NCBI GenBank assembly: GCA_026706845.1 | Contig: JAPOXY010000036.1 | Span: 1-60,132 of the forward strand | Source of the DNA: Gemmatimonadota bacterium | GTDB taxonomy: Bacteria > Latescibacterota > UBA2968 | Direction of reading: 5' to 3' | Length of the DNA stretch: 60,132 nt | Shown: in pieces, positions 1-60,132 of the stretch | Numbering within the stretch: position 1 is the first letter of the stretch | Layout: each line of letters starts with the position of its first letter | Translations under genes and position numbers: made by a program | The notes under the pieces: generated by a model | Databases searched by the model: none | What the model saw: the letters and a program-made list of their open reading frames with translations, nothing else | Told to the model about the DNA's origin: nothing

Positions 1-185
1 GCGTTACCCCGCTCGCTGCGGTTGAAGATTCCCGCGTTTTCCCTAACGGCTCGGTTCTGTGTTTCGATATTTTGATGTGATGACATTGACTCTATCCTCC
101 TATTGCCTGATTACGGTAATATCTATATACTTTGAAAACGCCGTTTTTGTCAAAGGATTCTTATTCTCATCAAAAGGAGATTCGC

Positions 186-1154
186 GTGAAAGCTATTCGC
201 ATATCGCAATACGGTGGTGCAGAAGTTTTGAGTTTTGAAGATATTGATGTAGCAGATCCAGACGAGGGACAGGTGCGGATTACCGTAGAAGCAGCGGGTG
301 TCAATTTTATCGATACCTATCACCGCACCGGCCTTTATCCTCTGAATTTGCCGTTGACGCTGGGACTGGAAGGCGCGGGCATTGTGAACGCGGTGGGTGC
401 GGGGGTTTCGGATTTGGCTGAGGGCGACCGCGTGGCATGGAAAAGTGTGGAGGGCTCTTATGCCGAGCAAGTTGTCGCAGACGCAGCCGAGGTGGTCAAA
501 ATTCCCTCAGATGTCGCTACTAAAACCGCAGCCGCGGTGATGTTGCAAGGGCTGACTTCGCATTATCTGGTCAATAGTACCTATCCGGTTCGAGAAGGCG
601 ATACCTGCCTTATCCACGCAGCCGCAGGAGGCGTTGGTCTTTTGCTCGTACAGATGGCAAAAATGCGCGGGGCGCGGGTTATTGGCACCACATCTACAGA
701 AGAAAAAGCGGCTCTGGCACGGGGCGCTGGTGCCGATGATATTATTCTTTATACCGAACGGGATTTTGAAGCCGAAGTTCTGCGCCTCACAGATGGGCAG
801 GGCGTCGAGGTGGTTTACGATTCTGTTGCCAAAGCCACCTGGGAGAAAAGCATCAATTGCCTCAAACCGCGCGGTTATATGGTCTTTTTTGGCAATGCCA
901 GTGGGCCGGTTCCGCCGATTGATCCTCTGCTTCTGTCGCAAAAAGGGTCTATTTATCTCACGCGCCCGACGCTCAATAGCTACACGCAGACCCGCGAAGA
1001 ATATCTCCAGCGTACCCGCGAGGTTATGGGTTGGGTTCAAGACGGCAGCCTGGATGTGCGTATTGGCGAAGCGCATCCTCTTGAGAATGCGGCCGAAGCA
1101 CATAATCGCCTCGAAGGTCGGCTGACTACGGGGAAAGTGCTGTTGATCCCATAA
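186..1154 (+). CDS. qor: Zinc-independent quinone oxidoreductase (NADPH), MDR superfamily
   Basis: A 322-residue medium-chain dehydrogenase/reductase that most likely reduces quinones with NADPH in the cytosol. An N-terminal GroES-like fold (to about residue 120) is followed by a Rossmann domain with AAAGGVG at residues 145-151, the usual cofactor loop of quinone reductases. No structural zinc cysteine cluster is visible, which fits the QOR branch. The GTG start at 186 was chosen because an AAAGGAGA ribosome site (173-180) lies just upstream and the family-typical sequence begins there; an upstream TTG at 132 only adds an unrelated stretch. The Nudix gene follows after 4 bases, so the two are probably co-transcribed. 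The true substrate could be another enone or quinone. Confidence 0.88.
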   Translation: MKAIRISQYGGAEVLSFEDIDVADPDEGQVRITVEAAGVNFIDTYHRTGLYPLNLPLTLGLEGAGIVNAVGAGVSDLAEGDRVAWKSVEGSYAEQVVADAAEVVKIPSDVATKTAAAVMLQGLTSHYLVNSTYPVREGDTCLIHAAAGGVGLLLVQMAKMRGARVIGTTSTEEKAALARGAGADDIILYTERDFEAEVLRLTDGQGVEVVYDSVAKATWEKSINCLKPRGYMVFFGNASGPVPPIDPLLLSQKGSIYLTRPTLNSYTQTREEYLQRTREVMGWVQDGSLDVRIGEAHPLENAAEAHNRLEGRLTTGKVLLIP

Positions 1155-1158
1155 TCGC

Positions 1159-1641
1159 ATGTGTATCGAAAATCACACCACGCTGATACTGCTCGTGAGG
1201 GGTGATCCCATAACCCGTGTTTTGCTCGGTTATAAAAAACGCGGGTTTGGTGCGGGGAAATATACGGGTATTGGCGGGAAAATTGAACCCGGTGAAACGG
1301 TGCGTGCAGCCGCTGTGCGCGAAATGCGTGAAGAAACAGGCGTTGTGATGTCACCTCATGACCTTGTGGATGCCGGGCATGTGACGTTTTATTTTCCCGC
1401 CCGTCCCAAATGGAATCTCACGACCCGTATTTTTATTGGGCGCAGGTGGCAGGGCGAGCCGACGGAAACAGGGGAAATACGCCCCGTGTGGTTTGATATC
1501 GATCACCTGCCCTTTGATACCATGTGGGATGATGCTACCTATTGGTATCCCTATGTGTTGGCGCATAAGCGCGTCAGAGCGATATTTACATTTTCGACCG
1601 ACTGCAAAACCGTCGCGACCAGCGAGATTGAGATGTGGTAG
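1159..1641 (+). CDS. Nudix hydrolase, MutT/MTH1-like (8-oxo-dGTP diphosphatase type)
   Basis: A 160-residue Nudix pyrophosphatase. The full Nudix box is present: G40, E46, then REMREETGV at residues 54-62, providing the metal-binding glutamates. The wording around it (GKYTGIGGKIEPGE) resembles the MTH1/8-oxo-dGTPase subgroup, so nucleotide-pool sanitation is the likely role; other nucleoside diphosphate derivatives cannot be excluded. It begins 4 bases after the quinone oxidoreductase stop, so both may serve oxidative-damage defence in one transcript. The sigma factor gene downstream has its own promoter. Confidence 0.88.
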   Translation: MCIENHTTLILLVRGDPITRVLLGYKKRGFGAGKYTGIGGKIEPGETVRAAAVREMREETGVVMSPHDLVDAGHVTFYFPARPKWNLTTRIFIGRRWQGEPTETGEIRPVWFDIDHLPFDTMWDDATYWYPYVLAHKRVRAIFTFSTDCKTVATSEIEMW

Positions 1642-1657
1642 GCTGTGTGTTTTTTAC

Positions 1658-1686
1658 TTGACTCTTGCGGTAGAATGGCTATATAT
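1658..1686 (+). promoter_or_regulatory. Sigma-70-type promoter of the sigma factor gene
   Basis: TTGACT at 1658-1663, a 17-base spacer and ATATAT at 1681-1686 (or TATATA one base earlier). It lies about 60 bases upstream of the sigma factor start, just after the Nudix gene stop, so the sigma gene can be transcribed separately from its upstream neighbours. Confidence 0.6.
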
Positions 1687-1748
1687 CAGAGCGTTTGATA
1701 AACGAAACTTAACAAACTCTTCACTTTCTCTTTTATGAGGTGATTATT

Positions 1749-2600
1749 TTGACTACATCGACTAAAAGTGTTTCCAAAGATGCATTGCATCACTATCTCG
1801 AAGATGTGGCTTCGTCTCAACCTCTATCTTCCGAAGAGGAAGTTGCGCTCGCTGTTCGCATTCGCAAAGGCGATCAGGAAGCGCGGGCAAAACTCATTGA
1901 AGCCAATCTGCGCTTTGTGATTACAGTTGCCTACGAATATCAAAATCAGGGCGTACCGCTCGTGGATCTCATTAGCGCGGGAAACGTCGGTTTGATCACA
2001 GCGGCAGAGCGCTTTGACGAGACGAGGGGTTTTAAGTTTATCTCTTATGCTGTTTGGTGGATTCGCCAATCTATTTTACAAACCCTGGCGGAACACGCCA
2101 GGGTCGTGCGCCTTCCGCTCAATCGCGTGGAATTGCTCAGACGCATATCTCGCTGTAGAAGTAGCCGGCAGCAAGAGACTTCGACGCGCACTGCGGAAGA
2201 AGAAATTGCCGAAGAATTGGATATTCCGGTAGAGCAGGTTATGGATATTCTCACCAGCGGACAGCGCACCTTGTCTCTCGATACGTCTCTTGGCGATGGG
2301 GAAAATAGCCTTCTTGAGATGATGCCCGACAATTCTCAAGAGTCACCCGACGCAATGGCATTGAGAAATACCCTCAAAGCTGAAATCTCAAGTGCTTTGA
2401 GCACCCTTGATGAGCGCGAGCAAAAAGTGATCCGACTCTATTTTGGATTGGGCGGCGGTGCGGAGATGACGCTCGAAGAAATTGGTAAGAAATTTCGCCT
2501 GACGCGCGAACGGATTCGTCAAATAAAAGAAAAAGCACTTCGAAAATTGCGCCATCCCACGCGAGGGCGAAAATTGATGCCCTATGCCGATGATACCTGA
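1749..2600 (+). CDS. RNA polymerase sigma factor, RpoD/SigA family (short form)
   Basis: A 283-residue sigma-70 protein directing core RNA polymerase to promoters. Region 1.2 is at the N terminus (YLEDVAS, then LSSEEE), region 2 contains the core-binding and -10 recognition segment (NLRFVITVAYEY, DLISAGNVGL, FKFISYAVWWIRQSI), and region 4 ends with the -35 helix-turn-helix (TLEEIGKKF, LTRERIRQI). Region 1.1 and the non-conserved insert of large RpoD proteins are absent, so this is either the compact housekeeping sigma of the lineage or a group 2 factor. A TTG start at 1749 is preferred: GAGGTGAT at 1737-1744 is a near-perfect ribosome site 4-8 bases upstream, while the in-frame GTG at 1740 lies inside that site. 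Confidence 0.88.
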   Translation: MTTSTKSVSKDALHHYLEDVASSQPLSSEEEVALAVRIRKGDQEARAKLIEANLRFVITVAYEYQNQGVPLVDLISAGNVGLITAAERFDETRGFKFISYAVWWIRQSILQTLAEHARVVRLPLNRVELLRRISRCRSSRQQETSTRTAEEEIAEELDIPVEQVMDILTSGQRTLSLDTSLGDGENSLLEMMPDNSQESPDAMALRNTLKAEISSALSTLDEREQKVIRLYFGLGGGAEMTLEEIGKKFRLTRERIRQIKEKALRKLRHPTRGRKLMPYADDT

Positions 2601-2609
2601 ACTGAAACG

Positions 2610-3962
2610 CTAATTTCTCAATTTTTCCACGCATTTTCGAAACCGCTCACCGCGCTCTTCAAAATTGCGAAACTGGTCGTAACTCGCCGATGCTGGCGAT
2701 AGCAATACCACATCGCCAGATTGTGCGAGGCTTGTCGCGCAATCCATCGCTTCTTCCAAATTTTTTACGCGGTGAATATTGGTTTTCCCTTTTGCCGTTG
2801 CCGCAATTGCTTCCCCGGTTTCGCCCATCACTATTAGATGTGCGACCTTTTCTGCTATTGCCTCTCCCAGATCGTCAAATGCAATGCCCTTATCGTAGCC
2901 GCCGGCGATCAGCACGATTGGTTTGTCAAATGATAGGAGTGCTGTTTGCGTGCGGTCGGGACTCGTGGCTATTGAATCGTTCACATAGAGTGCGCCGTTG
3001 ACTTCTGCTACCGGCTCCAGTCTGTGCGGTACCCCCTGAAATGTCTGCAATACTTCGGCGATCTTTTCTTCAGATACGCCGCTTATGACCGCTGCTCCCG
3101 TGGCTGCCAGTGCGTTGGCGAGGTTGTGCCGACCGCGCAAGGATATGGTATCTACAGAACAGACGGTTCGCTTCTCGCCATTGATTGTATGTTGAATTTT
3201 TCCCCCGCGGACAAATACATCTCCTTCGCCTTCAACGGCAAATACCACCCGCTGCCCTGCACCCGCCCAACGAGACATTTCGGCATATTCTCCGTTGACA
3301 CTTGTCCAATCGCTTTTTGTCTGGTGCCTGACGATTTGTTGCTTGGCTTGTCGATACGCTTGTAGAGATCCGTGAATGTCGATGTGATTTGGCGCAAAGT
3401 TGGTTGTGACAGCGATGTGAGGACTCCACGATAAATCGCCCAATCGGTCGAGTTGAAAGCTCGATAATTCCAGTACGATAGGTACATCGGCGTGTAGCAG
3501 ATCCAATTCGTCCAGCAGGGATCCTCCGATATTGCCGCCGATTCGCGTGCGTTTATCTTTTTGCTTGAGCATTTCTCCTATGAGCGAGGTTGTCGTGGTT
3601 TTGCCACTGCTGCCCGTTATGCCGATTATGGGCGCGGGACAGCGTTCGACAAATAGGCAGATTTCCGATGTGATGGGCACGTCCGCAGATTCTGCGATTT
3701 TCAAGTATCGCGATGACCGGGGTACCGCGGGATTGGCGACAATTAAATCTGCGTTCCGAAAATCTGTTTCTTCGTGCCCCTCCAGCTTAAAGGCGATGGG
3801 TAATCCATTCAGGGCGCGTACCGAAGCGCGCAGGTCTTTTTCAGGGCGCAAGTCCGTTACTGTCACCACCGCGCCTTCGCGTACCAGAAAACGCACTGCT
3901 CCCACGCCCCCGCCAAATAATCCCAATCCCATTACTGTGACGCGCTGGCCTTTTAGGTTCAC
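2610..3962 (-). CDS. murD: UDP-N-acetylmuramoylalanine--D-glutamate ligase
   Basis: A 450-residue Mur ligase that adds D-glutamate to UDP-MurNAc-L-Ala in cytoplasmic peptidoglycan synthesis. An N-terminal Rossmann-like UDP-binding domain (GLGLFGGG) is followed by the ATP loop GITGSSGKTTTT starting at residue 114, and by the C-terminal ligase domain with YVNDSIATSPDRT and a GGYDKG motif typical of MurD. Length matches the family. The start is GTG with GGAG 7-8 bases upstream. It is the last gene of a long minus-strand series, 20 bases after the MoxR gene, rather than in a dcw cluster. It ends 9 bases from the convergent sigma factor gene. Confidence 0.93.
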   Translation of the reverse strand: MNLKGQRVTVMGLGLFGGGVGAVRFLVREGAVVTVTDLRPEKDLRASVRALNGLPIAFKLEGHEETDFRNADLIVANPAVPRSSRYLKIAESADVPITSEICLFVERCPAPIIGITGSSGKTTTTSLIGEMLKQKDKRTRIGGNIGGSLLDELDLLHADVPIVLELSSFQLDRLGDLSWSPHIAVTTNFAPNHIDIHGSLQAYRQAKQQIVRHQTKSDWTSVNGEYAEMSRWAGAGQRVVFAVEGEGDVFVRGGKIQHTINGEKRTVCSVDTISLRGRHNLANALAATGAAVISGVSEEKIAEVLQTFQGVPHRLEPVAEVNGALYVNDSIATSPDRTQTALLSFDKPIVLIAGGYDKGIAFDDLGEAIAEKVAHLIVMGETGEAIAATAKGKTNIHRVKNLEEAMDCATSLAQSGDVVLLSPASASYDQFRNFEERGERFRKCVEKLRN

Positions 3963-3982
3963 GGGTAATCTCCAGGTGAAAG

Positions 3983-4969
3983 CTATTCTTTTAACAATTG
4001 ATCAATGAGATCGACCGGGGTGATGCCTTCGGCTTCGGCGTTGAAATTCGTGACGAGGCGATGGCGCAAGACGGGTTTGGCGACAAAAGATACGTCGTCT
4101 ATAGACGGTGCGTAGCGTCCGCTGAGTACGGCGCGCGCTTTGGCACCGAGGATGAGGCATTGGGAGGCGCGTGGTCCTGCGCCCCATCTGAGCATGTGGC
4201 CGATGGATGTGTCAGCATTTTGAGGGCGGGTTTTGCGGACGAGATCTACCGCGTGATCTACGATGTGATCGGCTACTGGAACTTTGCGGATGAGTTGCTG
4301 GAGGTCGCGAATTTGTTCGGCGTTGATTACGGGCTGCACGTCGTGGGTTTGGGCACCTGTGGTGGCTTTGACAATGGCGCGTTCTTCTTCCTGGGTGGGA
4401 TAATCGATCCACAGGTTAAATATGAAGCGGTCGAGTTGGGCCTCGGGCAGGGGATAGGTGCCTTCTTGTTCGATGGGATTTTGTGTGGCTAAGACAAAGA
4501 AGGGTTCTTCGAGGCGAAAGGTTCCCCCCCCGGCGGTGACTTCGTGTTCTTGCATGGCCTGCAATAAGGCGGCCTGAGTTTTGGGCGGGGTGCGGTTGAT
4601 TTCATCAGCCAGGATGATGTTGGCAAATAAGGGACCTTTGACAAAGCGAAATGCTTTGTGTCCGGTGGTCTGGTCTTCTTCGAGGAGTTCTGTGCCCGTG
4701 ATGTCCGAAGGCATGAGGTCGGGGGTAAATTGGATGCGGCTGAAAGACAGGTCAAGGGCGCGTGCGAGGGTGCTGATGAGGAGTGTTTTGGCAAGGCCGG
4801 GTACGCCGACGAGCAAACAATGGCCCCCGCAGAGGAGGGCAATGAGGAGCTGATCGACGATTTCTCGCTGGCCAATAATCACTTTGCCAATTTCGGCGAC
4901 GATCTGGTCATACGCGGTTTTTAATTGTTCAACTGCCTGGAGTTCTTCACGAGGTGATGCTTCGGGCAT
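3983..4969 (-). CDS. MoxR-family AAA+ ATPase
   Basis: A 328-residue AAA+ chaperone-like ATPase. Walker A GVPGLAKT is at residues 55-62, Walker B reads ILADEINR and is followed by the MoxR-specific PPKTQAALLQAMQE; sensor and lid segments follow. MoxR proteins usually act with VWA-domain partners in maturing protein complexes or in envelope stress. ATG 4969 was chosen: an AAAGGAA site precedes it, and the family N terminus (QAVEQLK, KVIIGQRE) begins there; the open frame further upstream is only overlap with the preceding gene. Neighbours are the secreted protein, TPR, DUF4175 and DUF4159 genes upstream and murD downstream. No DUF58 or VWA gene is present nearby, which is unusual. Confidence 0.9.
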   Translation of the reverse strand: MPEASPREELQAVEQLKTAYDQIVAEIGKVIIGQREIVDQLLIALLCGGHCLLVGVPGLAKTLLISTLARALDLSFSRIQFTPDLMPSDITGTELLEEDQTTGHKAFRFVKGPLFANIILADEINRTPPKTQAALLQAMQEHEVTAGGGTFRLEEPFFVLATQNPIEQEGTYPLPEAQLDRFIFNLWIDYPTQEEERAIVKATTGAQTHDVQPVINAEQIRDLQQLIRKVPVADHIVDHAVDLVRKTRPQNADTSIGHMLRWGAGPRASQCLILGAKARAVLSGRYAPSIDDVSFVAKPVLRHRLVTNFNAEAEGITPVDLIDQLLKE

Positions 4970-4982
4970 TTTGTTTCCTTTC

Positions 4983-6302
4983 CTATGTTTTGCGTTTTTC
5001 CTTTTTCGCCGCCGGGAAGAGAATATTGTTGAGTATGAGGCGATAGCCCGGCGAATTTTTGTGCAGTGCGAGTTGCGTGGGCGGGTCGTTGACAAAGTGT
5101 TGATAGTCTTCCGGGTCGTGTCCCGCATAAAATGTGAACGTGCCTTTGCCGATGTTGCCGTGGATGTATTTGACGTGGTCTGTGCCGGGTATGTCGCCCA
5201 TGATGGTGACGGATTTTTTGATGCGGTTTTTGCGAAAGGCCGTGGTCTGGCCCAAAAAGCCGGGGACGATGGGCGTGTGGTTTTGCGTGAGCATGGTGGG
5301 TACGGGATCGTATTTTGCCGAGAATTCAAATAGTGAAAAGGCGTCGATATCGGCATTTTTGACCTGGCTCATCTCAATGGGCGACAGGTCGATGTCGGCG
5401 TGTTCGTATTCGAGGGGGTCCATAACGAGGTTGAAGTTTTCAAAGGCTGCTGTGCGCGAGAAATCGAGTTTTTGACGCGCCTGTGGATCTGCGGGGTCGC
5501 CGTCGTAAACGCTATCGACGATGTCGATTCCGCGCGCTGCAAGGGCAATGTCAAAGGTATCGGTGGCAGAGCACATGGCAAAGAGAAATCCGCCCTGCGC
5601 GACGTAGTTGTAAATGGCCTGTGCAACCGCGCCTTTGAGATGGGCTACTTTGGCGAATCCCAATTTGCCAGCGAGAGCTTTGAATCCGGCCTGTTGTTGT
5701 CGGTACCAGAGGGTGTGGCCGTGGCTGCGATAAAATTTGCCGTATTGTCCTGTGAAGTCTTCGTGATGCAGGTGCAGCCAGTCGAAGTTTTCGAGTTTGC
5801 CGCTGAGGACTTCTTCGTCCCACAATGTGGTGTAGGGGATTTCCGCGTACGTGAGGGCCAGTGTGACGGCGTCGTCCCAGGGCTGTTTGTTCGGGGGGGT
5901 ATAGACGGCGATACGAGGAGCTTTTTCAAGGCGCATGCGGTTCATGTTGCCGGATTCAATGTCGGCGTAGATGCGCGTGGCCTGCGCGGCTGAGATGGCC
6001 TGAAAGGAGACGGCGCGGATGCGGGCTTCGCGCGCGATGGTTTCGTGGTGGTCGATGAGGAAGGATCCGCCGCGGTAGTTGAGCAACCATTCGACGGGAT
6101 GGCCCTGTTGCAATGCCCAATACGCAATGCCGTAGGCTTTGAGGTGATCTGTTTGCGATACGTCCATGGGGATGAGTATTTTGCCGATGTTCGCACTTCC
6201 ACCACCAATCGCCGCTGTGCAGGGAGAGGATGTTGCGAGGATGAGGAGCAGGATGAGAAGTGTGAAGTATGTGTGTCTTGCATTTTTTTGTTGTAATATC
6301 AT
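4983..6302 (-). CDS. Secreted protein of unknown function (amidotransferase-fold-like)
   Basis: A 439-residue exported protein with a signal peptide (hydrophobic core at residues 12-25, probable cleavage after CTAA). The mature part begins ILIPMDVSQTDHLKAYG, followed by alternating strand/helix segments and a glycine-rich turn (AQGGFLFAMCSATD) that recall the class I amidotransferase/ThuA/DUF4159 fold. Similar Bacteroidota-type proteins are, as far as I recall, sometimes labelled asparagine synthetase B; no synthetase ATP motif or N-terminal catalytic Cys is visible here, so that name is not used. It overlaps the TPR gene by ATGA and precedes the MoxR gene by 13 bases, so it is translationally tied to that cluster. 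Its enzymatic role, if any, is unknown. Confidence 0.7.
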   Translation of the reverse strand: MILQQKNARHTYFTLLILLLILATSSPCTAAIGGGSANIGKILIPMDVSQTDHLKAYGIAYWALQQGHPVEWLLNYRGGSFLIDHHETIAREARIRAVSFQAISAAQATRIYADIESGNMNRMRLEKAPRIAVYTPPNKQPWDDAVTLALTYAEIPYTTLWDEEVLSGKLENFDWLHLHHEDFTGQYGKFYRSHGHTLWYRQQQAGFKALAGKLGFAKVAHLKGAVAQAIYNYVAQGGFLFAMCSATDTFDIALAARGIDIVDSVYDGDPADPQARQKLDFSRTAAFENFNLVMDPLEYEHADIDLSPIEMSQVKNADIDAFSLFEFSAKYDPVPTMLTQNHTPIVPGFLGQTTAFRKNRIKKSVTIMGDIPGTDHVKYIHGNIGKGTFTFYAGHDPEDYQHFVNDPPTQLALHKNSPGYRLILNNILFPAAKKEKRKT

Positions 6303-8128
6303 CCCGCTTCCTTTGTTTTTTCGAGGGTTTCGATTTTTTGTCGGAGGTTTCGCAATCGCTCGCGTGCTATGTCGGCTTCGAGGCTTGTGGGATAGTTGAC
6401 GAGCAGGGTTTCATAGACTTTTTGCGCGTCGTAATATTGTCCGAGGTATTTGTCGTAGATCGCGCCCTGTGCGATGTATGCGGCGGGGGAAAGCGGGCTT
6501 TCGGGTTGCGTGGCGATGAGTTTGCGATAGGTCTGAAGGGCTTGTGGGTAGCGTTTTTGGTCGGCGTATATTTTTGCCTGATGGTCGAGCAAGCGATCCG
6601 CGAGAAAGGATTGCGGATGGGCGCGATGGAGTGTTTCAAAAGCGTGCAATGCTCCGTTTTGATCTTTTTGACGCAGCTTGAGGCAGGCACCGGCATACGC
6701 GTTGAGCAGGGTTGCGTCTGCGCGCTGACCTTCTTGTAATAGCGCGGATAGGGCGATGGTGTCGTTGATGATGTCGCGGTTGACATCTGTTTTGAGCACG
6801 GCGTCGAGCAGGGTTTGAGCCTGGTCGATCTGGCCCGATAGAAAATGCAATTCGGCGAGGCGAAAGCGGGCTTCGGTCGCTTCGGAGGCGGTCGCTCTTT
6901 CGGCGATGATCTGGTGGTAGATATTCCGCGTCTTATCTGTGCCGTTCGCCTGTAGATGGCCTTCGGCGAGGGCAAATAGCGCTTTGTATCGCCAGGTGCT
7001 GCGTCGATGGGTCTGGATCAGGTTTTGAAATGCCTGCTGGGCACCTGCAGCGTCATTGTGGTGGTCGCGCAAGATGATGCCCACGAGAAAACGGGCTTCG
7101 TCGGCCTCTGCGCGGTTGGGGTGGCGGGCGATGAGGTCGCTGTAGTGGGTTTGTGCCTCGGCGGGGCGGTTTGCAAGCTGATATGCTTTGCCCAGGCCCA
7201 ATTGCGCGCGCGCGAGATGGTGGGGACGGTCTGCGCGGTCACATATTGCCCGATAAGCGGCAATAGCGATTGGGGGATTTTCATTGTCGAGGGCGTAGTG
7301 CGCAATGCGGAACAGATAATTCCAGTTATTGTCTGTGGGCGCATTGGGCGAGAGCAAAAGGTCGAGTGTTTGCGCGACAAACCCAGCGGGCAGGGCGTAT
7401 TCGATGAGCAGGCTGAGATCGGTTTGGTCTTTGGGCGATGAGAGCAGGTCAAAGATCTCGGCGTGCTGGTCGCCGTTTTGGGCAAAGTCGCGCAGGCGTG
7501 CTTCAACGTGTGCGCGATACTGCGGGTTTTGTCGAATCCAGATCAGATATTCGCGCACGGCATTGGGATAATGGGCGCGGCGTTCGGCGACTTCGGCGAG
7601 TTCGCGGGCAAACAGCGTTGTGTCCTGGAGTGCGATTCTCGCGCGGCGATAGGTCTGTTCGGCGCGTTTGTCGAGGTTGCGTTTGCGATAGCGGTCGGCA
7701 ATGATGGCAAAGGGGTGTGTGCTGGTCGCTTTCTGGAGCAGGAGTTCCCAGGATGCGGCGGCGGAATCTATTTGGCCCAGTTCAAAGAGGGCAATGCCCA
7801 GACGAAGGCGCGCGTTGTTATCGTTTGGAACAGATAAGAGGCGTTGGCGAAACAGCACGGCGACTTCGTCATATCTGCCCGCCCGCGAAAGTGCGGATTC
7901 GAGGCGCATGAGAAGGTCGGCGCGATGGGGATGCTGGATGTAAAGCCCGCGGTAGATGTGGATCGCGCTCGTGAAGTCCTTTTTTGCTTCAAGGGCTATT
8001 GCGCGCCGTAGCGCGGCATTGATCTGCTCGGCAGATGCGATTGCCGTTCCCGCGAGTAAGAGGAGGATGGCGATATAGCAACTACCTCGAAAAAACCAAA
8101 TTTTATTCGTCCGTTGTCTTTTTCGCAT
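6299..8128 (-). CDS. Exported TPR-repeat protein
   Basis: A 609-residue protein with a basic N terminus, a hydrophobic signal segment (residues about 14-32, ending AIASAEQ) and then almost continuous tetratricopeptide-like helical repeats (for example A..YR.L...HP, ALFELGQ, AEAQTHYSDLI, PQALQTYRKLI, AQKVYETLL). Such proteins are periplasmic or lipid-free scaffolds for protein complexes. The ATG at 8128 is used; a TTG two codons upstream is possible. Its start overlaps the end of the DUF4175 gene and its stop overlaps the next start (ATGA). The partner inferred from context is the MoxR/DUF4175 envelope complex; no substrate can be named. Confidence 0.82.
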   Translation of the reverse strand: MRKRQRTNKIWFFRGSCYIAILLLLAGTAIASAEQINAALRRAIALEAKKDFTSAIHIYRGLYIQHPHRADLLMRLESALSRAGRYDEVAVLFRQRLLSVPNDNNARLRLGIALFELGQIDSAAASWELLLQKATSTHPFAIIADRYRKRNLDKRAEQTYRRARIALQDTTLFARELAEVAERRAHYPNAVREYLIWIRQNPQYRAHVEARLRDFAQNGDQHAEIFDLLSSPKDQTDLSLLIEYALPAGFVAQTLDLLLSPNAPTDNNWNYLFRIAHYALDNENPPIAIAAYRAICDRADRPHHLARAQLGLGKAYQLANRPAEAQTHYSDLIARHPNRAEADEARFLVGIILRDHHNDAAGAQQAFQNLIQTHRRSTWRYKALFALAEGHLQANGTDKTRNIYHQIIAERATASEATEARFRLAELHFLSGQIDQAQTLLDAVLKTDVNRDIINDTIALSALLQEGQRADATLLNAYAGACLKLRQKDQNGALHAFETLHRAHPQSFLADRLLDHQAKIYADQKRYPQALQTYRKLIATQPESPLSPAAYIAQGAIYDKYLGQYYDAQKVYETLLVNYPTSLEADIARERLRNLRQKIETLEKTKEAG

Positions 8129-11100
8129 CTTCAATTAAGTTTTCAAAATACCGCCGGATAAGGGCCTGGTATTCGGGTGAATACCCTTCTTTGAGGGCGT
8201 CGCGCATCAAATGGCGCAGTGGGTTGTCGGCTTCTCCCAAATCTGCGGGGAGAGATCCCGGTCCGCGATAGGTCAGATTTACGCCCGTGCGCGCCTGTCG
8301 TTTTTTGCTTTTTCCGCGCGATCTCATTGCCTGTTGGGCATCGAGCAGGCGAGAGAGGATCTGTCGCTGTCGCATGAGGGTTTGGGGGGCGACCCGGCGC
8401 TGTCGCATGTCGCGCGCGGTTTCCTGCATGTCGCTGGCGATTTTACCCAGGTCGCCGAGCATTTCGCGCTGTTGCCGCGCCAATTCGCCGCGCAGGGCAT
8501 TGAGGGCGTCCCGGATGGCGCGCTGTCGGGCTGCGAGTTTTTGCCACGAGGGTTGGCCGCTTTGCCCGGGTTGCCCAAATAGATTTTCGGTTTGGGCGTT
8601 GAGTGATCCCTGTTGCTGGGCGAGTTGGGCCATTTTTGCCATCATTTCTTCAAAGCCCGTGCCCGATTCTGACGATGCGAGTTGCCCCAGTGCGTGTTGT
8701 ACCATCATGGCTGAGCGATTGATTTCTCCCATGGCTTCGCGGGCGAGTTGGGCAGCCTGATTGGCATTGCTCGCGTTGAGTTGTTCGGCAGCGGCTTCCA
8801 TTTTGTTTAAGGCATGACCGAGGGATGCCTGAGCGCGGGGGGGCATGAAAAAGGTTTTTTGCGAGGCGTCCATCAGGCGTTGCGCCATACGCGATGCCCC
8901 GGTTATCGCACGCGCCTGGTCCAGGGCGAGGGGAGCAGTGTCGTCGCGGTTTCCCGCCTCATTGGCGCGCTGTGCCGTGCGTTCCTGCGCCCGGGATAAG
9001 GTGAGCAAATCGTGCAATACGCGGTTGAGTTCTCTGGCGATCTCATCTTTTTGTCGCTGGATAAATCCCTGGCGGGTCTGAGCCAGGTTCTGGCTCAGGT
9101 TTTGCAAGTCCCGGGCGAGAGAATCGCTGTTTTGTCCCGCGCTTTGTCGTTGTCCCCGGGCGAGGTCCTGTCGCACTTGATCCATGCGGGGGGTGAGTTG
9201 TTTGTTTTGTATTGCATTGGCGATTTGGTCGAGTTCGCCGTCAGTGGGGCTGTCCATTTTTTGCGATGCCTGTTGAAGTTCTGTGCGCAGTTGTTCGGTG
9301 TCTCGGGCGATTCGCGCCTGGCGGCGGATGAGGTCTTCGGCAGACTCGCGTTCGATATTTTGCGTGATCTGGTCCTGAGCGTGGGCGAGTTCTTCGAGTT
9401 TTTGGTTGAGGGCGTCGAGCGTTTGTTGTTGTTGCACGCGCCGCAGAAGGGCGAGGGTGCGGTCGATGCTTTCGCGGAATTTTTCGCGCGCCATCTGAAA
9501 TTGTTCGAGGGCTTCGCGCACCATGTTTGCATCGGCATTTTTGATGGCTTCGTCCAATTTTTTCATGACATCATCGAGTTCTGGCGTGCGAATTTGCGAG
9601 AGCAATGTTTGTAGTTCTTCGAGTTTTTGCAAGGTGTCGTCTTCGAGCAATCCGCTTTCTTGCAGGCGGTCAAGTGCGCGTTCGAGTTGTTCGGCTGTGG
9701 ATTCAATTTGTTCGGCGAGTTGTTCCTGTGTTTGGCGTGCTTTTTCGAGTTCGCGTTTTTCCTGCCAATCGAGTTTGTCTTTGGAGAGCATATCGCGGGC
9801 GAGTTCTTTGAGGCGCGCGTCGAGTTCGCGGCCGCGTTGTTGTACGGCTTCGATCTCGTCGATGCTTTCGCGCTGTGTTTGGTCCGCTTCTCGATGGATT
9901 TCAAACAGGCTGGGCATGCGAATTGTAAAGGTGGCTGTTTCCCCATAAGAGGGGTTGGGATTGTTGTCGTAAGCGCGAATTCTGTAGGTGATTTGATCGC
10001 CAGGTAGCAAGTCGAGGTAGGACATGTCCCAGTGATAAGATGTCTCAATTTCGCGACCGGGCGTTGTGATAATTGGAAGGATGTGGTCTGTGTTGTCGTC
10101 TTTCTGATATCTGAGTTGCAGGCGCGAGACGCCATAGTCGTCAAAGGCTTCGGCAACGAGGGAGACGCGCATTGATTCTGTGAGGTCGATATCTTGTCCC
10201 GGACGCAACAGGCGCACATCGGGCGGTTGGTCGGGTAGCGCGACAATGCGATATGTTACGGGATCTTTGTTGGCGATCATCTGGGGATCGCGCAAGTGTA
10301 TGCGATAGCGCCCGTCTTTTTTCACTGTCAGGGTCGCCTGTGCAAGCGATGAAGATACTGAGGCGGGTAATTCGGTTGCGTCGTCAAATACGAGCGAGGC
10401 CGATTCAAGGGGTTTGTTGGCTTCAATGGTCAATGAGATTTCTGTGCCGATTGGTACAATTATGTCGCCGCCCTGTTGATCGATGCGGTCGGGCAGGGCT
10501 GTGTGTGGCGGAAATCGGTCGCGGTGCGAGATGCGCGTGACAATGGGTCGCGGGTGTACGGTTGCGGTGTAGGTGGGGGTTTGCGCGTCGTGGGCAGACA
10601 GGCGGTAATCAAAAGATCGCGTGACATTGGGAAAGTGGTGAGACGCGTCCGTTTGTTTGACTGGCAAGACAAAAGACGCCCACGTTTGTACGCCTTTTTC
10701 GCGCACATACAGACGCGCAGTGCGCGGAACAATGCCCGCAAATTGTGCGGTGAGTGTAAGAGGCTCCCCACCGATGATTTCGATATTGCCCGGTTGCAAA
10801 ATTATGTACGTGTCTGGCGGGCGGGTGTATGGGGTTTGGGGGTTTGCGAGGCGTTGGGCTGCGCCAGATAAGGCCGTGGGCCATCCCGCGTGGAGCAAGA
10901 GCGCGATGAGGGCGAGCACGACAACCGCCGTGGCAGCGCGGATGGGTGGCTTGCGATTGATGAGTGTTTCATACGGAAGATGCTGTGTGGCGCGTTCTGC
11001 CTGGATGACTGCGGCATCGACGAGTGCGGTGGCGTGTTCTTCGCGGTCTCTTTGTCGCCACAATTGGAGGGCGTTGATCAGATGTTGCTGGAGGCCTCCA

Positions 11101-11393
11101 AAGTGTTGTTCCACGCGCAGTGCGATCTGGTCGAGGCTGGGTGGTCTGATAAATGGCAGGACGCAGAAGCGGGCGAGCAAGTATAAGAGGCACAGGGCGC
11201 ACAAACTCTCTAAAATAATTTTTAGGATTGGGCGCAGGTAGAATATCGATTCGAGGATGACGAGGGCAATTCCAGCGCTGAGGATAAATATCAGTGCGAG
11301 TCCCACGCCTGTCAGTGCCCGATTCGCCGCCAGCAGTGTGCGCAATCTCGTGAGGCGGTGGGTGAGTTTTTGATGTGCAGAGTGTGAGGTCAT
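8103..11393 (-). CDS. DUF4175 membrane protein with long coiled coil
   Basis: A 1096-residue protein with two hydrophobic segments near the N terminus (about residues 27-80), a third near 150-170, an extracytoplasmic region with beta-rich repeats (about 180-480), and then a very long Gln/Glu/Arg-rich helical region (about 490-1060) with heptad-like spacing (RQTQEQLAEQIESTAEQL and similar). This is the DUF4175 layout known from FCB and related bacteria, where the family sits beside MoxR and DUF4159 genes. It probably spans the inner membrane and extends into the periplasm. It overlaps the TPR gene by about 26 bases and lies 10 bases after DUF4159. Molecular function is unknown. Confidence 0.85.
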   Translation of the reverse strand: MTSHSAHQKLTHRLTRLRTLLAANRALTGVGLALIFILSAGIALVILESIFYLRPILKIILESLCALCLLYLLARFCVLPFIRPPSLDQIALRVEQHFGGLQQHLINALQLWRQRDREEHATALVDAAVIQAERATQHLPYETLINRKPPIRAATAVVVLALIALLLHAGWPTALSGAAQRLANPQTPYTRPPDTYIILQPGNIEIIGGEPLTLTAQFAGIVPRTARLYVREKGVQTWASFVLPVKQTDASHHFPNVTRSFDYRLSAHDAQTPTYTATVHPRPIVTRISHRDRFPPHTALPDRIDQQGGDIIVPIGTEISLTIEANKPLESASLVFDDATELPASVSSSLAQATLTVKKDGRYRIHLRDPQMIANKDPVTYRIVALPDQPPDVRLLRPGQDIDLTESMRVSLVAEAFDDYGVSRLQLRYQKDDNTDHILPIITTPGREIETSYHWDMSYLDLLPGDQITYRIRAYDNNPNPSYGETATFTIRMPSLFEIHREADQTQRESIDEIEAVQQRGRELDARLKELARDMLSKDKLDWQEKRELEKARQTQEQLAEQIESTAEQLERALDRLQESGLLEDDTLQKLEELQTLLSQIRTPELDDVMKKLDEAIKNADANMVREALEQFQMAREKFRESIDRTLALLRRVQQQQTLDALNQKLEELAHAQDQITQNIERESAEDLIRRQARIARDTEQLRTELQQASQKMDSPTDGELDQIANAIQNKQLTPRMDQVRQDLARGQRQSAGQNSDSLARDLQNLSQNLAQTRQGFIQRQKDEIARELNRVLHDLLTLSRAQERTAQRANEAGNRDDTAPLALDQARAITGASRMAQRLMDASQKTFFMPPRAQASLGHALNKMEAAAEQLNASNANQAAQLAREAMGEINRSAMMVQHALGQLASSESGTGFEEMMAKMAQLAQQQGSLNAQTENLFGQPGQSGQPSWQKLAARQRAIRDALNALRGELARQQREMLGDLGKIASDMQETARDMRQRRVAPQTLMRQRQILSRLLDAQQAMRSRGKSKKRQARTGVNLTYRGPGSLPADLGEADNPLRHLMRDALKEGYSPEYQALIRRYFENLIEDAKKTTDE

Positions 11394-11403
11394 GGAACAG
11401 TAG

Positions 11404-12066
11404 TCAGTGCGTTAGCGCCCATACAATGACATTGGTGCCCATTTTGAGGGCTTCTTGTCTTTTTTCGGGCGGGTCGTTGTGTACGTCGGGGTCATCCCAT
11501 CCATCGGCGATGTCGCTACTTGTGTTGTAAAAGACGATCAGGCGGTCTTCGTGAAATAGACCCAGAGCTTGAGGTGGGTCGCCGTCGTGTTCGTGGATTT
11601 TTGGCAAGCCATTTGGAAATTGAAACGGCGTTTTGAAGAGGCCAAAAGACGGGGGTAATGGGACGAGTTTTTTGTCGGGGAATGCGCGTTTGATTTCCCG
11701 GCGAAAGGATTCGTCCAGGCCGTAGTCGTCGTTGGCGAAGAGAAAGCCGCCGCGTTCGAGATAGAGGCGCAAGCGCCGCAGTTCTTCTTCGGAGAATCGG
11801 ATATTGCCGTGGCCTGTGAGAAATAGCACGGGATAGGCAAAGAGGTGTTCGTCGGTGAGCGCGACCTGAGCTTCTTGCTCGGCGGTGCGTATGGGCGTGT
11901 GCTGTCTGATAAATGCGAGCAGGTTGGGGATTTCTGTTGGGCCATTGTACCAATCACCGCCGCCGTCGTATTTGAGACGCGCTATGGTGAATGCAGCGGG
12001 CGGGTCTTGCAATTGCGCCAGGCTGGGCGCAGAGATTATCAGGAGTAAGAGGTAGAAATGGCGCAT
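11404..12066 (-). CDS. DUF4159 domain protein, exported
   Basis: A 220-residue protein: signal peptide to about residue 18 (ISAPSLAQ), then FTIARLKYDGGGDWYNGPTE, the diagnostic beginning of DUF4159, followed by LTGHGNIRFSEEELRRLRLYL and GGFLFANDDYG. The domain has a class I amidotransferase-like fold but no obvious catalytic triad. DUF4159 proteins consistently neighbour MoxR, DUF58 and DUF4175 genes and are thought to be part of an envelope complex. Here it is the first gene of the DUF4159-DUF4175-TPR-secreted protein-MoxR set. The upstream ribosome site is weak, and a 46-base repeat element lies 39-84 bases upstream. Confidence 0.88.
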   Translation of the reverse strand: MRHFYLLLLIISAPSLAQLQDPPAAFTIARLKYDGGGDWYNGPTEIPNLLAFIRQHTPIRTAEQEAQVALTDEHLFAYPVLFLTGHGNIRFSEEELRRLRLYLERGGFLFANDDYGLDESFRREIKRAFPDKKLVPLPPSFGLFKTPFQFPNGLPKIHEHDGDPPQALGLFHEDRLIVFYNTSSDIADGWDDPDVHNDPPEKRQEALKMGTNVIVWALTH

Positions 12067-12104
12067 GGTTTTTTTAACGCGAGAAGGCGGTTTTCGGTTC
12101 CGTT

Positions 12105-12150
12105 GTAGGGGCGGTGCCCCTGTGCCCGCCCATCGGAGGTCAGGTCTCTT
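12105..12150. repeat. Interspersed GC-rich palindromic repeat, copy 1
   Basis: A 46-base element beginning GTAGGGGCGGTGCCCC, containing the self-complementary GGGGC-GGT-GCCCC and then GTGCCCGCCC. A second copy is at 13664-13710; the first 27 bases differ at one position. This copy fills the gap between the YkgJ-type gene and the DUF4159 start, touching the YkgJ stop codon. It looks like a REP-type intergenic element. Confidence 0.6.
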
Positions 12151-12490
12151 ATGTTTCAGTTTTTACTTTGTCTATTTGCAGGATGGAAGGCTCTGTGCCA
12201 AAGGTGTAAGTGCAGTCGAAGTCAACTTCGGATAAACACCGCGTGTCAATTGGAAATGCCGCGCATTGTTGTGGACGGTTTTCGTAGATGCTGCACAGGG
12301 TGTCCCCAGTGTCATTTTTGATGAGAAATGGGCATTTGAACAGGAGTTCGCAGCAGTTGCCACACTGGTTGCATTCGCCCTGTCGGTTTTTTTCTTGTTG
12401 CGCGACGTAGGCTTTGCGAAATCGCAGCAGTAAGAAGCGCCGCACTTTGCCTATAGCCTGTTCGCGCATTTTGCCAAGGGTTCTGGGCAT
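12149..12490 (-). CDS. YkgJ-family cysteine-cluster protein
   Basis: A 113-residue protein with the YkgJ pattern: CNQCGNCC, then CPFL, CSIYENRPQQCAAFP, and CLSEVDFDC. The eight or so cysteines probably bind zinc or an iron-sulfur cluster. Members are widespread and their function is not established; some act with methyltransferases or as oxidoreductases. An AGGA site 7 bases before the ATG supports the start. It lies 15 bases after the DUF4432 gene, so the two are probably one transcript. Confidence 0.85.
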   Translation of the reverse strand: MPRTLGKMREQAIGKVRRFLLLRFRKAYVAQQEKNRQGECNQCGNCCELLFKCPFLIKNDTGDTLCSIYENRPQQCAAFPIDTRCLSEVDFDCTYTFGTEPSILQIDKVKTET

Positions 12491-12505
12491 GGGAAAGTCC
12501 TGTTT

Positions 12506-13648
12506 TTACTTCATTTGTTCGATTTCACGCTCTGCAGCCTGTACGCTACTTTTGGTGTCGTGAACGGCAATGGTGAGGTCGCAGTGCCGGGTTTCGCCAC
12601 CGTTGAGTGTGATGACGCGCCCAGCATCGCGTTCAAAGCTTTTGGCGTTGGGATAGTTGGTGGCGGGTTCGAGGCCTACGACATATCCGTCTCGCGTTGC
12701 TGCGGTGTTTTTCCAGAGGGTGAAGTACGGCATTTGTTTGAGTGAATAGTGGAGCGAAGACCCTATGTTGCCTTCGGCGTTTTTGAGCAGGACAGATGTG
12801 TTGTCTTCGCTGTTGCCAGCGAGTTCGTAAAAATAACATTGTTCGATATAACCCGGGGTGGGACCGAGGCATTGGTCAAAGGTGCCGAAGCCTTCCTCTG
12901 CGCGTGGGTCGCGTGGGGAGACGGTTTTGTGCGGTGTTACGATAGATGCGCCTTCTTCGAGGATGGGTGCGCCGTAGTTGCAGTGGTAGAGCAGTTCCAT
13001 TTCAGCGGGTTTGTCGTTGAGGTTGGTCACTTGATCGGCTATGGTGAAGTTGTTGCTGCCGAGTTCGGTCGATATGGCTGTGGTGAGGCGCAGCGCGGGA
13101 CCAAACATCATGGTTTCATCGACGATGCCCAATACGGTGATGCGATGGGGTGGTGTCAGGTCGATTTGTATTTCGACATAGCGCGCGGGTATGTTGGCGA
13201 TTTTGCCGTGCAGGGGAACAAAGACTTCGGCTTCGTTGCCGTTGTTGTCGATTACGATGTCGTTGCCGGGGGCGCCATTGCTGTCGATGCCACAGCGCAC
13301 GATCCATTCGTTAAAGCCTTTGAGCCATCCCAGGCCGCCCCGGTCGTTGAGTTCGATGAAGGCCGGGTTGACGAGGTCGCGCACGGGCGATTCCCAGCCG
13401 AGGAATATGCCGCGATAAGTGCCTTTCCATATTCCCATGCCGCGCGTTGGGACGATGAATACGGAGAGTGCCCCGTTGTCGAGTTCTATGAGGTCAACCC
13501 CGTCTTGTACGCCGCCTTTGAGGGCGGTTTTTTGCACGCGCCAGGTATGTTTTGTGCCAAGTGGCAGGGTGGATTCATCGATGGTCCACGATTCTGTCCA
13601 GAGTGCGCGTTCGACATCGGTGAGGACAAAGCGATACATGCCTTCCAT
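12506..13648 (-). CDS. DUF4432 / aldose 1-epimerase-like protein
   Basis: A 380-residue cytosolic protein of the galactose mutarotase-like superfamily. Characteristic segments are LIELDNGALSVFIVPTRGMGIWKG and LGWESPVRDLVNPAF near the N terminus, YHCNYGAPILEEGA in the middle, and FTLWKNTAATRDGYVVGLEPATNYPN towards the C terminus, as in DUF4432 proteins. A carbohydrate-anomer epimerase role is likely, with substrate unknown. The start has AAGGA 8 bases upstream. The first gene of the minus-strand series, it is divergent from the Mur-ligase operon, and repeat copy 2 lies 16 bases upstream. Confidence 0.82.
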   Translation of the reverse strand: MEGMYRFVLTDVERALWTESWTIDESTLPLGTKHTWRVQKTALKGGVQDGVDLIELDNGALSVFIVPTRGMGIWKGTYRGIFLGWESPVRDLVNPAFIELNDRGGLGWLKGFNEWIVRCGIDSNGAPGNDIVIDNNGNEAEVFVPLHGKIANIPARYVEIQIDLTPPHRITVLGIVDETMMFGPALRLTTAISTELGSNNFTIADQVTNLNDKPAEMELLYHCNYGAPILEEGASIVTPHKTVSPRDPRAEEGFGTFDQCLGPTPGYIEQCYFYELAGNSEDNTSVLLKNAEGNIGSSLHYSLKQMPYFTLWKNTAATRDGYVVGLEPATNYPNAKSFERDAGRVITLNGGETRHCDLTIAVHDTKSSVQAAEREIEQMK

Positions 13649-13663
13649 GGGAATTCCTTCTGT

Positions 13664-13710
13664 GTAGGGGCGGTGCCCCCGTGCCCGCCCGTCGTTGGGG
13701 CAGGCTCCTT
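13664..13710. repeat. Interspersed GC-rich palindromic repeat, copy 2
   Basis: Same element as at 12105-12150: GTAGGGGCGGTGCCCC, then CGTGCCCGCCC, then a less conserved tail ending CAGGCTCCTT. It lies in the divergent promoter region between the DUF4432 gene and the Mur-ligase gene. Confidence 0.6.
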
Positions 13711-13800
13711 TTGTTGTCTATGATCGTCAGAATATACGGGAAAATGTGCGAGGTGAAAAGCGCAACGTAGAGATGCCGCCGCCTGATGCTGCCGGGGTGG

Positions 13801-13829
13801 TTGTCAAAATGGGTATAAGGACTTAATTT
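13801..13829 (+). promoter_or_regulatory. Probable promoter of the Mpl/MurC-like operon
   Basis: TTGTCA at 13801-13806, 17-base spacer, TAATTT at 13824-13829, about 40 bases before the ATG at 13871. Both boxes match four or five of six consensus positions. Confidence 0.45.
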
Positions 13830-13870
13830 TATACTGATTTTACGCAACTTCTACAGCATTGGCGATTGTA

Positions 13871-15253
13871 ATGAAAAAACAAACTTTTTTCTTTTGCGGT
13901 ATTGGTGGCAGTGGCATGAGTGCCATTGCACAGGTGTTGTTGCATCAAGGCCATGCGGTGCGCGGGTCGGATCGCAGCTATGACCAGGGGCAGAATGCGG
14001 ATTTGTACGCGCGGTTGCAGGCGCTTGGGGTGGTGTTGTTTCCGCAGGATGGGTCGGGCGTGGATGCAGATGTGGATGTGCTGGTGGTGTCGAGTGCAGT
14101 CGAGCCGACGATTTTAGATGTACAGGCGGGGCTGGATCGCGGTATTGCTATTCGCAAGCGGGCAGAGGTGTTGGCGGACTTGTTCCATCGGGGAACGGGG
14201 ATTGCCGTGGGGGGTACGAGTGGGAAATCGACGGTGACGGGGATGATTGGTCATATTTTGAGCAGGACCGGGCGCGATCCCACGGTGATCAATGGGGGGA
14301 TGATGCGCGATGCTGTTCAGCCACCGCGATTGGGCAATGCACTGTGCGGGGATGCCGAGTTGGTCGTGATTGAGGCAGATGAGAGCGATGGCACGATTGC
14401 GCTTTACGAGCCGACGGTGTCGGTGTTGACGAATATTTCGCTGGATCACAAGCCGATGGCGGAGTTGGAGTCGCTTTTTGGGGCGTTTTGCGCGCGGGCA
14501 AGAGATGCGGTGGTGGTGAATCGTTTGTGTGAGCGGTCGATGGCTTTGACGCAGGGCGTAAAGCGGCGAGTGACTTTTGGGGTGGATTGCGAGGGGGCAG
14601 ATGTGAAAGCTACCGGTGTCGCGTTATTGCCCGATGGTGTGCGGTGCATTGTCAATGGGCAGGCTTGTCGGTTGCGCGTGCCTGGACGGCATAATGTCGC
14701 CAATGCGGTGGCGGCTATTGCCGCGTGTGGGGTGCTTGGGATAAGCGTACAGGATGGGGCAGAAGCATTGGGTGATTTTCAGGGGATTGGCAGACGGCTG
14801 GAGGTGGTGGGCAGGGCGCGAGGGGTGACGGTGATCGATGATTTTGCACATAATCCGGATAAAATTGCCGCGAGTTTGGCTACGCTAAAGGCGCAGCCCG
14901 GGCGCGTGCTGTCGGTGTTTCAACCTCACGGGTTTGGGCCAACGCGGTTTTTGATGGATGGGCTGATTTCGGCATTTGTCAATGGGATGGATGCGGATGA
15001 TCTGGTGATTATGTCGGAGATTTTTTATGCCGGCGGGACAGCGCAAAAGGATATTTCGTCGGGAGACTTGATTGCCCAGATTGCGCGTGCTGGGCGGCGG
15101 GCTGAGTATATTGAAAGGCGCGAGGATATTGTTGTGCGTTTGGCGGAGGAGGCCCGGAATGGCGATCGGGTTGTGGTGATGGGTGCGCGGGATGATTCGC
15201 TGACGGATTTTGCAAGAGATATATTGTCACAGATTGAGAGCAGGGTGCGATGA
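13871..15253 (+). CDS. Mur ligase, Mpl/MurC type (probable murein-peptide ligase)
   Basis: A 460-residue Mur ligase. The N terminus has the UDP-binding GIGGSGMSAIA; the ATP loop is GGTSGKST at 114-121, where MurC and Mpl normally read GTHGKTT; VIEADESDGT, SLDHK, PGRHNVANA and DDFAHNP are the expected Mur motifs. MurC joins L-Ala to UDP-MurNAc; Mpl reattaches the recycled tripeptide. The overlap (ATGA) with an LD-carboxypeptidase gene argues for Mpl and peptide recycling, but sequence alone does not exclude MurC. ATG 13871 gives the family-typical N terminus; a TTG four codons earlier is possible. No strong ribosome site is visible. Confidence 0.75.
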   Translation: MKKQTFFFCGIGGSGMSAIAQVLLHQGHAVRGSDRSYDQGQNADLYARLQALGVVLFPQDGSGVDADVDVLVVSSAVEPTILDVQAGLDRGIAIRKRAEVLADLFHRGTGIAVGGTSGKSTVTGMIGHILSRTGRDPTVINGGMMRDAVQPPRLGNALCGDAELVVIEADESDGTIALYEPTVSVLTNISLDHKPMAELESLFGAFCARARDAVVVNRLCERSMALTQGVKRRVTFGVDCEGADVKATGVALLPDGVRCIVNGQACRLRVPGRHNVANAVAAIAACGVLGISVQDGAEALGDFQGIGRRLEVVGRARGVTVIDDFAHNPDKIAASLATLKAQPGRVLSVFQPHGFGPTRFLMDGLISAFVNGMDADDLVIMSEIFYAGGTAQKDISSGDLIAQIARAGRRAEYIERREDIVVRLAEEARNGDRVVVMGARDDSLTDFARDILSQIESRVR

Positions 15254-16140
15254 GTTTGCCTCCTGAATTGCAACCGGGCGATACGGTGGGGGTGATTGCG
15301 CCGTCCGGGTCTTTTGAGCGCGAGCGGTTGGCCCCCGGGCTGGCGTTTTTGCGTGCGAAAGAGTTTGATGTGCGCGAGGGGGCGGCGCTTTACGCTCAGG
15401 AGCGGTATTTGGCGGGGGCGGATCGGGCGCGTGCAGATGATGTGAATGCGATGTTTGCCGATGGGGATGTGAAGGGGATTTTTGTCGCGCGCGGCGGGTA
15501 TGGGGCAGCCCGCATTTTAGAGTTTTTGGATTGGACGTCTATTGCCCAAAATCCAAAGGTGCTGGTGGGGTTGAGCGATACGACGGCGTTGCAGTTGGCG
15601 ATTTTTGCGCGAACGGGATTGGTGACGTTTTCCGGGTTTTTGCTCTGTTCGGATGCGACAGCAGAAGGTGTTGACCAGGAGACTGAGCAGGCATTATGGG
15701 AAGCGGTGTGTTCGCATCGGTTTGAGGGCGTTGGTTTAACGCCTCTGCGCGATGGCGAGGTGAATGGTCCATTCATTGGGGGGTGTTTATCGCTGGTGGT
15801 GTCGCTGGTGGGTACGCAGTTTTTGCCAGTACTGGACGGTGCTGTGCTGGTGCTGGAGGATGTGAATGAGCCGCCGTATCGCGTGGATCGGATGCTGAAT
15901 CAGTTGGCGATGGCCGGGGTGTTTGATCGCGTCGCAGGTGTGGTGTTTGGCGAGTTTGTGGATTGCGAACCCGAGCGCGAGACAGAGGGCCGTGTCGAGG
16001 ATGTGATTGATGATTTTGCCGCACGGGTGTCCTGTCCGGTTTTTTGTGGCTTGCCTTATGGACACGGCAAGGCGCGGCGGGTGCTGCCGATTGGTCTGGG
16101 CGTCAGAATTGTACGGGATGTATTGGAATTTGATCTATGA
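15250..16140 (+). CDS. ldcA: LD-carboxypeptidase (LdcA family, S66)
   Basis: A 296-residue serine peptidase that removes D-Ala from recycled murein tetrapeptides in the cytoplasm. It starts with GDTVGVIAPSG, contains ARGGYGAARIL and the nucleophile motif VGLSDTTAL, and has the later glutamate (LVLEDVNEPPYRVDRML) and histidine (GLPYGHGK) expected for the Ser-Glu-His triad of S66 peptidases. No signal peptide. Its start overlaps the stop of the Mur ligase (ATGA), and its own stop overlaps the start of the M48 gene (ATGA), so the three are translationally coupled. Alternative: microcin C-type immunity peptidase of the same family, less likely in this setting. Confidence 0.87.
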   Translation: MSLPPELQPGDTVGVIAPSGSFERERLAPGLAFLRAKEFDVREGAALYAQERYLAGADRARADDVNAMFADGDVKGIFVARGGYGAARILEFLDWTSIAQNPKVLVGLSDTTALQLAIFARTGLVTFSGFLLCSDATAEGVDQETEQALWEAVCSHRFEGVGLTPLRDGEVNGPFIGGCLSLVVSLVGTQFLPVLDGAVLVLEDVNEPPYRVDRMLNQLAMAGVFDRVAGVVFGEFVDCEPERETEGRVEDVIDDFAARVSCPVFCGLPYGHGKARRVLPIGLGVRIVRDVLEFDL

Positions 16141-16937
16141 AAAAAATACCCCTGATATTGATCATTGCCTTGACGATGTCATGCGCGGTGATAAATCGAC
16201 TGAATTTGTTGACGCCCGAGCAAGAGGTGGAGCTTGGCAGGCAAGCCTCCCGAGAGGTGGAGCGGTCCGTGCGATTGTACAGGGATCCGCTGGTGCGCGC
16301 TTATGTAGATAGCATGGGTCAGGCTCTGGTGCGGGTGTCGGCACGGTCACAGTTTCGATATTATTTTAAGGTGGTCGATGCACCCGAGGTGAATGCATTT
16401 GCTCTGCCAGGGGGATTTGTGTACGTGAATCTCGGGTTGATTAAAGCGGCTGAGACCGAGTCGGAATTGGCTGGCGTGATCGGGCACGAGATTGGGCATG
16501 TGGAGATGCATCACGGGGCTAAGAAAATTTCACAGCAGTATGGTGTTGCCGTGTTCGTGGATATTATCTCCGGTGATGGGGATCCATCTATGAGGCGAAA
16601 AATCATCGCCCAATTGGCAGGTTTTGGTGGGGGATTGGGCGTGCTGAGCTACGGACGAGAAGCAGAGCGCGAATCCGATAAGTTCGCGGTACATTGCATG
16701 GTGAATGCGAGGGTTGATCCCGAGGGCATAGCGCGTTTTTTTGAGACGCTGTTGAAGTTAAAAAAAAGAGATCCAAAGGGTGTGGAAGTGTTGTTTTCGA
16801 CCCATCCTCCAACGCAGTCGCGCATCGATTTTGTTCGATCTGAAATTGCCAAACTTCCGAATACTGCGGGCCTTAAAAAGACATCCGCGCGGTTCGAGCA
16901 AATCCGCGCCCGTATCGGCGGAGGTAAAGGCCGTTAG
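16137..16937 (+). CDS. M48-family metallopeptidase lipoprotein
   Basis: A 266-residue lipoprotein protease. A short signal sequence ends in the lipobox LTMSC (lipidated Cys16). The zinc motif HEIGH is at residues 117-121, and the third ligand lies in GREAERESDKFAV. This resembles BepA/LoiP-type periplasmic proteases that handle misassembled outer-membrane proteins. The start overlaps the ldcA stop (ATGA). The next gene, AsmA-like, begins 40 bases downstream, so an outer-membrane maintenance theme fits both. Confidence 0.88.
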   Translation: MKKIPLILIIALTMSCAVINRLNLLTPEQEVELGRQASREVERSVRLYRDPLVRAYVDSMGQALVRVSARSQFRYYFKVVDAPEVNAFALPGGFVYVNLGLIKAAETESELAGVIGHEIGHVEMHHGAKKISQQYGVAVFVDIISGDGDPSMRRKIIAQLAGFGGGLGVLSYGREAERESDKFAVHCMVNARVDPEGIARFFETLLKLKKRDPKGVEVLFSTHPPTQSRIDFVRSEIAKLPNTAGLKKTSARFEQIRARIGGGKGR

Positions 16938-16977
16938 TAGCCTTTGCGAATTTCACACTTCCTACTTCATACTTCCT

Positions 16978-17931
16978 ATGGTTCGTTTTCTCAAGTGGTT
17001 TTTTCCGATTTTTGCGGCGGTTCTGATTGTTGTGGCCGCCAGTGCGTACTGGTATGTGACGCCGCAGCGGTTAAAGGCGATTGTGCAGCCGCGTTTGTCG
17101 CCGGCTTTGGGCAGAGAGGTGATGTTTGACGGTATAGAGTGGGGGCTGTCTGATGGTGTGGTGATTTCGGGTTTGTGGGTGGGAAATGGGGATGGTTCTA
17201 ACCCTTTGTTGGTCGCGGAGCAGGCACAGGTGCATGTGTCGCCGAGTGCGTGGTTTTTGGGTGATAGGTGGTGGGGTGAGTTGGTGCTGGAAGATGCAGT
17301 TGTTTCGCCTGGGAGACAGGGGCGCGTTGAGTTTGTGTTCCGCCGTTTGGAGATGGATTTGTACCCCCAAAATGGGCGTTTATATCTCTCACAGATAAAA
17401 GGGCAGGTGTACGAAGGTACGCTCACGGGTGATCTGGTGTGGGATAATGGCGCGTGGGATGGTTCTGTGTCGCTTGCGAATGCCCAGGCAGAACAGGTCG
17501 TGCATTCGATTGGCTGGGATATTCCGCTTTACGGCGCGGTTGATATAATGGCTCAGGTTTCAGGGGCAAGTGTGAGCGGTACTGCAAGTATGGCCGAGGG
17601 GCGCATTGTGAAGTGGAATTTTTTACAGCGGTTGTTGCACCCGATGGCGCAATGGGGTTTGATAAATGCCGATGAGGTCCCGCTCAAAGATGTGACGGTG
17701 GTTTTTCAGGTGCAGGGCGATGAGGTGATTCTCGATGGGACAAAGTTCACTGCTTCAGATATAGCTTGTACGTTGAATGGTAAGACTTTGGGTGGGCAGT
17801 TGGATTATGTGCTGGATGTGGATATGCCGATCCAATTTGCCGGGTTTCGTTTGGGACGCGGGACCATTCCCATACGAGTAAAAATTACCGGTACGGCAAA
17901 TGCGCCAGAGGTGGCGGTGGAGATAAAATAA
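16978..17931 (+). CDS. AsmA-like membrane-anchored protein
   Basis: A 317-residue protein with one N-terminal membrane segment (about residues 5-25), then YVTPQRLKAIVQPRLSPALGREV, the beginning typical of AsmA/TamB-like proteins, and a beta-rich body. The C terminus (YVLDVDMPIQFAGF, PIRVKITGTANAPEV) matches the AsmA C-terminal repeat. AsmA proteins carry lipids or influence outer-membrane assembly; the length is short for the family. The ATG at 16978 directly follows a run of short CACTTC/TACTTC/ATACTTC repeats and has no ribosome site. A decayed copy of its last 42 codons lies at 23688-23816. Confidence 0.75.
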   Translation: MVRFLKWFFPIFAAVLIVVAASAYWYVTPQRLKAIVQPRLSPALGREVMFDGIEWGLSDGVVISGLWVGNGDGSNPLLVAEQAQVHVSPSAWFLGDRWWGELVLEDAVVSPGRQGRVEFVFRRLEMDLYPQNGRLYLSQIKGQVYEGTLTGDLVWDNGAWDGSVSLANAQAEQVVHSIGWDIPLYGAVDIMAQVSGASVSGTASMAEGRIVKWNFLQRLLHPMAQWGLINADEVPLKDVTVVFQVQGDEVILDGTKFTASDIACTLNGKTLGGQLDYVLDVDMPIQFAGFRLGRGTIPIRVKITGTANAPEVAVEIK

Positions 17932-17938
17932 ATTTTTT

Positions 17939-18052
17939 TTAAAGAGCCAGCACGATGACGATGACTATGCCGAGCACTATCAATCCGCCAAAAAAAACGA
18001 CGCAAAAGCCTTTGATAAAACCGCCCACGAAGCCATCTTTGTTGTCGTTCAT
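17939..18052 (-). CDS. Small single-span membrane protein, 37 aa
   Basis: An ORF of 37 residues below usual length limits. It starts MNDNKDGFVGGFIKGF, then has one membrane helix from about residue 16 to 37 (VVFFGGLIVLGIVIVIVLAL). A GAAGGAAA ribosome site precedes the ATG by about 10 bases and overlaps the end of the aspartic protease gene, so the two are probably co-transcribed. It converges on the AsmA-like gene with a 7-base gap. A degraded copy of its 3' end lies at 23819-23845, next to a degraded AsmA tail in the same convergent order, which supports it as a real gene. Function unknown. Confidence 0.6.
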   Translation of the reverse strand: MNDNKDGFVGGFIKGFCVVFFGGLIVLGIVIVIVLAL

Positions 18053-18066
18053 GTTATCCGTTTCCT

Positions 18067-18456
18067 TCAATCGCCGCGAACAAAGCCCTGAGAAGCCTTC
18101 AGCAGAACGGCTGGTAACCGTTTCAGTTTTTCATTCCGAGGGTCAACCTCAAATCCACCGGATTCTAAAGCGGTAACGCCGAGCAATGGTTCCGCTCCTT
18201 CTTCTCCGTACACAATAGTCCCACCGACGATTTCTCCCTCGAATTCGATCTCGGCGATGGTTATATCCATGGCCACAGGATTTCCGTCTGCAAGTACGCA
18301 ATCGCGACTACCCCTCGGTTCAAGTCCAATCTCTTCAAGGCGCACCCTCGGCACGAGCGAGTCGAACGCGCCAGTATCGACCTGGAATTTGTCGGTCCAG
18401 CTACGTTGTCGATCTGAGGGATTGCGGATTGTTACGTCAACATAAACCGCGGACAT
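18067..18456 (-). CDS. Clan AA aspartic protease-like protein
   Basis: A 129-residue single-domain retropepsin-like protein. The catalytic motif is VDTGAFDSLVP with Asp27, and the second half has LLGVTALESGGFEVDPRNEKLKRLPA, which is the usual C-terminal part of this bacterial family. Such proteins would work as dimers. Target unknown. It sits between the CRISPR array and the 37-aa membrane protein on the same strand; an upstream GGAGAACCACC gives a plausible ribosome site. It is common near toxin-antitoxin genes in other genomes, but no partner is evident here. Confidence 0.78.
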   Translation of the reverse strand: MSAVYVDVTIRNPSDRQRSWTDKFQVDTGAFDSLVPRVRLEEIGLEPRGSRDCVLADGNPVAMDITIAEIEFEGEIVGGTIVYGEEGAEPLLGVTALESGGFEVDPRNEKLKRLPAVLLKASQGFVRGD

Positions 18457-18523
18457 GGTGGTTCTCCTATCGGGTTGGTTGCGAATAGATTCTATCTAAA
18501 GGTTTTGAGGGATGTATGCCTAC

Positions 18524-18795
18524 ATGCACTTTCCGCATTAGTGGGGGACATATTTCGTCATTCGCGATCATTTCCATCGTGATCGGGCCATCCCCACGTA
18601 TGTGGGGAATATACAGAGGTCTTCCAATAAAACAAGGACTGAAATGGTACATCCCCACATACGTGGGGAACATGAAGGTCGGATGAAAACAGGCTGGATA
18701 GAGGTTGGTTCATCCCCACCTGCGTGGGGAACATGCAACGATTTCAGCGGTTGGAACATCGAAGCCGGTTCATCCCCACCTGCGTGGGGAACATG
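18524..18795 (-). CRISPR. Short, decaying type I-E CRISPR array
   Basis: Four 29-base repeats at 18585-18613, 18646-18674, 18707-18735 and 18767-18795, with a fifth, strongly degenerate one at 18524-18552. On the plus strand the best copies read GGTTCATCCCCACCTGCGTG then GGGAACATG; on the minus strand this is the CCCCAC...GTGGGG hairpin repeat of type I-E. Spacers are 32, 32, 32 and 31 bases. Repeats lose identity steadily towards low coordinates, so that side is the trailer end and the leader side faces cas3. No leader is present: the last repeat touches truncated cas3 coding sequence. Confidence 0.92.
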
Positions 18796-20098
18796 GTAAG
18801 ATGCCTAATAATGCCTGATCAATTGTACCGACGCCAACAGCAGCTAATAATGCTTTCTTGAGATTATCTGATAGCCAGGCACTACAATGTACACTTGCAG
18901 GTATTGTCTCATCGCCATAATTTTCTTCAGGGTTTTTGGACTCAGGTACAACTGCCTGACGAAAAGATTGGGAAAGATTGCGTGCGCTGTGTGCCAGAAC
19001 AATAGAAGGTTGCGTGTTTTGTGGAAAAAGGCGTTGATACACTGGCTGTTTATCATCACCTTTCATACGCTCAAACATGGCGTTTGCAGTCGCCATTGTT
19101 GGCAAGGCAATATACAGGCCAGCCCCCTTTTGATGTGCCATTAACCGGTTTGCTAACAACACAGCCGCTTCAGTTTTTCCTGCACCTGTTACATCTTCGA
19201 GGATATAAAGGCAAGGCCCTTTGCCAATCGTCAATTCTCCACATTTTGACTGCAACGGTGTTGGAATTTTAATATCCGGCGCAAACAAATCCTGCAAATT
19301 GTGCTCTTGAACAGGCGTATCTATTAGCAATTCTGTAAGATCCGTTGCTTTCTCTGCCTGCTTCAATGCCAATTGCCAATATTCATCCAACGGCATTGAT
19401 ACATCACAATAAGAAAAGAAATCAGCATTTGACCCAATCCAGTCACACAGAACTGCAACCCCAGCCAGCCACCAAGAGGCCATTCGCAACTTGGAGCGGT
19501 CTATTTCTGGTAAGGTCATAACGTCTTCAAACAACAGATCAATAACTGCCTGGATATAGCTTTTTGTTGATATGATGTCTTCATCAGCAAAATAATCTGA
19601 TAAAATTTGTTGCCCTTCTTTGGGAGGTTGCCCGTGATGTCCGGCTATGGCACGCATCCAATAGTCGTATCCCGTCTCTCGAACACGACGACCAGACGTG
19701 CTGGTTTTCGGCAGAAAATTTATTTTTTGGAAATATGTTCGGATACAATCTTTCCAGAGAATATACCCCAGTGTGTCATGAGGTAGATTATAGCCCTTGT
19801 TGCTTTCCCGATTTTGCAGTTTTTTTAATAAATCAGGACGCAAATTCTGGAAACCTTCTGCGAATTTGCCAACATCATGTAGTGCTAAAAAGAAGGTCAT
19901 GTATTGAACTAAGTGATTTTCGTCCAAGTCCGTCAGATATGCTAATGTGGTTCTTATTCGCTCATTTTTTTTTAAAAATATTTGTCCCACAGCAGCGACG
20001 TCTAAGCAATGGTATGGCAAAATATGTACTGTCATCTTCTCAGCCCCATATCCAGCTTTGCCCCAATACTTCCTGTGGTTATCTGTCCTCTGTTGCAT
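18770..20098 (-). pseudogene. cas3: Truncated cas3 (HD nuclease plus partial helicase), type I-E
   Basis: A 442-codon remnant of the CRISPR effector nuclease-helicase. The HD nuclease part is present (H74, D75 in LALHDVGKF; AGHHGQPP) and the helicase Walker A VTGAGKTEAA with IALPTMATANAMFERM. The frame then reads VGTIDQALLGILP and passes directly into the CRISPR repeat, ending at a TGA inside it. Normal Cas3 is about 850-900 residues; the DEAD-box motif II, the second RecA domain and the C-terminal domain are gone, as are all cascade genes, cas1 and cas2. The ATG at 20098 follows GAGGAAATT; the longer upstream frame is unlikely. Nuclease activity on its own might survive, but interference cannot. 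Confidence 0.9.
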
Positions 20099-20261
20099 AA
20101 TTTCCTCAGATTTAAATTTGATCTTGTCAAAATTTCGAATTGAATGAATTTTTGAGCGGCTAAATGTAGTGAAATTTTGTTCACTATGCAAGATTAACTT
20201 GCACCTATGATGCGGCTTTTCTATTTTCTGCATCCCAGAGGAACTGTCAGGAGAGTAAGTG

Positions 20262-20441
20262 ATGAACCACGACCATATCATAAAGGAAGTTCGAACGATT
20301 CGCGAACAACTGGCGGCATCACATGGCTATAATGTGCGTGCCCTGTTTGCGGCAGCAAAAAAACGCCAGCAAGAAAGTGGGCGAAAGGTCGTTAAATTGA
20401 CACCCAGGCGGTTAAAAATTGCAGATGAAAAAGCGGTATAA
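20262..20441 (+). CDS. Small antitoxin-like protein, 59 aa
   Basis: A 59-residue protein beginning MNHDHIIKEVRTIREQLAASHGYNVRALF and ending in a basic, proline-containing tail (VVKLTPRRLK). This pattern (EVR.IRE.LA...GYD...IF) is common in small proteins found beside toxin genes, so an antitoxin role is inferred. AGGAG at 20249-20253 supports either ATG 20262 or the GTG one codon upstream. No intact toxin follows directly; an overlapping ATG at 20425 opens a frame whose first part has no recognisable family. Confidence 0.6.
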   Translation: MNHDHIIKEVRTIREQLAASHGYNVRALFAAAKKRQQESGRKVVKLTPRRLKIADEKAV

Positions 20442-20679
20442 CCAATACGACTATACGCGACCTCAGTCTGCAAATCCGCTGGATATGATTTCTCTCATTC
20501 AAGTCCTTATTAAAAGGTCTGATTCCAGGATAATTTCTTTCCAAAAAAGTTGCTTTTCGTTCCGAAGTTGGCTATATCTTATTCGGCGACCAGAATGGGC
20601 CGGTGTCAACCGACTCAGGACAATGTCCCTGGCCGCTACTTTTTTGATCTCCTGCTCACACCCCTTTAAGGAGTTACTC
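20442..20679. other. Unassigned gap between antitoxin-like gene and TA pair
   Basis: A 238-base stretch with no convincing gene. A frame overlapping the end of the antitoxin-like gene (ATG 20425) continues through it into the next antitoxin but resembles nothing known. A second frame contains VAFRSEVGYILFGDQNGP before a stop near 20633. It may hold the remains of the toxin partner of the upstream gene. Confidence 0.3.
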
Positions 20680-20880
20680 ATGCTTAGCACTGCTTTGGGT
20701 ATTGTGAAAGACGGAAAAATCGAAACGTTAGAAAGCATTACATTGCCTGAGGGGCAAAAGGTATTGGTCACTATGTTGCCCGACGATAATATTTTTTGGC
20801 AAGAAGCCAGCCAGGAAACCCTGAAACAGATTTGGGATAATAAAAAGGACGATGTATATGCCCGATTACTTGATGAATGA
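20680..20880 (+). CDS. Antitoxin of PemK/MazF-type pair
   Basis: A 66-residue protein with the DUF104/AF2212-like or AbrB-like short-strand pattern GIVKDGKIETLESITLPEGQKVLV, followed by a C-terminal helix likely to bind the toxin. Start ATG 20680 has AAGGAG at 20668-20673, six bases upstream; a longer frame upstream lacks this. The reading frame overlaps the toxin start by 23 bases, the usual tight coupling of such pairs. It probably binds its own promoter and neutralises the toxin. Confidence 0.75.
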   Translation: MLSTALGIVKDGKIETLESITLPEGQKVLVTMLPDDNIFWQEASQETLKQIWDNKKDDVYARLLDE

Positions 20881-21190
20881 TATTGTACTTGTTCGATATC
20901 CCTTTTCTGATTTGCGTGTGTTCAAAGTGCGTCCAGCTATTATTGTGAGTGCGCCACATGTTTCTCAAGATGTCTTTATTGTCCCTCTTACCAGCCAAAT
21001 AACGAATCTTTTGCCGGGCGAGTTTGTGCTGGAGAATTGGAAGCAATCAGGACTCAATGTTGCGTCTGCTGTTAAACGAGGCATATATACCATTCATCAG
21101 AACTTGATTCTCAAGAAAGTGGGACATCTCGCACAGAAAGATCTAACGACATTGATTGTATCTTTGCGAAGTTGGCTGAATCTCACATAG
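20858..21190 (+). CDS. Type II toxin, PemK/MazF family
   Basis: A 110-residue endoribonuclease-like toxin. The SH3-like barrel signature is clear: DIVLVRYPFSD then VRPAIIVS, then FIVPLTSQ, and the C-terminal helix LTTLIVSLRSWL. In the family it cleaves mRNA. ATG 20858 is preferred over ATG 20852. It overlaps its antitoxin gene and its stop overlaps the convergent WYL regulator by 8 bases. All expected core motifs are present, so it looks intact, unlike the CRISPR and HEPN systems nearby. Confidence 0.85.
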   Translation: MPDYLMNDIVLVRYPFSDLRVFKVRPAIIVSAPHVSQDVFIVPLTSQITNLLPGEFVLENWKQSGLNVASAVKRGIYTIHQNLILKKVGHLAQKDLTTLIVSLRSWLNLT

Positions 21191-22154
21191 ATTTCGTTTC
21201 ATACATCCTTCCTGCCGCGATCATATCCTTTGCGATGACCTGTCGCAATTCCTCTGGTTCTATCACTTCGCAATCTGCGCCCCAGCCTCTGATCCACGGT
21301 TTCATCTCCAGCGTGTGGCTCACGGTTAAAGTCATGAGGCAGCCACCGTCTGGCTGGTTGTCAATGGCATCGACACAGGGCCAATCCGATTCCCGCACGC
21401 GGTATGCCACATTGGGCGAGAAGCGGAGTTTGACGACGATGCGCTCATCGCCGCCCATGACGCCCCATGCTTGTGTCAGATAATCGTAGGGATCGAAATT
21501 GTCCCTAATCTGATATGACGAATCGAGAATTTTGACCTGTTGCACGCGCTCGATTTTGAACTCTCGGATGTCGCGGCGCAAATGGTCATACCCGATCACA
21601 TAACAGGCATATCCCACAGGGGACGGCTCGATGAAGTATGGGTCAAAGACGCGCCTGGTGGTTTCATCGGTGTATGGATTGTAATACGTCAAACGCACCT
21701 GTTTGCGTTCAGACCACGCGCGGGTAAAGGTCTCCAGAATGCGGATGTACTCGCGATGCGGTCTGCGCTTGTGCGTGGCTTCGGCGGTTCGGGCGATGTG
21801 TTGACCGATTGATTCGGGAAGTGCGCTGGCGAGTTTTTCAAGTGCAGAGACGACATGCGGATTGTGTTTGTCGCTGTGCGCTGCGAGCAATCGGGCCGAG
21901 AGATACAGTGCGAGGGACTCGTGCAGATTCACGCGTACAGATGTGATATAGCGGTCTTTCACAACGCCAAAATGGTGATTTTCTTCCCAAATCGGCACGC
22001 CAGATCGCTCAAGAGAACGCAAGTCGCGATAAGCAGTGGTGCGGTGATACCCAAAGCGTTCGGCAATTTCACGAGCAGTTAGCCCTCGGGAAGATTGAAA
22101 AAGCAAATTTTCCAGCATTTTGAGTCGTTCTGCGCGGGTTTCGTCGCGGTCCAT
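21183..22154 (-). CDS. WYL-domain transcriptional regulator (YafY type)
   Basis: A 323-residue regulator: N-terminal helix-turn-helix (RAERLKMLENLLFQSSRGLTAREIAERFGYHRTTAYRDLRSLE), a linker, the WYL domain (VRLTYYNPYTDETTRRVFDPYFIE, CYVIGYDHLRRDIREFKIERV) and the WCX C-terminal domain. WYL proteins bind nucleic-acid ligands and often control CRISPR-Cas or DNA-damage genes; its position 1 kb from a type I-E remnant makes a former role in controlling that locus plausible. The start ATG 22154 has a perfect AGGAGG 7 bases upstream. The longer frame reaching 22244 is not needed. Confidence 0.9.
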   Translation of the reverse strand: MDRDETRAERLKMLENLLFQSSRGLTAREIAERFGYHRTTAYRDLRSLERSGVPIWEENHHFGVVKDRYITSVRVNLHESLALYLSARLLAAHSDKHNPHVVSALEKLASALPESIGQHIARTAEATHKRRPHREYIRILETFTRAWSERKQVRLTYYNPYTDETTRRVFDPYFIEPSPVGYACYVIGYDHLRRDIREFKIERVQQVKILDSSYQIRDNFDPYDYLTQAWGVMGGDERIVVKLRFSPNVAYRVRESDWPCVDAIDNQPDGGCLMTLTVSHTLEMKPWIRGWGADCEVIEPEELRQVIAKDMIAAGRMYETKSM

Positions 22155-22431
22155 AAAACCTCCTGTGTGACAATATAAGACATGGGTGTTGCGACTTTCG
22201 CTACACATGATAAAAAAATCGTGGGATGGGATAAACGGAATCAAAATAGGGCGCGTTGTGGGTGGGATTTTAGAGAGGGTAAGTTATGGGAGGATAGTGT
22301 ATTGATTGACAAATTCAGCAGGAGACAAAATGGGAATATTTTGGTATGAATCCAAATCAACGAGATGAAGGTATAGACAAAATGAGAGCCAGGAGAGCGT
22401 GGTTATTCCACCGACTTTAAATCGCATTAGA
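22155..22431. other. Intergenic stretch upstream of the WYL gene
   Basis: 277 bases without a recognisable gene. A 12-codon frame (ATG near 22330 behind AGGAG) is too short to support. AT-rich segments with a TTGACA-like box occur but no matching -10 at correct spacing was found. Confidence 0.4.
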
Positions 22432-22713
22432 TCAATTTGAGGTGGTTAGAGAGCGATGGGTCATACCTACGATTTCACCGGTGTGGTCATTGATTTCAAC
22501 GACTTTGAACGAACGGTTCTTCCAGTCTTGTCCCCCGAGGTTGGCTGCCAGGCTCCTCCGTTCCCATGGACGAGAGAACCCTATGGTTATTTTCCAGGCA
22601 TTTGCTGTTTCGTCGAATACCACCTCTTCAAGTCCTAAGTCCTGAACTTCCTCGTCGGCAAATAGTTCGGTTATGTATTTGTTCGCCGTCCGTACGGCTT
22701 CTTTTACGTTCAT
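22432..22713 (-). CDS. Conserved hypothetical protein, 93 aa
   Basis: A 93-residue soluble protein: MNVKEAVRTANKYITELFADEEVQDLGLEEVVFDE, then WKITIGFSRPW, then FKVVEINDHTGEIVGMTHR. A helix followed by a PepSY-like beta sheet is suggested. Similar small proteins occur in cyanobacteria and other phyla next to toxin-like genes, but no function is known. GGAGG 6-7 bases before the ATG supports the start. It lies 31 bases downstream of the HEPN remnant on the same strand and could be part of that transcript. Confidence 0.7.
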   Translation of the reverse strand: MNVKEAVRTANKYITELFADEEVQDLGLEEVVFDETANAWKITIGFSRPWERRSLAANLGGQDWKNRSFKVVEINDHTGEIVGMTHRSLTTSN

Positions 22714-22744
22714 TTATGCCTCCATTTCTGCGATCTTATTATTT

Positions 22745-23151
22745 TTATTTTTTCATACGCAATTTTACGCCACATTCTTGCAAATAGGTTCTTATTCTTG
22801 CTATAAATTTTTCTGCATTTTCTATTAAATCGTCCGCGGCCTCTTTAGAAATGGGTATCTGAATACTGTAATCCGCAACAATCCGTTGATCCTGTTCTTG
22901 TGAAAGAATGCGTGCCCACTCCTTTTCAATATGACCGGGGTTGACCAGTATTTTCCCAAAGAGCCGGCGTAATGCAGCATGAGATTCTGCAAGGGTGTTG
23001 TGATAGAACAAAGCCGCTTTTGCTGCATGCATCACAGCGTAATAACCTCGTGAGACAGCGTCTTCGTAGAGATCTTCTTTCATTAGTATCTGAGCTGCCT
23101 GAAGGGATTTTAGGCCGCGTTAAATTCTGAAACAATGTTTTCTTGGTTCAT
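22745..23151 (-). pseudogene. HEPN-domain toxin (HepT-like), frameshifted near the N terminus
   Basis: The open part (ATG 23083 to 22745, 112 codons) has the HEPN core EDAVSRGYYAVMHAAKAALF with the R...H active-site pair. The true start is ATG 23151, whose ATGA overlaps the stop of the nucleotidyltransferase gene. From it the frame reads MNQENIVSEFN and hits a stop after 13 codons; one added base near 23115 would join it to RGLKSLQAAQIL and the open part, giving the usual full-length HEPN. So one base has been lost, or the sequence has an error. A shortened protein from ATG 23083 would lack the first helix. Confidence 0.8.
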
Positions 23152-23495
23152 AAAACAGGTATTCCATCCCGCGTAACGGTTTGCCAGAAGGGGGCTTCAT
23201 AGTCCTGGTGGTATATCCATTCCTCAGCAGTAAGTACGATAAGTGAGGGCACAACTTCGGTGCCAATCGCGAGCGTGTATCCGGGTTCAGCAACCGACTT
23301 CTTCGTTTTCCAATCTCCCTCGTGGATGACAACGAGAACATCCAGATCAGAGTCCTCATCGGATGATCCACGCGCTTTGGATCCAAAGATAATGAGATCT
23401 TTGATAAGATTCGCAAATTGTGCTTCCAGAGCTTTCTGGTAAGCTTCAAGCCAAATGCGTTCTTCGCGCGTCAATGTCAAAGTTTCTAAGGCCAT
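23148..23495 (-). CDS. MNT-type minimal nucleotidyltransferase (antitoxin)
   Basis: A 115-residue nucleotidyltransferase of the polymerase beta superfamily with the motif FGSKARGSSDEDSDLDVLVV, keeping the GS and both aspartates. In MntA/HepT (type VII) toxin-antitoxin systems such a protein AMPylates and silences the HEPN RNase. The stop overlaps the original start of the HEPN gene (ATGA), as expected for this pair. This half is intact although the HEPN partner is frameshifted. Confidence 0.85.
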   Translation of the reverse strand: MALETLTLTREERIWLEAYQKALEAQFANLIKDLIIFGSKARGSSDEDSDLDVLVVIHEGDWKTKKSVAEPGYTLAIGTEVVPSLIVLTAEEWIYHQDYEAPFWQTVTRDGIPVL

Positions 23496-23603
23496 AATTC
23501 TGAAAAATTGAGAGGTTTTGGTACAGTCTGCCTACCTAGAGAGTAACCAATTTATACTTATAAGAAAAGCATTTCCGAGTGCGAAAAGGGTCAAAATAGG
23601 GAA

Positions 23604-23697
23604 AGTTGGACGGGGTCTTGTTGTGTGTCGGGTTGTGGGGGGGATTGTCTGGCGGGTCTGTCATGGGGATAGCACACGGCCTTGAAGGGGCAGGTGG
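23604..23697 (-). pseudogene. Remnant: 3' end of a RecB/Cas4-like nuclease gene
   Basis: 94 bases that align without gaps to 25270-25363, the end of the intact nuclease gene, with about 80 identical positions by eye. On the minus strand it still reads CPFKAVCYPHDRPARQSP and ends near QQDPVQLS. At its high-coordinate end it passes into the AsmA-like tail through GGGCAGGTGG, a sequence both parents nearly share. Confidence 0.75.
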
Positions 23698-23816
23698 ATT
23701 ATGTGCGGGATATGCCCATTCAATTTGCTGGATTTCATCTGGGCAGAACCATTCCCATACGCATAAAAATTGGCGGCGCGGCAAGCGCGCCAGAGGTGTC
23801 GGTGGAATTAAAATAG
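23688..23816 (+). pseudogene. Remnant: C-terminal tail of an AsmA-like gene
   Basis: 42 codons plus TAG reading GQVDYVRDMPIQFAGFH, then LGRTIPIRIKIGGAASAPEV and SVELK. This matches the last codons of the intact gene at 16978-17931 with two in-frame deletions (two codons and one codon) and many silent changes, so it probably came from a diverged paralogue rather than a recent local copy. Confidence 0.8.
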
Positions 23817-23818
23817 GC

Positions 23819-23845
23819 TTAAAGGGCCAGTAGAAGGATAATGAA
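23819..23845 (-). pseudogene. Remnant: 3' end of the small membrane protein gene
   Basis: On the minus strand it reads FIILLLAL and stop, matching IVIVIVLAL and stop of the 37-aa protein at 17939. It converges on the AsmA remnant with a 2-base gap, copying the arrangement at 17931/17939. Confidence 0.6.
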
Positions 23846-23859
23846 CCTCCGCGTGGTTT

Positions 23860-25230
23860 TTAACTCATCTGGAACCGAAACGCAAATAGATCCGCGTCCT
23901 TGAGGGTGAAGCGTAACCGCACTGGCTGACCTGCCAGCAGACGCATATCTCTCCCACTCTCCCAACGGACTGTACCGTCGATGGCATCACCGAATATCTC
24001 AGGGCACTCGTCCAGTGCGAAGCCCGGCTGCGGATGCCCTTCCATATCCTGGATCTCAACGCGCACAAATCCCACCGCTGATGTGGAAAAGTTCAATCTC
24101 AGACTGTCGCCTGTGAAAATTAACGGACGGGTGACGAATTCGCCGCCAGCGTAGCCTGCCCGGACCGATACGAACCCGTCGGTTCGGAGCGAGAACCGAC
24201 GAATATGGACAGTTGGCAGGCGCCAGTTTTCCATACCGTACAGCGAGAGTTCATCGGGCGATGTTTGCAGAATGCCCCGCTCCATGTACATCCCGCGCTC
24301 ATGCCAGTTGCCCTCATCGAGTCCGGGACGGACAAAAGCCTCCATGAAGTTGCGAGCGAAGTGGCGTCCATCGCGGCTGGACATAAACACGATGTCATTC
24401 ACGCCTGAACCGTATTTCCAGCCCGGAATTGGCTCGCGTTCTGGCACGAAGCGTGACGGAAACATCAGATACACGCCCGGCGCCCGCTCATAAGGCACGC
24501 AGGCATTGGTGTAGAGATGTTCATAGGGAATCTCGCCGGTGTCAATCAGTTCAAGCGGTGTCCAATGGCGAAAGTCTTTGGAGGTCGTGCGGCGAATCCA
24601 GCGCACCCCGTTTATGAAGTTGCCCTTACCCGCCACGCCGCGTGTGTACGCGACATATTCCTCCTGTTCCACGTCCCAAAAGGCGATATTGTGTGAATCA
24701 AAGGGTTGATCGGTCAGGATTGGCGCATCCTGCATCAGTCGCCAGCGGAGACCGTCAGGCGAGACCAACGCGAGTACATCACTGGTGCGTACAATGGCTT
24801 TGTACCGTTCTTCGTCCAACGCGTCGGGATTACCATCGCGAAACGGCGACATGTTCTTACCTGGTCCCGCCCAGACGAGGTTATTCTCTTTCGAATCTTG
24901 AAACGCAATCAGTCCGAGTCGTGGCTTCTCCCAGTGAACGCCGTCGGTGCTTTCAGCGTAGGCGGTGAGCGGTTGACGCGTACCGCGAATCGGCATCTCC
25001 TGGTCGCAGCGATACCACGCGCGGAACCGGTCGCCGTCGCGGAATGTTACCATATATGACACACCGCCTCGTTCCCACGGATGTTCAGGGGAAATTACAA
25101 CCTCACGACGCACAGGTTCATGCAAGCGTTGCGTGACACCCTGCGCTTCAGCAATCCAGAAATTGTCCACGAATAGTTGGCGGTCTGTGCCGATGTGGAT
25201 AGGTGAACTGTTGTTATCTTGTCGTTCCAT
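23860..25230 (-). CDS. Glycoside hydrolase-like beta-propeller protein (GH32/GH43 superfamily-like)
   Basis: A 456-residue protein starting with the family mark DRQLFVDNFWI, followed by repeated propeller blades carrying aspartate/tryptophan turns (ESTDGVHWEKP, SPDGLRWRLM, SKDFRHWTPL, SSRDGRHFAR) and a C-terminal beta-sandwich (FSTSAVGFVRVEIQDMEG). This form is common in planctomycete-like and related genomes and is placed near five-bladed GH32/43/62 enzymes; a polysaccharide-related role is likely but the substrate is unknown. No signal peptide. It lies 26 bases after the nuclease gene on the same strand and is flanked by two copies of the nuclease 3' end, suggesting insertion. Confidence 0.72.
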   Translation of the reverse strand: MERQDNNSSPIHIGTDRQLFVDNFWIAEAQGVTQRLHEPVRREVVISPEHPWERGGVSYMVTFRDGDRFRAWYRCDQEMPIRGTRQPLTAYAESTDGVHWEKPRLGLIAFQDSKENNLVWAGPGKNMSPFRDGNPDALDEERYKAIVRTSDVLALVSPDGLRWRLMQDAPILTDQPFDSHNIAFWDVEQEEYVAYTRGVAGKGNFINGVRWIRRTTSKDFRHWTPLELIDTGEIPYEHLYTNACVPYERAPGVYLMFPSRFVPEREPIPGWKYGSGVNDIVFMSSRDGRHFARNFMEAFVRPGLDEGNWHERGMYMERGILQTSPDELSLYGMENWRLPTVHIRRFSLRTDGFVSVRAGYAGGEFVTRPLIFTGDSLRLNFSTSAVGFVRVEIQDMEGHPQPGFALDECPEIFGDAIDGTVRWESGRDMRLLAGQPVRLRFTLKDADLFAFRFQMS

Positions 25231-25256
25231 TTTGGACTCTTTCGTTTATAAAAAAA

Positions 25257-26231
25257 TTAAAAAAGTGAGAGTTGAACGGGGTCTTGTTCTGTGGTGGGTT
25301 GTGCGGTTGGCTGCGTGGCAGGTCTGTCATGGGGATAGCACACGGCTTTGAAGGGACAGGTGGTACACAGGTGGGTATTTGTCGTCATTGGGAAGGCATC
25401 TTGCGAAGCGGTGTTTTGCTCGGGGTCGTTGAGGAGGACGCGCATTTTCTGGACGCTCTCGGTGACAAACATACGGGTCTGGTCGAGGTCGTCAAGAGAG
25501 AGGTGTAGGGTGCGTTCGGTGCTGGTTTGCAGGTAGATGTCCTGGAGTTGCAGGTCGGATAATGCGACGTCCCACTGCGAGGTGGCATAGAGAGCGTACA
25601 CAGCGAGTTGATGGCGGTCAGCCTGGCGTTCACGCCCGGTTTTCCAGTCGAAGATATAGACCGATTTGTCGCGGCGAATCGCCACGTCGAGCACGACCCA
25701 GATTTTGGTATTGGCAAGGGTAAAATCTTTGAGGTCTTCAATGGTGAGATAGTCTTCGGGGCGGGCAGTTTGGAGGGTGGCGTAGGCATCGGAGGCAAAA
25801 AAAGCGTTGAGACTCGTCGAGATGTGATTGGCCGACTTGTTCTGATCGGTTTCGGTAAAGGGTTCGTTGTAATAGTGTTCAAACAAATTGGTGTATCGAG
25901 AGGCCGAATAGCGCCAGAGATGATCTCTGGATTCTTGCAGGTGTTGGTGGAATAAATTTTGCGCGTAGGTCTCGACGGCAAAGGGGAGAATATCGCGTCC
26001 CAATTTCAGTGCATTGAGCGCGTTGCTGATGGCGTCGTGAACCACGGTACCGACGAGTTGCGGTACCGTGGTTATTTTTTTCAGGCGATAGAGCAATTGG
26101 GTTTGCTCGTCGGCGTCTTTGTCCCAGCCACCCCAACTGCCGTAGTAGTTGAAGTAGTATTGTCGCTTGCACGAATCAAACATGCGATGGCGCGAAGGCG
26201 ACCAGGAGAATTCGTTTTGGAAATTGGACAT
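25257..26231 (-). CDS. PD-(D/E)XK nuclease, RecB/Cas4-like with probable Fe-S cluster
   Basis: A 324-residue nuclease. Core motifs are LVGTVVHDAIS (helix with the conserved His), VVLDVAIRRDKSVYIFDWKTG (the D...D-x-K active site) and HQLAVYALYA (QxxxY). Cys21 in FDSCKRQYYF and three cysteines in CTTCPFKAVC form the four-cysteine pattern of AddB/Cas4-type iron-sulfur nucleases. It could act in recombination repair; Cas4 proper is usually about 200 residues. It follows aroA by 3 bases. A copy of its 3' end lies at 23604. A 13-bp perfect hairpin followed by a T run on the opposite strand lies inside the gene. Confidence 0.83.
   Translation of the reverse strand: MSNFQNEFSWSPSRHRMFDSCKRQYYFNYYGSWGGWDKDADEQTQLLYRLKKITTVPQLVGTVVHDAISNALNALKLGRDILPFAVETYAQNLFHQHLQESRDHLWRYSASRYTNLFEHYYNEPFTETDQNKSANHISTSLNAFFASDAYATLQTARPEDYLTIEDLKDFTLANTKIWVVLDVAIRRDKSVYIFDWKTGRERQADRHQLAVYALYATSQWDVALSDLQLQDIYLQTSTERTLHLSLDDLDQTRMFVTESVQKMRVLLNDPEQNTASQDAFPMTTNTHLCTTCPFKAVCYPHDRPATQPTAQPTTEQDPVQLSLF
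26040..26081 (+). terminator. Terminator-like hairpin inside the nuclease gene, antisense orientation
   Basis: AACCACGGTACCG (26040-26052), 8-base loop, CGGTACCGTGGTT (26061-26073), then A and a run of seven T on the plus strand. The stem is perfect over 13 pairs. It would stop plus-strand transcription that runs antisense to the nuclease gene. Confidence 0.45.
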
Positions 26232-26234
26232 ATT

Positions 26235-27515
26235 TCAATAAAGCGCGTTCAAGACATCAAAATACGTCGGAAATGTTTTGTTGACGCAGTCGGAGTCGTT
26301 TATGACAATGCCGGGGATTTTTAGTCCGATCAGCGATAGGCTCATTGCCATGCGGTGGTCGTCATACGTGTCGAGTGCCGCGGGTTGGATGTGGTCTGCG
26401 GGATAGACTGTGAGGCCATCGGCGCGGGTGTCAACGCGCACGCCGAGTTTGTTCAGTTCGGTTTTGAGTGCGGCGATGCGGTCGGTTTCGTGGATGCGGA
26501 GGACGGCTACGTTGTGTACGCTGATTGGAGCAGAGGCAAACGGGGCCAGGGCGCACAGGGTTGGCACGATGTCGGGCGTGGCGTTCATGTCGATGTCGAG
26601 GCCCGACAGACGCCCTGTTCCGCGCACTTCAATGCCTTCGGGGTCTTTGCTCACGTCACAGCCCATTTGGGATAGGATATCGACAAAGCCGATGTCGCCC
26701 TGAATGGATTGCGCTGTTAAATTGGGTACGCGCACGCGGCCACGGGTAAGTGCGGCTGCGGCAAAAAAGTAAGAGGCGTTGGATGCATCGGGTTCGATCT
26801 GATATGCGCGGGAATGATAGCGCTGACCTGCGCGCACGGTGAAGGAGCGGTAGTTCTTGTTGGTGACTTCAATGCCAAAGTCGCGCATGACGGCAATGGT
26901 GAGGTCGATGTACGGTTTGGATACGAGGTCGCCTTTGACGTGGATTTCGACATCGGTTTGGGCGTAGGATGCCACTTGAAGCAGGGCAGTGAAATACTGG
27001 CTGCTTTTGCTGCCGTTCATGGTGGTGCGGCCACCTTTGAGGCCAGAGGCGACGATGAGCGCGGGGGGGCATAGCCCGTCCTTGCCTTCACAACGCGCGG
27101 TTACGCCGAGGGGGGTGAGGCCGTCGAGGAGGTCCTGAATCGGGCGCTCGCGCATTCGTTCGACGCCGTCTATGGTATAGGTTCCAGCGCCCAGGCTGAG
27201 ATATGCCGCGAGAAAGCGCGCTGAAGTACCTGAGTTGCCAATGTGGAGTGTTGCGTGATCAGCGGGTATGCGCCCGCCTGTGCCATAGACGCGAAATGCC
27301 GCCTCCGTTTCGTTTTCTTCCACGCGAATGCCCAGATCGCGCAGGGCATTTGCCATATACCGCGTGTCGTCGCTCATGAGTGCGTTGTTGAGATGGCTGA
27401 TACCATCTGCAAGTGCGGCAATTAGCAGAACGCGGTTGGTGATGCTTTTAGAACCCGGAATCGCGACATCCGCATCGACTGGGGCTGTCATGGGTTGGAT
27501 TTCAAGAGTTTTCAT
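26235..27515 (-). CDS. aroA: 3-phosphoshikimate 1-carboxyvinyltransferase (EPSP synthase)
   Basis: A 426-residue enzyme of the shikimate pathway joining phosphoenolpyruvate to shikimate 3-phosphate in the cytosol. PGSKSITNRVLLIAALADG holds the substrate-binding lysine; GNSGTSARFLAAYLSLG and DGVERMRERPIQDL follow, with PDASNASYFFAAAAL and YDDHRMAMSL near the C terminus. Length fits the family. It is probably the first gene of a minus-strand transcript with the nuclease and glycosidase-like genes. It is divergent from dnaE. Confidence 0.95.
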   Translation of the reverse strand: MKTLEIQPMTAPVDADVAIPGSKSITNRVLLIAALADGISHLNNALMSDDTRYMANALRDLGIRVEENETEAAFRVYGTGGRIPADHATLHIGNSGTSARFLAAYLSLGAGTYTIDGVERMRERPIQDLLDGLTPLGVTARCEGKDGLCPPALIVASGLKGGRTTMNGSKSSQYFTALLQVASYAQTDVEIHVKGDLVSKPYIDLTIAVMRDFGIEVTNKNYRSFTVRAGQRYHSRAYQIEPDASNASYFFAAAALTRGRVRVPNLTAQSIQGDIGFVDILSQMGCDVSKDPEGIEVRGTGRLSGLDIDMNATPDIVPTLCALAPFASAPISVHNVAVLRIHETDRIAALKTELNKLGVRVDTRADGLTVYPADHIQPAALDTYDDHRMAMSLSLIGLKIPGIVINDSDCVNKTFPTYFDVLNALY

Positions 27516-27624
27516 AGGTACAAAAATAAATTAAAAATTGAAAATGAACAAGGCACAATAGTTTACCTGTGGGCGGTTTTTCGATGTCCTGTTTTAATGG
27601 CGTTATACCCTGCCATTCTGTCGC

Positions 27625-27653
27625 TTGATTTTTCCTGTTACCCGTTTTAGATT
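27625..27653 (+). promoter_or_regulatory. Promoter of dnaE
   Basis: TTGATT at 27625-27630, 17-base spacer, TAGATT at 27648-27653, about 107 bases before the chosen dnaE start. Confidence 0.5.
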
Positions 27654-27759
27654 AGAGAGCAGACCGGGATCTTCTCTCCTGATTCTTTCCCCCTCTCCTA
27701 TTTCTTTAAGTTTGTCCGAGATGCCCTCCCCCAACATCTCCATTTACGGGAGCGTGTTG

Positions 27760-30700
27760 ATGAAATCCTCTGACTTTGTCCATTTGCACAGCCACACGAT
27801 GTACAGCCTGCTCGATGGCGCATCGAGAATAGAAGATATTGCCCAAATAGCCGCTGAATGGGGCATGCCTGCGGTTGCGATGACCGATCACGGCAATCTT
27901 TTTGGCGCTATTGATTTTTATCGCGCGATGAGAGATGTGGGCGTCAATCCGATTATCGGGTGCGAAGTGTATTGCGCGATGGGGAGCCGGTTTGACAGAA
28001 AATCTATGCCGGGTCTTCAGGGCAGTTCAAACCATCTGGTTTTACTGGTCAAAAATTATACGGGATATAAAAATCTGATCAAGCTGGTGTCCGCGGGATA
28101 TCTCGAGGGCTATTATTACAATCCGCGCATAGACAAAGATTTGCTGCGCCAGCATTCGGAAGGGCTGATTTGCCTGTCGGCGTGCATCGGGGGAGAGATC
28201 CCATATTTGATCGAACGCGAGGGATACAATGCTGCGCAAAAGGCCGTGGAAACATATCTCGATATTTTCGGCGATGATTATTATTTGGAGATTCAGAGGC
28301 ACGGCATTGACAAAGAAAAAAAGATCAATCCCGGATTGGTCAAGTTGCACAAGGAGATGGGTGTGCCCCTGGTGGCGACCAATGATTCGCATTTTACGCG
28401 CGCTGAAGACCACGAAGCGCATGCGGCTCTGGTCGCTATTCAGACGGGTAAGACATTGGACGACCCCAAGCGCATGTGTTATCCCGAGGGTGTGTATTTT
28501 AAGTCGGCAGAAGAGATGTACGAGCTGTTTCAGGATATGCCACACGTTTTGGAACCCACGCTCGAGATTGCCGAAAAATGCGATCTGGAGATTTCCCTTG
28601 AGGAATATCACGCGCCCGATTTCCCTTTGCCAGAGGGTTATGATTCAGCCAGCGATTATCTGAGCGATCTGGCGCGCAAGGGCATGGAGGCGCGGTGCAA
28701 GCAGGTGACCGCTGAGCATGAAGAACGCCTGAAGTTTGAGTTGGGCGTGATCGATCAGACTGGATATCCGGGCTATTTTTTAATTTTGCACGATCTGGTG
28801 CAATTTTCCAATGCCTCTGGCATCCGAGCAGGTGCGCGCGGGTCTGCGGTGAGCAGTCTGGTGGCTTACGCCCTGGGCATCACGGCTGTGGATCCCATTG
28901 AATACGGGCTGGTTTTTGAGCGGTTTTTGAATCCCGAGCGGATTTCGCCGCCCGATATTGATTACGATATTGCCGACCGCGATCGCGAGCAGGTCATTGA
29001 TTATGTGGTGCAAAAATACGGGCGCGACAATGTATGTCAGGTGATTACGTTTGGAACCATGGGGGCGAAGGGTGTGATCCGCGATGTGGGGCGGGTGTTG
29101 GACCGGCCATTTGCAGAAGTCGATAGAATTTCAAAACTGGTGCCCGCAGAATTGAAGATGACGCTCGATAAAGCACTTGATCAGGTGCCCGAGTTGCGTC
29201 AGATTGCGGAAGATGGGGACACGGGGCAAAAGATGATCGGCATTGGCAAGCAACTCGAAGGTCTGGCACGCCATGCGTCGATTCACGCGGCTGCGGTGGT
29301 GATTACGCCCGAGCCTGTGACCGAGTTTATGCCCGTTTACAAAGCACCCAAGGGCGGCGAGGTGATGACGCAGTACAATATGTATCACGTGGAAGACCTG
29401 GGCTTTTTGAAGATGGATTTTTTGGGACTTCGCAATCTGACGGTGATCGACGATGCCGTGAAGATGGTGAAGGAGAATTACGGTGTGGATGTGGATGTGG
29501 ATAACTTGCCTCTGGACGATGAGGCGACCTATCGCCTGTTCGGCCGGGGCGATACGACCGGGGTGTTCCAATTTGAAAGCGGGGGAATGAGGGGCTATTT
29601 GCAACAACTGAAGCCGGATACGATTGACGATATTATTGCGATGAATGCGCTTTATCGCCCGGGACCGATGCAGTACATTCCCAATTACGTTGACCGCAAG
29701 CACGGGCGGGAGGAAGTGACGTATGACGATGAGAAGATGCGCCCGGCTCTGGAAGAGACGTACGGTATTATTACTTACCAGGAACAGGTGCAGCGCCTGT
29801 GCCGCGACTTGGCCGGATGTACACTTGCCAAAGCCGATGGTATCCGCAAAGCCATGGGGAAGAAGTTGGCCGATGTAATGGAAAAGTATCGGCTCGAATT
29901 TTTAGAGGGTGCCACGACCAATGGCGTTGAAAAAGCGGTTGCACAACAAATATGGCGAGATATTGAGGTTTTCTCGGGCTATGGGTTCAACAAGGCGCAT
30001 AGTGCGGGCTATTCGATGGTGGCTTACCAGTGCGCGTATCTCAAGGCGCATTATCCGGCTGAATTTATGGCGGCGAACCTCAACAGTGAAATTGGCAATA
30101 TCGAGCGCCTGGTCGTTTTGATTGAAGAATGCCGGCGAATGGATCTGGATGTATTGCCTCCAGATGTAAATGAAGGGCAGGGCGATTTTGTGGCGACCAA
30201 AAACGAGATTCGAATGGGTATGGCTGCCATTCGCAATGTGGGGCGCAGCGCAGTTCAAGCGATTGTTGCAGCGCGTGAAGCAGAAGGCCCTTTTGAGTCG
30301 CTATTTGATTTTTGTGACCGCGTGGATTCTCAGGCTGTGAATAGGCGGTGTATCGAAAGTCTGATTAAAGCCGGTGCTTATGATTGCGTGCCCGGGCATC
30401 GCGCGCAGTTGCTCGAAGCCTTAGACCGCGCACTGGATATGGCACAATCTGTACAGATGGATCGCGCGCGCGGGCAGATTTCCATGTTTGAAATGGTCGA
30501 GATGCAAACGCAGGTGGTGAACGACCAATCGTTGCCCGAGGCTGAGGAATGGACTGAGCGCGAACGCCTCGCTTTTGAAAAAGATATGCTGGGCTTTTAT
30601 CTTTCGGGGCATCCGCTGGAACGCTACAGAACCGATTTGGCAGAAATGGGTATGAGATCGGTAAATGATCTGAAGGAATTGCCCGATGGTGCTGAGGTCC

Positions 30701-31257
30701 AGATGGGAGGCGTGTTGGCCGAGGTAAAACCGCATACGACACGCGATGGTCGGCCCATGGCTTTTGGTACGCTGGAAGATTTGAGCGGTGCGGTTGACCT
30801 GGTTGTGTTTTCCGATAATTTTGAAAAATTGCGCGAGCAACTGCTGGTCGATGAAATGGTGGTTTTGCAAGGTCGGTTTTCCGCACGCAATGGCCGGTCT
30901 TCGGTGCAGGTTGAAAATGTGATGCCTATCGAGCAAGCGCGCGAGCAACTGGCCGATACCGTCAATGTGTTGTTGCCGGGCGATTTAATTCGGATGGAGC
31001 CGCTTAAGTCTTTGCATACCCTGTGTCTGAAACATCCGGGCAACTGTCAGTTGCGATTGCATCTGGAATTGGAGCGCGACCATTCCACCGTCGTCCTGTC
31101 CCGCCAGGTTCAGGTGTTGCCTTCCGATGCCCTGTTGCGAGAAATTGTCGAACTCACGGATGGCAGAGCCAATGCATGGGTATCAACCGAGGCGGGACGC
31201 GCCCGACGTGCGGCGAGACGTCAACCCGATGATCTGGTTTTTGAGGGGGGCTTGTAA
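27760..31257 (+). CDS. dnaE: DNA polymerase III alpha subunit
   Basis: A 1165-residue replicative polymerase. The PHP domain comes first (HLHSHTMYSLLDG with His8, His10, His12; TDHGNLFG), then the palm with PDIDYDIADRDREQVIDYV (two catalytic aspartates, where the usual form is PDFDIDF), EVMTQYNMYHVEDLGFLKMDFLGLRNL, the fingers (MNALYRPGPMQ, YQEQVQ, GYGFNKAHSAGYS) and a C-terminal OB fold (VQMGGVLAEVKPHTTRDG). Full length for DnaE. ATG 27760 has GGGAG 7-8 bases upstream; the 45 extra codons upstream include the promoter and are not coding. A terminator follows. Confidence 0.95.
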   Translation: MKSSDFVHLHSHTMYSLLDGASRIEDIAQIAAEWGMPAVAMTDHGNLFGAIDFYRAMRDVGVNPIIGCEVYCAMGSRFDRKSMPGLQGSSNHLVLLVKNYTGYKNLIKLVSAGYLEGYYYNPRIDKDLLRQHSEGLICLSACIGGEIPYLIEREGYNAAQKAVETYLDIFGDDYYLEIQRHGIDKEKKINPGLVKLHKEMGVPLVATNDSHFTRAEDHEAHAALVAIQTGKTLDDPKRMCYPEGVYFKSAEEMYELFQDMPHVLEPTLEIAEKCDLEISLEEYHAPDFPLPEGYDSASDYLSDLARKGMEARCKQVTAEHEERLKFELGVIDQTGYPGYFLILHDLVQFSNASGIRAGARGSAVSSLVAYALGITAVDPIEYGLVFERFLNPERISPPDIDYDIADRDREQVIDYVVQKYGRDNVCQVITFGTMGAKGVIRDVGRVLDRPFAEVDRISKLVPAELKMTLDKALDQVPELRQIAEDGDTGQKMIGIGKQLEGLARHASIHAAAVVITPEPVTEFMPVYKAPKGGEVMTQYNMYHVEDLGFLKMDFLGLRNLTVIDDAVKMVKENYGVDVDVDNLPLDDEATYRLFGRGDTTGVFQFESGGMRGYLQQLKPDTIDDIIAMNALYRPGPMQYIPNYVDRKHGREEVTYDDEKMRPALEETYGIITYQEQVQRLCRDLAGCTLAKADGIRKAMGKKLADVMEKYRLEFLEGATTNGVEKAVAQQIWRDIEVFSGYGFNKAHSAGYSMVAYQCAYLKAHYPAEFMAANLNSEIGNIERLVVLIEECRRMDLDVLPPDVNEGQGDFVATKNEIRMGMAAIRNVGRSAVQAIVAAREAEGPFESLFDFCDRVDSQAVNRRCIESLIKAGAYDCVPGHRAQLLEALDRALDMAQSVQMDRARGQISMFEMVEMQTQVVNDQSLPEAEEWTERERLAFEKDMLGFYLSGHPLERYRTDLAEMGMRSVNDLKELPDGAEVQMGGVLAEVKPHTTRDGRPMAFGTLEDLSGAVDLVVFSDNFEKLREQLLVDEMVVLQGRFSARNGRSSVQVENVMPIEQAREQLADTVNVLLPGDLIRMEPLKSLHTLCLKHPGNCQLRLHLELERDHSTVVLSRQVQVLPSDALLREIVELTDGRANAWVSTEAGRARRAARRQPDDLVFEGGL

Positions 31258-31285
31258 CGGCGTGATTGGAGACGGGAAAAAAGAT

Positions 31286-31318
31286 AAAGGCGAGAGGCCA
31301 TCCGGCCCCTCGCCTTTT
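31286..31318. terminator. Bidirectional terminator between dnaE and rodA
   Basis: AAAGGCGAGAGGCC, loop ATCC, GGCCCCTCGCCTTTT: an 11-pair stem with one mismatch, T run on the plus strand and A run on the left that serves as a T run on the minus strand. It separates two convergent genes. Confidence 0.8.
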
Positions 31319-31336
31319 GCGTTTTACATCTCACCC

Positions 31337-32557
31337 TTAATAATCCTCATACCTGTTGGCATAAATGTTGAGCAACAGACCAATGAGAATCATGTTTGTG
31401 ATGAGGGTGGAACCGCCGTAGCTCAGGAAAGGCAAAGGTAGACCCGTGACGGGCATGATGCCGATGGTCATGCCGATGTTGACAAAAATGTGGAAGAGGA
31501 GAATGGTCGCCAGACCGATAGCGGTCAAGCTGGAGAAGCGGCTTTTGGTCTGTATGGCAATGGATAAGGCGCGCCATAAGATGAACATAAATAATGCCAG
31601 AACAAAAAAGGCACCGAGAAATCCAAATTCTTCGCATATAACAGAAAAAATAAAATCGGTGTGTTGTTCGGGTAAAAAGGCGAGTTTGGTTTGTGTCCCT
31701 TCTAAAAATCCCTTGCCCTTGAGGCCCCCAGACCCAATGGCGATTTTGGACTGAATGACCTGATAACCCGCACCGAGTTTGTCCATATTGGGGTCGAGAA
31801 AGGTGAGGATGCGGCGTTTTTGGTAGTCGTGGAGTTTGTTTTCCCACACATAAGGTGCGGCGATAGCAACCGTGAGATTGACCAATAGCAAGATGCTTGC
31901 GGTGAATAGACGGGGGCGTTCATAGAAAAGGATCCCAATGAGCAGCAGTACTATTGCGACTAACATCCACGGGTGAAAAGCACATATCAGGGTGAGGGCA
32001 GGGGAAATTAAAAAAAATAAATGCACGGGTCTGACACCTGCCCAGAATAACATGGGCAAGATGAGAACGCTAAAAACCAGGGCGGTGCCCAGATCGGGTT
32101 GCTTAAAAACGAGTAAGATGGGCACGAGAACGAACAATAGAGGTGGGATAAAGGCACATACGCGGGTCAGGTCGCGGTTGCGATAGGTCAAAAAGCGCGC
32201 GAGTACCAGGACGGTCGTTATCTTGGCTAATTCAGAGGGCTGTATGTGGATGGGACCAATGTTGAACCAGCGTCGGTCCCCCAATTCGAGCACCAGAACC
32301 AAAAGTGTGACCGTCAGGCCATAAAGGACATAGGCAAAGGCGTAAAAAAGTTTAAGGGGAATGACCATGGTGATGATCATGGCAATAAACCCGAGTAAGG
32401 CCCAGATAATTTGCTTTTCATAAATATTGCCGGCCAGGCCCAAATCCCAATTGTAGCTGGCACTGTATATGGTGGTAATGCCCACACCAATGCCCAGGCA
32501 TATTGCTGAGAGGAGGCCGATGTCGAGGTCGCGTCGAACAAATAGAGAAAGATTCAC
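31337..32557 (-). CDS. rodA: Peptidoglycan glycosyltransferase RodA (SEDS family)
   Basis: A 406-residue integral membrane protein with about ten hydrophobic segments. SEDS motifs include FKQPDLGTALVF, YQVIQSKIAIGSGGLKGKGFLEGTQTKL and FLPEQHTDFIFSVICEEFG, and GLPLPFLSYGGSTL near the end. It polymerises glycan strands with PBP2 during side-wall growth. GTG start at 32557 with GAGGT 5-8 bases upstream. It lies 22 bases after mrdA and is the last gene of the elongation operon. Confidence 0.95.
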   Translation of the reverse strand: MNLSLFVRRDLDIGLLSAICLGIGVGITTIYSASYNWDLGLAGNIYEKQIIWALLGFIAMIITMVIPLKLFYAFAYVLYGLTVTLLVLVLELGDRRWFNIGPIHIQPSELAKITTVLVLARFLTYRNRDLTRVCAFIPPLLFVLVPILLVFKQPDLGTALVFSVLILPMLFWAGVRPVHLFFLISPALTLICAFHPWMLVAIVLLLIGILFYERPRLFTASILLLVNLTVAIAAPYVWENKLHDYQKRRILTFLDPNMDKLGAGYQVIQSKIAIGSGGLKGKGFLEGTQTKLAFLPEQHTDFIFSVICEEFGFLGAFFVLALFMFILWRALSIAIQTKSRFSSLTAIGLATILLFHIFVNIGMTIGIMPVTGLPLPFLSYGGSTLITNMILIGLLLNIYANRYEDY

Positions 32558-32579
32558 AACTACCTCGAAAAATGAGAGG

Positions 32580-34445
32580 TTACTGGTTATTGACCGCGAT
32601 CAATTCGTCGGTGGATTTTGGCACGGCGTGTTCGAAATAGGCTTCGAGCGTTTTTTGTGCAATAGGTGCGGCAATTCTGCCCCCCGAACCACCGTTTTCA
32701 ACAATCACGGCGATGGCAATGCGCGGGTTTTCTGCCGGTGCATAAGCGACAAACCAGGCGTGGTCCTCACCGTGGGGATTTTGTGCGGTGCCCGTTTTTC
32801 CCGCAACGACAATATTGGGTAAACGGGCAGAAAGCCCGGTGCCGTATGGACTGTTGACCACGTCTTCCATCATGCTTTGCACGGTTTTGATTACCTCTTT
32901 TGAGAGGGGAATTGGCGCGGTTTTGCCCTGTGTCCCTTTGATCACATGCGGAGTGGGTAACTGACCGGTTGCCAGCGCGCTTGTATAGCGCGCCACCTGA
33001 AGGGGCGTTGCCAGAAGTTCCCCTTGCCCAATGGTCAGGTTGAGCATATAGCCACCAGCCCAGAAGCCGTGCCTCTGTTTGTAATAGGCGCGGTTGGGCA
33101 GCAGACCGCGTGCTTCACCATCGCCTTCCGAAGCGATGTCGATATTTGTCAATTCGCCAAATTCGAACATAGCGGCATACCGATGCCAGTTGTCAATGCC
33201 CACTTTGAGGCCGAGTTGATAAAAGAATACATCACACGATTTTACGAGTGCTTGTCGCATGTTGATAGGCCCACAACCTTTTTTGTTGTGACATCTAAAC
33301 CGGCGGTCGCCCAAAACCATGCCTCCTGTGCATGGTCTCAAGCGATATTCATCGGCTTTGATTATGCCCATGTCCAAAGCGGCTATCGATGTGATCATTT
33401 TGAAGACCGAAGCGGGTGGATATTCGCCTTTAAGGCTGCGGTTGAGCAAGGGTTTTGATGGGTCTGTTTGTAAGTGCTGCCAGGCTTTGGGGTCCCGGAT
33501 AGATTGTGGATGAAAACCGGGTTTGCTGACCATGGCAATGATTTCGCCAGATTGTGGGTGCATGGCAATCAGGCTGCCGCGCATGCTATCTGCAAAGGCG
33601 TGCTCAGCGGCATGCTGCACACGCCAGTCGAGCGTGAGCCACAAATCTTCACCGGAAATGGGAGGATCTGTTTTTTCGGGGAAACTGCCCACTTCGCGTC
33701 CTTTTGCATTCACTTCGATGTATTTGACGCCCTTATGGCCTCGCATTCGGTCTTCAAATATGCGCTCAATACCTCGTTTCCCAATCTGATCGTCGTAGCC
33801 ATATCCCCGCGTTTTCAGGTGGGTATATTGAGATGCGTTGATAAGTCCGACATAGCCCAGAATATGGGGTGCTAAGGGAAAGGATTTACTGACGTTGTGC
33901 TGCGTGTGCGAAAATTCGGTGGATATCGTCGCGGGTTTGTCAAAGATGGGATAGCCCCGGCGGGTTTCGATTTGGATTTCTACACCGGGAAAGTCATAGC
34001 GATTTTCTTCGATAATGGAAATGGCTTCAAAATCCACATCGAGCTTGAGATTGACCGGATCGTAAAAATGCCGGTTATGCGATTGCAATTTTTCTGTTAT
34101 AGTTTTGCAGGGCAGATCCACAATTTGCCCGAGGCGTTCGAGAAGCCCACTGCATTTATCTTCTTCAATATTTGCCAAAAAGCGAGGGGGAATGACCGAA
34201 ATGTTATAAGATGGTCTGTTATCGACCAAAATGATACCATTGCGGTCGCGGATTAAGCCGCGATTGGCCTGGATAATGACGGGCTGCATGGTATTCTTTT
34301 CAGATTTGATGCGATACTGTTCCCATTCGACAATCTGTAGTAGATAGAGGCGAATGCCCAATATGCCAAAGAGAAACGCGATTATACCGAAAAGAATGCG
34401 TGCGCGATGTGCTCGAATGCCGTTGTATGTGAAGTCATTCTGCAT
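32580..34445 (-). CDS. mrdA: Penicillin-binding protein 2 (transpeptidase)
   Basis: A 621-residue class B PBP. One N-terminal membrane anchor (about residues 15-37) precedes the dimerisation domain (ANRGLIRDRNGIILVDN) and the transpeptidase domain with SVFKM (active serine), SCD motif in VKSCDVFFYQLG and KTGTAQNP. It cross-links peptidoglycan in the periplasm with RodA. The start overlaps the end of mreD by 11 bases, so the two are coupled. Confidence 0.95.
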   Translation of the reverse strand: MQNDFTYNGIRAHRARILFGIIAFLFGILGIRLYLLQIVEWEQYRIKSEKNTMQPVIIQANRGLIRDRNGIILVDNRPSYNISVIPPRFLANIEEDKCSGLLERLGQIVDLPCKTITEKLQSHNRHFYDPVNLKLDVDFEAISIIEENRYDFPGVEIQIETRRGYPIFDKPATISTEFSHTQHNVSKSFPLAPHILGYVGLINASQYTHLKTRGYGYDDQIGKRGIERIFEDRMRGHKGVKYIEVNAKGREVGSFPEKTDPPISGEDLWLTLDWRVQHAAEHAFADSMRGSLIAMHPQSGEIIAMVSKPGFHPQSIRDPKAWQHLQTDPSKPLLNRSLKGEYPPASVFKMITSIAALDMGIIKADEYRLRPCTGGMVLGDRRFRCHNKKGCGPINMRQALVKSCDVFFYQLGLKVGIDNWHRYAAMFEFGELTNIDIASEGDGEARGLLPNRAYYKQRHGFWAGGYMLNLTIGQGELLATPLQVARYTSALATGQLPTPHVIKGTQGKTAPIPLSKEVIKTVQSMMEDVVNSPYGTGLSARLPNIVVAGKTGTAQNPHGEDHAWFVAYAPAENPRIAIAVIVENGGSGGRIAAPIAQKTLEAYFEHAVPKSTDELIAVNNQ

Positions 34446-34914
34446 GGGGCTGAATATTGAGAAGTGAGAAATGGGTTAGGACAGACGACAATGCCGTGCC
34501 CAACGTAGCTGTATAAAGACTTGTACCCAATCCAATGCTCAAAATTTTGAGCGGTTGCAAAGCAACGAGAAAAAAAATAATATCGTGTAAGAGTGTTGCC
34601 AAAAACAAAATGAGAGCCTGTGCTTGCAGGGCTTCAGCAGCGATGCCTACACGGCTATAACCTGCAAAAAAACCAATCAGGCTGTTGCCGAGGGCATTGA
34701 CGCCCAAACGCGTGCCGGGGTCGTATATGTCGATGAGCAATCCCGATATAAAACCCAGTAATGTCGCTTCAATTTGCCCTCGGGTAAAGGCAATAAAAAT
34801 CAGTATGATGATGACGATGTCCGGCGCAACGCCGTAAATGGCGAGGCTTTCGATCCAGGATGCCTGGAGAAGCAGTGCCAGAAGAATGAGCAAAATATTG
34901 CGGGCGATAATCAT
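34435..34914 (-). CDS. mreD: Rod shape-determining protein MreD
   Basis: A 159-residue membrane protein with about five hydrophobic segments (NILLILLALLLQ, IVIIILIFIAF, ATLLGFISGLLIDIYDPG, LILFLATLLHDIIFFLV). The stretch GLLIDIYDPGTRLGVNALGNSLIGFFAGY is typical for MreD. The ribosome site is odd: GTGGAGG lies about 27 bases before the ATG with a CTGACTGCCGACTGCC duplication between. mreB and mreC are not next to it; upstream is the lytic transglycosylase gene. Confidence 0.87.
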   Translation of the reverse strand: MIIARNILLILLALLLQASWIESLAIYGVAPDIVIIILIFIAFTRGQIEATLLGFISGLLIDIYDPGTRLGVNALGNSLIGFFAGYSRVGIAAEALQAQALILFLATLLHDIIFFLVALQPLKILSIGLGTSLYTATLGTALSSVLTHFSLLNIQPHAE

Positions 34915-34952
34915 TGATAAGGCAGTCGGCAGTCAGCTTTCCTCCACCTCTT

Positions 34953-36797
34953 TTAATCCGCAATTTCTCTGACGCGAATGCGGGTGCCGGGCCGCAAGCG
35001 CGATGGACTTCGAATGTCATTCCAGGATTGTAGAGCTGCAACACTGGTATCAAAGGCGCGCGCTATGCTCCACAAGGTATCGCCCGTGCGCACTGTATAA
35101 AAGATAGTAGATTCCGATGTTCCATCTTTGGGTACCCATAATGTGAGGCGATCGCCCGGATGAATGGGATGATTGGTATTCAGATTGTTCCATGCGCGCA
35201 GGTGCGAGACCGTGATGCCTTTTCGTTTGGCAATGCCCCACAGGGTATCACCTGTACGCACCGTGACATTGATCTGGCGATAGTGTTTAGGGTCGGGGTT
35301 GTGGCTAATATTTTTTGTTTGTAGTGCTGGGCGCGCCTGTGTTGCGGCAGATAGGCGTTTGGCGTGGGGATACATAGGAATGCTGAGTTTTTGACCGATT
35401 TGCAGGCGGCGAGGATTGGTGATGCCATTGGCTGCCTGCAGGTCGGCTGACGACACCCCCACGCGGGATGCGATCCCCGATAAGGTATCGCCGCGTTTGA
35501 CCACATAGTCGATGAGTTGAATTTTTTTGTGTTCTGGTATTTGCGCGTAATTGGCTCTAAATTTCGCGCCTGTTCCTTTTGGAACGCGCAAAGTATAGGC
35601 GTTTCGCCGCATGGCAGGCGGTGTATATGGACGACGCAGTTCGGGGTTGAGGTGGCGCAGATAGGTGTAGGTAGTACCCGCACATTCCGCTGCCAAACGC
35701 AGGTTCACAGGTTCTGTTAAAACGACTTTGTCATAAGACAGGGGAGGTTGATAGACAACGTCTTTAAAGCCAAAAAAAGCGGGATCTTTGGCAATGACGA
35801 CAGCTGCCATAAACTTGGGTACGTGATTGCGGGTTTCTCTGGGCAGTACGTCGATTTCCCAAAAGTCGCGGGTTCTGGATCTTGCAATGGCGCGATCCAT
35901 CCGGCCCTGTCCGCAGTTGTAGGCCGCGACAACCAGATGCCAATTTTTAAAGTGCTCGTATAGATGATTGAGATGTCGCGCAGCAGCATGTGTGGATTTT
36001 TCGGGGTTCATGCGATCATCGATATAGGTGTTGCGCCGCAGGCCATAGAGCAAGCCAGTGCGATACATAAATTGCCACATGCCCAGGGCGTATGCACGCG
36101 AGAGCGCGCGGGGATTAAATCCACTTTCGATCATGGCTTTGTAAGCGAGGTCCGAAGGCAGACCCTGTTCGCGGAAAATTGTCTGGATCATAGGCAAATA
36201 GGCAGTGGAGCGAGACAGACTTCTTTCAAAGAAGTCGCGCTTTTCCGTGAGGAAATATTGGATATAAGCCATGACTTCGGGTCTGAGGTCAATGGGTACA
36301 TCGGCTTGCCCTGCCAGTACTCTTATTTTTAGTTCTCGATAGTGCGGATGATGCAACAAGTCGGCAACTACAGATTCGGGAAGGGCATTGAGCAGGGTTG
36401 CCAGTGGTGCATGCGGTGGTATGGGCGCACGGGACGAAATCGCGTGATAGCGTTCGAGTGTGAAACGCATCAACGCGGCCCATTTTTTTGCTGTTTCCGG
36501 TTCGGCAACAAAACGCTCGCGCAACATGTGCGCTGCCGTATCGAGCAAAGCTCTTACGCGAAGAGAATGGGTTTCGACTGCGGCTTTTTGAAGCAGGTCA
36601 TAGAGACGGTCGCCCGTGGGTTCTATCTCTTCTATAGCTATAGAAGGCTTTATTGGTATAATTGGTTCTGCAACTTCTGCTGGTTCTGTAACTTCTGGTA
36701 CAGTTAAGGGGGCAGGTGCGGGTGCAAGGGGAGTGCGTGCGGTGGTTGCACAACCGCCAAAAATTAGAACTGCAATGAGACAAAGGTTATACCGCAT
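34953..36797 (-). CDS. LysM-containing lytic transglycosylase lipoprotein (MltD-like)
   Basis: A 614-residue lipoprotein. Signal MRYNLCLIAVLIFGGC gives lipidated Cys16, then a Pro/Val/Glu-rich linker, an SLT domain with catalytic Glu in KAMIESGFNPRALSRAYALGMWQFM and AAYNCGQGRMDRAI, and three LysM repeats (VVKRGDTLSGIASRVGV, VRTGDTLWGIAKRKGI, VRTGDTLWSIARAFDT). It cuts glycan strands in the periplasm. ATG 36797 is preferred because it gives a clean lipoprotein signal; an ATG at 36851 would add 18 residues and overlap the SPOR gene. Confidence 0.9.
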   Translation of the reverse strand: MRYNLCLIAVLIFGGCATTARTPLAPAPAPLTVPEVTEPAEVAEPIIPIKPSIAIEEIEPTGDRLYDLLQKAAVETHSLRVRALLDTAAHMLRERFVAEPETAKKWAALMRFTLERYHAISSRAPIPPHAPLATLLNALPESVVADLLHHPHYRELKIRVLAGQADVPIDLRPEVMAYIQYFLTEKRDFFERSLSRSTAYLPMIQTIFREQGLPSDLAYKAMIESGFNPRALSRAYALGMWQFMYRTGLLYGLRRNTYIDDRMNPEKSTHAAARHLNHLYEHFKNWHLVVAAYNCGQGRMDRAIARSRTRDFWEIDVLPRETRNHVPKFMAAVVIAKDPAFFGFKDVVYQPPLSYDKVVLTEPVNLRLAAECAGTTYTYLRHLNPELRRPYTPPAMRRNAYTLRVPKGTGAKFRANYAQIPEHKKIQLIDYVVKRGDTLSGIASRVGVSSADLQAANGITNPRRLQIGQKLSIPMYPHAKRLSAATQARPALQTKNISHNPDPKHYRQINVTVRTGDTLWGIAKRKGITVSHLRAWNNLNTNHPIHPGDRLTLWVPKDGTSESTIFYTVRTGDTLWSIARAFDTSVAALQSWNDIRSPSRLRPGTRIRVREIAD

Positions 36798-36810
36798 GGC
36801 CGTCTTCGCG

Positions 36811-37536
36811 TTATTGAGAAGATTTTGCCTGTACAATGAATGCCGTTTCATAGCCTTTCTTTGTTACCTCCCTGAGTAGTATCTCTGCATCGTCGCGCGT
36901 CTGAAAATTGCCGACGCGCACCTTAAAATAAGGAGATTCAAAATCTATAAAAACATCGTCGCGCGCCAGTTGAACACGCGCTTGCATTTGTGCATCTTCC
37001 GCTGAGCCTCGCGTCGATGAAGAAAAAATTTGAACTCGAAACCCCGATGTGGCTTGAGGTTGCATATTGGCAATTTGTGTGCGAACCACATAAGCATCGG
37101 GAAAGCCCAATGCTCTGATGGTGTCGCGCAGTGTTTCTGCTGATTCGGGTGTGTGGCTGTTGCCCGCTCGAATTTTGTAGAGTTGGATGTCTTCGTCGAA
37201 ATGAATATATGTCAGAACCTGAGCATCACGCTGAATTTGTTCGCGCAAGGCTTCTGCCCGGCTGTGATCGCGAAGGGCTGCAACTTGAACGCGGAAGCCC
37301 CCAATTTGTGATACTTCCGCAGGGGGCATTGCTTCAGCGCGTACAGGTGTTTGCAATACCGTGTCGTCGTCCATGAGGGTCTGTGGATCAAATTCTTCTC
37401 GCGCCGCCGATGAATCAGTTGGCGATGAATCAGCCATCGGTGAATCAACCGGAGGGACGAGTTGGGTCTGCGGTGCGACACAGCCGATCAGGAATACGAC
37501 AAATAAGACAAATAACAAGATTTTTTTTCTTATCAT
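36811..37536 (-). CDS. Lipoprotein with two SPOR domains
   Basis: A 241-residue lipoprotein: signal peptide with lipobox FLIGC (Cys19), a Ser/Asp-rich linker, then two SPOR repeats, GFRVQVAALRDHSRAEALREQ (about 85-155) and GFRVQIFSSSTRGSAEDAQ (about 165-237). SPOR domains bind glycan denuded of stem peptides at division or remodelling sites. First gene of the elongation operon, followed within 13 bases by the transglycosylase, which can generate or process such strands. Confidence 0.88.
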   Translation of the reverse strand: MIRKKILLFVLFVVFLIGCVAPQTQLVPPVDSPMADSSPTDSSAAREEFDPQTLMDDDTVLQTPVRAEAMPPAEVSQIGGFRVQVAALRDHSRAEALREQIQRDAQVLTYIHFDEDIQLYKIRAGNSHTPESAETLRDTIRALGFPDAYVVRTQIANMQPQATSGFRVQIFSSSTRGSAEDAQMQARVQLARDDVFIDFESPYFKVRVGNFQTRDDAEILLREVTKKGYETAFIVQAKSSQ

Positions 37537-37637
37537 TTTGCCTCCACGAGCCGTTGTCAGTTTCTTTTTTAACCTTCACCCGTGCCCATCTACCTCTGCT
37601 CATTGTTCAGACAGGATTCTACATGTTTGACCCTCAG

Positions 37638-37666
37638 ACTTTAAGAATGCATGCAAAATTTGTCAA
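37638..37666 (-). promoter_or_regulatory. Promoter of the elongation operon
   Basis: On the minus strand a perfect TTGACA (37666-37661), 17-base spacer and TAAAGT (37643-37638), about 100 bases upstream of the SPOR lipoprotein gene. The remainder of the 235-base gap is AT-rich without a gene. Confidence 0.65.
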
Positions 37667-37771
37667 TAACTTATATTGCGTATTTTATCGAAAAATGCTC
37701 TATTTTGCCCAATATCTTGTATATCTTGTAAAAAAACATAAAGTCGCTTAATTGTGGAATAAACGTCGAGT

Positions 37772-38809
37772 TTACCATCTAAACCACTGCTCAAATATTT
37801 CTGAGTAATTGCCTTTTGCTACGCCTTTTTCCGTTATGATCGCCGTGACGAGGCGGTTAGGGGTCACGTCAAAGGCGGGGTTGTACACATGGATGCCTCT
37901 GGGCGCGGTTTGTCGGCCCATGCCGTGCGTGATTTCTTCTCTTTCGCGTTCTTCAATGGGAATTTGTGCGCCAGTATCGCGTTTCATGTCAATGGTAGAT
38001 AAGGGCGCAGCCACGTAAAAAGGCACCTGATGCGCTTTGGCTAAAATTGCCAGTCCATAGGTGCCGATTTTGTTGGCTACGTCTCCGTTTCTGGCAATGC
38101 GGTCCGCGCCGACAACGATGCTGTCGATGTTTTTTTCGCGGAGCACCGCAGCAGCCATGCTATCGCATATCACGGTGACATCTACGCCGCTTTGATTCAG
38201 TTCCCAGGCAGTGAGGCGCGACCCCTGCAAGAGTGGACGGGTTTCGTCGGCATAGACCGCGACTTGTTTGCCCGCTTCAACAGCGGCGTAAACCACTGCG
38301 AGAGCCGTGCCGTAGTCAGCCGTGGCCAGGCCGCCTGCATTGCAGTGGGTCAGTACAGTCGCCTGTGAGGATAGCAATTCGGCACCATTGCGACCAATCT
38401 GGCGACATATCCTTTTGTCGTCTTCAAAAATTTCATGGGCTTCGTTAAGCAGGCGATCGCGTTTTTCTGCGGGTGAATGGTTATCTGCTTTGGCGAGGAC
38501 CTTTTCCTGGCGGTCCAGTGCCCAAAAGAGGTTGACGGCTGTGGGGCGCGTTTGCGCCAGTTTTTGAATGCTTTCTGCGACATACTGATCAAAGTCGGCG
38601 TTCCGCGCTATGGCTTCTTGCGCTGCAATCACGACGCCATAAGCAGCCGCGACACCAATGGCTGGAGCGCCGCGCACCCTCAAGCTGACGATGGCTTCTG
38701 CCACTGTGTTGACATCGCGGCAAGTGATGAATTTGTACTCTTCTGGCAATAAGGTCTGGTCGATGAGACGCAGGGCATCATTTTCCCAGGTGATGGTCGG
38801 AACGGGCAT
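37772..38809 (-). CDS. mtnA: S-methyl-5-thioribose-1-phosphate isomerase
   Basis: A 345-residue isomerase of the methionine salvage pathway, converting methylthioribose-1-phosphate to the ribulose form. Clear marks: VRGAPAIGVAAAYG, LTHCNAGGLATADYGTALAVVYAA with the catalytic cysteine, VVGADRIARNGDVANKIGTYGLA with the catalytic aspartate, and VAAPLSTID. Length is standard. A GGAG site precedes the ATG by about 8 bases. It follows rsfS by 16 bases. No other salvage gene is in the window. The eIF2B-like fold is shared with ribose-1,5-bisphosphate isomerase, but motifs favour MtnA. Confidence 0.92.
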   Translation of the reverse strand: MPVPTITWENDALRLIDQTLLPEEYKFITCRDVNTVAEAIVSLRVRGAPAIGVAAAYGVVIAAQEAIARNADFDQYVAESIQKLAQTRPTAVNLFWALDRQEKVLAKADNHSPAEKRDRLLNEAHEIFEDDKRICRQIGRNGAELLSSQATVLTHCNAGGLATADYGTALAVVYAAVEAGKQVAVYADETRPLLQGSRLTAWELNQSGVDVTVICDSMAAAVLREKNIDSIVVGADRIARNGDVANKIGTYGLAILAKAHQVPFYVAAPLSTIDMKRDTGAQIPIEEREREEITHGMGRQTAPRGIHVYNPAFDVTPNRLVTAIITEKGVAKGNYSEIFEQWFRW

Positions 38810-38825
38810 TGGCCATCTCCAGTTG

Positions 38826-39209
38826 TCACGGGTCGCGGATTAAGTTGTTTGTCAATACATCGTCCTCAATACGCTCTATCGGCGCATCGCGCCACAGGCG
38901 TTCCAGTCCGTAAAATTGGCGCGATTCTTTTTGAAAAATATGTACGACGATGTCGAAGAAGTCGATCAGTACCCATTTCCGCACATCATATCCTTCGACC
39001 TGATAGGGGTGCTGCCCTTCTGCTTTGAGACCCTCGATTACCGCATCGGCCAGAGCGCGAACATGCACATCGGAGGTTCCCGTACAGATGATAAAGTAAT
39101 CGACAAAGTCGGCTGTTTGACGCAGATCAATGGCAATGAGGTCTTCGGCTTTGCGCGATAGCAACTGTTCAATACAAGTACTGCGAACGTTTTCGGTGGT
39201 ATCTGACAA
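38826..39209 (-). CDS. rsfS: Ribosome silencing factor RsfS (Iojap/DUF143)
   Basis: A 127-residue protein that binds ribosomal protein L14 and blocks subunit joining in starved cells. Family marks: KAEDLIAIDLRQTADFVDYFIICTGTSDVHVRALADAV and WVLIDFFDIVVHIFQKESRQFYGLERLW. A TTG start at 39209 is chosen: GAGGG lies 8 bases upstream and the length then fits the family. An ATG at 39263 would lie inside the preceding gene and add 18 atypical residues. In other bacteria too, rsfS often follows a LytR_C-domain gene. Confidence 0.92.
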   Translation of the reverse strand: MSDTTENVRSTCIEQLLSRKAEDLIAIDLRQTADFVDYFIICTGTSDVHVRALADAVIEGLKAEGQHPYQVEGYDVRKWVLIDFFDIVVHIFQKESRQFYGLERLWRDAPIERIEDDVLTNNLIRDP

Positions 39210-39225
39210 AGTGAATTCCCTCTTC

Positions 39226-39639
39226 TTATTTAAATATTTCCAACCCGCGATAATCGCGCCCAATGATGACGGTTACTTCCTCGATGCGAAAGGGGTCGGG
39301 TGTTTTTTGCTGGATCACATTGGGCGTGCCGAGTACATCGGCGACTTGTTTGGCATATTCTATTTTTCCCATGCGGTCTATGACAATGGTCTCGGGAAAA
39401 TTGAAATTTTCAGCATTGCCCAAGGTCATGACATCTATGCCAAAATCGCGCAGTTTTTGCCCGACCTCGGTTGCAATACCGCCTGTGCCACAGCCGTTGA
39501 GAATTTCAACGCGAATATTGTGAGAGACTCGGGGGGCATCGGGCACGACATCGGGTGCCGTTTGCGGTTCCCAAAAGGCTTTTGTCGCAAAGACCAGACC
39601 GGCGATGAGCAGGCCGCCGAGAACCCATAACCATTTCAT
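39226..39639 (-). CDS. LytR_C-domain membrane protein
   Basis: A 137-residue protein with an N-terminal membrane anchor (MKWLWVLGGLLIAGLVFA) and one LytR_C domain: IRVEILNGCGTGGIATEVGQKLRDFGIDVMTLGNAENF and VTVIIGRDYRGL. In Gram-negatives this domain occurs without the LCP catalytic part, just before rsfS, as here. Function unknown, possibly envelope-associated. ATG 39639 is used; a TTG three codons upstream is possible. It ends 16 bases before rsfS. Confidence 0.85.
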   Translation of the reverse strand: MKWLWVLGGLLIAGLVFATKAFWEPQTAPDVVPDAPRVSHNIRVEILNGCGTGGIATEVGQKLRDFGIDVMTLGNAENFNFPETIVIDRMGKIEYAKQVADVLGTPNVIQQKTPDPFRIEEVTVIIGRDYRGLEIFK

Positions 39640-39668
39640 GTAGGCCAATATAACAATAAAAAAAACAA

Positions 39669-39714
39669 TATAAAGAGAAAAAAAAGAGGCGCCGACCTTA
39701 TGCGGTGGCGCCCC
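39669..39714 (-). terminator. Rho-independent terminator after the secreted-protein gene
   Basis: On the minus strand GGCGCCACC, loop GCATAA, GGTCGGCGCC with one bulge, followed by eight T. It ends transcription from the gene at 39735. Confidence 0.8.
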
Positions 39715-39734
39715 TATCTGTTCAGGTCAGTCCT

Positions 39735-40202
39735 TTAATAACGCCTGTACCTGTCGTTGTAATAATAGGGATAGCCATAGCCATTGAAGGTGCTGAATCC
39801 AAATTCGATCCGAATATTGGGTTTGGGCTGGTACAAAAGACTGACGTTGGGAACGACGACTTGAACACCGCCCGATGAGGTTGAACCGTAACGCGTATTA
39901 CCCGACATTTGATTGACCAGGCCAACTTGCGCTCTGACGATGAGCGGTTTGGATATTTGATAGGTGATGTCGTTGAGATAATACTGGTTCAGGCCTCCGC
40001 CGTATCCCGAACTGTAGCTGATTCCAATGGTGTGGTTAAATTTGAGCTTTTTCAGGTCGAACAAACCGCTGGTGGTTTTTAACCCGTTCACGAGGTTCTC
40101 ACCTGCGAGCGGGATTTTGTTTTGTGGCTGAATGCCAATTTCTGCCCGTGCCTGCGTCGCAATCAAGGCTATAACAGCAAGTGTACAAATCCATTTGTAC
40201 AT
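39735..40202 (-). CDS. Secreted protein of unknown function, beta-rich
   Basis: A 155-residue exported protein with signal peptide (cleavage probably after ATQARA). The mature part has alternating beta strands (FNHTIGISYSSGYGGGLNQYYLNDITYQI, LIVRAQVGLV, VVPNVSLLYQPKPNIRIEFGFS) and a Tyr/Gly/Arg-rich end (YGYPYYYNDRYRRY). This resembles part of a small outer-membrane barrel, but no family was recognised. It has a strong promoter, an AAAGGGGG ribosome site and its own terminator, so it is a single-gene, probably well expressed unit. Confidence 0.72.
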   Translation of the reverse strand: MYKWICTLAVIALIATQARAEIGIQPQNKIPLAGENLVNGLKTTSGLFDLKKLKFNHTIGISYSSGYGGGLNQYYLNDITYQISKPLIVRAQVGLVNQMSGNTRYGSTSSGGVQVVVPNVSLLYQPKPNIRIEFGFSTFNGYGYPYYYNDRYRRY

Positions 40203-40229
40203 GTGTAAAACCCCCTTTCCGTTATGAAC

Positions 40230-40258
40230 AGGATACAGAAACTGAGATGAGATGTCAA
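40230..40258 (-). promoter_or_regulatory. Strong promoter of the secreted-protein gene
   Basis: Minus strand: perfect TTGACA (40258-40253), 17-base spacer, TATCCT (40235-40230), about 28 bases upstream of the ATG at 40202. Confidence 0.65.
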
Positions 40259-40330
40259 GTGTTCTGTTTTCTTAGACACCTGAGTATATCTTTATGTTCC
40301 ATAGTGGTTAATGTATGTCGTTCGCTGTTA

Positions 40331-41452
40331 TTACGCCTTGTCCATCAACTTAGCAAATTCGTCGAAGAGATAATCGGCATCGTGTGGGCCGGCAGAGGCT
40401 TCGGGGTGGTATTGGACGGAGAAGGCGGGTAGTTCGCGGTGGCGCAGACCTTCGAGGGTGTTGTCGTTGAGGTTGATGTGGGTGAGTGCTACGACTTCCC
40501 GGTCGAGGGTGGTGAGATCGACGCAGAAACCGTGATTTTGTGCGGTGATTTCGACTTTGCCCGTGCTGGCGTGCTGTACGGGCTGGTTGGCACCCCGGTG
40601 GCCAAATTTGAGTTTGTATGTTTTTCCACCCAGTGCCAGGCCGAGAAGCTGATGGCCCAGACATATTCCAAAGGTGGGGCGTTCTCGGATCAATTTGCGG
40701 ATGTTTTCGACTGCATACGTCACGGGTTCTGGATCGCCCGGGCCGTTGGATAAAAATATGCCGTCGGGATCGATTTCGAGGAGTTGCTCTGCAGGTGTAT
40801 CGGCGGGAAAAACAGTTACATCGCAGCCGCGGTCAACGAGGTAGCGCAAGATGTTGTGTTTGATGCCAAAGTCGTAAGCCGCCACGCGGTATTTGGCTTT
40901 TTGCTTAAGATGTCTGGTCTGGCCGGTTTTGAGATCGCAAAGGCCCTCGGCCCAGTGGTAGGGTTCTGTGCAGGTGACGTTTTGTACGAGGTCGCGCCCG
41001 ACCAGGCCGGGGAAGTCTCGCGCTTTTTGGACGAGGCTGTCGGAATTGAGATCGATGGTTGACAGCACGCCTTTCATTGCGCCTTGACGGCGGATATGCC
41101 GCACGAGGGCGCGGGTGTCAATGCCCTCGATGCCGGGTATGTTGTGTTCTTTTAGAAAGTCGCCGAGGGCAATGGTCGATCGCCAATTGCTGGGGTATGG
41201 ACAGTATTCTTTGACTATAAAGCCAGAGACCTGGGGTTTTTGCGATTCAAAGTCGGATGGGTTGATGCCGTAGTTGCCAATGAGTGGATAGGTCATGGTT
41301 ACGATCTGGCTATTATAAGACGGGTCTGTGAGGATTTCCTGATATCCCGTCATGCTGGTGTTGAAGACGACTTCTCCTTCGCATTCGGCTTCTGCGCCAA
41401 AGGATTTGCCTTTGAAAATGGTGCCGTCTTCCAATGCGAGAATCGCTTCCAT
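40331..41452 (-). CDS. carA: Carbamoyl-phosphate synthase small subunit
   Basis: A 373-residue glutaminase subunit. The N-terminal CarA domain ([35 protein letters not shown] in pieces) is followed by the class I amidotransferase domain with the nucleophile in [15 protein letters not shown] and the histidine in [12 protein letters not shown]. It supplies ammonia for carbamoyl phosphate in pyrimidine and arginine synthesis. It follows pyrC by 13 bases. carB is not in the window. Confidence 0.95.
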
Positions 41453-41465
41453 GAATGTTTTCCCT

Positions 41466-42740
41466 TTACTGTTTGTATGTTATTTGACCACCCAATATCG
41501 TCATTGTGGCCCGACCCTGTAATGTCCATCCGTGAAAGGGCGTGTTGCGCGATTTGGATTTGAACTGATTGGCATCTACAATCCATTCGAGATCGGGATC
41601 AATGACTGTAATATCGGCGGGTTTGCCGGGGGAGAGGCTGCCGCCTTCGATGCCGAGGATGCGCGCGGGTTCTATGGTGAGTTTGGCAATTGTATCTGAA
41701 AGAGGGAGCAGGTTGGTGTGGACGAGTTTGGTGAATATGACGCCGACAGCGGTTTCGAGTCCGAGTATACCATTGGGTGCATTGGTAAATGCAACCAATT
41801 TTTCTTTGGTCGTATGTGGCGCATGGTCTGTGGCGAGTGCGTCAATAGTGCCGTCCTGTAAGCCTGCGATCACAGCTTCCCGGTCTTCGCTGGAGCGAAG
41901 TGGCGGACTCATTTTGCCAGCCGTGCCGAGTACGCGCACGTCTTCATCGGTCAATGCAATGTGATGGGGCGAGGCTTCGCAGGTGACGGGCAGGCCCTCT
42001 GCTTTGGCTCTTCGCACGAGTTCGGCAGCGCGTTTGACACTGAGGTGCAGGATGTGGAGACGCCCCCGGGTTTGGCGCACGAGTTCGATGTCGCGCGCGT
42101 TCATGGCGGCTTCGCCTTCGGCGGGCATGCCTTTCAGGCCCAGTTCTCGGGAGACCGCGCCTTCGTGCATGTGCCCGCCGCGCGTGAGTTCAAAGACTTC
42201 GGAGTGCGGATAAACCGCAAAATTGTTGGCGGCTGCGCGCTCCAAAAGCTGGCGCATCAGAGTTTCGGATTCAATGGGGAGGCCGTCGTCGGAAAATCCA
42301 ACAGCACCTGCTTTGAGCAGGGCATCGGTGTCGGTGAGTTTTTCGCCCTGCATTTTTTCGGTTGCACAGGCAATGGGATATACGCGGGCATCTGATGTTT
42401 TTGCCTGTTGGGCGATGTATTGGACGATTTCCGGGCTGTCCATCGGCGGTTCTGTATTGGGCAAACAGGCCACAGATGTGAAGCCTCCGGCGGCAGCGGC
42501 TTCACATCCGGTTTTGATGGTTTCTTTTTCTGGAAAGCCCGGATCGCGCAGGTGGACATGCATATCGATGAGTCCGGGTACGACGATTTGGTCTGAGACA
42601 TCGATGGTATCGGCATTTTCAACGGCAATATGCGGTTCAATGTGCGCGATGTGACCGCGCTGGATGAGCAGATCGGCTATTTCGTCGCGGTTGTTAGCCA
42701 GGTCGATGATGCGACCGTTTTTGAGCAGGAGATCGGACAT
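41466..42740 (-). CDS. pyrC: Dihydroorotase, type I
   Basis: A 424-residue amidohydrolase making dihydroorotate. [16 protein letters not shown] holds the HxH metal site, then [30 protein letters not shown] and ATDHAPHT, and an N-terminal beta-sandwich ([26 protein letters not shown] in pieces). This is the Bacillus/class I type rather than the E. coli class II. Co-transcribed with carA downstream and the LarA-like gene 24 bases upstream. Confidence 0.94.
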
Positions 42741-42764
42741 TGGAAAGGTTGTAAATATCCTCTC

Positions 42765-44066
42765 TCAATCTGCGAAAACGGATTCGGGTACGCGGTCGCG
42801 GTAGGCTTCGATGGGCGGTAGATTGCCATCGGCTTCGGTTTCGAGGGAGCGCAGTCCGGTGAGTATTTCGAGATCGTCGCGGATGTCCGCCTGTGCCAGA
42901 TAGGCTTCAGATGCTTCGACTTCACCCAGGTCGAGCGTGTTGGGGATCCAGAGTACGCGGGCGTCTTCCGGTGCGATGAGACCAATGGACTCGAGGGCGA
43001 TGTCGAGGACTTCGGCGTCTGTGTCGCAGTGCAGCGGGACCGCACCTGCTGAAACGTGTTGTCCGGTGATGACGTTGGTATAGGTGGCGTGATAGTCGAT
43101 TTTATCGACGAGGCGCCTGGTGGCAAATTCGGCCATGCCGATGCCGGTGGCGTTGCCGTGCGTGGCTTCGGTGAGGTCGCGCACAAAGATGCGCAAGACG
43201 CGCGGGGTTTCGTCGCCCATTGCGCGGCGGTCGTTGCGCTTGCGCCCGATGACGTTGGTGTCCATGCCCGAGCCGGAGATATTTTTGCCCATTTCGTCGA
43301 TGATGAGCAGATCGACATCATCGAAGGGAAGCGAGGGACACCACTCTTTGGATTTGGCTTGAAGAACTTTTTCGCGTTCTTCAAAGTCTGCCGCGGGAAT
43401 GGCTTCGATACGTGCGGTTTCGTCATAGCCGTTTTCAAGGGTGGCTACGCCAAAGGTGATGGGCATTTCCTCGCGCACGACTTTGCCGACTAAGCGCACG
43501 ATTTTGTCAAAGGAATGGTGGATGATGGCGCGGTGATATACCGAGGCCCCTTTGTGTTTGCCCAGGCCAATGAGCATCATTTTCATCAGCCCGCTTTCAA
43601 TTTCGCCGGCAAATCCCGTATGCGGTTTGATGCGGTTGACCACAATGACGTGATCGGCTTCGGATGCGTGTTTGTCAAAGTAGATGGGCATGCCAAAATC
43701 CGATACGCCGATCTGGACGACGTCCATCGACGATTTGATTGGACATTCCATTGTGCCTTCGGTGATGCCATATCCGGCCAGGACCTGGATTTGTCCCTCG
43801 GCTGTGCCCCCGCCGTGCGATCCCATTGCGGGTACGATGTAGGGAACAGCGCCAATGGCTTTCATTTCTTCGACGATGGTTTTGATGATGGTGTCGATAT
43901 TGGCGACGCCGCGGCTGCCCGCGGTTATGGCGACGGTTTGACCGGGTTTGATCACAGAACTGGGATTGATTTTTGCGATTTCATCGCGCACAGTGCCGGC
44001 GATGTCATCGACGCGAGGAGCGTCAAAGTGCTGGCGAATGCGGAACATTTGTGGGTAAGTCGGCAT
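42765..44066 (-). CDS. LarA-like nickel-pincer/DUF2088 domain protein
   Basis: A 433-residue protein of the lactate racemase superfamily. Marks are GQTVAITAGSRGVANID, PAMGSHGGGTAEGQ, DHVIVVNRIKPHTGF and GLGKHKGASVYH. True LarA uses a lysine-tethered nickel-pincer cofactor and lies near larB/C/E genes, none of which is here, so the substrate is open and racemase is not claimed. It sits between an iron alcohol dehydrogenase and pyrC with gaps of 27 and 24 bases. Confidence 0.8.
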   Translation of the reverse strand: MPTYPQMFRIRQHFDAPRVDDIAGTVRDEIAKINPSSVIKPGQTVAITAGSRGVANIDTIIKTIVEEMKAIGAVPYIVPAMGSHGGGTAEGQIQVLAGYGITEGTMECPIKSSMDVVQIGVSDFGMPIYFDKHASEADHVIVVNRIKPHTGFAGEIESGLMKMMLIGLGKHKGASVYHRAIIHHSFDKIVRLVGKVVREEMPITFGVATLENGYDETARIEAIPAADFEEREKVLQAKSKEWCPSLPFDDVDLLIIDEMGKNISGSGMDTNVIGRKRNDRRAMGDETPRVLRIFVRDLTEATHGNATGIGMAEFATRRLVDKIDYHATYTNVITGQHVSAGAVPLHCDTDAEVLDIALESIGLIAPEDARVLWIPNTLDLGEVEASEAYLAQADIRDDLEILTGLRSLETEADGNLPPIEAYRDRVPESVFAD

Positions 44067-44093
44067 GGTTTATCCTCCTGTTGTGATTTGCTA

Positions 44094-45254
44094 TCACATG
44101 GATTCTTCGTAAAGGGCGATTACGTCTTTTATGGTTGTTTTGCGCGGGTTGACCTGAATATTGCCGCTTTTCATCGCGTCTTCGGCCATGACATGGATGC
44201 CTTCGGTTTTTGCACCGGCTTCGCCCAATGTGGCGGGAATACCCACGTCGTCGGATAGGTTTTGCACGGCTTCAACCGCGAGAACAGATGCGTCAATAGC
44301 GCTCAATCCATCTACATCTTCGCCCATGGCGGCGGCGATGTCGGCGAATTTCTCCGGGCAGGCGCAGCGATTGTAGTCCATGATACGGGTGAGCAAGATG
44401 GAATTGGCAATTCCGTGTGGTACGCCGTAGTGACCGCCAACCGGATGCGACATGGCATGTACATTTCCCAGACGGGTTTGGGAAAAGGCAAATCCAGCCA
44501 TGGTACTGCCGGTGAGCATATTTTGCGTGGCTTCGTGGTTGTGGTCGCTGTACGCGGCTTGTCGCAGGTTTTGCGAGATGAGGCGGATGGCGTGCAGGGC
44601 CATGCCTTCAGAGATGGGGTTGGATATCAGCGACACGTATGATTCAATGGCGTGTGTCAAGGCATCCATTCCGGTCGCTGCGGCTATGAACAGAGGCAAT
44701 GCGACGGCCATATTGGCATCGAGAATGCCCACATCGGGAATAACATGGGGACCTGCGACGGTGCCTTTGAAGTGGTTGTCGTCGGTGATGACGGCAAAGG
44801 GCGTGACTTCGCTGGCTGTGCCATAGGTGGTGGGGACGCAGAGGAGAAAGGGGATGGGACCGGGAACGGGTTTTTCGCCGATAAAATAATCGGTGATTTT
44901 TTCCCCGTGATTGACGAGTACGCCCGAGGTTTTTGCCACGTCCATTGAGGATCCCCCGCCAATGGCGAGCAGGAAATCGCAATTTTCCGACTGGTATTGC
45001 GCGGCACAGGCTTCGACGTTGCGAATGGGGGGGTTGGGTTCAACGCCGTCGTAGATGCTGTAGGAGATGTGTGCCTTGTCGAGTATTTCTGTAACGCGCG
45101 CGACAACGCCGGCCTGGACGAGGCCCCTGTCGGTGACGATTTGTGCCTTTTTTACCTGTTTTTCATTTACAATTTGGGGGATGTTGCCAATGGTGCCCCG
45201 TCCCATGATGAGGCGTGTGGGGCCATAATAACTAAAGTGATCTTGAAACGCCAC
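44094..45254 (-). CDS. Iron-containing alcohol dehydrogenase (group III)
   Basis: A 386-residue NAD-dependent dehydrogenase. GGGSSMDVAK binds cofactor, PTTYGTASEVTPFAVI and the metal-binding histidines in GNVHAMSHPVGGHYGVPHG are present. Substrate may be a hydroxyacid or alcohol. A GTG start at 45254 is preferred with AGGAGT 6 bases upstream; the TTG at 45260 is directly against the ribosome site. First gene of the set leading to the LarA-like, pyrC and carA genes. Confidence 0.88.
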   Translation of the reverse strand: MAFQDHFSYYGPTRLIMGRGTIGNIPQIVNEKQVKKAQIVTDRGLVQAGVVARVTEILDKAHISYSIYDGVEPNPPIRNVEACAAQYQSENCDFLLAIGGGSSMDVAKTSGVLVNHGEKITDYFIGEKPVPGPIPFLLCVPTTYGTASEVTPFAVITDDNHFKGTVAGPHVIPDVGILDANMAVALPLFIAAATGMDALTHAIESYVSLISNPISEGMALHAIRLISQNLRQAAYSDHNHEATQNMLTGSTMAGFAFSQTRLGNVHAMSHPVGGHYGVPHGIANSILLTRIMDYNRCACPEKFADIAAAMGEDVDGLSAIDASVLAVEAVQNLSDDVGIPATLGEAGAKTEGIHVMAEDAMKSGNIQVNPRKTTIKDVIALYEESM

Positions 45255-45361
45255 AAGCAAACTCCTATGCGATTTTTATTTTTTGATAGTAAAAAGAAGA
45301 AAATGGTTTTTGATGGTGTTGTCAATGAGATAAAAACACACATCAGCAGTGCGGCATTGAC

Positions 45362-48300
45362 TCAAAACGACATACCGAGGCGGACGTAGTAGCCGATGCC
45401 CTCTGGATCGGTGAATCGGTATGCCACGCCGAGGCGGTAGCGGATTGCCGAATAGAGGACGTAATAGTTGATGATAATCTCGGTGCCAGCCGAGAGGAGT
45501 GGGCGAGATTGCGATGTATCGGGTCCCCAGGTGTTGGCGGCGTCGGTGAAGAATGTCCAGAAGATGCGGTTGTAGTGTATCGGCCACGCCCGCAGGCCGC
45601 GGTTCTCCAATGCGAGGGGGGCGCGGTATTCCAGGGATGCAGACCAGGCGTGCCGTCCCGACCGTGTAGATGTATCGTATCCACGTGTCGGGAAAGTGAT
45701 CGACTCAGTGCCTCCGATGTCGAAGTAGCTGTTGTCGCTGCCCGGTCCCCGAGATGCACCAGCACTCGCGCGAAGTGCCAGGACGGGTGCTGCAAATTGG
45801 CGTCCTGGAAGCCAGAGAGGCAGTCGCGCATAGGTTTTGACAGTGCCTCTAATGTCATCTGCCGAGCGGTCGTTTGAGGAGCGAGAGAGGTCGTGGCGTC
45901 GCCTGAAGCGAGCGGAGAATGATGTGCCGGTCGCCTGTCCCATCTGAAAGGCGGATGAGCGCGCAGTGGTGGCGGAAAAACGCACCGATAGTTCGCCCAG
46001 GGTATTGCGCGGATCATCGAGTCGGAACCGATGGGTTTTTCGCAGCGCGGAGTCCAGTACTTCTCGATCCTCTCGCACGAGTCCGCCGGAGACTGTGAGT
46101 GAGACACTGCTTCGCGCCTTTGGCTTTACCAGGGTCATTGATAGGGAGGCACGGCGTTCCCGTTCGAGGATGAAGAAGGTTTCGGTTGGGGCATCGGTAC
46201 TCTCCTGATATAATCTGGCGCCGTCTTCGTCCCAGTCCTGCGATAGCGATAACCCGAGCGAGGGGTTCCCCAGTCCGTAGTAGCGGTAGGACAAATCGCC
46301 TGCAGCTCTTTCGTCAGAATATGATCTAACTGGCAGGAAGATGTGGGCACCGATTTCGTATTCGTGCCGGCGCACGAGGTCGATCCCTGAGGTGCGAGCG
46401 CCGATGGATGTGCCGAGTATTTTGGTGCGGCGTATCACCGTTTCTCCCTTGCGATGAGCGGGTACTGAGATGGGGTGATTCCATATGGGTTCCCAGTAGT
46501 AGGGACGCAGGGTCGCAAGCGGCGAGTAGGCGCGTACCCGTCCTTCTGCGCGTCCGCGTGATCTGTTGGCGACCTCGGCGGTGGTGTGTGTCGAGTCCGC
46601 GCGAGGCGCGGGTGGTGCAGCAGTGGGATTGAATGGAATCCGTTCTATCTCCCAGCCATCGGCGTGGTAAGCCGAGAAGTAGAGCCAGCGGCCCGACGGA
46701 TCGACGCTGGGATACGCCGCCCCTGTGCGGAGATTGGTTAGCATGACGGGGGGCGAGACTTGCCCGTTATCGACTTTTGCCGCGAGTATGTTCGGGATGC
46801 CGCTGCGGTCAGATGCCCAGACCAGCCACTGCCCATTAGCATTCCATGATGGGGCGAAGTCGAGGGCACGGTCGCGGGTCACTTCACAGATGAGGTTGCC
46901 GTGTGTATCGAGGAGGACGATATCGTGGTACCCTTGAGTCCAGCGGGTCGCCGCAATCCAGCGGCCATCGGGTGAGATTGCCGGGTACGCCCAGTGGACG
47001 TCTGGATCGGGAGGGACCAGCGTCTCAATGGCACCGTTGCTGAGATTGACCCGCGCCAGTCCGCTGGTTCCCCCACCTTCGGCGACTGCGACTGCCCAGC
47101 CTGCGGGACTGACCGATGGGGCGATTAAGCGGGCGCGAGTTGTTATGCGTCGTACATCACTGCTCGGCGTTACGCGGTAGAGATCTCTAAACCTGCGATA
47201 GCGACCAGCAAATTCATATTGCGCGAAGACGATGTCTCCATTGGGGATGAAGGCAAATGTGGTGCTGCCATTGGTCAGGGTTACGGTCGATTCACCACTG
47301 CCATCTAATCTGGTTGATACCAGTTTGGCATCTGAACGTCCATCTGATCGGATGTAGTACAGTGTTTTGCCGTCGGGCGATACTTTTGGGTGGTACGCAT
47401 AGCGGGCACCGCGGGTTATCGCCTGTGGTTCGGTGATTGTACCGAATTTGGCGAGGCGGGTGTCCAGTTCCGCCGCCGCTGTCCGCTGTGTATCTGCCCA
47501 CGCTTTCCACTCATTCGTCAAGGTGGTGCCAAAGGCGCTGCGTCCGGCGGCATCGAGGCGGTAGGGTATCCACTGTTTTTCCACTGCTTCGACGAAGGCT
47601 ATCATGCGGTCGCGTCCGTATTTTTGTATCAGGTGTTCGAAGAAGAGCGATCCGTAAGCATAAGCACGGGTGCCACCCGGCCACTGGGGCGAGTTGCCAC
47701 CTGTCTGGTCGATGGACTCGAACCGCCCTTCAAGAGCCGCTGTTCGCAGGACCATTTTGTGGAATGTCCCATGAACGCGCCCGGTGCCAGTCAGTGCAGA
47801 TTCGTACCAGACGGCAATGCCTTCGCGCACCCATCGCGGGGTGGCGCGTGCGGGGATTGTGAAAGCTGGGACTGGCAGGCGTCCGTCTGGGGGAAACAAG
47901 ATGTATGGGGATGGTACGCGTCCAAATGGCTTGTACAACAAGCTATAACGGCCCGGGCGGTCAACGTGGAAGATGTGCGTGAGTTCGTGTACGATGATGT
48001 TTTCCAGCCGATCATTGTAAAAAGCACGTCCGAAGGAGTCGATAGGTGGGCGGGCGTAGATGGTGATTCGGTTTGAGGGACGCACACTCGCGTAGCCATT
48101 CGAGACGTCGATGTGATCGGTCAGTACAAGGTCGATTATTCCGCGTGGCGCGTCAATGAATTGTTCGGATAGCCGGGCGTGCGCCCATTCTGCGCGCTCC
48201 GCTGCCCTGCGTCCCAGGTCTTCGAGATGTGCGGGAAAAGTGACGCGGAAGTGTTCTGTATCGAGTGTGCGCCACGATTCGTCCGGCGCAATGCGTTGCG

Positions 48301-48370
48301 CCGATGCCGATGCCGTGCATAAGGCGATGACGAGTAATACTTTTATCCCTATATCTATTCTTGATCTCAT
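45362..48370 (-). CDS. Protease-like/beta-propeller/outer-membrane barrel fusion protein
   Basis: A 1002-residue exported protein. After a signal peptide (ends ASASAQ) comes a gluzincin-like domain with HELTH at residues 128-132, then a TolB/WD40-like propeller (about 270-590; repeated SPDGKTLYYI, SPDGRWIAATRW, DPSGRWLYFSA), and a C-terminal part of about 350 residues made of amphipathic strands ending in SF with LEYRAPLAL and FTDAANTW, like BamA/Omp85-type barrels. It probably sits in the outer membrane with the other domains on one side. The frame upstream of ATG 48370 continues but is overlap with the next gene. Ribosome site weak. Confidence 0.78.
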   Translation of the reverse strand: MRSRIDIGIKVLLVIALCTASASAQRIAPDESWRTLDTEHFRVTFPAHLEDLGRRAAERAEWAHARLSEQFIDAPRGIIDLVLTDHIDVSNGYASVRPSNRITIYARPPIDSFGRAFYNDRLENIIVHELTHIFHVDRPGRYSLLYKPFGRVPSPYILFPPDGRLPVPAFTIPARATPRWVREGIAVWYESALTGTGRVHGTFHKMVLRTAALEGRFESIDQTGGNSPQWPGGTRAYAYGSLFFEHLIQKYGRDRMIAFVEAVEKQWIPYRLDAAGRSAFGTTLTNEWKAWADTQRTAAAELDTRLAKFGTITEPQAITRGARYAYHPKVSPDGKTLYYIRSDGRSDAKLVSTRLDGSGESTVTLTNGSTTFAFIPNGDIVFAQYEFAGRYRRFRDLYRVTPSSDVRRITTRARLIAPSVSPAGWAVAVAEGGGTSGLARVNLSNGAIETLVPPDPDVHWAYPAISPDGRWIAATRWTQGYHDIVLLDTHGNLICEVTRDRALDFAPSWNANGQWLVWASDRSGIPNILAAKVDNGQVSPPVMLTNLRTGAAYPSVDPSGRWLYFSAYHADGWEIERIPFNPTAAPPAPRADSTHTTAEVANRSRGRAEGRVRAYSPLATLRPYYWEPIWNHPISVPAHRKGETVIRRTKILGTSIGARTSGIDLVRRHEYEIGAHIFLPVRSYSDERAAGDLSYRYYGLGNPSLGLSLSQDWDEDGARLYQESTDAPTETFFILERERRASLSMTLVKPKARSSVSLTVSGGLVREDREVLDSALRKTHRFRLDDPRNTLGELSVRFSATTARSSAFQMGQATGTSFSARFRRRHDLSRSSNDRSADDIRGTVKTYARLPLWLPGRQFAAPVLALRASAGASRGPGSDNSYFDIGGTESITFPTRGYDTSTRSGRHAWSASLEYRAPLALENRGLRAWPIHYNRIFWTFFTDAANTWGPDTSQSRPLLSAGTEIIINYYVLYSAIRYRLGVAYRFTDPEGIGYYVRLGMSF

Positions 48371-48378
48371 CGTTAGAA

Positions 48379-50367
48379 TTAAAAATTGTGGAAGCCGTGT
48401 CCCGAGCCGGGGAACCAGATGAGGTCTATGACCATGCCGACGCCAATGCCGGTGCAATAGCCAATTACTGTGCCGTAGAAGAAGGGTTTTGCGCGTTCGT
48501 AGAGGCGTGGACCGCCAAAATGGACGATGAGGAGTTTGGCTGCCCAGACCATGAGTATGCTCAGGGCGTAATAGCGCGGTCCCGTTGTGTATTGAAATGC
48601 GAGGCCGAGGGGATGCAGCGGCCAGCGGGGGAACCATGTGCGCAGGCCCGCCAATAATGCGGCTATTCCCGCTCCGAGGAGCCAGATGCCGAGTTTTTGG
48701 GGGTCGAAAGATGTTTTTTCGGTTTCGCCCAATGCGCGTCCAATTCCACCAAAAATACCCAGGGGTCCTTCCCAGAGGGTCCAGGAACGCAGGAAGAGCG
48801 CGGAGTCGCGATAACAATAGTAGATGATGGTGGCGGCACAGACAAAGAAGCCCATGGTGAATGCGAGAAAGACGACGCCATTCGTCCAGTGTTTGCCGCG
48901 TTCTGCGGGCACGTCATCCATGGCTTTGAAGTGGTGGGGCAATACCTGCATGGTTTGTATGCGTCCGCCGCCGTAGAATACGCCGCTGTTGACCAGGTGC
49001 ATTGCGGTCATTTCGCGGGTCGATAGGGTGGCTGTGCCGAGAATTGTGTTGACAAAGCCCGATCCTTTGATCCACACGGGGAAGAGATATCCAAATCCGC
49101 TGGCTGCAATGAATTTGGAGGTCGCAAAATATGCGATGAACATCATTAGCAGATGGACAATTGCGAGAGATAGCGACATGCCCAGGGACATGAAAAAGCT
49201 ACAGAGGTACAATACGGAAATGAACAGGCCGATAACGGCGAAGCGATAGGAGATGGGTCCATCGCCGCGGTTGCCTTTTAAGGCGGTTTTTGCGACATGT
49301 ATCAGATGTCGTCGCGCGATCCATACAGACCAGACGACGAGTACTGTCATTGCGCCGTGGCTTTCGAGGTTGACGATTTCTCCGCCTTTGGCAACTTGTC
49401 CTTCTAACCCGACTGTGAAACCGGTGCGGTTGATGATGCCCATTTTGACCACGGCGAAGAGGCCAAAGAACCAGAAGCTGAACAAAAGATCCAGGCTGCA
49501 CAAATATCCGAGGCCAATGACCAAGGGCAAGACGCGCAAATAGACGGGGGGGAAGCTCTGTGCTACAGTCATGGATTTGGTGTTGATGCTGTCAAAGAGC
49601 GTGATGCGGGGTACGTTGGGAAACCAGAAGTTGATGATGTTCCAACCAATGATGCCCGCAGTCCAGGCAAAGCCAGCCCAGAAGACGGGGTCGCGGAAAA
49701 TTTTGGGCAATGCACGGCCTTCGCCAAAGCCTTCCATGAGGTCCATGGGGAAGTTGACGAGTGGATAGGTCAAGCGCTCGGCATCGGCCCATTGGCGGTG
49801 AAAAATGGCGATGACAAAAAATCCGGCGGACATGAAGGCCAATACGCCAGAGAACCACCATAAGACGGATGGTATCCAGCCTGTCCAGGGGACAAATTCG
49901 CCCGTGTGCAGGCCAAAGTAGAAGCGGTCCATGATCCAGGGGGTGGGTTCGGGAAATGCCCAGTGAGGCAGTTCGTCTAAGAACAATTCTGCCCAGCGAT
50001 TTTCCGGCGATGCAAAAAAATAAGGTGCGGGCAATGCGCCGATAAAGTACCCCATCCAGCCGACGCCGGGCATCATGCCCACAATCCACATGGTGGCAAA
50101 GATGACCATCATTTCGTGACGCGAGAGCACAGATTGAGGCGCTATCCGGGCGATGATCATGTTGATCACGACCCAGAGGAGGAATCCCAGGATGAGGGCG
50201 ACGGGAAAACTGGATTTGACCATCGATCCCGCGTGGAGTACGATTTCGAGGACATTTTGAGAATAGGCCATAAGGCCGGCGGTGAGCAGGCCAAGGAGGA
50301 TGGATCGTCCGGTGATGCGCGGCGATTCGGTTGGTTGAATTTGGGGGTCGGGTTGCGAAATAGCCAT
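48379..50367 (-). CDS. DUF6785-family polytopic membrane protein
   Basis: A 662-residue protein with at least a dozen hydrophobic segments (SILLGLLTAGLMAYSQNVLEI, VALILGFLLWVVINMIIARI, IFATMWIVGMMPGVGWMGYFIGALP and others). It matches the DUF6785/DUF6784 proteins abundant in Latescibacterota, Poribacteria and planctomycetes, possibly related to oligopeptide-type transporters; substrate unknown. ATG 50367 has GGAG 7 bases upstream. It ends 8 bases before the fusion-protein gene start, so these two form an operon. Confidence 0.8.
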   Translation of the reverse strand: MAISQPDPQIQPTESPRITGRSILLGLLTAGLMAYSQNVLEIVLHAGSMVKSSFPVALILGFLLWVVINMIIARIAPQSVLSRHEMMVIFATMWIVGMMPGVGWMGYFIGALPAPYFFASPENRWAELFLDELPHWAFPEPTPWIMDRFYFGLHTGEFVPWTGWIPSVLWWFSGVLAFMSAGFFVIAIFHRQWADAERLTYPLVNFPMDLMEGFGEGRALPKIFRDPVFWAGFAWTAGIIGWNIINFWFPNVPRITLFDSINTKSMTVAQSFPPVYLRVLPLVIGLGYLCSLDLLFSFWFFGLFAVVKMGIINRTGFTVGLEGQVAKGGEIVNLESHGAMTVLVVWSVWIARRHLIHVAKTALKGNRGDGPISYRFAVIGLFISVLYLCSFFMSLGMSLSLAIVHLLMMFIAYFATSKFIAASGFGYLFPVWIKGSGFVNTILGTATLSTREMTAMHLVNSGVFYGGGRIQTMQVLPHHFKAMDDVPAERGKHWTNGVVFLAFTMGFFVCAATIIYYCYRDSALFLRSWTLWEGPLGIFGGIGRALGETEKTSFDPQKLGIWLLGAGIAALLAGLRTWFPRWPLHPLGLAFQYTTGPRYYALSILMVWAAKLLIVHFGGPRLYERAKPFFYGTVIGYCTGIGVGMVIDLIWFPGSGHGFHNF

Positions 50368-50547
50368 TTTGTGCTCCGTATTTAGAATGCGCGTTAATAT
50401 ACGATGCCCAAATAGCAGTGTCAAACGCCTGGGGTAGTATTTGTCAATTTGTGATATTGGGGTTATTATGAGGGGGCTGGTGAGTTGGGTTGTTGGGCGG
50501 GCTGGGTGCTGACCGCTGACTGCTTGGGGGCTGGTTGGGTGGTCGTC

Positions 50548-50575
50548 TTACGTCTCACCTTTTACGTCTCACCTT
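50548..50575. repeat. Tandem 14-base repeat directly upstream of the zinc-ribbon gene
   Basis: Two perfect copies of TTACGTCTCACCTT end 6 bases before the ATG at 50582, where a ribosome site would be expected. A related GCTGACCGCTGACTGC duplication lies at about 50508-50523. Confidence 0.6.
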
Positions 50576-50581
50576 AATCTT

Positions 50582-50836
50582 ATGGCACGCAAAGATATTC
50601 GAACCATTTCGATTTTTTGTGCGAAATGTAAAACCCTGCTGTACAAATACCGCAAGGGTGGGCGAGGCGGGTTGGTGAAGTGCATGGTGGAGCGGATTGC
50701 CGAAGACCATACCCGGGGGGATATGAAATGTCCAAAATGCGGACAAGGGTTTGCGAGGTTCAGGATGTATGGCGGGCAGGCCGCGCACAAGATTATACAG
50801 GGAAAGGTTTTTACGAAGGGTATGGCGAGGCGGTAA
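50582..50836 (+). CDS. Small zinc-ribbon protein
   Basis: An 84-residue protein with two CxxC pairs ([16 protein letters not shown] and [10 protein letters not shown]) forming a zinc ribbon, and a basic C terminus ([13 protein letters not shown]). Near-identical architecture is conserved in cyanobacteria and other phyla as an uncharacterised protein. It starts without a visible ribosome site, just after a tandem repeat. The CE15 gene begins 22 bases downstream of its stop. Confidence 0.8.
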
Positions 50837-50858
50837 AAAAATAAGGAGCGAATACACG

Positions 50859-52052
50859 ATGGCTAAATTTGTCGCGAATTACGATGAAGACAAGGTGCCC
50901 GATTACACATTGCCCGATCCATTGATTTTTGAAGATGGATCAAAGGTCGAAGATGCGGCCAGTTGGCAACAACGGCGGGCAGAGATTTTGTCTTTGTTTG
51001 AGACCCAGGTGTATGGCAAGATGCCGGGTGCCGCGACGGGCATGCGTTTTGAGACGCGGTTTGTGAATGGGGATGCGTTGGACGGGATTTGTAAGGAAGT
51101 TCGGGTTTACTTTTCTACAGATGCAGAACCGCGAATGGATATTTTAATTTTTTTGCCAAAAGACGCTGATGGACCCGTGCCGTTGTTTGTGGGATTGAAT
51201 TTTGGGGGGAATCACACCGTTCATGCCGATCCCAAAATCGCGCTGTCCGAGCGGTGGATGCGCTCGAAGACGGAGGGGGTTGTCGATCATCGGGCAACGG
51301 AAGTGGCGCGCGGTAAGGCTGCAAGCAGGTGGCCTGTGGGGCGGATTTTGGCAAGGGGCTACGGCTTGGCTACGATTTATTGCGGCGATCTGGATCCGGA
51401 TTATGACGATGGGTTTCAAAATGGCGTGCATCCGCTTTTTGATAGGCGAAATACTGGGGATGACTGGGGAGCTATTGGTGCTTGGGCTTGGGGATTGATG
51501 AGGGCGATGGATTATTTTGAAAGCGATGAGACGATTGATCACGTTCGGGTTGCCGTGATCGGGCATTCGCGATTGGGTAAGACAGCGCTGTGGGCTGGCG
51601 CGCAAGACGAGCGGTTTGCCCTTGTGATTTCAAATAATTCGGGATGTGGGGGTGCCGCGCTTTCCCGCCGTCGATTTGGCGAAACAGTGGGGCGGATTAA
51701 TACCAGTTTTCCTCACTGGTTTTGCGATAATTTTAAGCGGTATAATGAGCGCGAGGACGATTTACCCGTTGACCAGCATTTGCTCATTGCTCTGATGGCG
51801 CCTCGCCCGGTTTATGTAGCCAGTGCAGAAGAAGATCGCTGGGCGGATCCAAAGGGGGAGTTTTTGGGTGCGAAACACGCCGATGCGGTTTATCGTTTGT
51901 TGGGAACAGATGGTATGGTTGCTGAAAATATGCCGCGTGTTCACGAGCCGATTATGAGTCGCATTGGATATCATATTCGCGCAGGCGGTCACGATGTGAC
52001 GGATTACGATTGGGATCGGTATATGGATTTTGCCGATAAACATTGGCAGTGA
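50859..52052 (+). CDS. CE15-like glucuronoyl esterase/hydrolase
   Basis: A 397-residue alpha/beta hydrolase. The nucleophile elbow is GHSRLGK with Ser237, preceded by [17 protein letters not shown] and followed by [22 protein letters not shown]; the C-terminal [20 protein letters not shown] holds the catalytic histidine, as in CE15 enzymes that cleave glucuronate esters between lignin or other partners and xylan. No signal peptide is visible, so it may act on imported products. ATG 50859 follows AAGGAG. The next gene is a UxuA-like enzyme, fitting use of released glucuronate. Confidence 0.82.
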
Positions 52053-52086
52053 AGTTCGACGGGTGGTTGAACAGAAAGGAATAGTT

Positions 52087-53139
52087 ATGGCAACTCAAAC
52101 AGAACGATCTTACGCGCTTAAAGCTGTGCCGGGATTTTATTCGTCGTATTCGGGTATCCAGATTGCGGCGCAGACATCGGATAGTGCGAACGATGAAGAT
52201 TTGCAATTTATGCAGCAACTCGGCGTGGAATGGATGATGGTCGGCGTTGACGACCAGGAGAATCAGAATGCCGATTATTATAAGGCGTTGAAAGCGCGGT
52301 TTGCAAAATACGATTTGCAGATTTATCGCATTGCCAATCGCAGTGTGCATAATATGCCCGAAGTGACCCTGAATTTGCCGGGGCGCGATGAGAAGGTCGA
52401 GGAATTTATTACTTTTATTCGCAATCTGGGCGAGGCGGGTATTCCGTATAATACGTATGCACACATGGGCAATGGGATTTGGAGTTCGGGGCGCACAACG
52501 CGGCGCGGAGGCATGGATGCGCGGACGCTCGATATCGAGAATGCCATAGGGCATTGGGACGGTCAAATTTTTGAAGGAAAATTGACACATGGGCGGGTAT
52601 ATAGCGAAGATGAGCTTTGGGAGAATTACGAGTATATGATCCGCAAGGTCGCGCCTGTTGCCGAGGAATCAGGTGTTTATATCGGCATTCATCCCGATGA
52701 TCCTCCCGTGTATCCTCTGGGTGGGATTCCGCGCTGTATGTTTGGCAATTTTAAGGGGTACAAGCAGGCGATGGATATTGCGGATAGTCCAAATATCGGG
52801 GTTTGTTTGTGCGTGGGGTGCTGGCTCGAAGGGGGTAAAGAAGGCATGGGCGTGGATGTGATTGAGGCTATTCACTATTTTGCTAGCCGTAAGAAGCTGT
52901 TTAAGGTGCATTTTCGCAATGTTTCAAATCCAATGCCAGAGCCGTGGGCAGAGACTTTGATGGACGATGGGTACCAGGATATGCATGCGGTGATGAAAGC
53001 TCTGCGGGAGGTGGGGTTTGACGGGGCGATTATTCCCGATCATATCCCGCAGATTCTGGGAGGTCATCGCGCGGGGGTGGCGTATTCGATTGCCTATATG
53101 CGCGCGCTGGTTCAAGCCGTGAATAACGAAGCGGGTTGA
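52087..53139 (+). CDS. Mannonate dehydratase-like TIM-barrel protein
   Basis: A 350-residue protein of the xylose isomerase-like/UxuA superfamily. Features are LGVEWMMVGVD, YNTYAHMGNGIW, IGIHPDDPPVYPLGGIPRCMF (metal ligands), VCLCVGCWLEGG, KVHFRNVSNPMP and IIPDHIPQILGG. UxuA dehydrates mannonate to 2-keto-3-deoxygluconate in glucuronate breakdown; it is slightly shorter than classical UxuA (about 390), so a related sugar-acid dehydratase is possible. ATG 52087 has AAAGGA about 9 bases upstream. It follows the CE15 gene by 34 bases. Confidence 0.78.
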   Translation: MATQTERSYALKAVPGFYSSYSGIQIAAQTSDSANDEDLQFMQQLGVEWMMVGVDDQENQNADYYKALKARFAKYDLQIYRIANRSVHNMPEVTLNLPGRDEKVEEFITFIRNLGEAGIPYNTYAHMGNGIWSSGRTTRRGGMDARTLDIENAIGHWDGQIFEGKLTHGRVYSEDELWENYEYMIRKVAPVAEESGVYIGIHPDDPPVYPLGGIPRCMFGNFKGYKQAMDIADSPNIGVCLCVGCWLEGGKEGMGVDVIEAIHYFASRKKLFKVHFRNVSNPMPEPWAETLMDDGYQDMHAVMKALREVGFDGAIIPDHIPQILGGHRAGVAYSIAYMRALVQAVNNEAG

Positions 53140-53150
53140 GGCGATAGGGA

Positions 53151-54614
53151 TTACGGTCCACGTTTGCCCGTCGCGATGATTGTGCCAGCGGGCAATAATG
53201 CGTCAAGGCGGTTTGGTAGATCGTCGCCGATGCTGTGCAGCCATGTCATGAGTTGGTCGCGCAGGTCGTTTTCTGCGGTTGCTATGTGGGGTTGCCCACT
53301 CAGGTTTTTCACTTCATGTGGATCGGTTTGAAGGTCGTAAAATTCGTCGATGTCTTGCGGATTCCACACGTATTTGTAACGCTCGTTGCGAATGGCGCGC
53401 ACTTCAAAGCTATAACCGTTGTAGCGGTAGTAGGTGCCATAGGCAATTTGTGGCCAGTCTGGGGGACGGCTTTGCGTCCCAACGAGTGGGAGAAGGTTGC
53501 GGCCTTCGCGCGGTTGGTCAGGGGATGCTTCGGCGCGGATGAGAGAGAAGAGGGTTTCGCCGATGTCGAGCAATGAGACATAAGCATCCTGGGTTGCAGG
53601 CGGTGTGTTGGGCGCGCGGATGATGAGTGGGATGCGCCAGACTTCTTCGTAAAAATAAGCCCCTTTGTCAAATCGGTTGTGTGCGCCTTCCATGTCGCCG
53701 TGGTCAGATGTGAAGACAACGGTTGTGGTGTCGGCGAGGTCGAGGCGGTATAGGGCGTCGAGTATGCGCCCGATGGCTTCATCGACCATTGTGATGTGTG
53801 CGTGGGAATAGGCGATGACGGTTTTCCATTCTTCTTCGTCGAGGGGGGAGGTGTCCATGCATCCCCACCAGGGTGTCGAATGGAACCAGGGGCGTCCCTC
53901 GCAGTTGTCGTTCAGGTTTGTGGGAAGTTCGACGCGCGTGCGGAGTTCTTCGGCGAGTTTGACGTATTCTTCGGGCAGGTGATGCGGAAAGTGTGGCGGT
54001 GCGGAAGATACGGTGAGAAAGAAGGGTTTGTTTTGGTGGCTCTTAGCCCACGTTTCGAGAAATTTTACGCCTTTGTTCACAGTGGGAAAGGGTTGGATAT
54101 TTTCTTTTGGTTGCGGTGAATCTCCCCAAAATGGCGCGCGTCCTTTGATGAGGTTTTTGGTTTGGTTGGCGTAGCTGGCAACTGTTTTTGCGTAGGTGTG
54201 GTCATTTGTTTGTGGGTGGTATGGCTTTGAGTGTATTTCGATATTGGGATCAAAGCCGTGTGCGCCGCGTTTTTCCGGGTTGATATGCCCGAGGTGCCAC
54301 TTGCCGTAGTAACCGACGTGATAGCCGAGACGCACGGCTTCGTCGATCCAGGTTTTTTGATGGAGTGGCATGGATTCCTGAAGGGAATAGCCGACGGATT
54401 GGTTGTCGTAAACGCCATTTTGATGCGGCCAGCGAGCCGTGAGCAGTGTACCCCGAGCGGGTGTGCAGAGGGGGCAAGATGTGAAAGCATTTGTGAATAC
54501 CGTGCCTTCGGATGATAGGCGATCAATATTCGGCGTGGGAATGTCGGCACCGAGAAAGCCAAATGCCCATGCAGGCCATTGGTCGGTGAGGATGAATACT
54601 ATATTTTGCGTCAT
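53151..54614 (-). CDS. Type I sulfatase
   Basis: A 487-residue alkaline phosphatase-superfamily enzyme. IVFILTDQWP gives the first metal aspartate, CTPAR (Cys50-Arg54) is the site converted to formylglycine, followed by GTLLTARWPHQNGVY; YGKWHLGH and FTSDHGDMEGAHN complete the site. It removes sulfate esters, perhaps from marine polysaccharides. No signal peptide is visible from the ATG at 54614; a longer frame to 54704 does not provide a convincing one. It converges on the UxuA-like gene. No maturation enzyme is in the window. Confidence 0.9.
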   Translation of the reverse strand: MTQNIVFILTDQWPAWAFGFLGADIPTPNIDRLSSEGTVFTNAFTSCPLCTPARGTLLTARWPHQNGVYDNQSVGYSLQESMPLHQKTWIDEAVRLGYHVGYYGKWHLGHINPEKRGAHGFDPNIEIHSKPYHPQTNDHTYAKTVASYANQTKNLIKGRAPFWGDSPQPKENIQPFPTVNKGVKFLETWAKSHQNKPFFLTVSSAPPHFPHHLPEEYVKLAEELRTRVELPTNLNDNCEGRPWFHSTPWWGCMDTSPLDEEEWKTVIAYSHAHITMVDEAIGRILDALYRLDLADTTTVVFTSDHGDMEGAHNRFDKGAYFYEEVWRIPLIIRAPNTPPATQDAYVSLLDIGETLFSLIRAEASPDQPREGRNLLPLVGTQSRPPDWPQIAYGTYYRYNGYSFEVRAIRNERYKYVWNPQDIDEFYDLQTDPHEVKNLSGQPHIATAENDLRDQLMTWLHSIGDDLPNRLDALLPAGTIIATGKRGP

Positions 54615-54691
54615 GAGAATTTCTGTGTTGATAAATGATGTTGCGTACAATAAACCGATCTTTGGGATATTTCGCAATCTCAGATTTGCCC

Positions 54692-54720
54692 TTGATAGAT
54701 GCACATAGAGTCACTATATT
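54692..54720 (+). promoter_or_regulatory. Promoter of the parE-parC operon
   Basis: TTGATA (54692-54697), 17-base spacer, TATATT (54715-54720), about 105 bases before the parE start and reading away from the sulfatase gene. Confidence 0.65.
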
Positions 54721-54825
54721 ATATCACCTCTTACTCCTCCCCTGATTTTATCCATCGCACGCTGTTTTTCCTTCCCCATGTCCTTTCTGTTATCTTCACC
54801 TTCCAAACAAGGGCGGGAATATATT

Positions 54826-56706
54826 ATGGCAACGGCAATAAAATCGCGCACTTCCAATGCTACACAACTCGATTTGCTCTCGTCATCCAGAAGTAATAGT
54901 AAAGCCAATGGCAAGAACAATGGCGCCCATAATTACGACGAGAGCAAGATTAAAACCCTTTCTTCGCTCGAGCATATTCGGTTGCGCACGGGTATGTACA
55001 TTGGGCGGCTCGGATCGGGTACCGATCCCGACGACGGTATATACGTTTTGCTCAAAGAGGTGGTGGATAATGCCGTCGATGAATTTATTTCGGGATTTGG
55101 CACAAAAATCGATGTGACTATTGACGCCAATCACGTCAGTGTGCGCGACTATGGGCGCGGCGTTCCGCTGGGCAAAATTGTCGAATGCGTTTCTGTGATC
55201 AATACCGGTGCCAAATACAACGACGATGTTTTCCAATTTAGCGTGGGCCTCAATGGCGTGGGTAGCAAAGCGGTCAACGCGCTTTCTACGGATTTTCGCG
55301 TGGTGGCCTATCGCGATGGCAAGTACGCCGAAGCCCGCTTTACGCGTGGGAAACTCATTGGCGAAAAAAAGGGGCGGATTCGGGAACCAGATGGCTCCCT
55401 TTTTGAGTTCACGCCCGATCCTGAAATTTTTGACGAATACGATTACAATTTCGAATACGTCGAGCGCCGCATGTGGAATTACGCCTGCCTCAATAGCGGC
55501 CTCACGCTCGTTTTTAACAAACAGAAATTTGTCTCCAGGCGCGGCTTGCTCGATTTTCTCAGCCGCGAGGTCGATGATTCGGCACTTTATGAACCCGCGT
55601 ATTACAAGGGGCAATATCTCGAATTTGCATTTACCCATACGTCCAATTATGGGGAAAATTATTTTTCTTTTGTCAATGGGCAATACACCATCGATGGTGG
55701 CACGCATCAAAGTGCTTTTCGAGAGGGTATCTTAAAAGGCGTCAATGAGTTTTACAAGAAGAATTACAGTGGCGTGGATGTGCGGGAATCCATCAACGGC
55801 GCTGTTGCGGTCAAGCTCAAAGAGCCCGTTTTTGAGTCGCAAACAAAAAACAAACTCGGCAATACCGAAGTGCGCTCGTGGATTGTTTCTGAAACGCGTA
55901 GCGCGGTGGTCGATTTTTTGCACAAGAATACCACGGCGGCGCAAAAGCTTCAGGAGAAGATCAACCACAATGAGCGCCTGCGCCGAGAACTCAACGATGT
56001 AAAGAAAAAGGCAAAGGAAGTCGCCCGCAAGGTTTCCATCAAAATTCCGCATTTCAAGGATTGTAAATATCACAAGGGCGATAAAAAAGGTGGCAATGAA
56101 TCTACTATTTTTATCACCGAAGGTCCATCTGCTGCCGGGTCTATGGTTGCCGCGCGGGATGTGGAGACTCAGGCTATTTTTGGTCTGAAGGGCGTGCCCC
56201 TCAATGTGTTTGGAAAAACAAAAGCCGCGATTTACAAGAATGAAGAGCTCTACAATCTCATGACGGCTTTGGGCATTGAAGACAGCGTTGAAAATCTCCG
56301 TTTCAACAATGTGGTTATTGCCACTGATGCGGATTACGATGGCTTTCACATCCGCAATTTGCTGATGACCTTTTTCCTCAATTATTTCGAAGAACTCGTT
56401 ACTTCTGGTCATGTCTATATTCTGGAGACGCCAATTTTTCGCGTTCGCAATAGCCGCGAAACGCGCTATTGTTATAGCGAAAAAGAACGCAATCAGGCCG
56501 TTGCTGATTTGCGAAATCCCGAGGTTACGCGCTTCAAAGGATTGGGGGAGATTTCTCCCGGTGAATTTGGACAATTCATCGGAGAGGATATGCGCCTGAT
56601 CAAAGTCGGCGTGCGCTCGCTCGCCGAGGTTCCAACGACCCTCGAATTTTATATGGGCAAGAATACGCCCGACCGCAGAGACTATATTGTAGAGCATTTG
56701 ATTTAG
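54826..56706 (+). CDS. parE: DNA topoisomerase IV subunit B-like ATPase
   Basis: A 626-residue type IIA topoisomerase ATPase subunit. The GHKL domain has EVVDNAVDEF, RDYGRGVP and GLNGVGSKAVNALS; the TOPRIM domain has FITEGPSAAGS and TDADYDGFHI; the end has RFKGLGEISPGEF. The first 35 residues are a Ser/Asn-rich, poorly conserved lead. It lacks the PAD insert of gyrase B and fits ParE of the Bacteroidota-like type. Ribosome site GGGCGGGAA is weak. parC follows by 10 bases. Confidence 0.9.
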   Translation: MATAIKSRTSNATQLDLLSSSRSNSKANGKNNGAHNYDESKIKTLSSLEHIRLRTGMYIGRLGSGTDPDDGIYVLLKEVVDNAVDEFISGFGTKIDVTIDANHVSVRDYGRGVPLGKIVECVSVINTGAKYNDDVFQFSVGLNGVGSKAVNALSTDFRVVAYRDGKYAEARFTRGKLIGEKKGRIREPDGSLFEFTPDPEIFDEYDYNFEYVERRMWNYACLNSGLTLVFNKQKFVSRRGLLDFLSREVDDSALYEPAYYKGQYLEFAFTHTSNYGENYFSFVNGQYTIDGGTHQSAFREGILKGVNEFYKKNYSGVDVRESINGAVAVKLKEPVFESQTKNKLGNTEVRSWIVSETRSAVVDFLHKNTTAAQKLQEKINHNERLRRELNDVKKKAKEVARKVSIKIPHFKDCKYHKGDKKGGNESTIFITEGPSAAGSMVAARDVETQAIFGLKGVPLNVFGKTKAAIYKNEELYNLMTALGIEDSVENLRFNNVVIATDADYDGFHIRNLLMTFFLNYFEELVTSGHVYILETPIFRVRNSRETRYCYSEKERNQAVADLRNPEVTRFKGLGEISPGEFGQFIGEDMRLIKVGVRSLAEVPTTLEFYMGKNTPDRRDYIVEHLI

Positions 56707-56716
56707 AGGATGAAAA

Positions 56717-58618
56717 ATGGCTTATATCGACAAGTTATTTGACCAGTATTTTTTAGAACACGCTTCTTATGTCGTGAAGGATAGGGCGATTCCCGACATT
56801 GACGATGGTCTCAAGCCCGTACAGCGCCGCATTTTACACGCGCTTAAAGAGCAGGACGATGGGAAATTTCACAAGGTAGCCAATGTCGTGGGGCAGACGA
56901 TGAAATATCACCCCCACGGCGATCAGTCGATTTACGGCGCGCTGGTTCATCTGGCGAACAAAGATATGTTTATCGATAAACAGGGCAATTTCGGCAATAT
57001 TTATACTGGCGACGAAGCCTCGGCTGCGCGCTATATCGAATGCCGATTGACCCCGCTCGCCAAAGATGTGCTCTTTAATCCGGAAATTACCGAATACATT
57101 GAATCCTACGATGGTCGCAATAACGAACCCGTTGTTTTTCCAGCGAAGATTCCCGTGCTTCTCGCGCAGGGTACCGAAGGTATTGCGCCGGGCATGACCA
57201 CGCGGGTGTTGTCCCACAATTTGATCGAATTGTTGCAGGCGCAAATTGCCTATCTGCAGGGGGAGGATTTTCAGGTCTTTCCCGATTTTGCGCCGGGCGG
57301 TTTTGTCGATGTGACCGAGTACGCCGATGGCAATGGCAAAGTGCTCGTGCGTGCCAAACTCGATACCAAAAATTCCAAACGCATTGTCGTGCGCGAATTG
57401 CCTTTTGGATCTACGTCTGACTCTCTCATCGCTTCGATTGAAGGTGCAGCCCGGAAAAACAAGCTCAAAATCGCGGGTATTAGCGATTATACGGGTGAGG
57501 AAGTCGAAATTGAAATTCGCCTTGCCCGGGGCGTGCATACCAAAGATACGGTGGATGCGCTTTACGCTTTTACCGACTGCGAGCAATCGATCAGTGTCAA
57601 TGCTCTGGTCATTAAAGACAACCGTCCCCATATCGCTACGGTGAGCGATATTCTCAAACACAATGCCGACCGATTGGTCGATATTCTCAGGGCAGAGCTT
57701 AAAATTGAGCAGAGCCAGGTGCGGGACAGGTTGCACGCCAGGACTCTCGAACAGGTTTTTATCGAGAATCGCGTTTACAAAGCAATTGAGGATGTCGCCG
57801 ATTCCAGTGCGATTCACGAGGCGATACGCACGGGTTTGGAGCCTTTTCTCAGCACAATCAGGCGCAAGGTCACGGCAGAAGATCTCGATACGCTTTTACA
57901 AATTCCCATTCGGCGCATTTCACTTTACGATATCACCAGAGCAAAAAGAGAGATGCGTGAGATGCGCGCGCGGCTCAGAGAGATCAAGACCAATCTCGAT
58001 AATATCACGGGCTTTACCATTGATTTTCTGGAATATCTGGTTGATCAGTACAAGGACAAGTATCCCCGACGTACTGAGGTCACTTCTTTTGATCAGGTGG
58101 ATGCACGCGAAGTGGCGCAGCGCAATCTCAAGTTGCGCTATGATAAGAAGACGGGCTATCTGGGTTATGATGTCAACGGTAGCACGCTTATGGATGTGTC
58201 GCAATACGACCGCGTGCTCGTGATCCGCAAAAATGGCACTTATTCTCTGCACGAAGCACCCGACCGTCTCTTTGTGGATAAGGGTATGCTATTTTGCGAT
58301 TTTGTCGATTCCGAACGGGTGTACACGGTTATTTACCGGGATAAGAAGACCAATTATCCCTGTATCAAACGCTGCAAGCTCGATACATTTATTCTGAATA
58401 GGGGATACGAACTCGTGCCTCCGGGATGCCGTTTGCTCAAGCTCACAACTGATCGCGATGTCGAGGTTCACGTGTCGTATAAACCCAAACCCCGCCTGCG
58501 TATTCTCAATGAAGAATTTGCGATCGAAGACTATGCGGTTCGCGGCAAGACTGCCAAAGGCATGCGCCTATCAGCGCGCGAGGTCAAAAGTGCCAAATTT
58601 GTAAAGCCTAAAGTTTGA
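56717..58618 (+). CDS. parC: DNA topoisomerase IV subunit A-like, compact form
   Basis: A 633-residue cleavage subunit. IPDIDDGLKPVQRRILHAL and KYHPHGDQSIYGALV are standard; the catalytic tyrosine is Tyr106 in ASAARYIECRLTPLA, where most family members read RYTEARL. The tower and coiled coil follow (ITRAKREMREMRARLREIKTNL). The C-terminal region after about residue 480 is only about 150 residues, so a reduced propeller is expected and a full six-blade one is not possible; classical ParC/GyrA is 750-900. Ribosome site GAGGATGA. It works with the ParE-like subunit upstream. Confidence 0.9.
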   Translation: MAYIDKLFDQYFLEHASYVVKDRAIPDIDDGLKPVQRRILHALKEQDDGKFHKVANVVGQTMKYHPHGDQSIYGALVHLANKDMFIDKQGNFGNIYTGDEASAARYIECRLTPLAKDVLFNPEITEYIESYDGRNNEPVVFPAKIPVLLAQGTEGIAPGMTTRVLSHNLIELLQAQIAYLQGEDFQVFPDFAPGGFVDVTEYADGNGKVLVRAKLDTKNSKRIVVRELPFGSTSDSLIASIEGAARKNKLKIAGISDYTGEEVEIEIRLARGVHTKDTVDALYAFTDCEQSISVNALVIKDNRPHIATVSDILKHNADRLVDILRAELKIEQSQVRDRLHARTLEQVFIENRVYKAIEDVADSSAIHEAIRTGLEPFLSTIRRKVTAEDLDTLLQIPIRRISLYDITRAKREMREMRARLREIKTNLDNITGFTIDFLEYLVDQYKDKYPRRTEVTSFDQVDAREVAQRNLKLRYDKKTGYLGYDVNGSTLMDVSQYDRVLVIRKNGTYSLHEAPDRLFVDKGMLFCDFVDSERVYTVIYRDKKTNYPCIKRCKLDTFILNRGYELVPPGCRLLKLTTDRDVEVHVSYKPKPRLRILNEEFAIEDYAVRGKTAKGMRLSAREVKSAKFVKPKV

Positions 58619-58635
58619 AAAGTGGGGGAACCTCA

Positions 58636-59967
58636 ATGAGCAGTGCTGCTTCTATTGATTTACGCGATGTGCGAAAGCAGGATTTGAATCACGTATGGCA
58701 TCCTTTGATGCAATATGAGGGTAAGAGCGAAGACGATTTGCTCGTTATTGTGTCGGCGGATGGGTGTGAGATCACGGATTCGGATGGGAAAACTTACCTC
58801 GATGCGTATGGCGGGATATGGAATGTCAATGTGGGGTATGGTCGGGATGAGATTGTCGAAGCTGTGTATGAACAGATGAAAACACTCCCGTTTTATCCCA
58901 TGACGCAGATCAATGTGCCCGCGGCGCGACTCGCTGCGCGGTTGGCGGAATTGTCACCGGGCGATCTCAATCATTTCTTTTTTGTAAATAGCGGTTCAGA
59001 GGCAAATGAAACCGCTATTAAAGTTGCGCGACAATACGGCAGGGCGACGCATCCGGGCGAGAGTCGCTTTAAAATTATCTGCCGGTATAAGGGCTATCAC
59101 GGTTTTACGATGGGGGCTATGTCTGCGACCGGGCAGGTGAGACGACGCGCGCCGTTTGAACCCCTGGCGCCGGGATTTATTCACGTTGAATTGCCCACTG
59201 ACGATGACCACGGGGCGGATGAGATTGCGCGGGTTATCGAACGCGAGGGTCCCGATACGGTCGCTGCTGTGCTTGCAGAACCCGTCGTCGGTGGTGGCGG
59301 CGTGCATGTCCCGCCAGATGATTATTTTCCCGCTTTGCGCGATGTATGCGACCACTATGGTTGTTTGCTGATGTTTGATGAGGTGATCACTGGTTTTGGG
59401 CGCACCGGAAAATTGTTCGCTGCCGAGCACTGGGGTGTTGTGCCCGATGTGATGACGATTGCCAAGGGCGTGTCGAGCGGGTACCTGCCGCTGGGGGCCT
59501 GTGCTGTTACCGAAAAGGTCTGGTCGGCATTTTTGGGAGGGGCGGATGAGGGAAAAGAATTTGCTCAGGTTTCCACGTATGGCGGGCATCCAGCATGTTG
59601 TGCTGCGGCGCTGGCCAATATCGAAATTCTGACCCGGGAACGGCTGTGGGAAAATTCGGAAACTGTGGGTGCGTACTTGTTGGCACGGCTCAAAGATATG
59701 TCATCGCCTTTGATCAAAGAAGTTAGAGGTCTGGGGCTTATGCTCGCGGTTGAGCTTCAAAGCGAGGATGGATCGGAACTGGACAGAGAGAGGACAAACA
59801 AGTTTGGCAGTGCGCTTCGAGATGCAGGTGTGATTACCGGGAAGATGAGTCATGTTATGGTCGGGTCAGAGCCTGTTTTTACACTGGCACCCCCTCTGAT
59901 TCTTACGGAGGAGCAAGCCGACCGAATAGCAGGTGCGTTTGTGACTGCGTTGCGGGCTATAAGCTAA
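58636..59967 (+). CDS. Class III (omega) aminotransferase
   Basis: A 443-residue PLP enzyme. VWHPLMQYE at the start, NSGSEANETAIKVARQY, YKGYHGFTMGAMSATG, MFDEVITGFGRTGKLFAAEHW and the PLP lysine in TIAKGVSSGYLPLGA are all typical. Likely substrates are taurine, beta-alanine, putrescine or similar amines with pyruvate as acceptor; not resolvable here. GGGGGAA precedes the ATG. It begins 17 bases after parC and may be read through, and a symporter gene follows. Confidence 0.9.
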   Translation: MSSAASIDLRDVRKQDLNHVWHPLMQYEGKSEDDLLVIVSADGCEITDSDGKTYLDAYGGIWNVNVGYGRDEIVEAVYEQMKTLPFYPMTQINVPAARLAARLAELSPGDLNHFFFVNSGSEANETAIKVARQYGRATHPGESRFKIICRYKGYHGFTMGAMSATGQVRRRAPFEPLAPGFIHVELPTDDDHGADEIARVIEREGPDTVAAVLAEPVVGGGGVHVPPDDYFPALRDVCDHYGCLLMFDEVITGFGRTGKLFAAEHWGVVPDVMTIAKGVSSGYLPLGACAVTEKVWSAFLGGADEGKEFAQVSTYGGHPACCAAALANIEILTRERLWENSETVGAYLLARLKDMSSPLIKEVRGLGLMLAVELQSEDGSELDRERTNKFGSALRDAGVITGKMSHVMVGSEPVFTLAPPLILTEEQADRIAGAFVTALRAIS

Positions 59968-60026
59968 GTTGATAAATTCGCGGGCTGTTTAGATTTTTCG
60001 CCCCTGCGATCACCACCGGAGTACGC

Positions 60027-60132
60027 ATGCACCTGAGTTGGATTGACTATGCCATCGTTCTCGTCTATGTCGGCGGTACCATCGTCGCTGGCACGTTGGC
60101 GCGAGGTGCCATCAAGGGCATCTCCGACTTCC
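60027..60132 (+). CDS. Sodium:solute symporter family protein, partial (runs off the window)
   Basis: The first 35 codons: MHLSWIDYAIVLVYVGGTIV begins the first membrane segment and continues to KGISDF, the opening typical of SSS-family symporters. CCGGAG lies about 8 bases before the ATG. Its place after the aminotransferase suggests uptake of the amine or acid substrate. Confidence 0.7.
   Translation, partial: MHLSWIDYAIVLVYVGGTIVAGTLARGAIKGISDF

Follow-up and report, generated by a model that had tools for sequence, protein, structure and literature searches.

A probable recent loss of a type I-E CRISPR-Cas locus in Candidatus Latescibacterota leaves cas3 joined to the exact edge of a CRISPR repeat

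How does a cas3 gene come to stop at the very base where a CRISPR repeat begins? This question is raised by the window, that is, the whole stretch of DNA analysed, which is the entire contig C36 (60,132 bases) of an assembly of 279 contigs that is 95.7% complete. On the minus strand, cas3 (...GGTACAATTGATCAGGCATTATTAGGCATCTTACC) ends at position 18795, and the repeat ATGTTCCCCACGCAGGTGGGGATGAACCG (18794-18766) is directly next to it, followed by spacer 1. Direct reading of the sequence found no leader, spacer or cas gene between the cas3 stub and repeat 1, which agrees with the preliminary description that cas3 is cut exactly at a repeat with nothing in between. The span given there, 18767-18845, does cover the join region, but it takes in the repeat together with 51 bases from the end of cas3; the repeat itself is 29 nt long, with its 5′ edge at 18794. 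The reading frame of the stub is stop-free through to ...VGTIDQALLGIL; it reads ...VGTIDQALLGILP and then CSPRRWG*, with the stop falling inside the repeat. A mechanically called ORF of 503 aa (18770..20281, minus strand) encloses the stub and likewise takes its stop codon from the CRISPR repeat. At the join (18794..18795, minus strand), the window reads cas3 ...CATCTTACC / ATGTTCCCC..., the second part being repeat, where the intact relative has CATCTTACC / TTCCCGCCATC. The cas3 gene of this sister species continues as CATCTTACC / TTCCCGCC, whereas the window has CATCTTACC / ATGTTCCCC instead. The last proline codon, CCT in the intact relative, is CCA in the window, its third base being already the A of the repeat.

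The stub (18795..20098, minus strand) comprises 434 intact, stop-free codons, and was identified by profile, PDB and relative comparisons as the 5′ part of a type I-E cas3 gene, encoding the HD nuclease domain and the beginning of helicase domain 1. Its start codon at 20098 was placed by comparison with the relative, and its other bound is the deletion join. The HMM matches covered positions 5-428 of 878 only of NF007248, the whole of cas3_HD, and positions 4-111 of 358 of cas3_core, while PADLOC typed the stub as Cas3e (7e-90). It aligned with residues 39-462 of 949 of PDB entry 4q2c, and both the HMM and PDB comparisons showed that the stub protein terminates shortly past the VGTIDQAL motif. 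The protein is 91% identical to the 929 aa Cas3 of a complete I-E locus (G002/L018), and the DNA is 90.6% identical as far as the join, with dS of 0.34, dN/dS of 0.13 and even lower close to the join, and no stops. This identity, the open frame and the low dN/dS suggest that cas3 was functional until recently. The undecayed state of the stub indicates that the loss was recent, or else that the join is an assembly artefact. A naturally short cas3, which had been named as a finding that would speak against a cut gene, was ruled out, since the intact, well-aligned relatives found in the same family have open frames of 852-977 codons.

The relative with the complete locus is a congeneric sister species (G002, JAJDYX010000008.1, contig G002:C41, locus L018; Candidatus Latescibacterota). 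It shares the locus, the repeat, the flanks and the cas3 gene with the window, and its collinear order is WYL, cas3 (929 aa), cas8e, cse2, cas7, cas5, cas6, cas1, cas2, leader and array. The Cascade, cas1 and cas2 genes exceeded the NCBIfam cut-offs for type I-E, and cas3 exceeded those of cas3_core and cas3_HD. The leader is about 80 bases long and ends in AGT; behind it stands an array with the same 29-nt repeat. This array is split: C41 ends within it, and a second contig, C16, begins inside such an array, carries about 23 more repeats, and then runs into an aspartyl-protease-like gene, as in the window. The sister array comprises 40 repeats or more. In the window, the aspartyl-protease-like gene (18067..18456, minus strand) forms the trailing flank and is also partly present in another congener, G009; the leading flank is a WYL/HTH regulator (21183..22244, minus strand), which adjoins cas3 in the sister species. 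From these arrangements we infer that the ancestral order was WYL - cas3 - Cascade - cas1 - cas2 - leader - array - protease, read across one contig break. Further genes were seen beside this order. Between the WYL regulator and cas3, the window carries a PemK/MazF-like toxin gene (20852-21190) and a small upstream ORF (20677-20880); this insertion (20677-21190) does not lie at this place in the sister species, and about 91% identical DNA occurs elsewhere in the locus of G003. In the sister species, a gene that by eye looks like TnpB (IS200/IS605) separates the old end of the array from the aspartyl-protease-like gene (L063:1780-2950, minus strand).

Comparison with this relative, as the preliminary description had anticipated, shows which bases went. 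Whereas the sister locus is complete, the window has no cas3 3′ half, cas8e, cse2, cas7, cas5, cas6, cas1, cas2, leader or newer spacers, so that at least 7.4 kb of the sister locus, from cas3 codon 435 to the end of the leader, is without a counterpart. An unfixed number of leader-side spacers was probably lost as well. The absence of the second helicase domain, Cascade, cas1 and cas2, which had already been pointed out, holds for the contig, and these genes were also undetected in the rest of the assembly. The sister's 7.4 kb, including the cas2 DNA, gave no match in the window's whole assembly, while the same kind of search did detect orthologues at 85-90% identity. Cas1 (PF01867) was absent from the window's genome, with a positive control. 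We found no displaced cas fragment and no misplaced rest of the operon elsewhere in the assembly, and no second CRISPR with the same repeat type was found in the genome. Because Cascade, Cas6, Cas1, Cas2, the leader and the second helicase lobe are gone, the remnant should be non-functional in adaptation, crRNA processing and interference alike, judging by the established requirements of type I-E systems.

What remains of the array are four repeats and three spacers, all on the minus strand, with a repeat unit of 29 nt and a spacing of 61, 61 and 60 nt. This agrees with the I-E pattern, in which hairpin repeats of 28-29 nt and spacers of 32-33 nt are expected. Together with an I-E family Cas3 and both flanks in common with the sister species, these sizes identify the structure as the remnant of a type I-E locus. 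Repeat 1 (18766..18794) is identical to the repeat of the sister species; it is followed by spacer 1 (18735..18765, 31 nt, beginning GCTTCGATGTTCCAACC), repeat 2 (18706..18734), spacer 2 (18674..18705, 32 nt), the diverged repeat 3 (18645..18673), spacer 3 (18613..18644, 32 nt), which is the oldest, and the terminal, also diverged repeat 4 (18584..18612). Spacers 1 and 2 had no exact match among viral contigs, leaving a phage origin unsupported, and genus-wide they had no match outside arrays that would point to self-targeting. Rfam gave nothing at the locus. Spacer 3 is shared with G009 at 97%, and resembles a CRISPR repeat of other congeners: the comparison of 18613-18644 (minus strand) with L069:660-692, L064, L065, L067, L071 and L073 showed that it matches (87-93%) the repeat of about 37 nt at the same locus in G003, G004, G005 and G007. 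This rival array is of type I-B, as typed by the cas genes in G007, and a copy of a rival's repeat, carried as an I-E spacer, would target each unit in the rival array. In G009 (L069 about 660-781, minus strand, compared with L067:1290-1360 and L073 about 5030-5065), the end of the type I-B array is copied piecewise: two adjacent I-E spacers hold adjacent pieces of it, in the same order; the copied pieces overlap by about 4 bases (TTTC), and one I-E repeat stands between the two spacers. This pair could reflect two adjacent acquisitions or something stranger.

The interval between the flanks (window 18057-23847) is a hot spot of CRISPR and defence genes. In G001, which has no CRISPR at the locus, the sequences that correspond to window positions 18056 and 23848 meet within 24 nt (L068:4826-4850). 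Other congeners hold type I-B, I-E, MazF/PemK-like or HEPN/nucleotidyltransferase genes in this interval, with type I-B systems in several of them and another I-E operon in G009. The latter (L069, G009:C406) combines this different I-E operon and a different repeat type, AATCTCCCCACAAGCGTGGGGATGTACCG, with an old array end whose repeats are of the window's type; it is most readily read as an inherited array end onto which another cas operon was swapped. Across 64 genomes of the phylum, the only other truncated cas3-to-repeat arrangement was found in G044 (C60:28002-31388), a member of the same class. Like the window, it shows broken cas3 fragments and then a short I-E-like array, with no Cascade seen between them. 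Unlike in the window, its cas3 is decayed by internal loss and stops, and hundreds of bases separate it from the repeats, without an exact edge. G044 is thus a second, independent I-E wreck, from which it is seen that losses of this kind recur also where no repeat edge is hit exactly.

Because the locus turns over quickly and I-E loss has recurred in G044, we favour an ordinary illegitimate deletion, which would have wrecked a complete type I-E locus in one recent event, with a probability of about 60%. Everything from the 3′ half of cas3 through all Cascade genes, cas1, cas2 and the leader to the newer spacers on the leader side would have gone in a single deletion, leaving cas3 fused to a repeat's 5′ edge close to the old (trailer) end of the array. 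The route may have been end-joining or slippage, with the far end coming to lie by chance on, or a few bases from, the repeat edge. What counts against random endpoints is the exactness of the join. In 400,000 simulated random joins between the sister cas3 and the sister array, the cas3 homology ended exactly at a repeat 5′ edge in 1.5% of cases, given a deletion from cas3 into the array; the value rose to 2.8% with micro-homology sliding, i.e., when any placement within the ambiguous bases was allowed to fall on the edge. The earlier argument that a random deletion would leave part of a spacer is weaker than it was put, being worth only 1.5-3%. Moreover, the bases before the repeat end in C, CC and ACC in 5/39, 2/39 and 1/39 of the sampled sister cases, and if the lost spacer ended in one of these ways, the true cut lies inside a spacer. 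We also saw no micro-homology able to guide a join at its exact spot, although microhomology had been put forward as one cause: the nearest word common to cas3 and the repeat, TTCCC, was rejected as a guide because it would have deleted the ATG of the repeat. A join at the leader-repeat border that kept leader bases was rejected as well, since the sister leader ends in ...GAGAAGT and the window has ...CTTACC. The exact edge is therefore unusual, not extreme; it is suggestive, not decisive, so that it fails to establish a Cas1-Cas2 or self-spacer mechanism, and the neat repeat edge could be chance.

Could the join instead be a footprint that the CRISPR adaptation machinery left on its own locus, either by recombination of cas3 with a self-derived spacer or by direct Cas1-Cas2 joining? 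We consider this unlikely; if it were true, the locus would have deleted itself with single-base precision at the repeat edge. In the first form, which is the chief rival among those that account for a precise edge, a cas3-derived spacer ending ...GGCATCTTACC would have recombined with cas3, and homologous recombination between cas3 and the 32-nt copy in direct orientation would have looped out the intervening DNA. Such a route predicts the exact repeat edge, and its geometry fits, as cas3 and the array read the same way; the loss of the cas genes would also have ended autoimmunity. The I-E arrays of the genus do carry copies of CRISPR loci (spacer 3 of the window, and the neighbouring spacer of G009 that copies the type I-B array end). 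Recombination between spacers and their targets has been reported for phages (Watson 2018 and Varble 2019, as cited in PMC8616872), and the deletion of the cas cassette in Lactobacillus acidophilus NCFM has been ascribed to self-targeting (PMC6990116). However, the route expects a pre-deletion spacer ending ...TTAGGCATCTTACC right before repeat 1, and we consider it doubtful: a cas3-derived spacer was found neither in the window's array nor in the arrays of relatives, and the C16 part of the sister array, when queried against the genus, contained no self-targeting spacer, only array matches. Spacers from the own cas operon should also be rare, and the GGT before the 32-nt stretch is a non-canonical I-E PAM, though a PAM-less spacer would be better tolerated.

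In half-site integration, Cas1-Cas2 attaches a DNA 3′ end precisely at a repeat's 5′ edge, and Cas1-Cas2 acts at the leader-side repeat. Applied to this locus, a chromosome end broken in cas3 would have been integrated onto the repeat edge, deleting the stretch between. The exact edge would fit a Cas1-Cas2-type cut, and the relative's locus has intact cas1e and cas2e; yet the join does not lie at the leader-repeat border, where such a cut had been suggested. The three spacers left are old ones, the last being the oldest, as against 40 or more repeats in the sister array. The event would thus have struck either a repeat inside the array or an array of very small size to begin with. Cas1-Cas2 prefers the leader-proximal repeat, so the survival of only the oldest spacers makes such joining less likely; in addition, prespacers of about 33 nt are used, not chromosome arms, and nothing here sets this route apart from the others. 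We regard it as highly improbable. An assembly artefact, in which the cas3 end was wired to an array path, e.g., because some cells of the population carried a spacer taken from cas3, while the true locus is intact, would explain the undecayed stub. It finds some footing in the metagenome assembly of 279 contigs and in the fact that arrays break assemblies, as the sister array, which lies on two contigs, illustrates. Against it, the missing 7.4 kb and Cas1 occur nowhere in a 95.7% complete assembly, cas3 and the repeat have no common sequence at the join that could mislead a de Bruijn graph, and the contig follows the expected gene order on either side; we hold it to be rather unlikely.

An ordinary deletion of this kind has known counterparts, as the loss of cas genes together with part of an array has been described in Mycobacterium tuberculosis (PMC7708916) and in L. 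acidophilus NCFM (PMC6990116). In M. tuberculosis, some cas genes are missing from 12% of isolates through deletions on the cas side of the array (PMC7708916). As in the window, cas genes and adjacent spacers of the DR locus were deleted, but that system is of type III-A and its array deletions were ascribed chiefly to IS6110 or to repeat-repeat recombination (PMC7708916); no IS was found at the window's join. L. acidophilus NCFM similarly retains an orphan array after cas loss, but its whole cassette is gone and six self-targeting spacers survive, whereas none was seen in the window (PMC6990116). For a cas-to-repeat deletion join exact to the base, we found no precedent in the literature searched, the coverage of which was incomplete.

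We rate the locus as a genuine CRISPR loss of an ordinary kind, whose edge deserves attention. CRISPR-Cas loss is common and is mostly recorded as presence or absence, while base-resolved joins are rarer. The value of this single case lies mainly in the good documentation of a recent loss in a little-studied phylum, Candidatus Latescibacterota. An excess of joins at repeat edges would be measurable across genome collections with the same simple null model, and if cas-to-repeat joins fell at edges more often than the 1.5-3% expected, this would suggest self-acquisition from the own cas genes as a route of self-destruction.

Follow-up and report, generated by a model that had tools for sequence, protein, structure and literature searches.

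A short chimera of gene tails in a defence-gene hotspot, probably the seam of an ancient event of the tandem-duplication type

At positions 23604-23842 of the window (the whole stretch of 60,132 bp analysed here), the ends of two adjacent genes are fused within a non-coding segment of about 240 bases, in an order opposite to that of the genes themselves. We consider it very probable that this relic is the seam of an ancient event of the tandem-duplication type in a defence-gene hotspot, whether in an internal or an integrated form. The genes from which it derives flank one and the same variable island, a circumstance that the first-pass annotation had missed and that speaks for a seam rather than a random fusion of distant genes.

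The parents of the relic were identified by BLASTN. When positions 23560-23880 were compared with the whole genome (5.46 Mb in 279 contigs, with the window on contig C36), only two other strong matches besides the relic itself were obtained, namely the 3' end of a nuclease gene at 25259-25363 (84% identity over 105 bp, E 1.7e-25) and the 3' end of an AsmA-like gene at 17794-17930 (78% identity over 137 bp, E 3.4e-25). Two further matches were both at chance level, and this whole-genome search revealed no other source locus for the relic. The left part of the relic (23604-23697, minus strand, 31 codons), assigned by BLASTN and by comparison with relatives, shares 84-85% identity with the 3' tail of the intact PD-(D/E)XK nuclease gene (25257-26231, minus strand; Pfam, 3.4e-18). 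The adjoining part (23692-23816, plus strand) comprises 41 codons plus a TAG stop codon and has 78% identity with the 3' end (17794-17931) of the intact AsmA-like gene (16975-17931, plus strand), whose product has no Pfam match and for which the name is kept solely as a label from the first reading. After the AsmA stop of the relic, the minus strand reads FIILLLAL*, which corresponds to the C-termini of the intact copies of a small membrane protein. This third piece of about 26 bp (23817-23842, minus strand) is the 3' end of the respective gene, which is complete in the relic of G006, a genome from another species of the same genus. The earlier description of the segment as a chimera of three gene tails was borne out by BLASTN and by the recurrence of the fusion in G006, and a relative with one intact gene spanning the region in a single frame was sought and is absent from 60 genomes.

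The copy of the fusion in G006 (contig C3, 77921-78147) is 87% identical to that of the window over 227 bp, without indels and with the same join point. A 6-bp gap is common to the two relics, which cluster with each other with a support of 0.90. To the right of the relic, G006 contains a complete second small membrane protein gene with an open frame and a protease gene, and positions 17796-18480 of the window match 78007-78679 in G006 with 85% identity. The relic is absent from nine other congeners. The junction pattern was not found in viral contigs, and spread on viruses was rejected on these grounds. That the fusion is shared suggests an event predating the divergence of the species of the window and G006, unless the seam was later exchanged between both.

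At the junction (23688-23697), the nuclease sequence of most relatives, GGGCAGGTGG, and the AsmA sequence, GGGCAGTTGG, are alike in nine of ten bases with an exact run of six (GGGCAG). The frequency of an exact run of at least 6 bp at a random join of the nuclease and AsmA genes is 0.0025 (0.25%). A join driven by microhomology, as first proposed, gains statistical support from these figures that falls short of proof, and we infer that microhomology probably mediated the join. The single mismatched junction base (G/T) differs between the relics of the window and G006, so that one later change must be assumed.

The intact AsmA-like gene, from which the right half of the relic derives, forms the left border of the hotspot and is convergent with the gene of the small one-helix membrane protein (MNDNKDGFVGGFIKGFCVVFFGGLIVLGIVIVIVLAL; 17938-18052, minus strand), which is followed by a gag-asp/retropepsin-like protease gene (18067-18456, minus strand). 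The latter is copy 1; copy 2 lies right of the relic in G006. Island A (18572-23495) carries a CRISPR mini-array, a truncated Cas3e, a MazF/PemK-like toxin and a WYL regulator together with genes for a 93-aa protein, a HEPN protein and a nucleotidyltransferase, and in relatives several of its genes natively adjoin the nuclease on its downstream side. Positions 18572-20281 represent a type I-E CRISPR-Cas remnant with a mini-array of few repeats and a Cas3e shortened to 503 aa, which covers positions 19-314 of the 680 of the profile; G002 has about 7.4 kb between array and cas3 that are missing from the window. The left flank of the relic (23542-23603) is homologous to the DNA that natively follows the nuclease stop codon in G002, G004 and G005. 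On the other side follow a 1.4-kb cassette encoding a 456-aa protein without Pfam match (23843-25244, minus strand) and the intact nuclease gene, which gave rise to the left half of the relic and marks the right border of the hotspot. The left boundary of the cassette (GAACCTCCGCG) is identical in the window, G003 and G006, and the cassette occupies differing positions within the hotspot among relatives. A Pfam scan of 10 window proteins revealed neither integrase nor transposase, and no target-site duplications at the relic were seen among local repeats. A tRNA-type attachment site was rejected because the window contains no tRNA.

Comparison of 11 genomes revealed a common order in which AsmA (rightward) and the small gene (leftward) are followed by variable defence genes and then by the nuclease and aroA (both leftward). 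In this genus, the interval between AsmA and the nuclease is thus a hotspot with variable content between conserved genes. In G001 (C89) and G010 (C43), AsmA and the nuclease lie convergently about 1.5 kb apart on one contig each, separated by the small gene and the gene for the 456-aa protein. Contents of the interval in G006 include type I restriction genes as well as a PADLOC candidate. G002 has one contig with AsmA, the small gene and the protease and another with cas3, WYL, nucleotidyltransferase and nuclease genes; both end in a CRISPR array in matching orientation, and an overlap between the two ends was not found. AsmA and the nuclease probably border one region in G002 as well. In G007, a single chromosome, AsmA and part of the small gene are located in reversed orientation at 1.18 Mb; the remainder of the small gene is found at 2.29-2.31 Mb along with the protease, WYL and nuclease genes. 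This is consistent with one inversion of about 1.1 Mb with a breakpoint inside the small membrane protein gene, reversal of which would bring back the usual arrangement. At both inversion ends in G007, about 56 bp of the small gene are present.

If a unit reaching from inside AsmA to inside the nuclease is repeated, one new seam is expected, with the nuclease tail followed by the AsmA tail in direct orientation and intact genes outside. This is what is observed: at the seam, the downstream end of the unit runs directly into its upstream end without a change of orientation, and in both the window and G006 the complete parent genes flank it as expected, AsmA to the left and the nuclease to the right. 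A repeated unit is the simplest route by which a nuclease tail comes to lie left of an AsmA tail in direct orientation, with both outer genes intact. The borders of the unit are linked without a scar on the single contigs of G001 and G010 mentioned above. Native downstream DNA of the nuclease is predicted left of the seam and matches the flank described above, and the second small gene and protease predicted to the right are present in G006. As for the interior of the second copy, the small gene is retained in G006, and nothing beyond about 26 bp remains of it in the window. The protease is kept left of the relic in the window and right of it in G006, where copy 1 is devoid of a protease gene, as expected from reciprocal loss of copies. 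The undegraded two-copy state was found in none of the genomes compared.

We propose that the ancestral order was AsmA (rightward), then the small gene and protease (both leftward), then CRISPR-Cas, WYL and toxin genes, and finally the nuclease and aroA (both leftward). A unit bounded by the GGGCAG of the AsmA tail and that of the nuclease tail would have been repeated head to tail, either by intragenomic microhomology or through an integrated circular or concatenated copy from a relative. The product would have had the order AsmA, island, nuclease tail joined to AsmA tail, island, nuclease, with intact outer genes and useless fused tails inside. Gene loss would then have proceeded independently in each copy. 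In the window, the protease and Cas remnants would have been kept on the left, and on the right a deletion would have fused the small-gene remnant (about 26 bp) to the 456-aa cassette; in G006, the right-hand copy would have retained its small gene and protease, and a type I restriction system would have been acquired. Homology, gene order, the common junction, the native flanks and the reciprocal retention are directly observed; a single duplication, its microhomology mechanism and the later losses are inferred. The relic is missing from G001, whose distance to the window is no greater than that of G006, and the trees of aroA, the nuclease and the left flank disagree, such that no species tree is available on which to place the event. 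Its absence from G001 requires loss or exchange. Recombination has obscured the history, so that loss of the relic from G001 and G010 through recombination between repeats is plausible.

The AsmA part of the relic had initially been read as carrying in-frame deletions that pointed to a diverged paralogue as its source. This does not hold for the 3-bp gap, which is also present in the intact AsmA of six relatives (G001, G002, G003, G005, G006 and G010); it is the intact gene of the window that, together with G007 and G009, has the longer form with an extra 3 bp. The 6-bp gap occurs only in the two relics. As the former is a common allele and the latter is shared by the relics, no paralogue is needed, and with no additional copy detected in this genome or in genomes of the same genus this source was rejected. 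The intact AsmA of the window is 96-98% identical to that of G006 at 17650-17850 and 76% identical at 17850-17950, where it joins the allele of G007 and G009, so that its last 80 bp or so differ in allele from the rest. Such a switch is a sign of a recombination breakpoint beside the island, that is, of homologous exchange at the hotspot border. It was the single allele switch seen in AsmA when the region was tested as a recombination hotspot. In the 94-bp nuclease tail, the window relic resembles the nuclease of other species (91%) more than that of its own genome (85%), a finding compatible with integration from a relative and with internal duplication alike; trees of such short tails are weak.

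Integration would have involved a circular or concatenated donor hotspot that already carried the seam of nuclease tail and AsmA tail and entered by homologous recombination in the 3' end of AsmA, bringing along island A and leaving the resident AsmA tail as the relic, with the same end product as tandem duplication. The allele breakpoint beside the island and the documented turnover of hotspots through recombination in flanking core genes (PMC5635113) argue for this variant. However, G006 has the seam without the allele switch, which may therefore be a later, separate exchange, and the tail trees are short and weak. It is a tentative variant that takes up the smaller part of the probability given to both forms together. 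In view of the allele switch in AsmA, we do not decide whether the extra unit arose by internal duplication or was integrated from a relative.

Explanations outside the tandem-duplication reading fare less well. Pieces of nuclease and AsmA tails could have been set side by side by unrelated illegitimate events, and other gene-tail fragments do occur in the hotspot, e.g. the second WYL tail in G003 and G009. Yet two events would be needed, and neither the native left flank nor the long right continuation in G006 nor the microhomology is predicted, so that we regard two independent captures as improbable. Still less probable is that selection maintains a short functional element or gene, such as a small ORF or a terminator. 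In its favour, the AsmA frame is open over 47 codons in both relics, no indel separates them over 227 bp, and one terminator-like hairpin is present (23792-23774, minus strand). On the other hand, the element is truncated in the window and absent from nine other congeners, and a terminator role was rejected because one weak hairpin compares with 0.4 expected by chance, as was a promoter role because no promoter-like site was found. A functional small ORF was rejected for want of a codon-position signal: the changes between the relics are evenly spread over the three codon positions (12/7/8), whereas the intact nuclease and AsmA genes have an excess at third positions (94 of 157 changes; Fisher p 0.006, from small counts). 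This fits inert non-coding DNA. An assembly or binning artefact might be suspected given the fragmentation of the source genome into 279 contigs, but it has next to no probability since the same join, diverged by 12-13%, is found in G006; the shared fusion likewise rules out a chance origin.

Tandem duplications with short homologies are known in bacteria (PMC11111574), and the relic resembles them in the direct repeat, the novel end-to-start seam and the short GC-rich homology at the seam. Here, however, the event is ancient and the repeat units are almost wholly eroded, leaving the seam and the borders. With hotspots turned over through recombination in flanking core genes, as described in 2017 (PMC5635113), the region shares conserved borders, variable content including defence genes, the allele switch in a border gene and the lack of an integrase among the proteins examined; it differs in that both border tails are preserved in an additional internal copy. 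As in defence islands and core defence hotspots (PMC10250203, PMC10121019), defence content lies between fixed neighbours, including type I-E Cas remnants, type I restriction, a toxin and candidate defence genes. In contrast to those, the location is the AsmA-nuclease interval, the organisms belong to Latescibacterota and the content is partly decayed. The mechanism is ordinary; the instance is unusually well preserved because a relative carries the same seam. It provides a physical footprint of a defence hotspot that duplicates and re-sorts its contents in an uncultured phylum, and as the seam is common to two species, gains and losses on each side can be ordered. Short intergenic non-coding DNA can also record rearrangement history that is missed by gene annotation. 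An improbable extension would be that genes at the borders and in the cargo (AsmA, nuclease, WYL, small gene) repeatedly provide short exchange sites in their 3' tails. If so, new cargo would enter with a duplicated tail, amounting to an integrase-free cassette system with gene-tail repeats as footprints.

Gene-tail repeats recur in this hotspot, and second copies of the WYL 3' tail are located in G003 (C54:16865-17428) and G009 (C406:10826-11536). In addition, repeats of about 41 bp flank aroA, in inverted orientation in G002 (C41:12647-12687 and 14208-14248) and in direct orientation in G003 (C54:18893-18933 and 20414-20454).

Follow-up and report, generated by a model that had tools for sequence, protein, structure and literature searches.

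Does the single open reading frame at positions 45,362 to 48,370 of the window (the whole 60,132-nucleotide stretch of DNA analysed) join a peptidase, a β-propeller and an outer-membrane barrel, and what might such a protein do? An earlier note had proposed that a HELTH motif, TolB-like blades and a BamA-like barrel lie in one chain, and that the C-terminal part would anchor the rest in the outer membrane. The open reading frame, motifs, profile matches and predicted folds agree on the single chain, and the prediction of an Omp85 barrel supports the proposed mode of anchoring; the three-domain anatomy and the anchoring idea are together well supported. The borders of the gene (ATG at 48370, stop ending at 45362) were confirmed and a model of the full chain has a pLDDT of 78.7 and a pTM of 0.82.

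45362..48370, minus strand: whole gene, peptidase, propeller and Omp85 barrel (1002 aa plus stop; conserved over its full length in relatives)
48299..48370, minus strand: putative N-terminal signal peptide, residues 1-24 (by eye, a hydrophobic stretch and a cleavage-like site between ASA and Q)

In the predicted structure a helix is present at residues 2-17, within the putative signal peptide. A longer version of the protein, starting at an upstream in-frame TTG (1151 aa), was rejected, since the proteins of relatives start close to the ATG at 48370 and its extra upstream part overlaps the DUF6785 gene. Assignment as a lipoprotein was likewise rejected, a lipobox being absent by eye.

Conservation was assessed in an alignment, A1, of the window protein with 47 relatives (identities 18-92%), the ORFs for which were chosen by phmmer E ≤ 1e-8 and a minimum length of 450 aa, without regard to motifs. 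An earlier HExxH count of 39/39 was circular, as the ORFs had been pre-selected for HExxH, and the count of 48/48 is used instead. A1 omits two contig-cut ORFs (L040 and L041, both with HExxH) and duplicates of a gene listed under more than one locus id; L049 was kept, although it is cut at 685 aa and is without a barrel.

47435..48295, minus strand: predicted gluzincin-type metallopeptidase domain, residues 26-312 (predicted fold, M1/M30 matches, Peptidase_MA_2 in relatives)
47975..47989, minus strand: HELTH zinc-binding motif, residues 128-132 (H128, E129 and H132 invariant, 48/48)
47822..47824, minus strand: E183, predicted third zinc ligand, in WVREG (invariant, 48/48)
47660..47662, minus strand: Y237, probable transition-state tyrosine, in YxxG (Y237 and G240 invariant, 48/48)

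The overall conservation of the predicted active site is complete in A1, H128, E129, H132, E183, G184, Y237 and G240 all being invariant. The third zinc ligand, which the earlier note had suggested should lie 20-60 residues beyond HELTH, was found as E183, 51 residues after the second His. The H128 to E183 spacing is 55 residues in the window protein and 32-61 across the family, and that from E183 to Y237 is 54 and 41-54 residues, respectively. The YxxG sequence around Y237 resembles the VYEKG of M1 peptidases, the tyrosine of which stabilises the transition state. A chance HExxH is ruled out by the invariance of both HExxH and E183 (48/48). The same invariance bears on whether the domain might be dead or structural, with the protein serving only for binding, as a receptor or scaffold; loss of at least some of the metal ligands, the general base or the tyrosine would be expected in a dead domain, and we regard such a role as highly improbable.

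Refolded alone using AF2 (residues 26-313), the peptidase domain gave a model with pLDDT 81.8 and pTM 0.83, for which Foldseek returned 37 PDB matches at E ≤ 0.001, i.e. M1 aminopeptidases, LTA4H and clostridial collagenase peptidase domains, plus a single TFIID-complex chain that is not a peptidase. The M1/M30 fold matches span ~205-240 residues, e.g. by VIA-align with IRAP (Z 16.8, rmsd 3.7, 237 aligned) and with the M30 peptidase lugdulysin (Z 16.6, rmsd 4.9, 235 aligned). Sequence-profile comparison with the PDB gave weak matches (E 0.011 for the best), and it is the invariant motifs together with the predicted fold that carry the gluzincin assignment. Peptidase_MA_2 (PF13485) scores 16.9 bits on the window protein (E 0.0056) versus a Pfam cut-off of 32.4, and is matched in 36/48 A1 members at E ≤ 0.1. 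An HExxH motif, a downstream Glu in the position of a ligand and a thermolysin-like fold, the features that characterise gluzincins, are all present or predicted. The M1 and M30 gluzincins (IRAP, ERAP, PepN, lugdulysin) have the same fold and share HExxH...E and the conserved downstream tyrosine; by contrast the window family has no GxMEN, the M1 aminopeptidase/exopeptidase motif (0/48 in A1), and identities are 9-16% in the VIA-align rows listed. Endopeptidase rather than aminopeptidase action would be expected given the absence of GxMEN, the one motif on which this proposal rests. Elsewhere in the same genome a TPR protein (L111:563-3100) has an internal Peptidase_MA_2 domain with the sequence HEFVH.

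46616..47434, minus strand: TolB-like β-propeller, residues 313-585 (PD40, TIGR02800, VIA-align)

The TolB-like blades proposed for the middle of the chain are confirmed by PD40 repeats (Pfam E 1.2e-14) and by a fold match of the modelled propeller to TolB (VIA-align Z 25.5, rmsd 2.3, 238 residues), with the VIA-align rows for the full model spanning 310-584 only, such that their silence on the other domains is uninformative. TolB, a soluble Tol-Pal system protein found in the periplasm, is the nearest propeller relative both by sequence and by fold, and provides the top PDB matches to the family profile in this region (E 9e-35). The similarity is that of a common propeller, but the window protein is not itself assigned as a TolB; TIGR02800 matches it with E 4.7e-24 at 85.1 bits, below the NCBIfam cut-off of 343.15.

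45365..46495, minus strand: predicted Omp85-type outer-membrane β-barrel, residues 626-1002 (predicted strands, Foldseek, hhalign)
45677..45685, minus strand: RGY motif, Omp85 L6-like loop, residues 896-898 ([RK]GY in 45/48)
45527..45550, minus strand: FTDAANTW, Omp85 motif near the C terminus, residues 941-948 (aligns with FADAGNAW of the BamA of the same genome)

The earlier proposal would have failed had the C-terminal part not folded as a barrel; the model predicts an Omp85 barrel, with 15 long strands past residue 650 and one 6-residue strand at 626-631, albeit with lower confidence than for the propeller (pLDDT ~42-91 by ten-residue block). Foldseek matches this part to Deinococcus radiodurans BamA (8xnb_A, E 1.6e-9, TMt 0.63) and further to Toc75, FhaC, Bacteroides thetaiotaomicron BamA, CdiB and SAM, and the family profile matches PDB 9ccg_A at the barrel (E 1e-7). 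Alignment by hhalign of the family with the BamA-like protein of the same genome (probability 96, E 1.5e-9) brings together RGY and FxDxxxxW; it also sets the propeller against the N-terminal region of the BamA-like protein, a pairing that we take to be meaningless. The RGF/RGY loop motif is a mark of the Omp85 superfamily. In the window family [RK]GY was tallied by eye in the aligned segment of A1, the exceptions being L049 (truncated), L066 (SGY) and L079 (unaligned there), and the window protein ends in an aromatic C terminus, GMSF. PF01103 (Omp85) was found in 15/48 A1 members at E ≤ 0.1 and not on the window protein itself at Pfam E ≤ 1, which has a weak NCBIfam match to Deinococcus BamA at residues 857-952 (E 3.3e-4). 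As the Pfam cut-offs are unreached, the Peptidase_MA_2 and Omp85 calls for the window protein are based instead on its relatives, on motifs and on the predicted structure.

The architecture is real and well conserved. Relatives were detected in 63/64 genomes searched of the phylum, itself little studied, including that of the window, at E ≤ 0.001 (with at most 12 candidates scored per genome), and a search for the same domain order found that it recurs throughout. Among the matches listed, close counterparts sharing 53-92% identity with the window gene, of which two are partial, occur in 11/11 genomes of its genus and in 4/4 genomes of g7, a genus of another family of the order, with none in the other 49 genomes of the phylum. 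A FastTree tree of A1, read by its topology, places the window clade on its own branch. The named close relatives comprise five Latescibacterota/Latescibacteria records and one labelled Gemmatimonadota, the latter (L009, JAPPIE010000144.1) having a 91% match to the window gene and the same gene order; its label is probably wrong, because the identical match coordinates recur as G036, which is placed in the genus of the window.

Outside the phylum, plasmid records were searched. A tblastn search with query P0001 gave no match; two paralog queries gave one protease-propeller, encoded on Salinibacter ruber pSR116 (L105:2890-4791), whereas in the other records listed (20 out of 45 for one query and 12 out of 64 for the other) the matches were confined to the propeller stretch or its surroundings. 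The Salinibacter protein, annotated as a 'basic secretory protein-like protein' (WP_118831798.1), resembles the window protein in that a PD40 propeller comes after an HExxH peptidase, but at 633 aa it stops before any barrel. A soluble peptidase-propeller pair thus exists without the barrel anchor.

The suggestion in the earlier note that the three parts are normally separate proteins does not hold as a claim of rarity, both because the domain order recurs across the phylum and because, in the available text of a 2014 study, a class combining propeller and Omp85 barrel was already recognised (PMC4104836). In that text, Heinz & Lithgow define ten Omp85 subfamilies, including WD40-Omp85, which has a propeller most like TolB ahead of an Omp85 barrel and is without POTRA; a POTRA domain is not required for Omp85 membership in their scheme (PMC4104836). 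The window protein likewise is predicted to have a WD40-like propeller preceding its Omp85 barrel. By contrast, an N-terminal peptidase is not described for WD40-Omp85 in the main text, in which 'peptidase' has 0 word-start occurrences (PMC4104836). So far as the accessible text goes, therefore, the propeller-barrel class is already known and what is added here is the N-terminal peptidase domain; within a limited set of open-access literature, a description of the three-domain chain was not found. The 2014 'metalloprotease' Omp85 class is assigned in the same text to PF00149 (PMC4104836), which is Metallophos in Pfam, and the window family would set a genuine metalloprotease-Omp85 apart from it. 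The available part of a 2024 paper calls both the WD40-like and metalloprotease classes not well characterised (PMC11116518); the invariant predicted metallopeptidase site would provide the first concrete biochemical hypothesis for an architecture of the WD40-Omp85 type.

By analogy with characterised systems, the protein is probably an outer-membrane-anchored periplasmic endopeptidase, with a propeller that would handle or gate substrate and a barrel serving chiefly as an anchor. It would be exported by Sec, then inserted in a BAM-dependent manner, giving a barrel of the 16-strand Omp85 type in the outer membrane with the gluzincin and propeller hanging on the periplasmic face. As with other members of the Omp85 superfamily, both ends of the barrel would point into the periplasm, so that the enzyme would remain there. 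Zn-dependent hydrolysis would be carried out by HELTH/E183, likely as an endopeptidase, with Y237 stabilising the transition state; the propeller may dock or gate unfolded or peptide substrates, and the barrel may in addition be a substrate-sensing platform. For the protein as a whole, local proteolysis at the outer membrane, in quality control or peptide processing, would be the most likely function.

To our knowledge, PlpD is the one studied precedent for an enzyme fused to a barrel of this type, and it is for PlpD that surface export via such a barrel (type Vd) was reportedly first proposed. If the barrel of the window protein similarly exported its own protease-propeller, the product would be an extracellular, nutrient-degrading enzyme on the cell surface. 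Protein translocation by FhaC and other Omp85 relatives, described in the available text of PMC4104836, is consistent with this proposal, as is the Salinibacter protein, which, having no barrel, would work as a secreted enzyme in soluble form; however, the large protease-propeller would need to cross the barrel, and the lipase domain of PlpD was found to be located in the periplasm, as stated in the available part of PMC11116518. PlpD (a patatin-Omp85) resembles the window protein in the placing of a hydrolytic enzyme before the Omp85 barrel, differing in that it has a patatin lipase and one POTRA domain in place of gluzincin and propeller (PMC11116518, same part). The analogy with PlpD makes a periplasmic location most likely for the peptidase and propeller, and surface display is considered unlikely.

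Canonical Omp85 members carry at least one POTRA domain, and none was detected in the window protein at Pfam E ≤ 1. This observation is relevant to the possibility that the protein is an assembly factor with proofreading, the barrel inserting or holding clients like BamA, the propeller taking the role of BamB, and the peptidase removing stalled clients like BepA. The 2014 authors, in the accessible text, themselves liken WD40-Omp85 to a BamA-BamB fusion (PMC4104836), and BepA is described in the available part of PMC8423444 as promoting or degrading LptD at BAM. BepA, an Escherichia coli M48 enzyme, is, on the same partial source, comparable by functional analogy only, as a periplasmic Zn-peptidase at the outer membrane; it is separate, soluble and of another peptidase family. 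Besides the absence of POTRA, two observations argue against an assembly role, i.e. that the genome has separate BamA-like Omp85 proteins and that it has four genes of this kind (on contigs C36, with the window gene, C189, C171 and C63), which points to several substrates more than to a single core role. Such a function is accordingly rather doubtful, and a periplasmic endopeptidase remains the preferred assignment. A broader and similarly doubtful speculation is that the WD40-Omp85 class, in whole or large part, is really one of peptidase-propeller-Omp85 proteins, i.e. a one-chain outer-membrane quality control system, with several paralogs per Latescibacterota genome, in which a gluzincin edits propeller-presented clients at an Omp85 barrel, so combining the roles of BepA, BamB and BamA.

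48379..50424, minus strand: DUF6785/DUF6784 membrane protein, possible operon partner (8-bp gap upstream of the window gene)

The genomic neighbourhood is conserved among the closest relatives, with the order DUF6785, window gene, Fe-ADH, LarA-like, pyrC, carA present in 7/7 close-relative loci examined (L009-L014 and L085; L012 and L085 show equal figures and are probably one, leaving 6 independent). The order is lost at L081, a 66%-identical copy, and at three g7 loci (L082-L084), and in L013 the gap to the DUF6785 gene is ~770 bp. Among the loci examined, no neighbours pointing to a pathway were found beyond the closest relatives, and no solved structure matching the DUF6785 protein by sequence was found. 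The DUF6785 and window genes may be co-transcribed, the pair being flanked by a promoter-like site (50424-50396, ahead of the DUF6785 gene) and a terminator-like one (45353-45337, behind the window gene), both of types also expected by chance; conservation does not support a shared function.

Other Omp85 genes of the genome include a cluster of three (L106:386-8570, i.e. G000:C164:386-8570), encoding a PlpD-like patatin-Omp85 (773 aa), a 905-aa Omp85 with a long N-terminal part without a Pfam match and a 480-aa Omp85. At a further locus (L108:2549-4225) a DUF4252 domain is fused to an Omp85 barrel.
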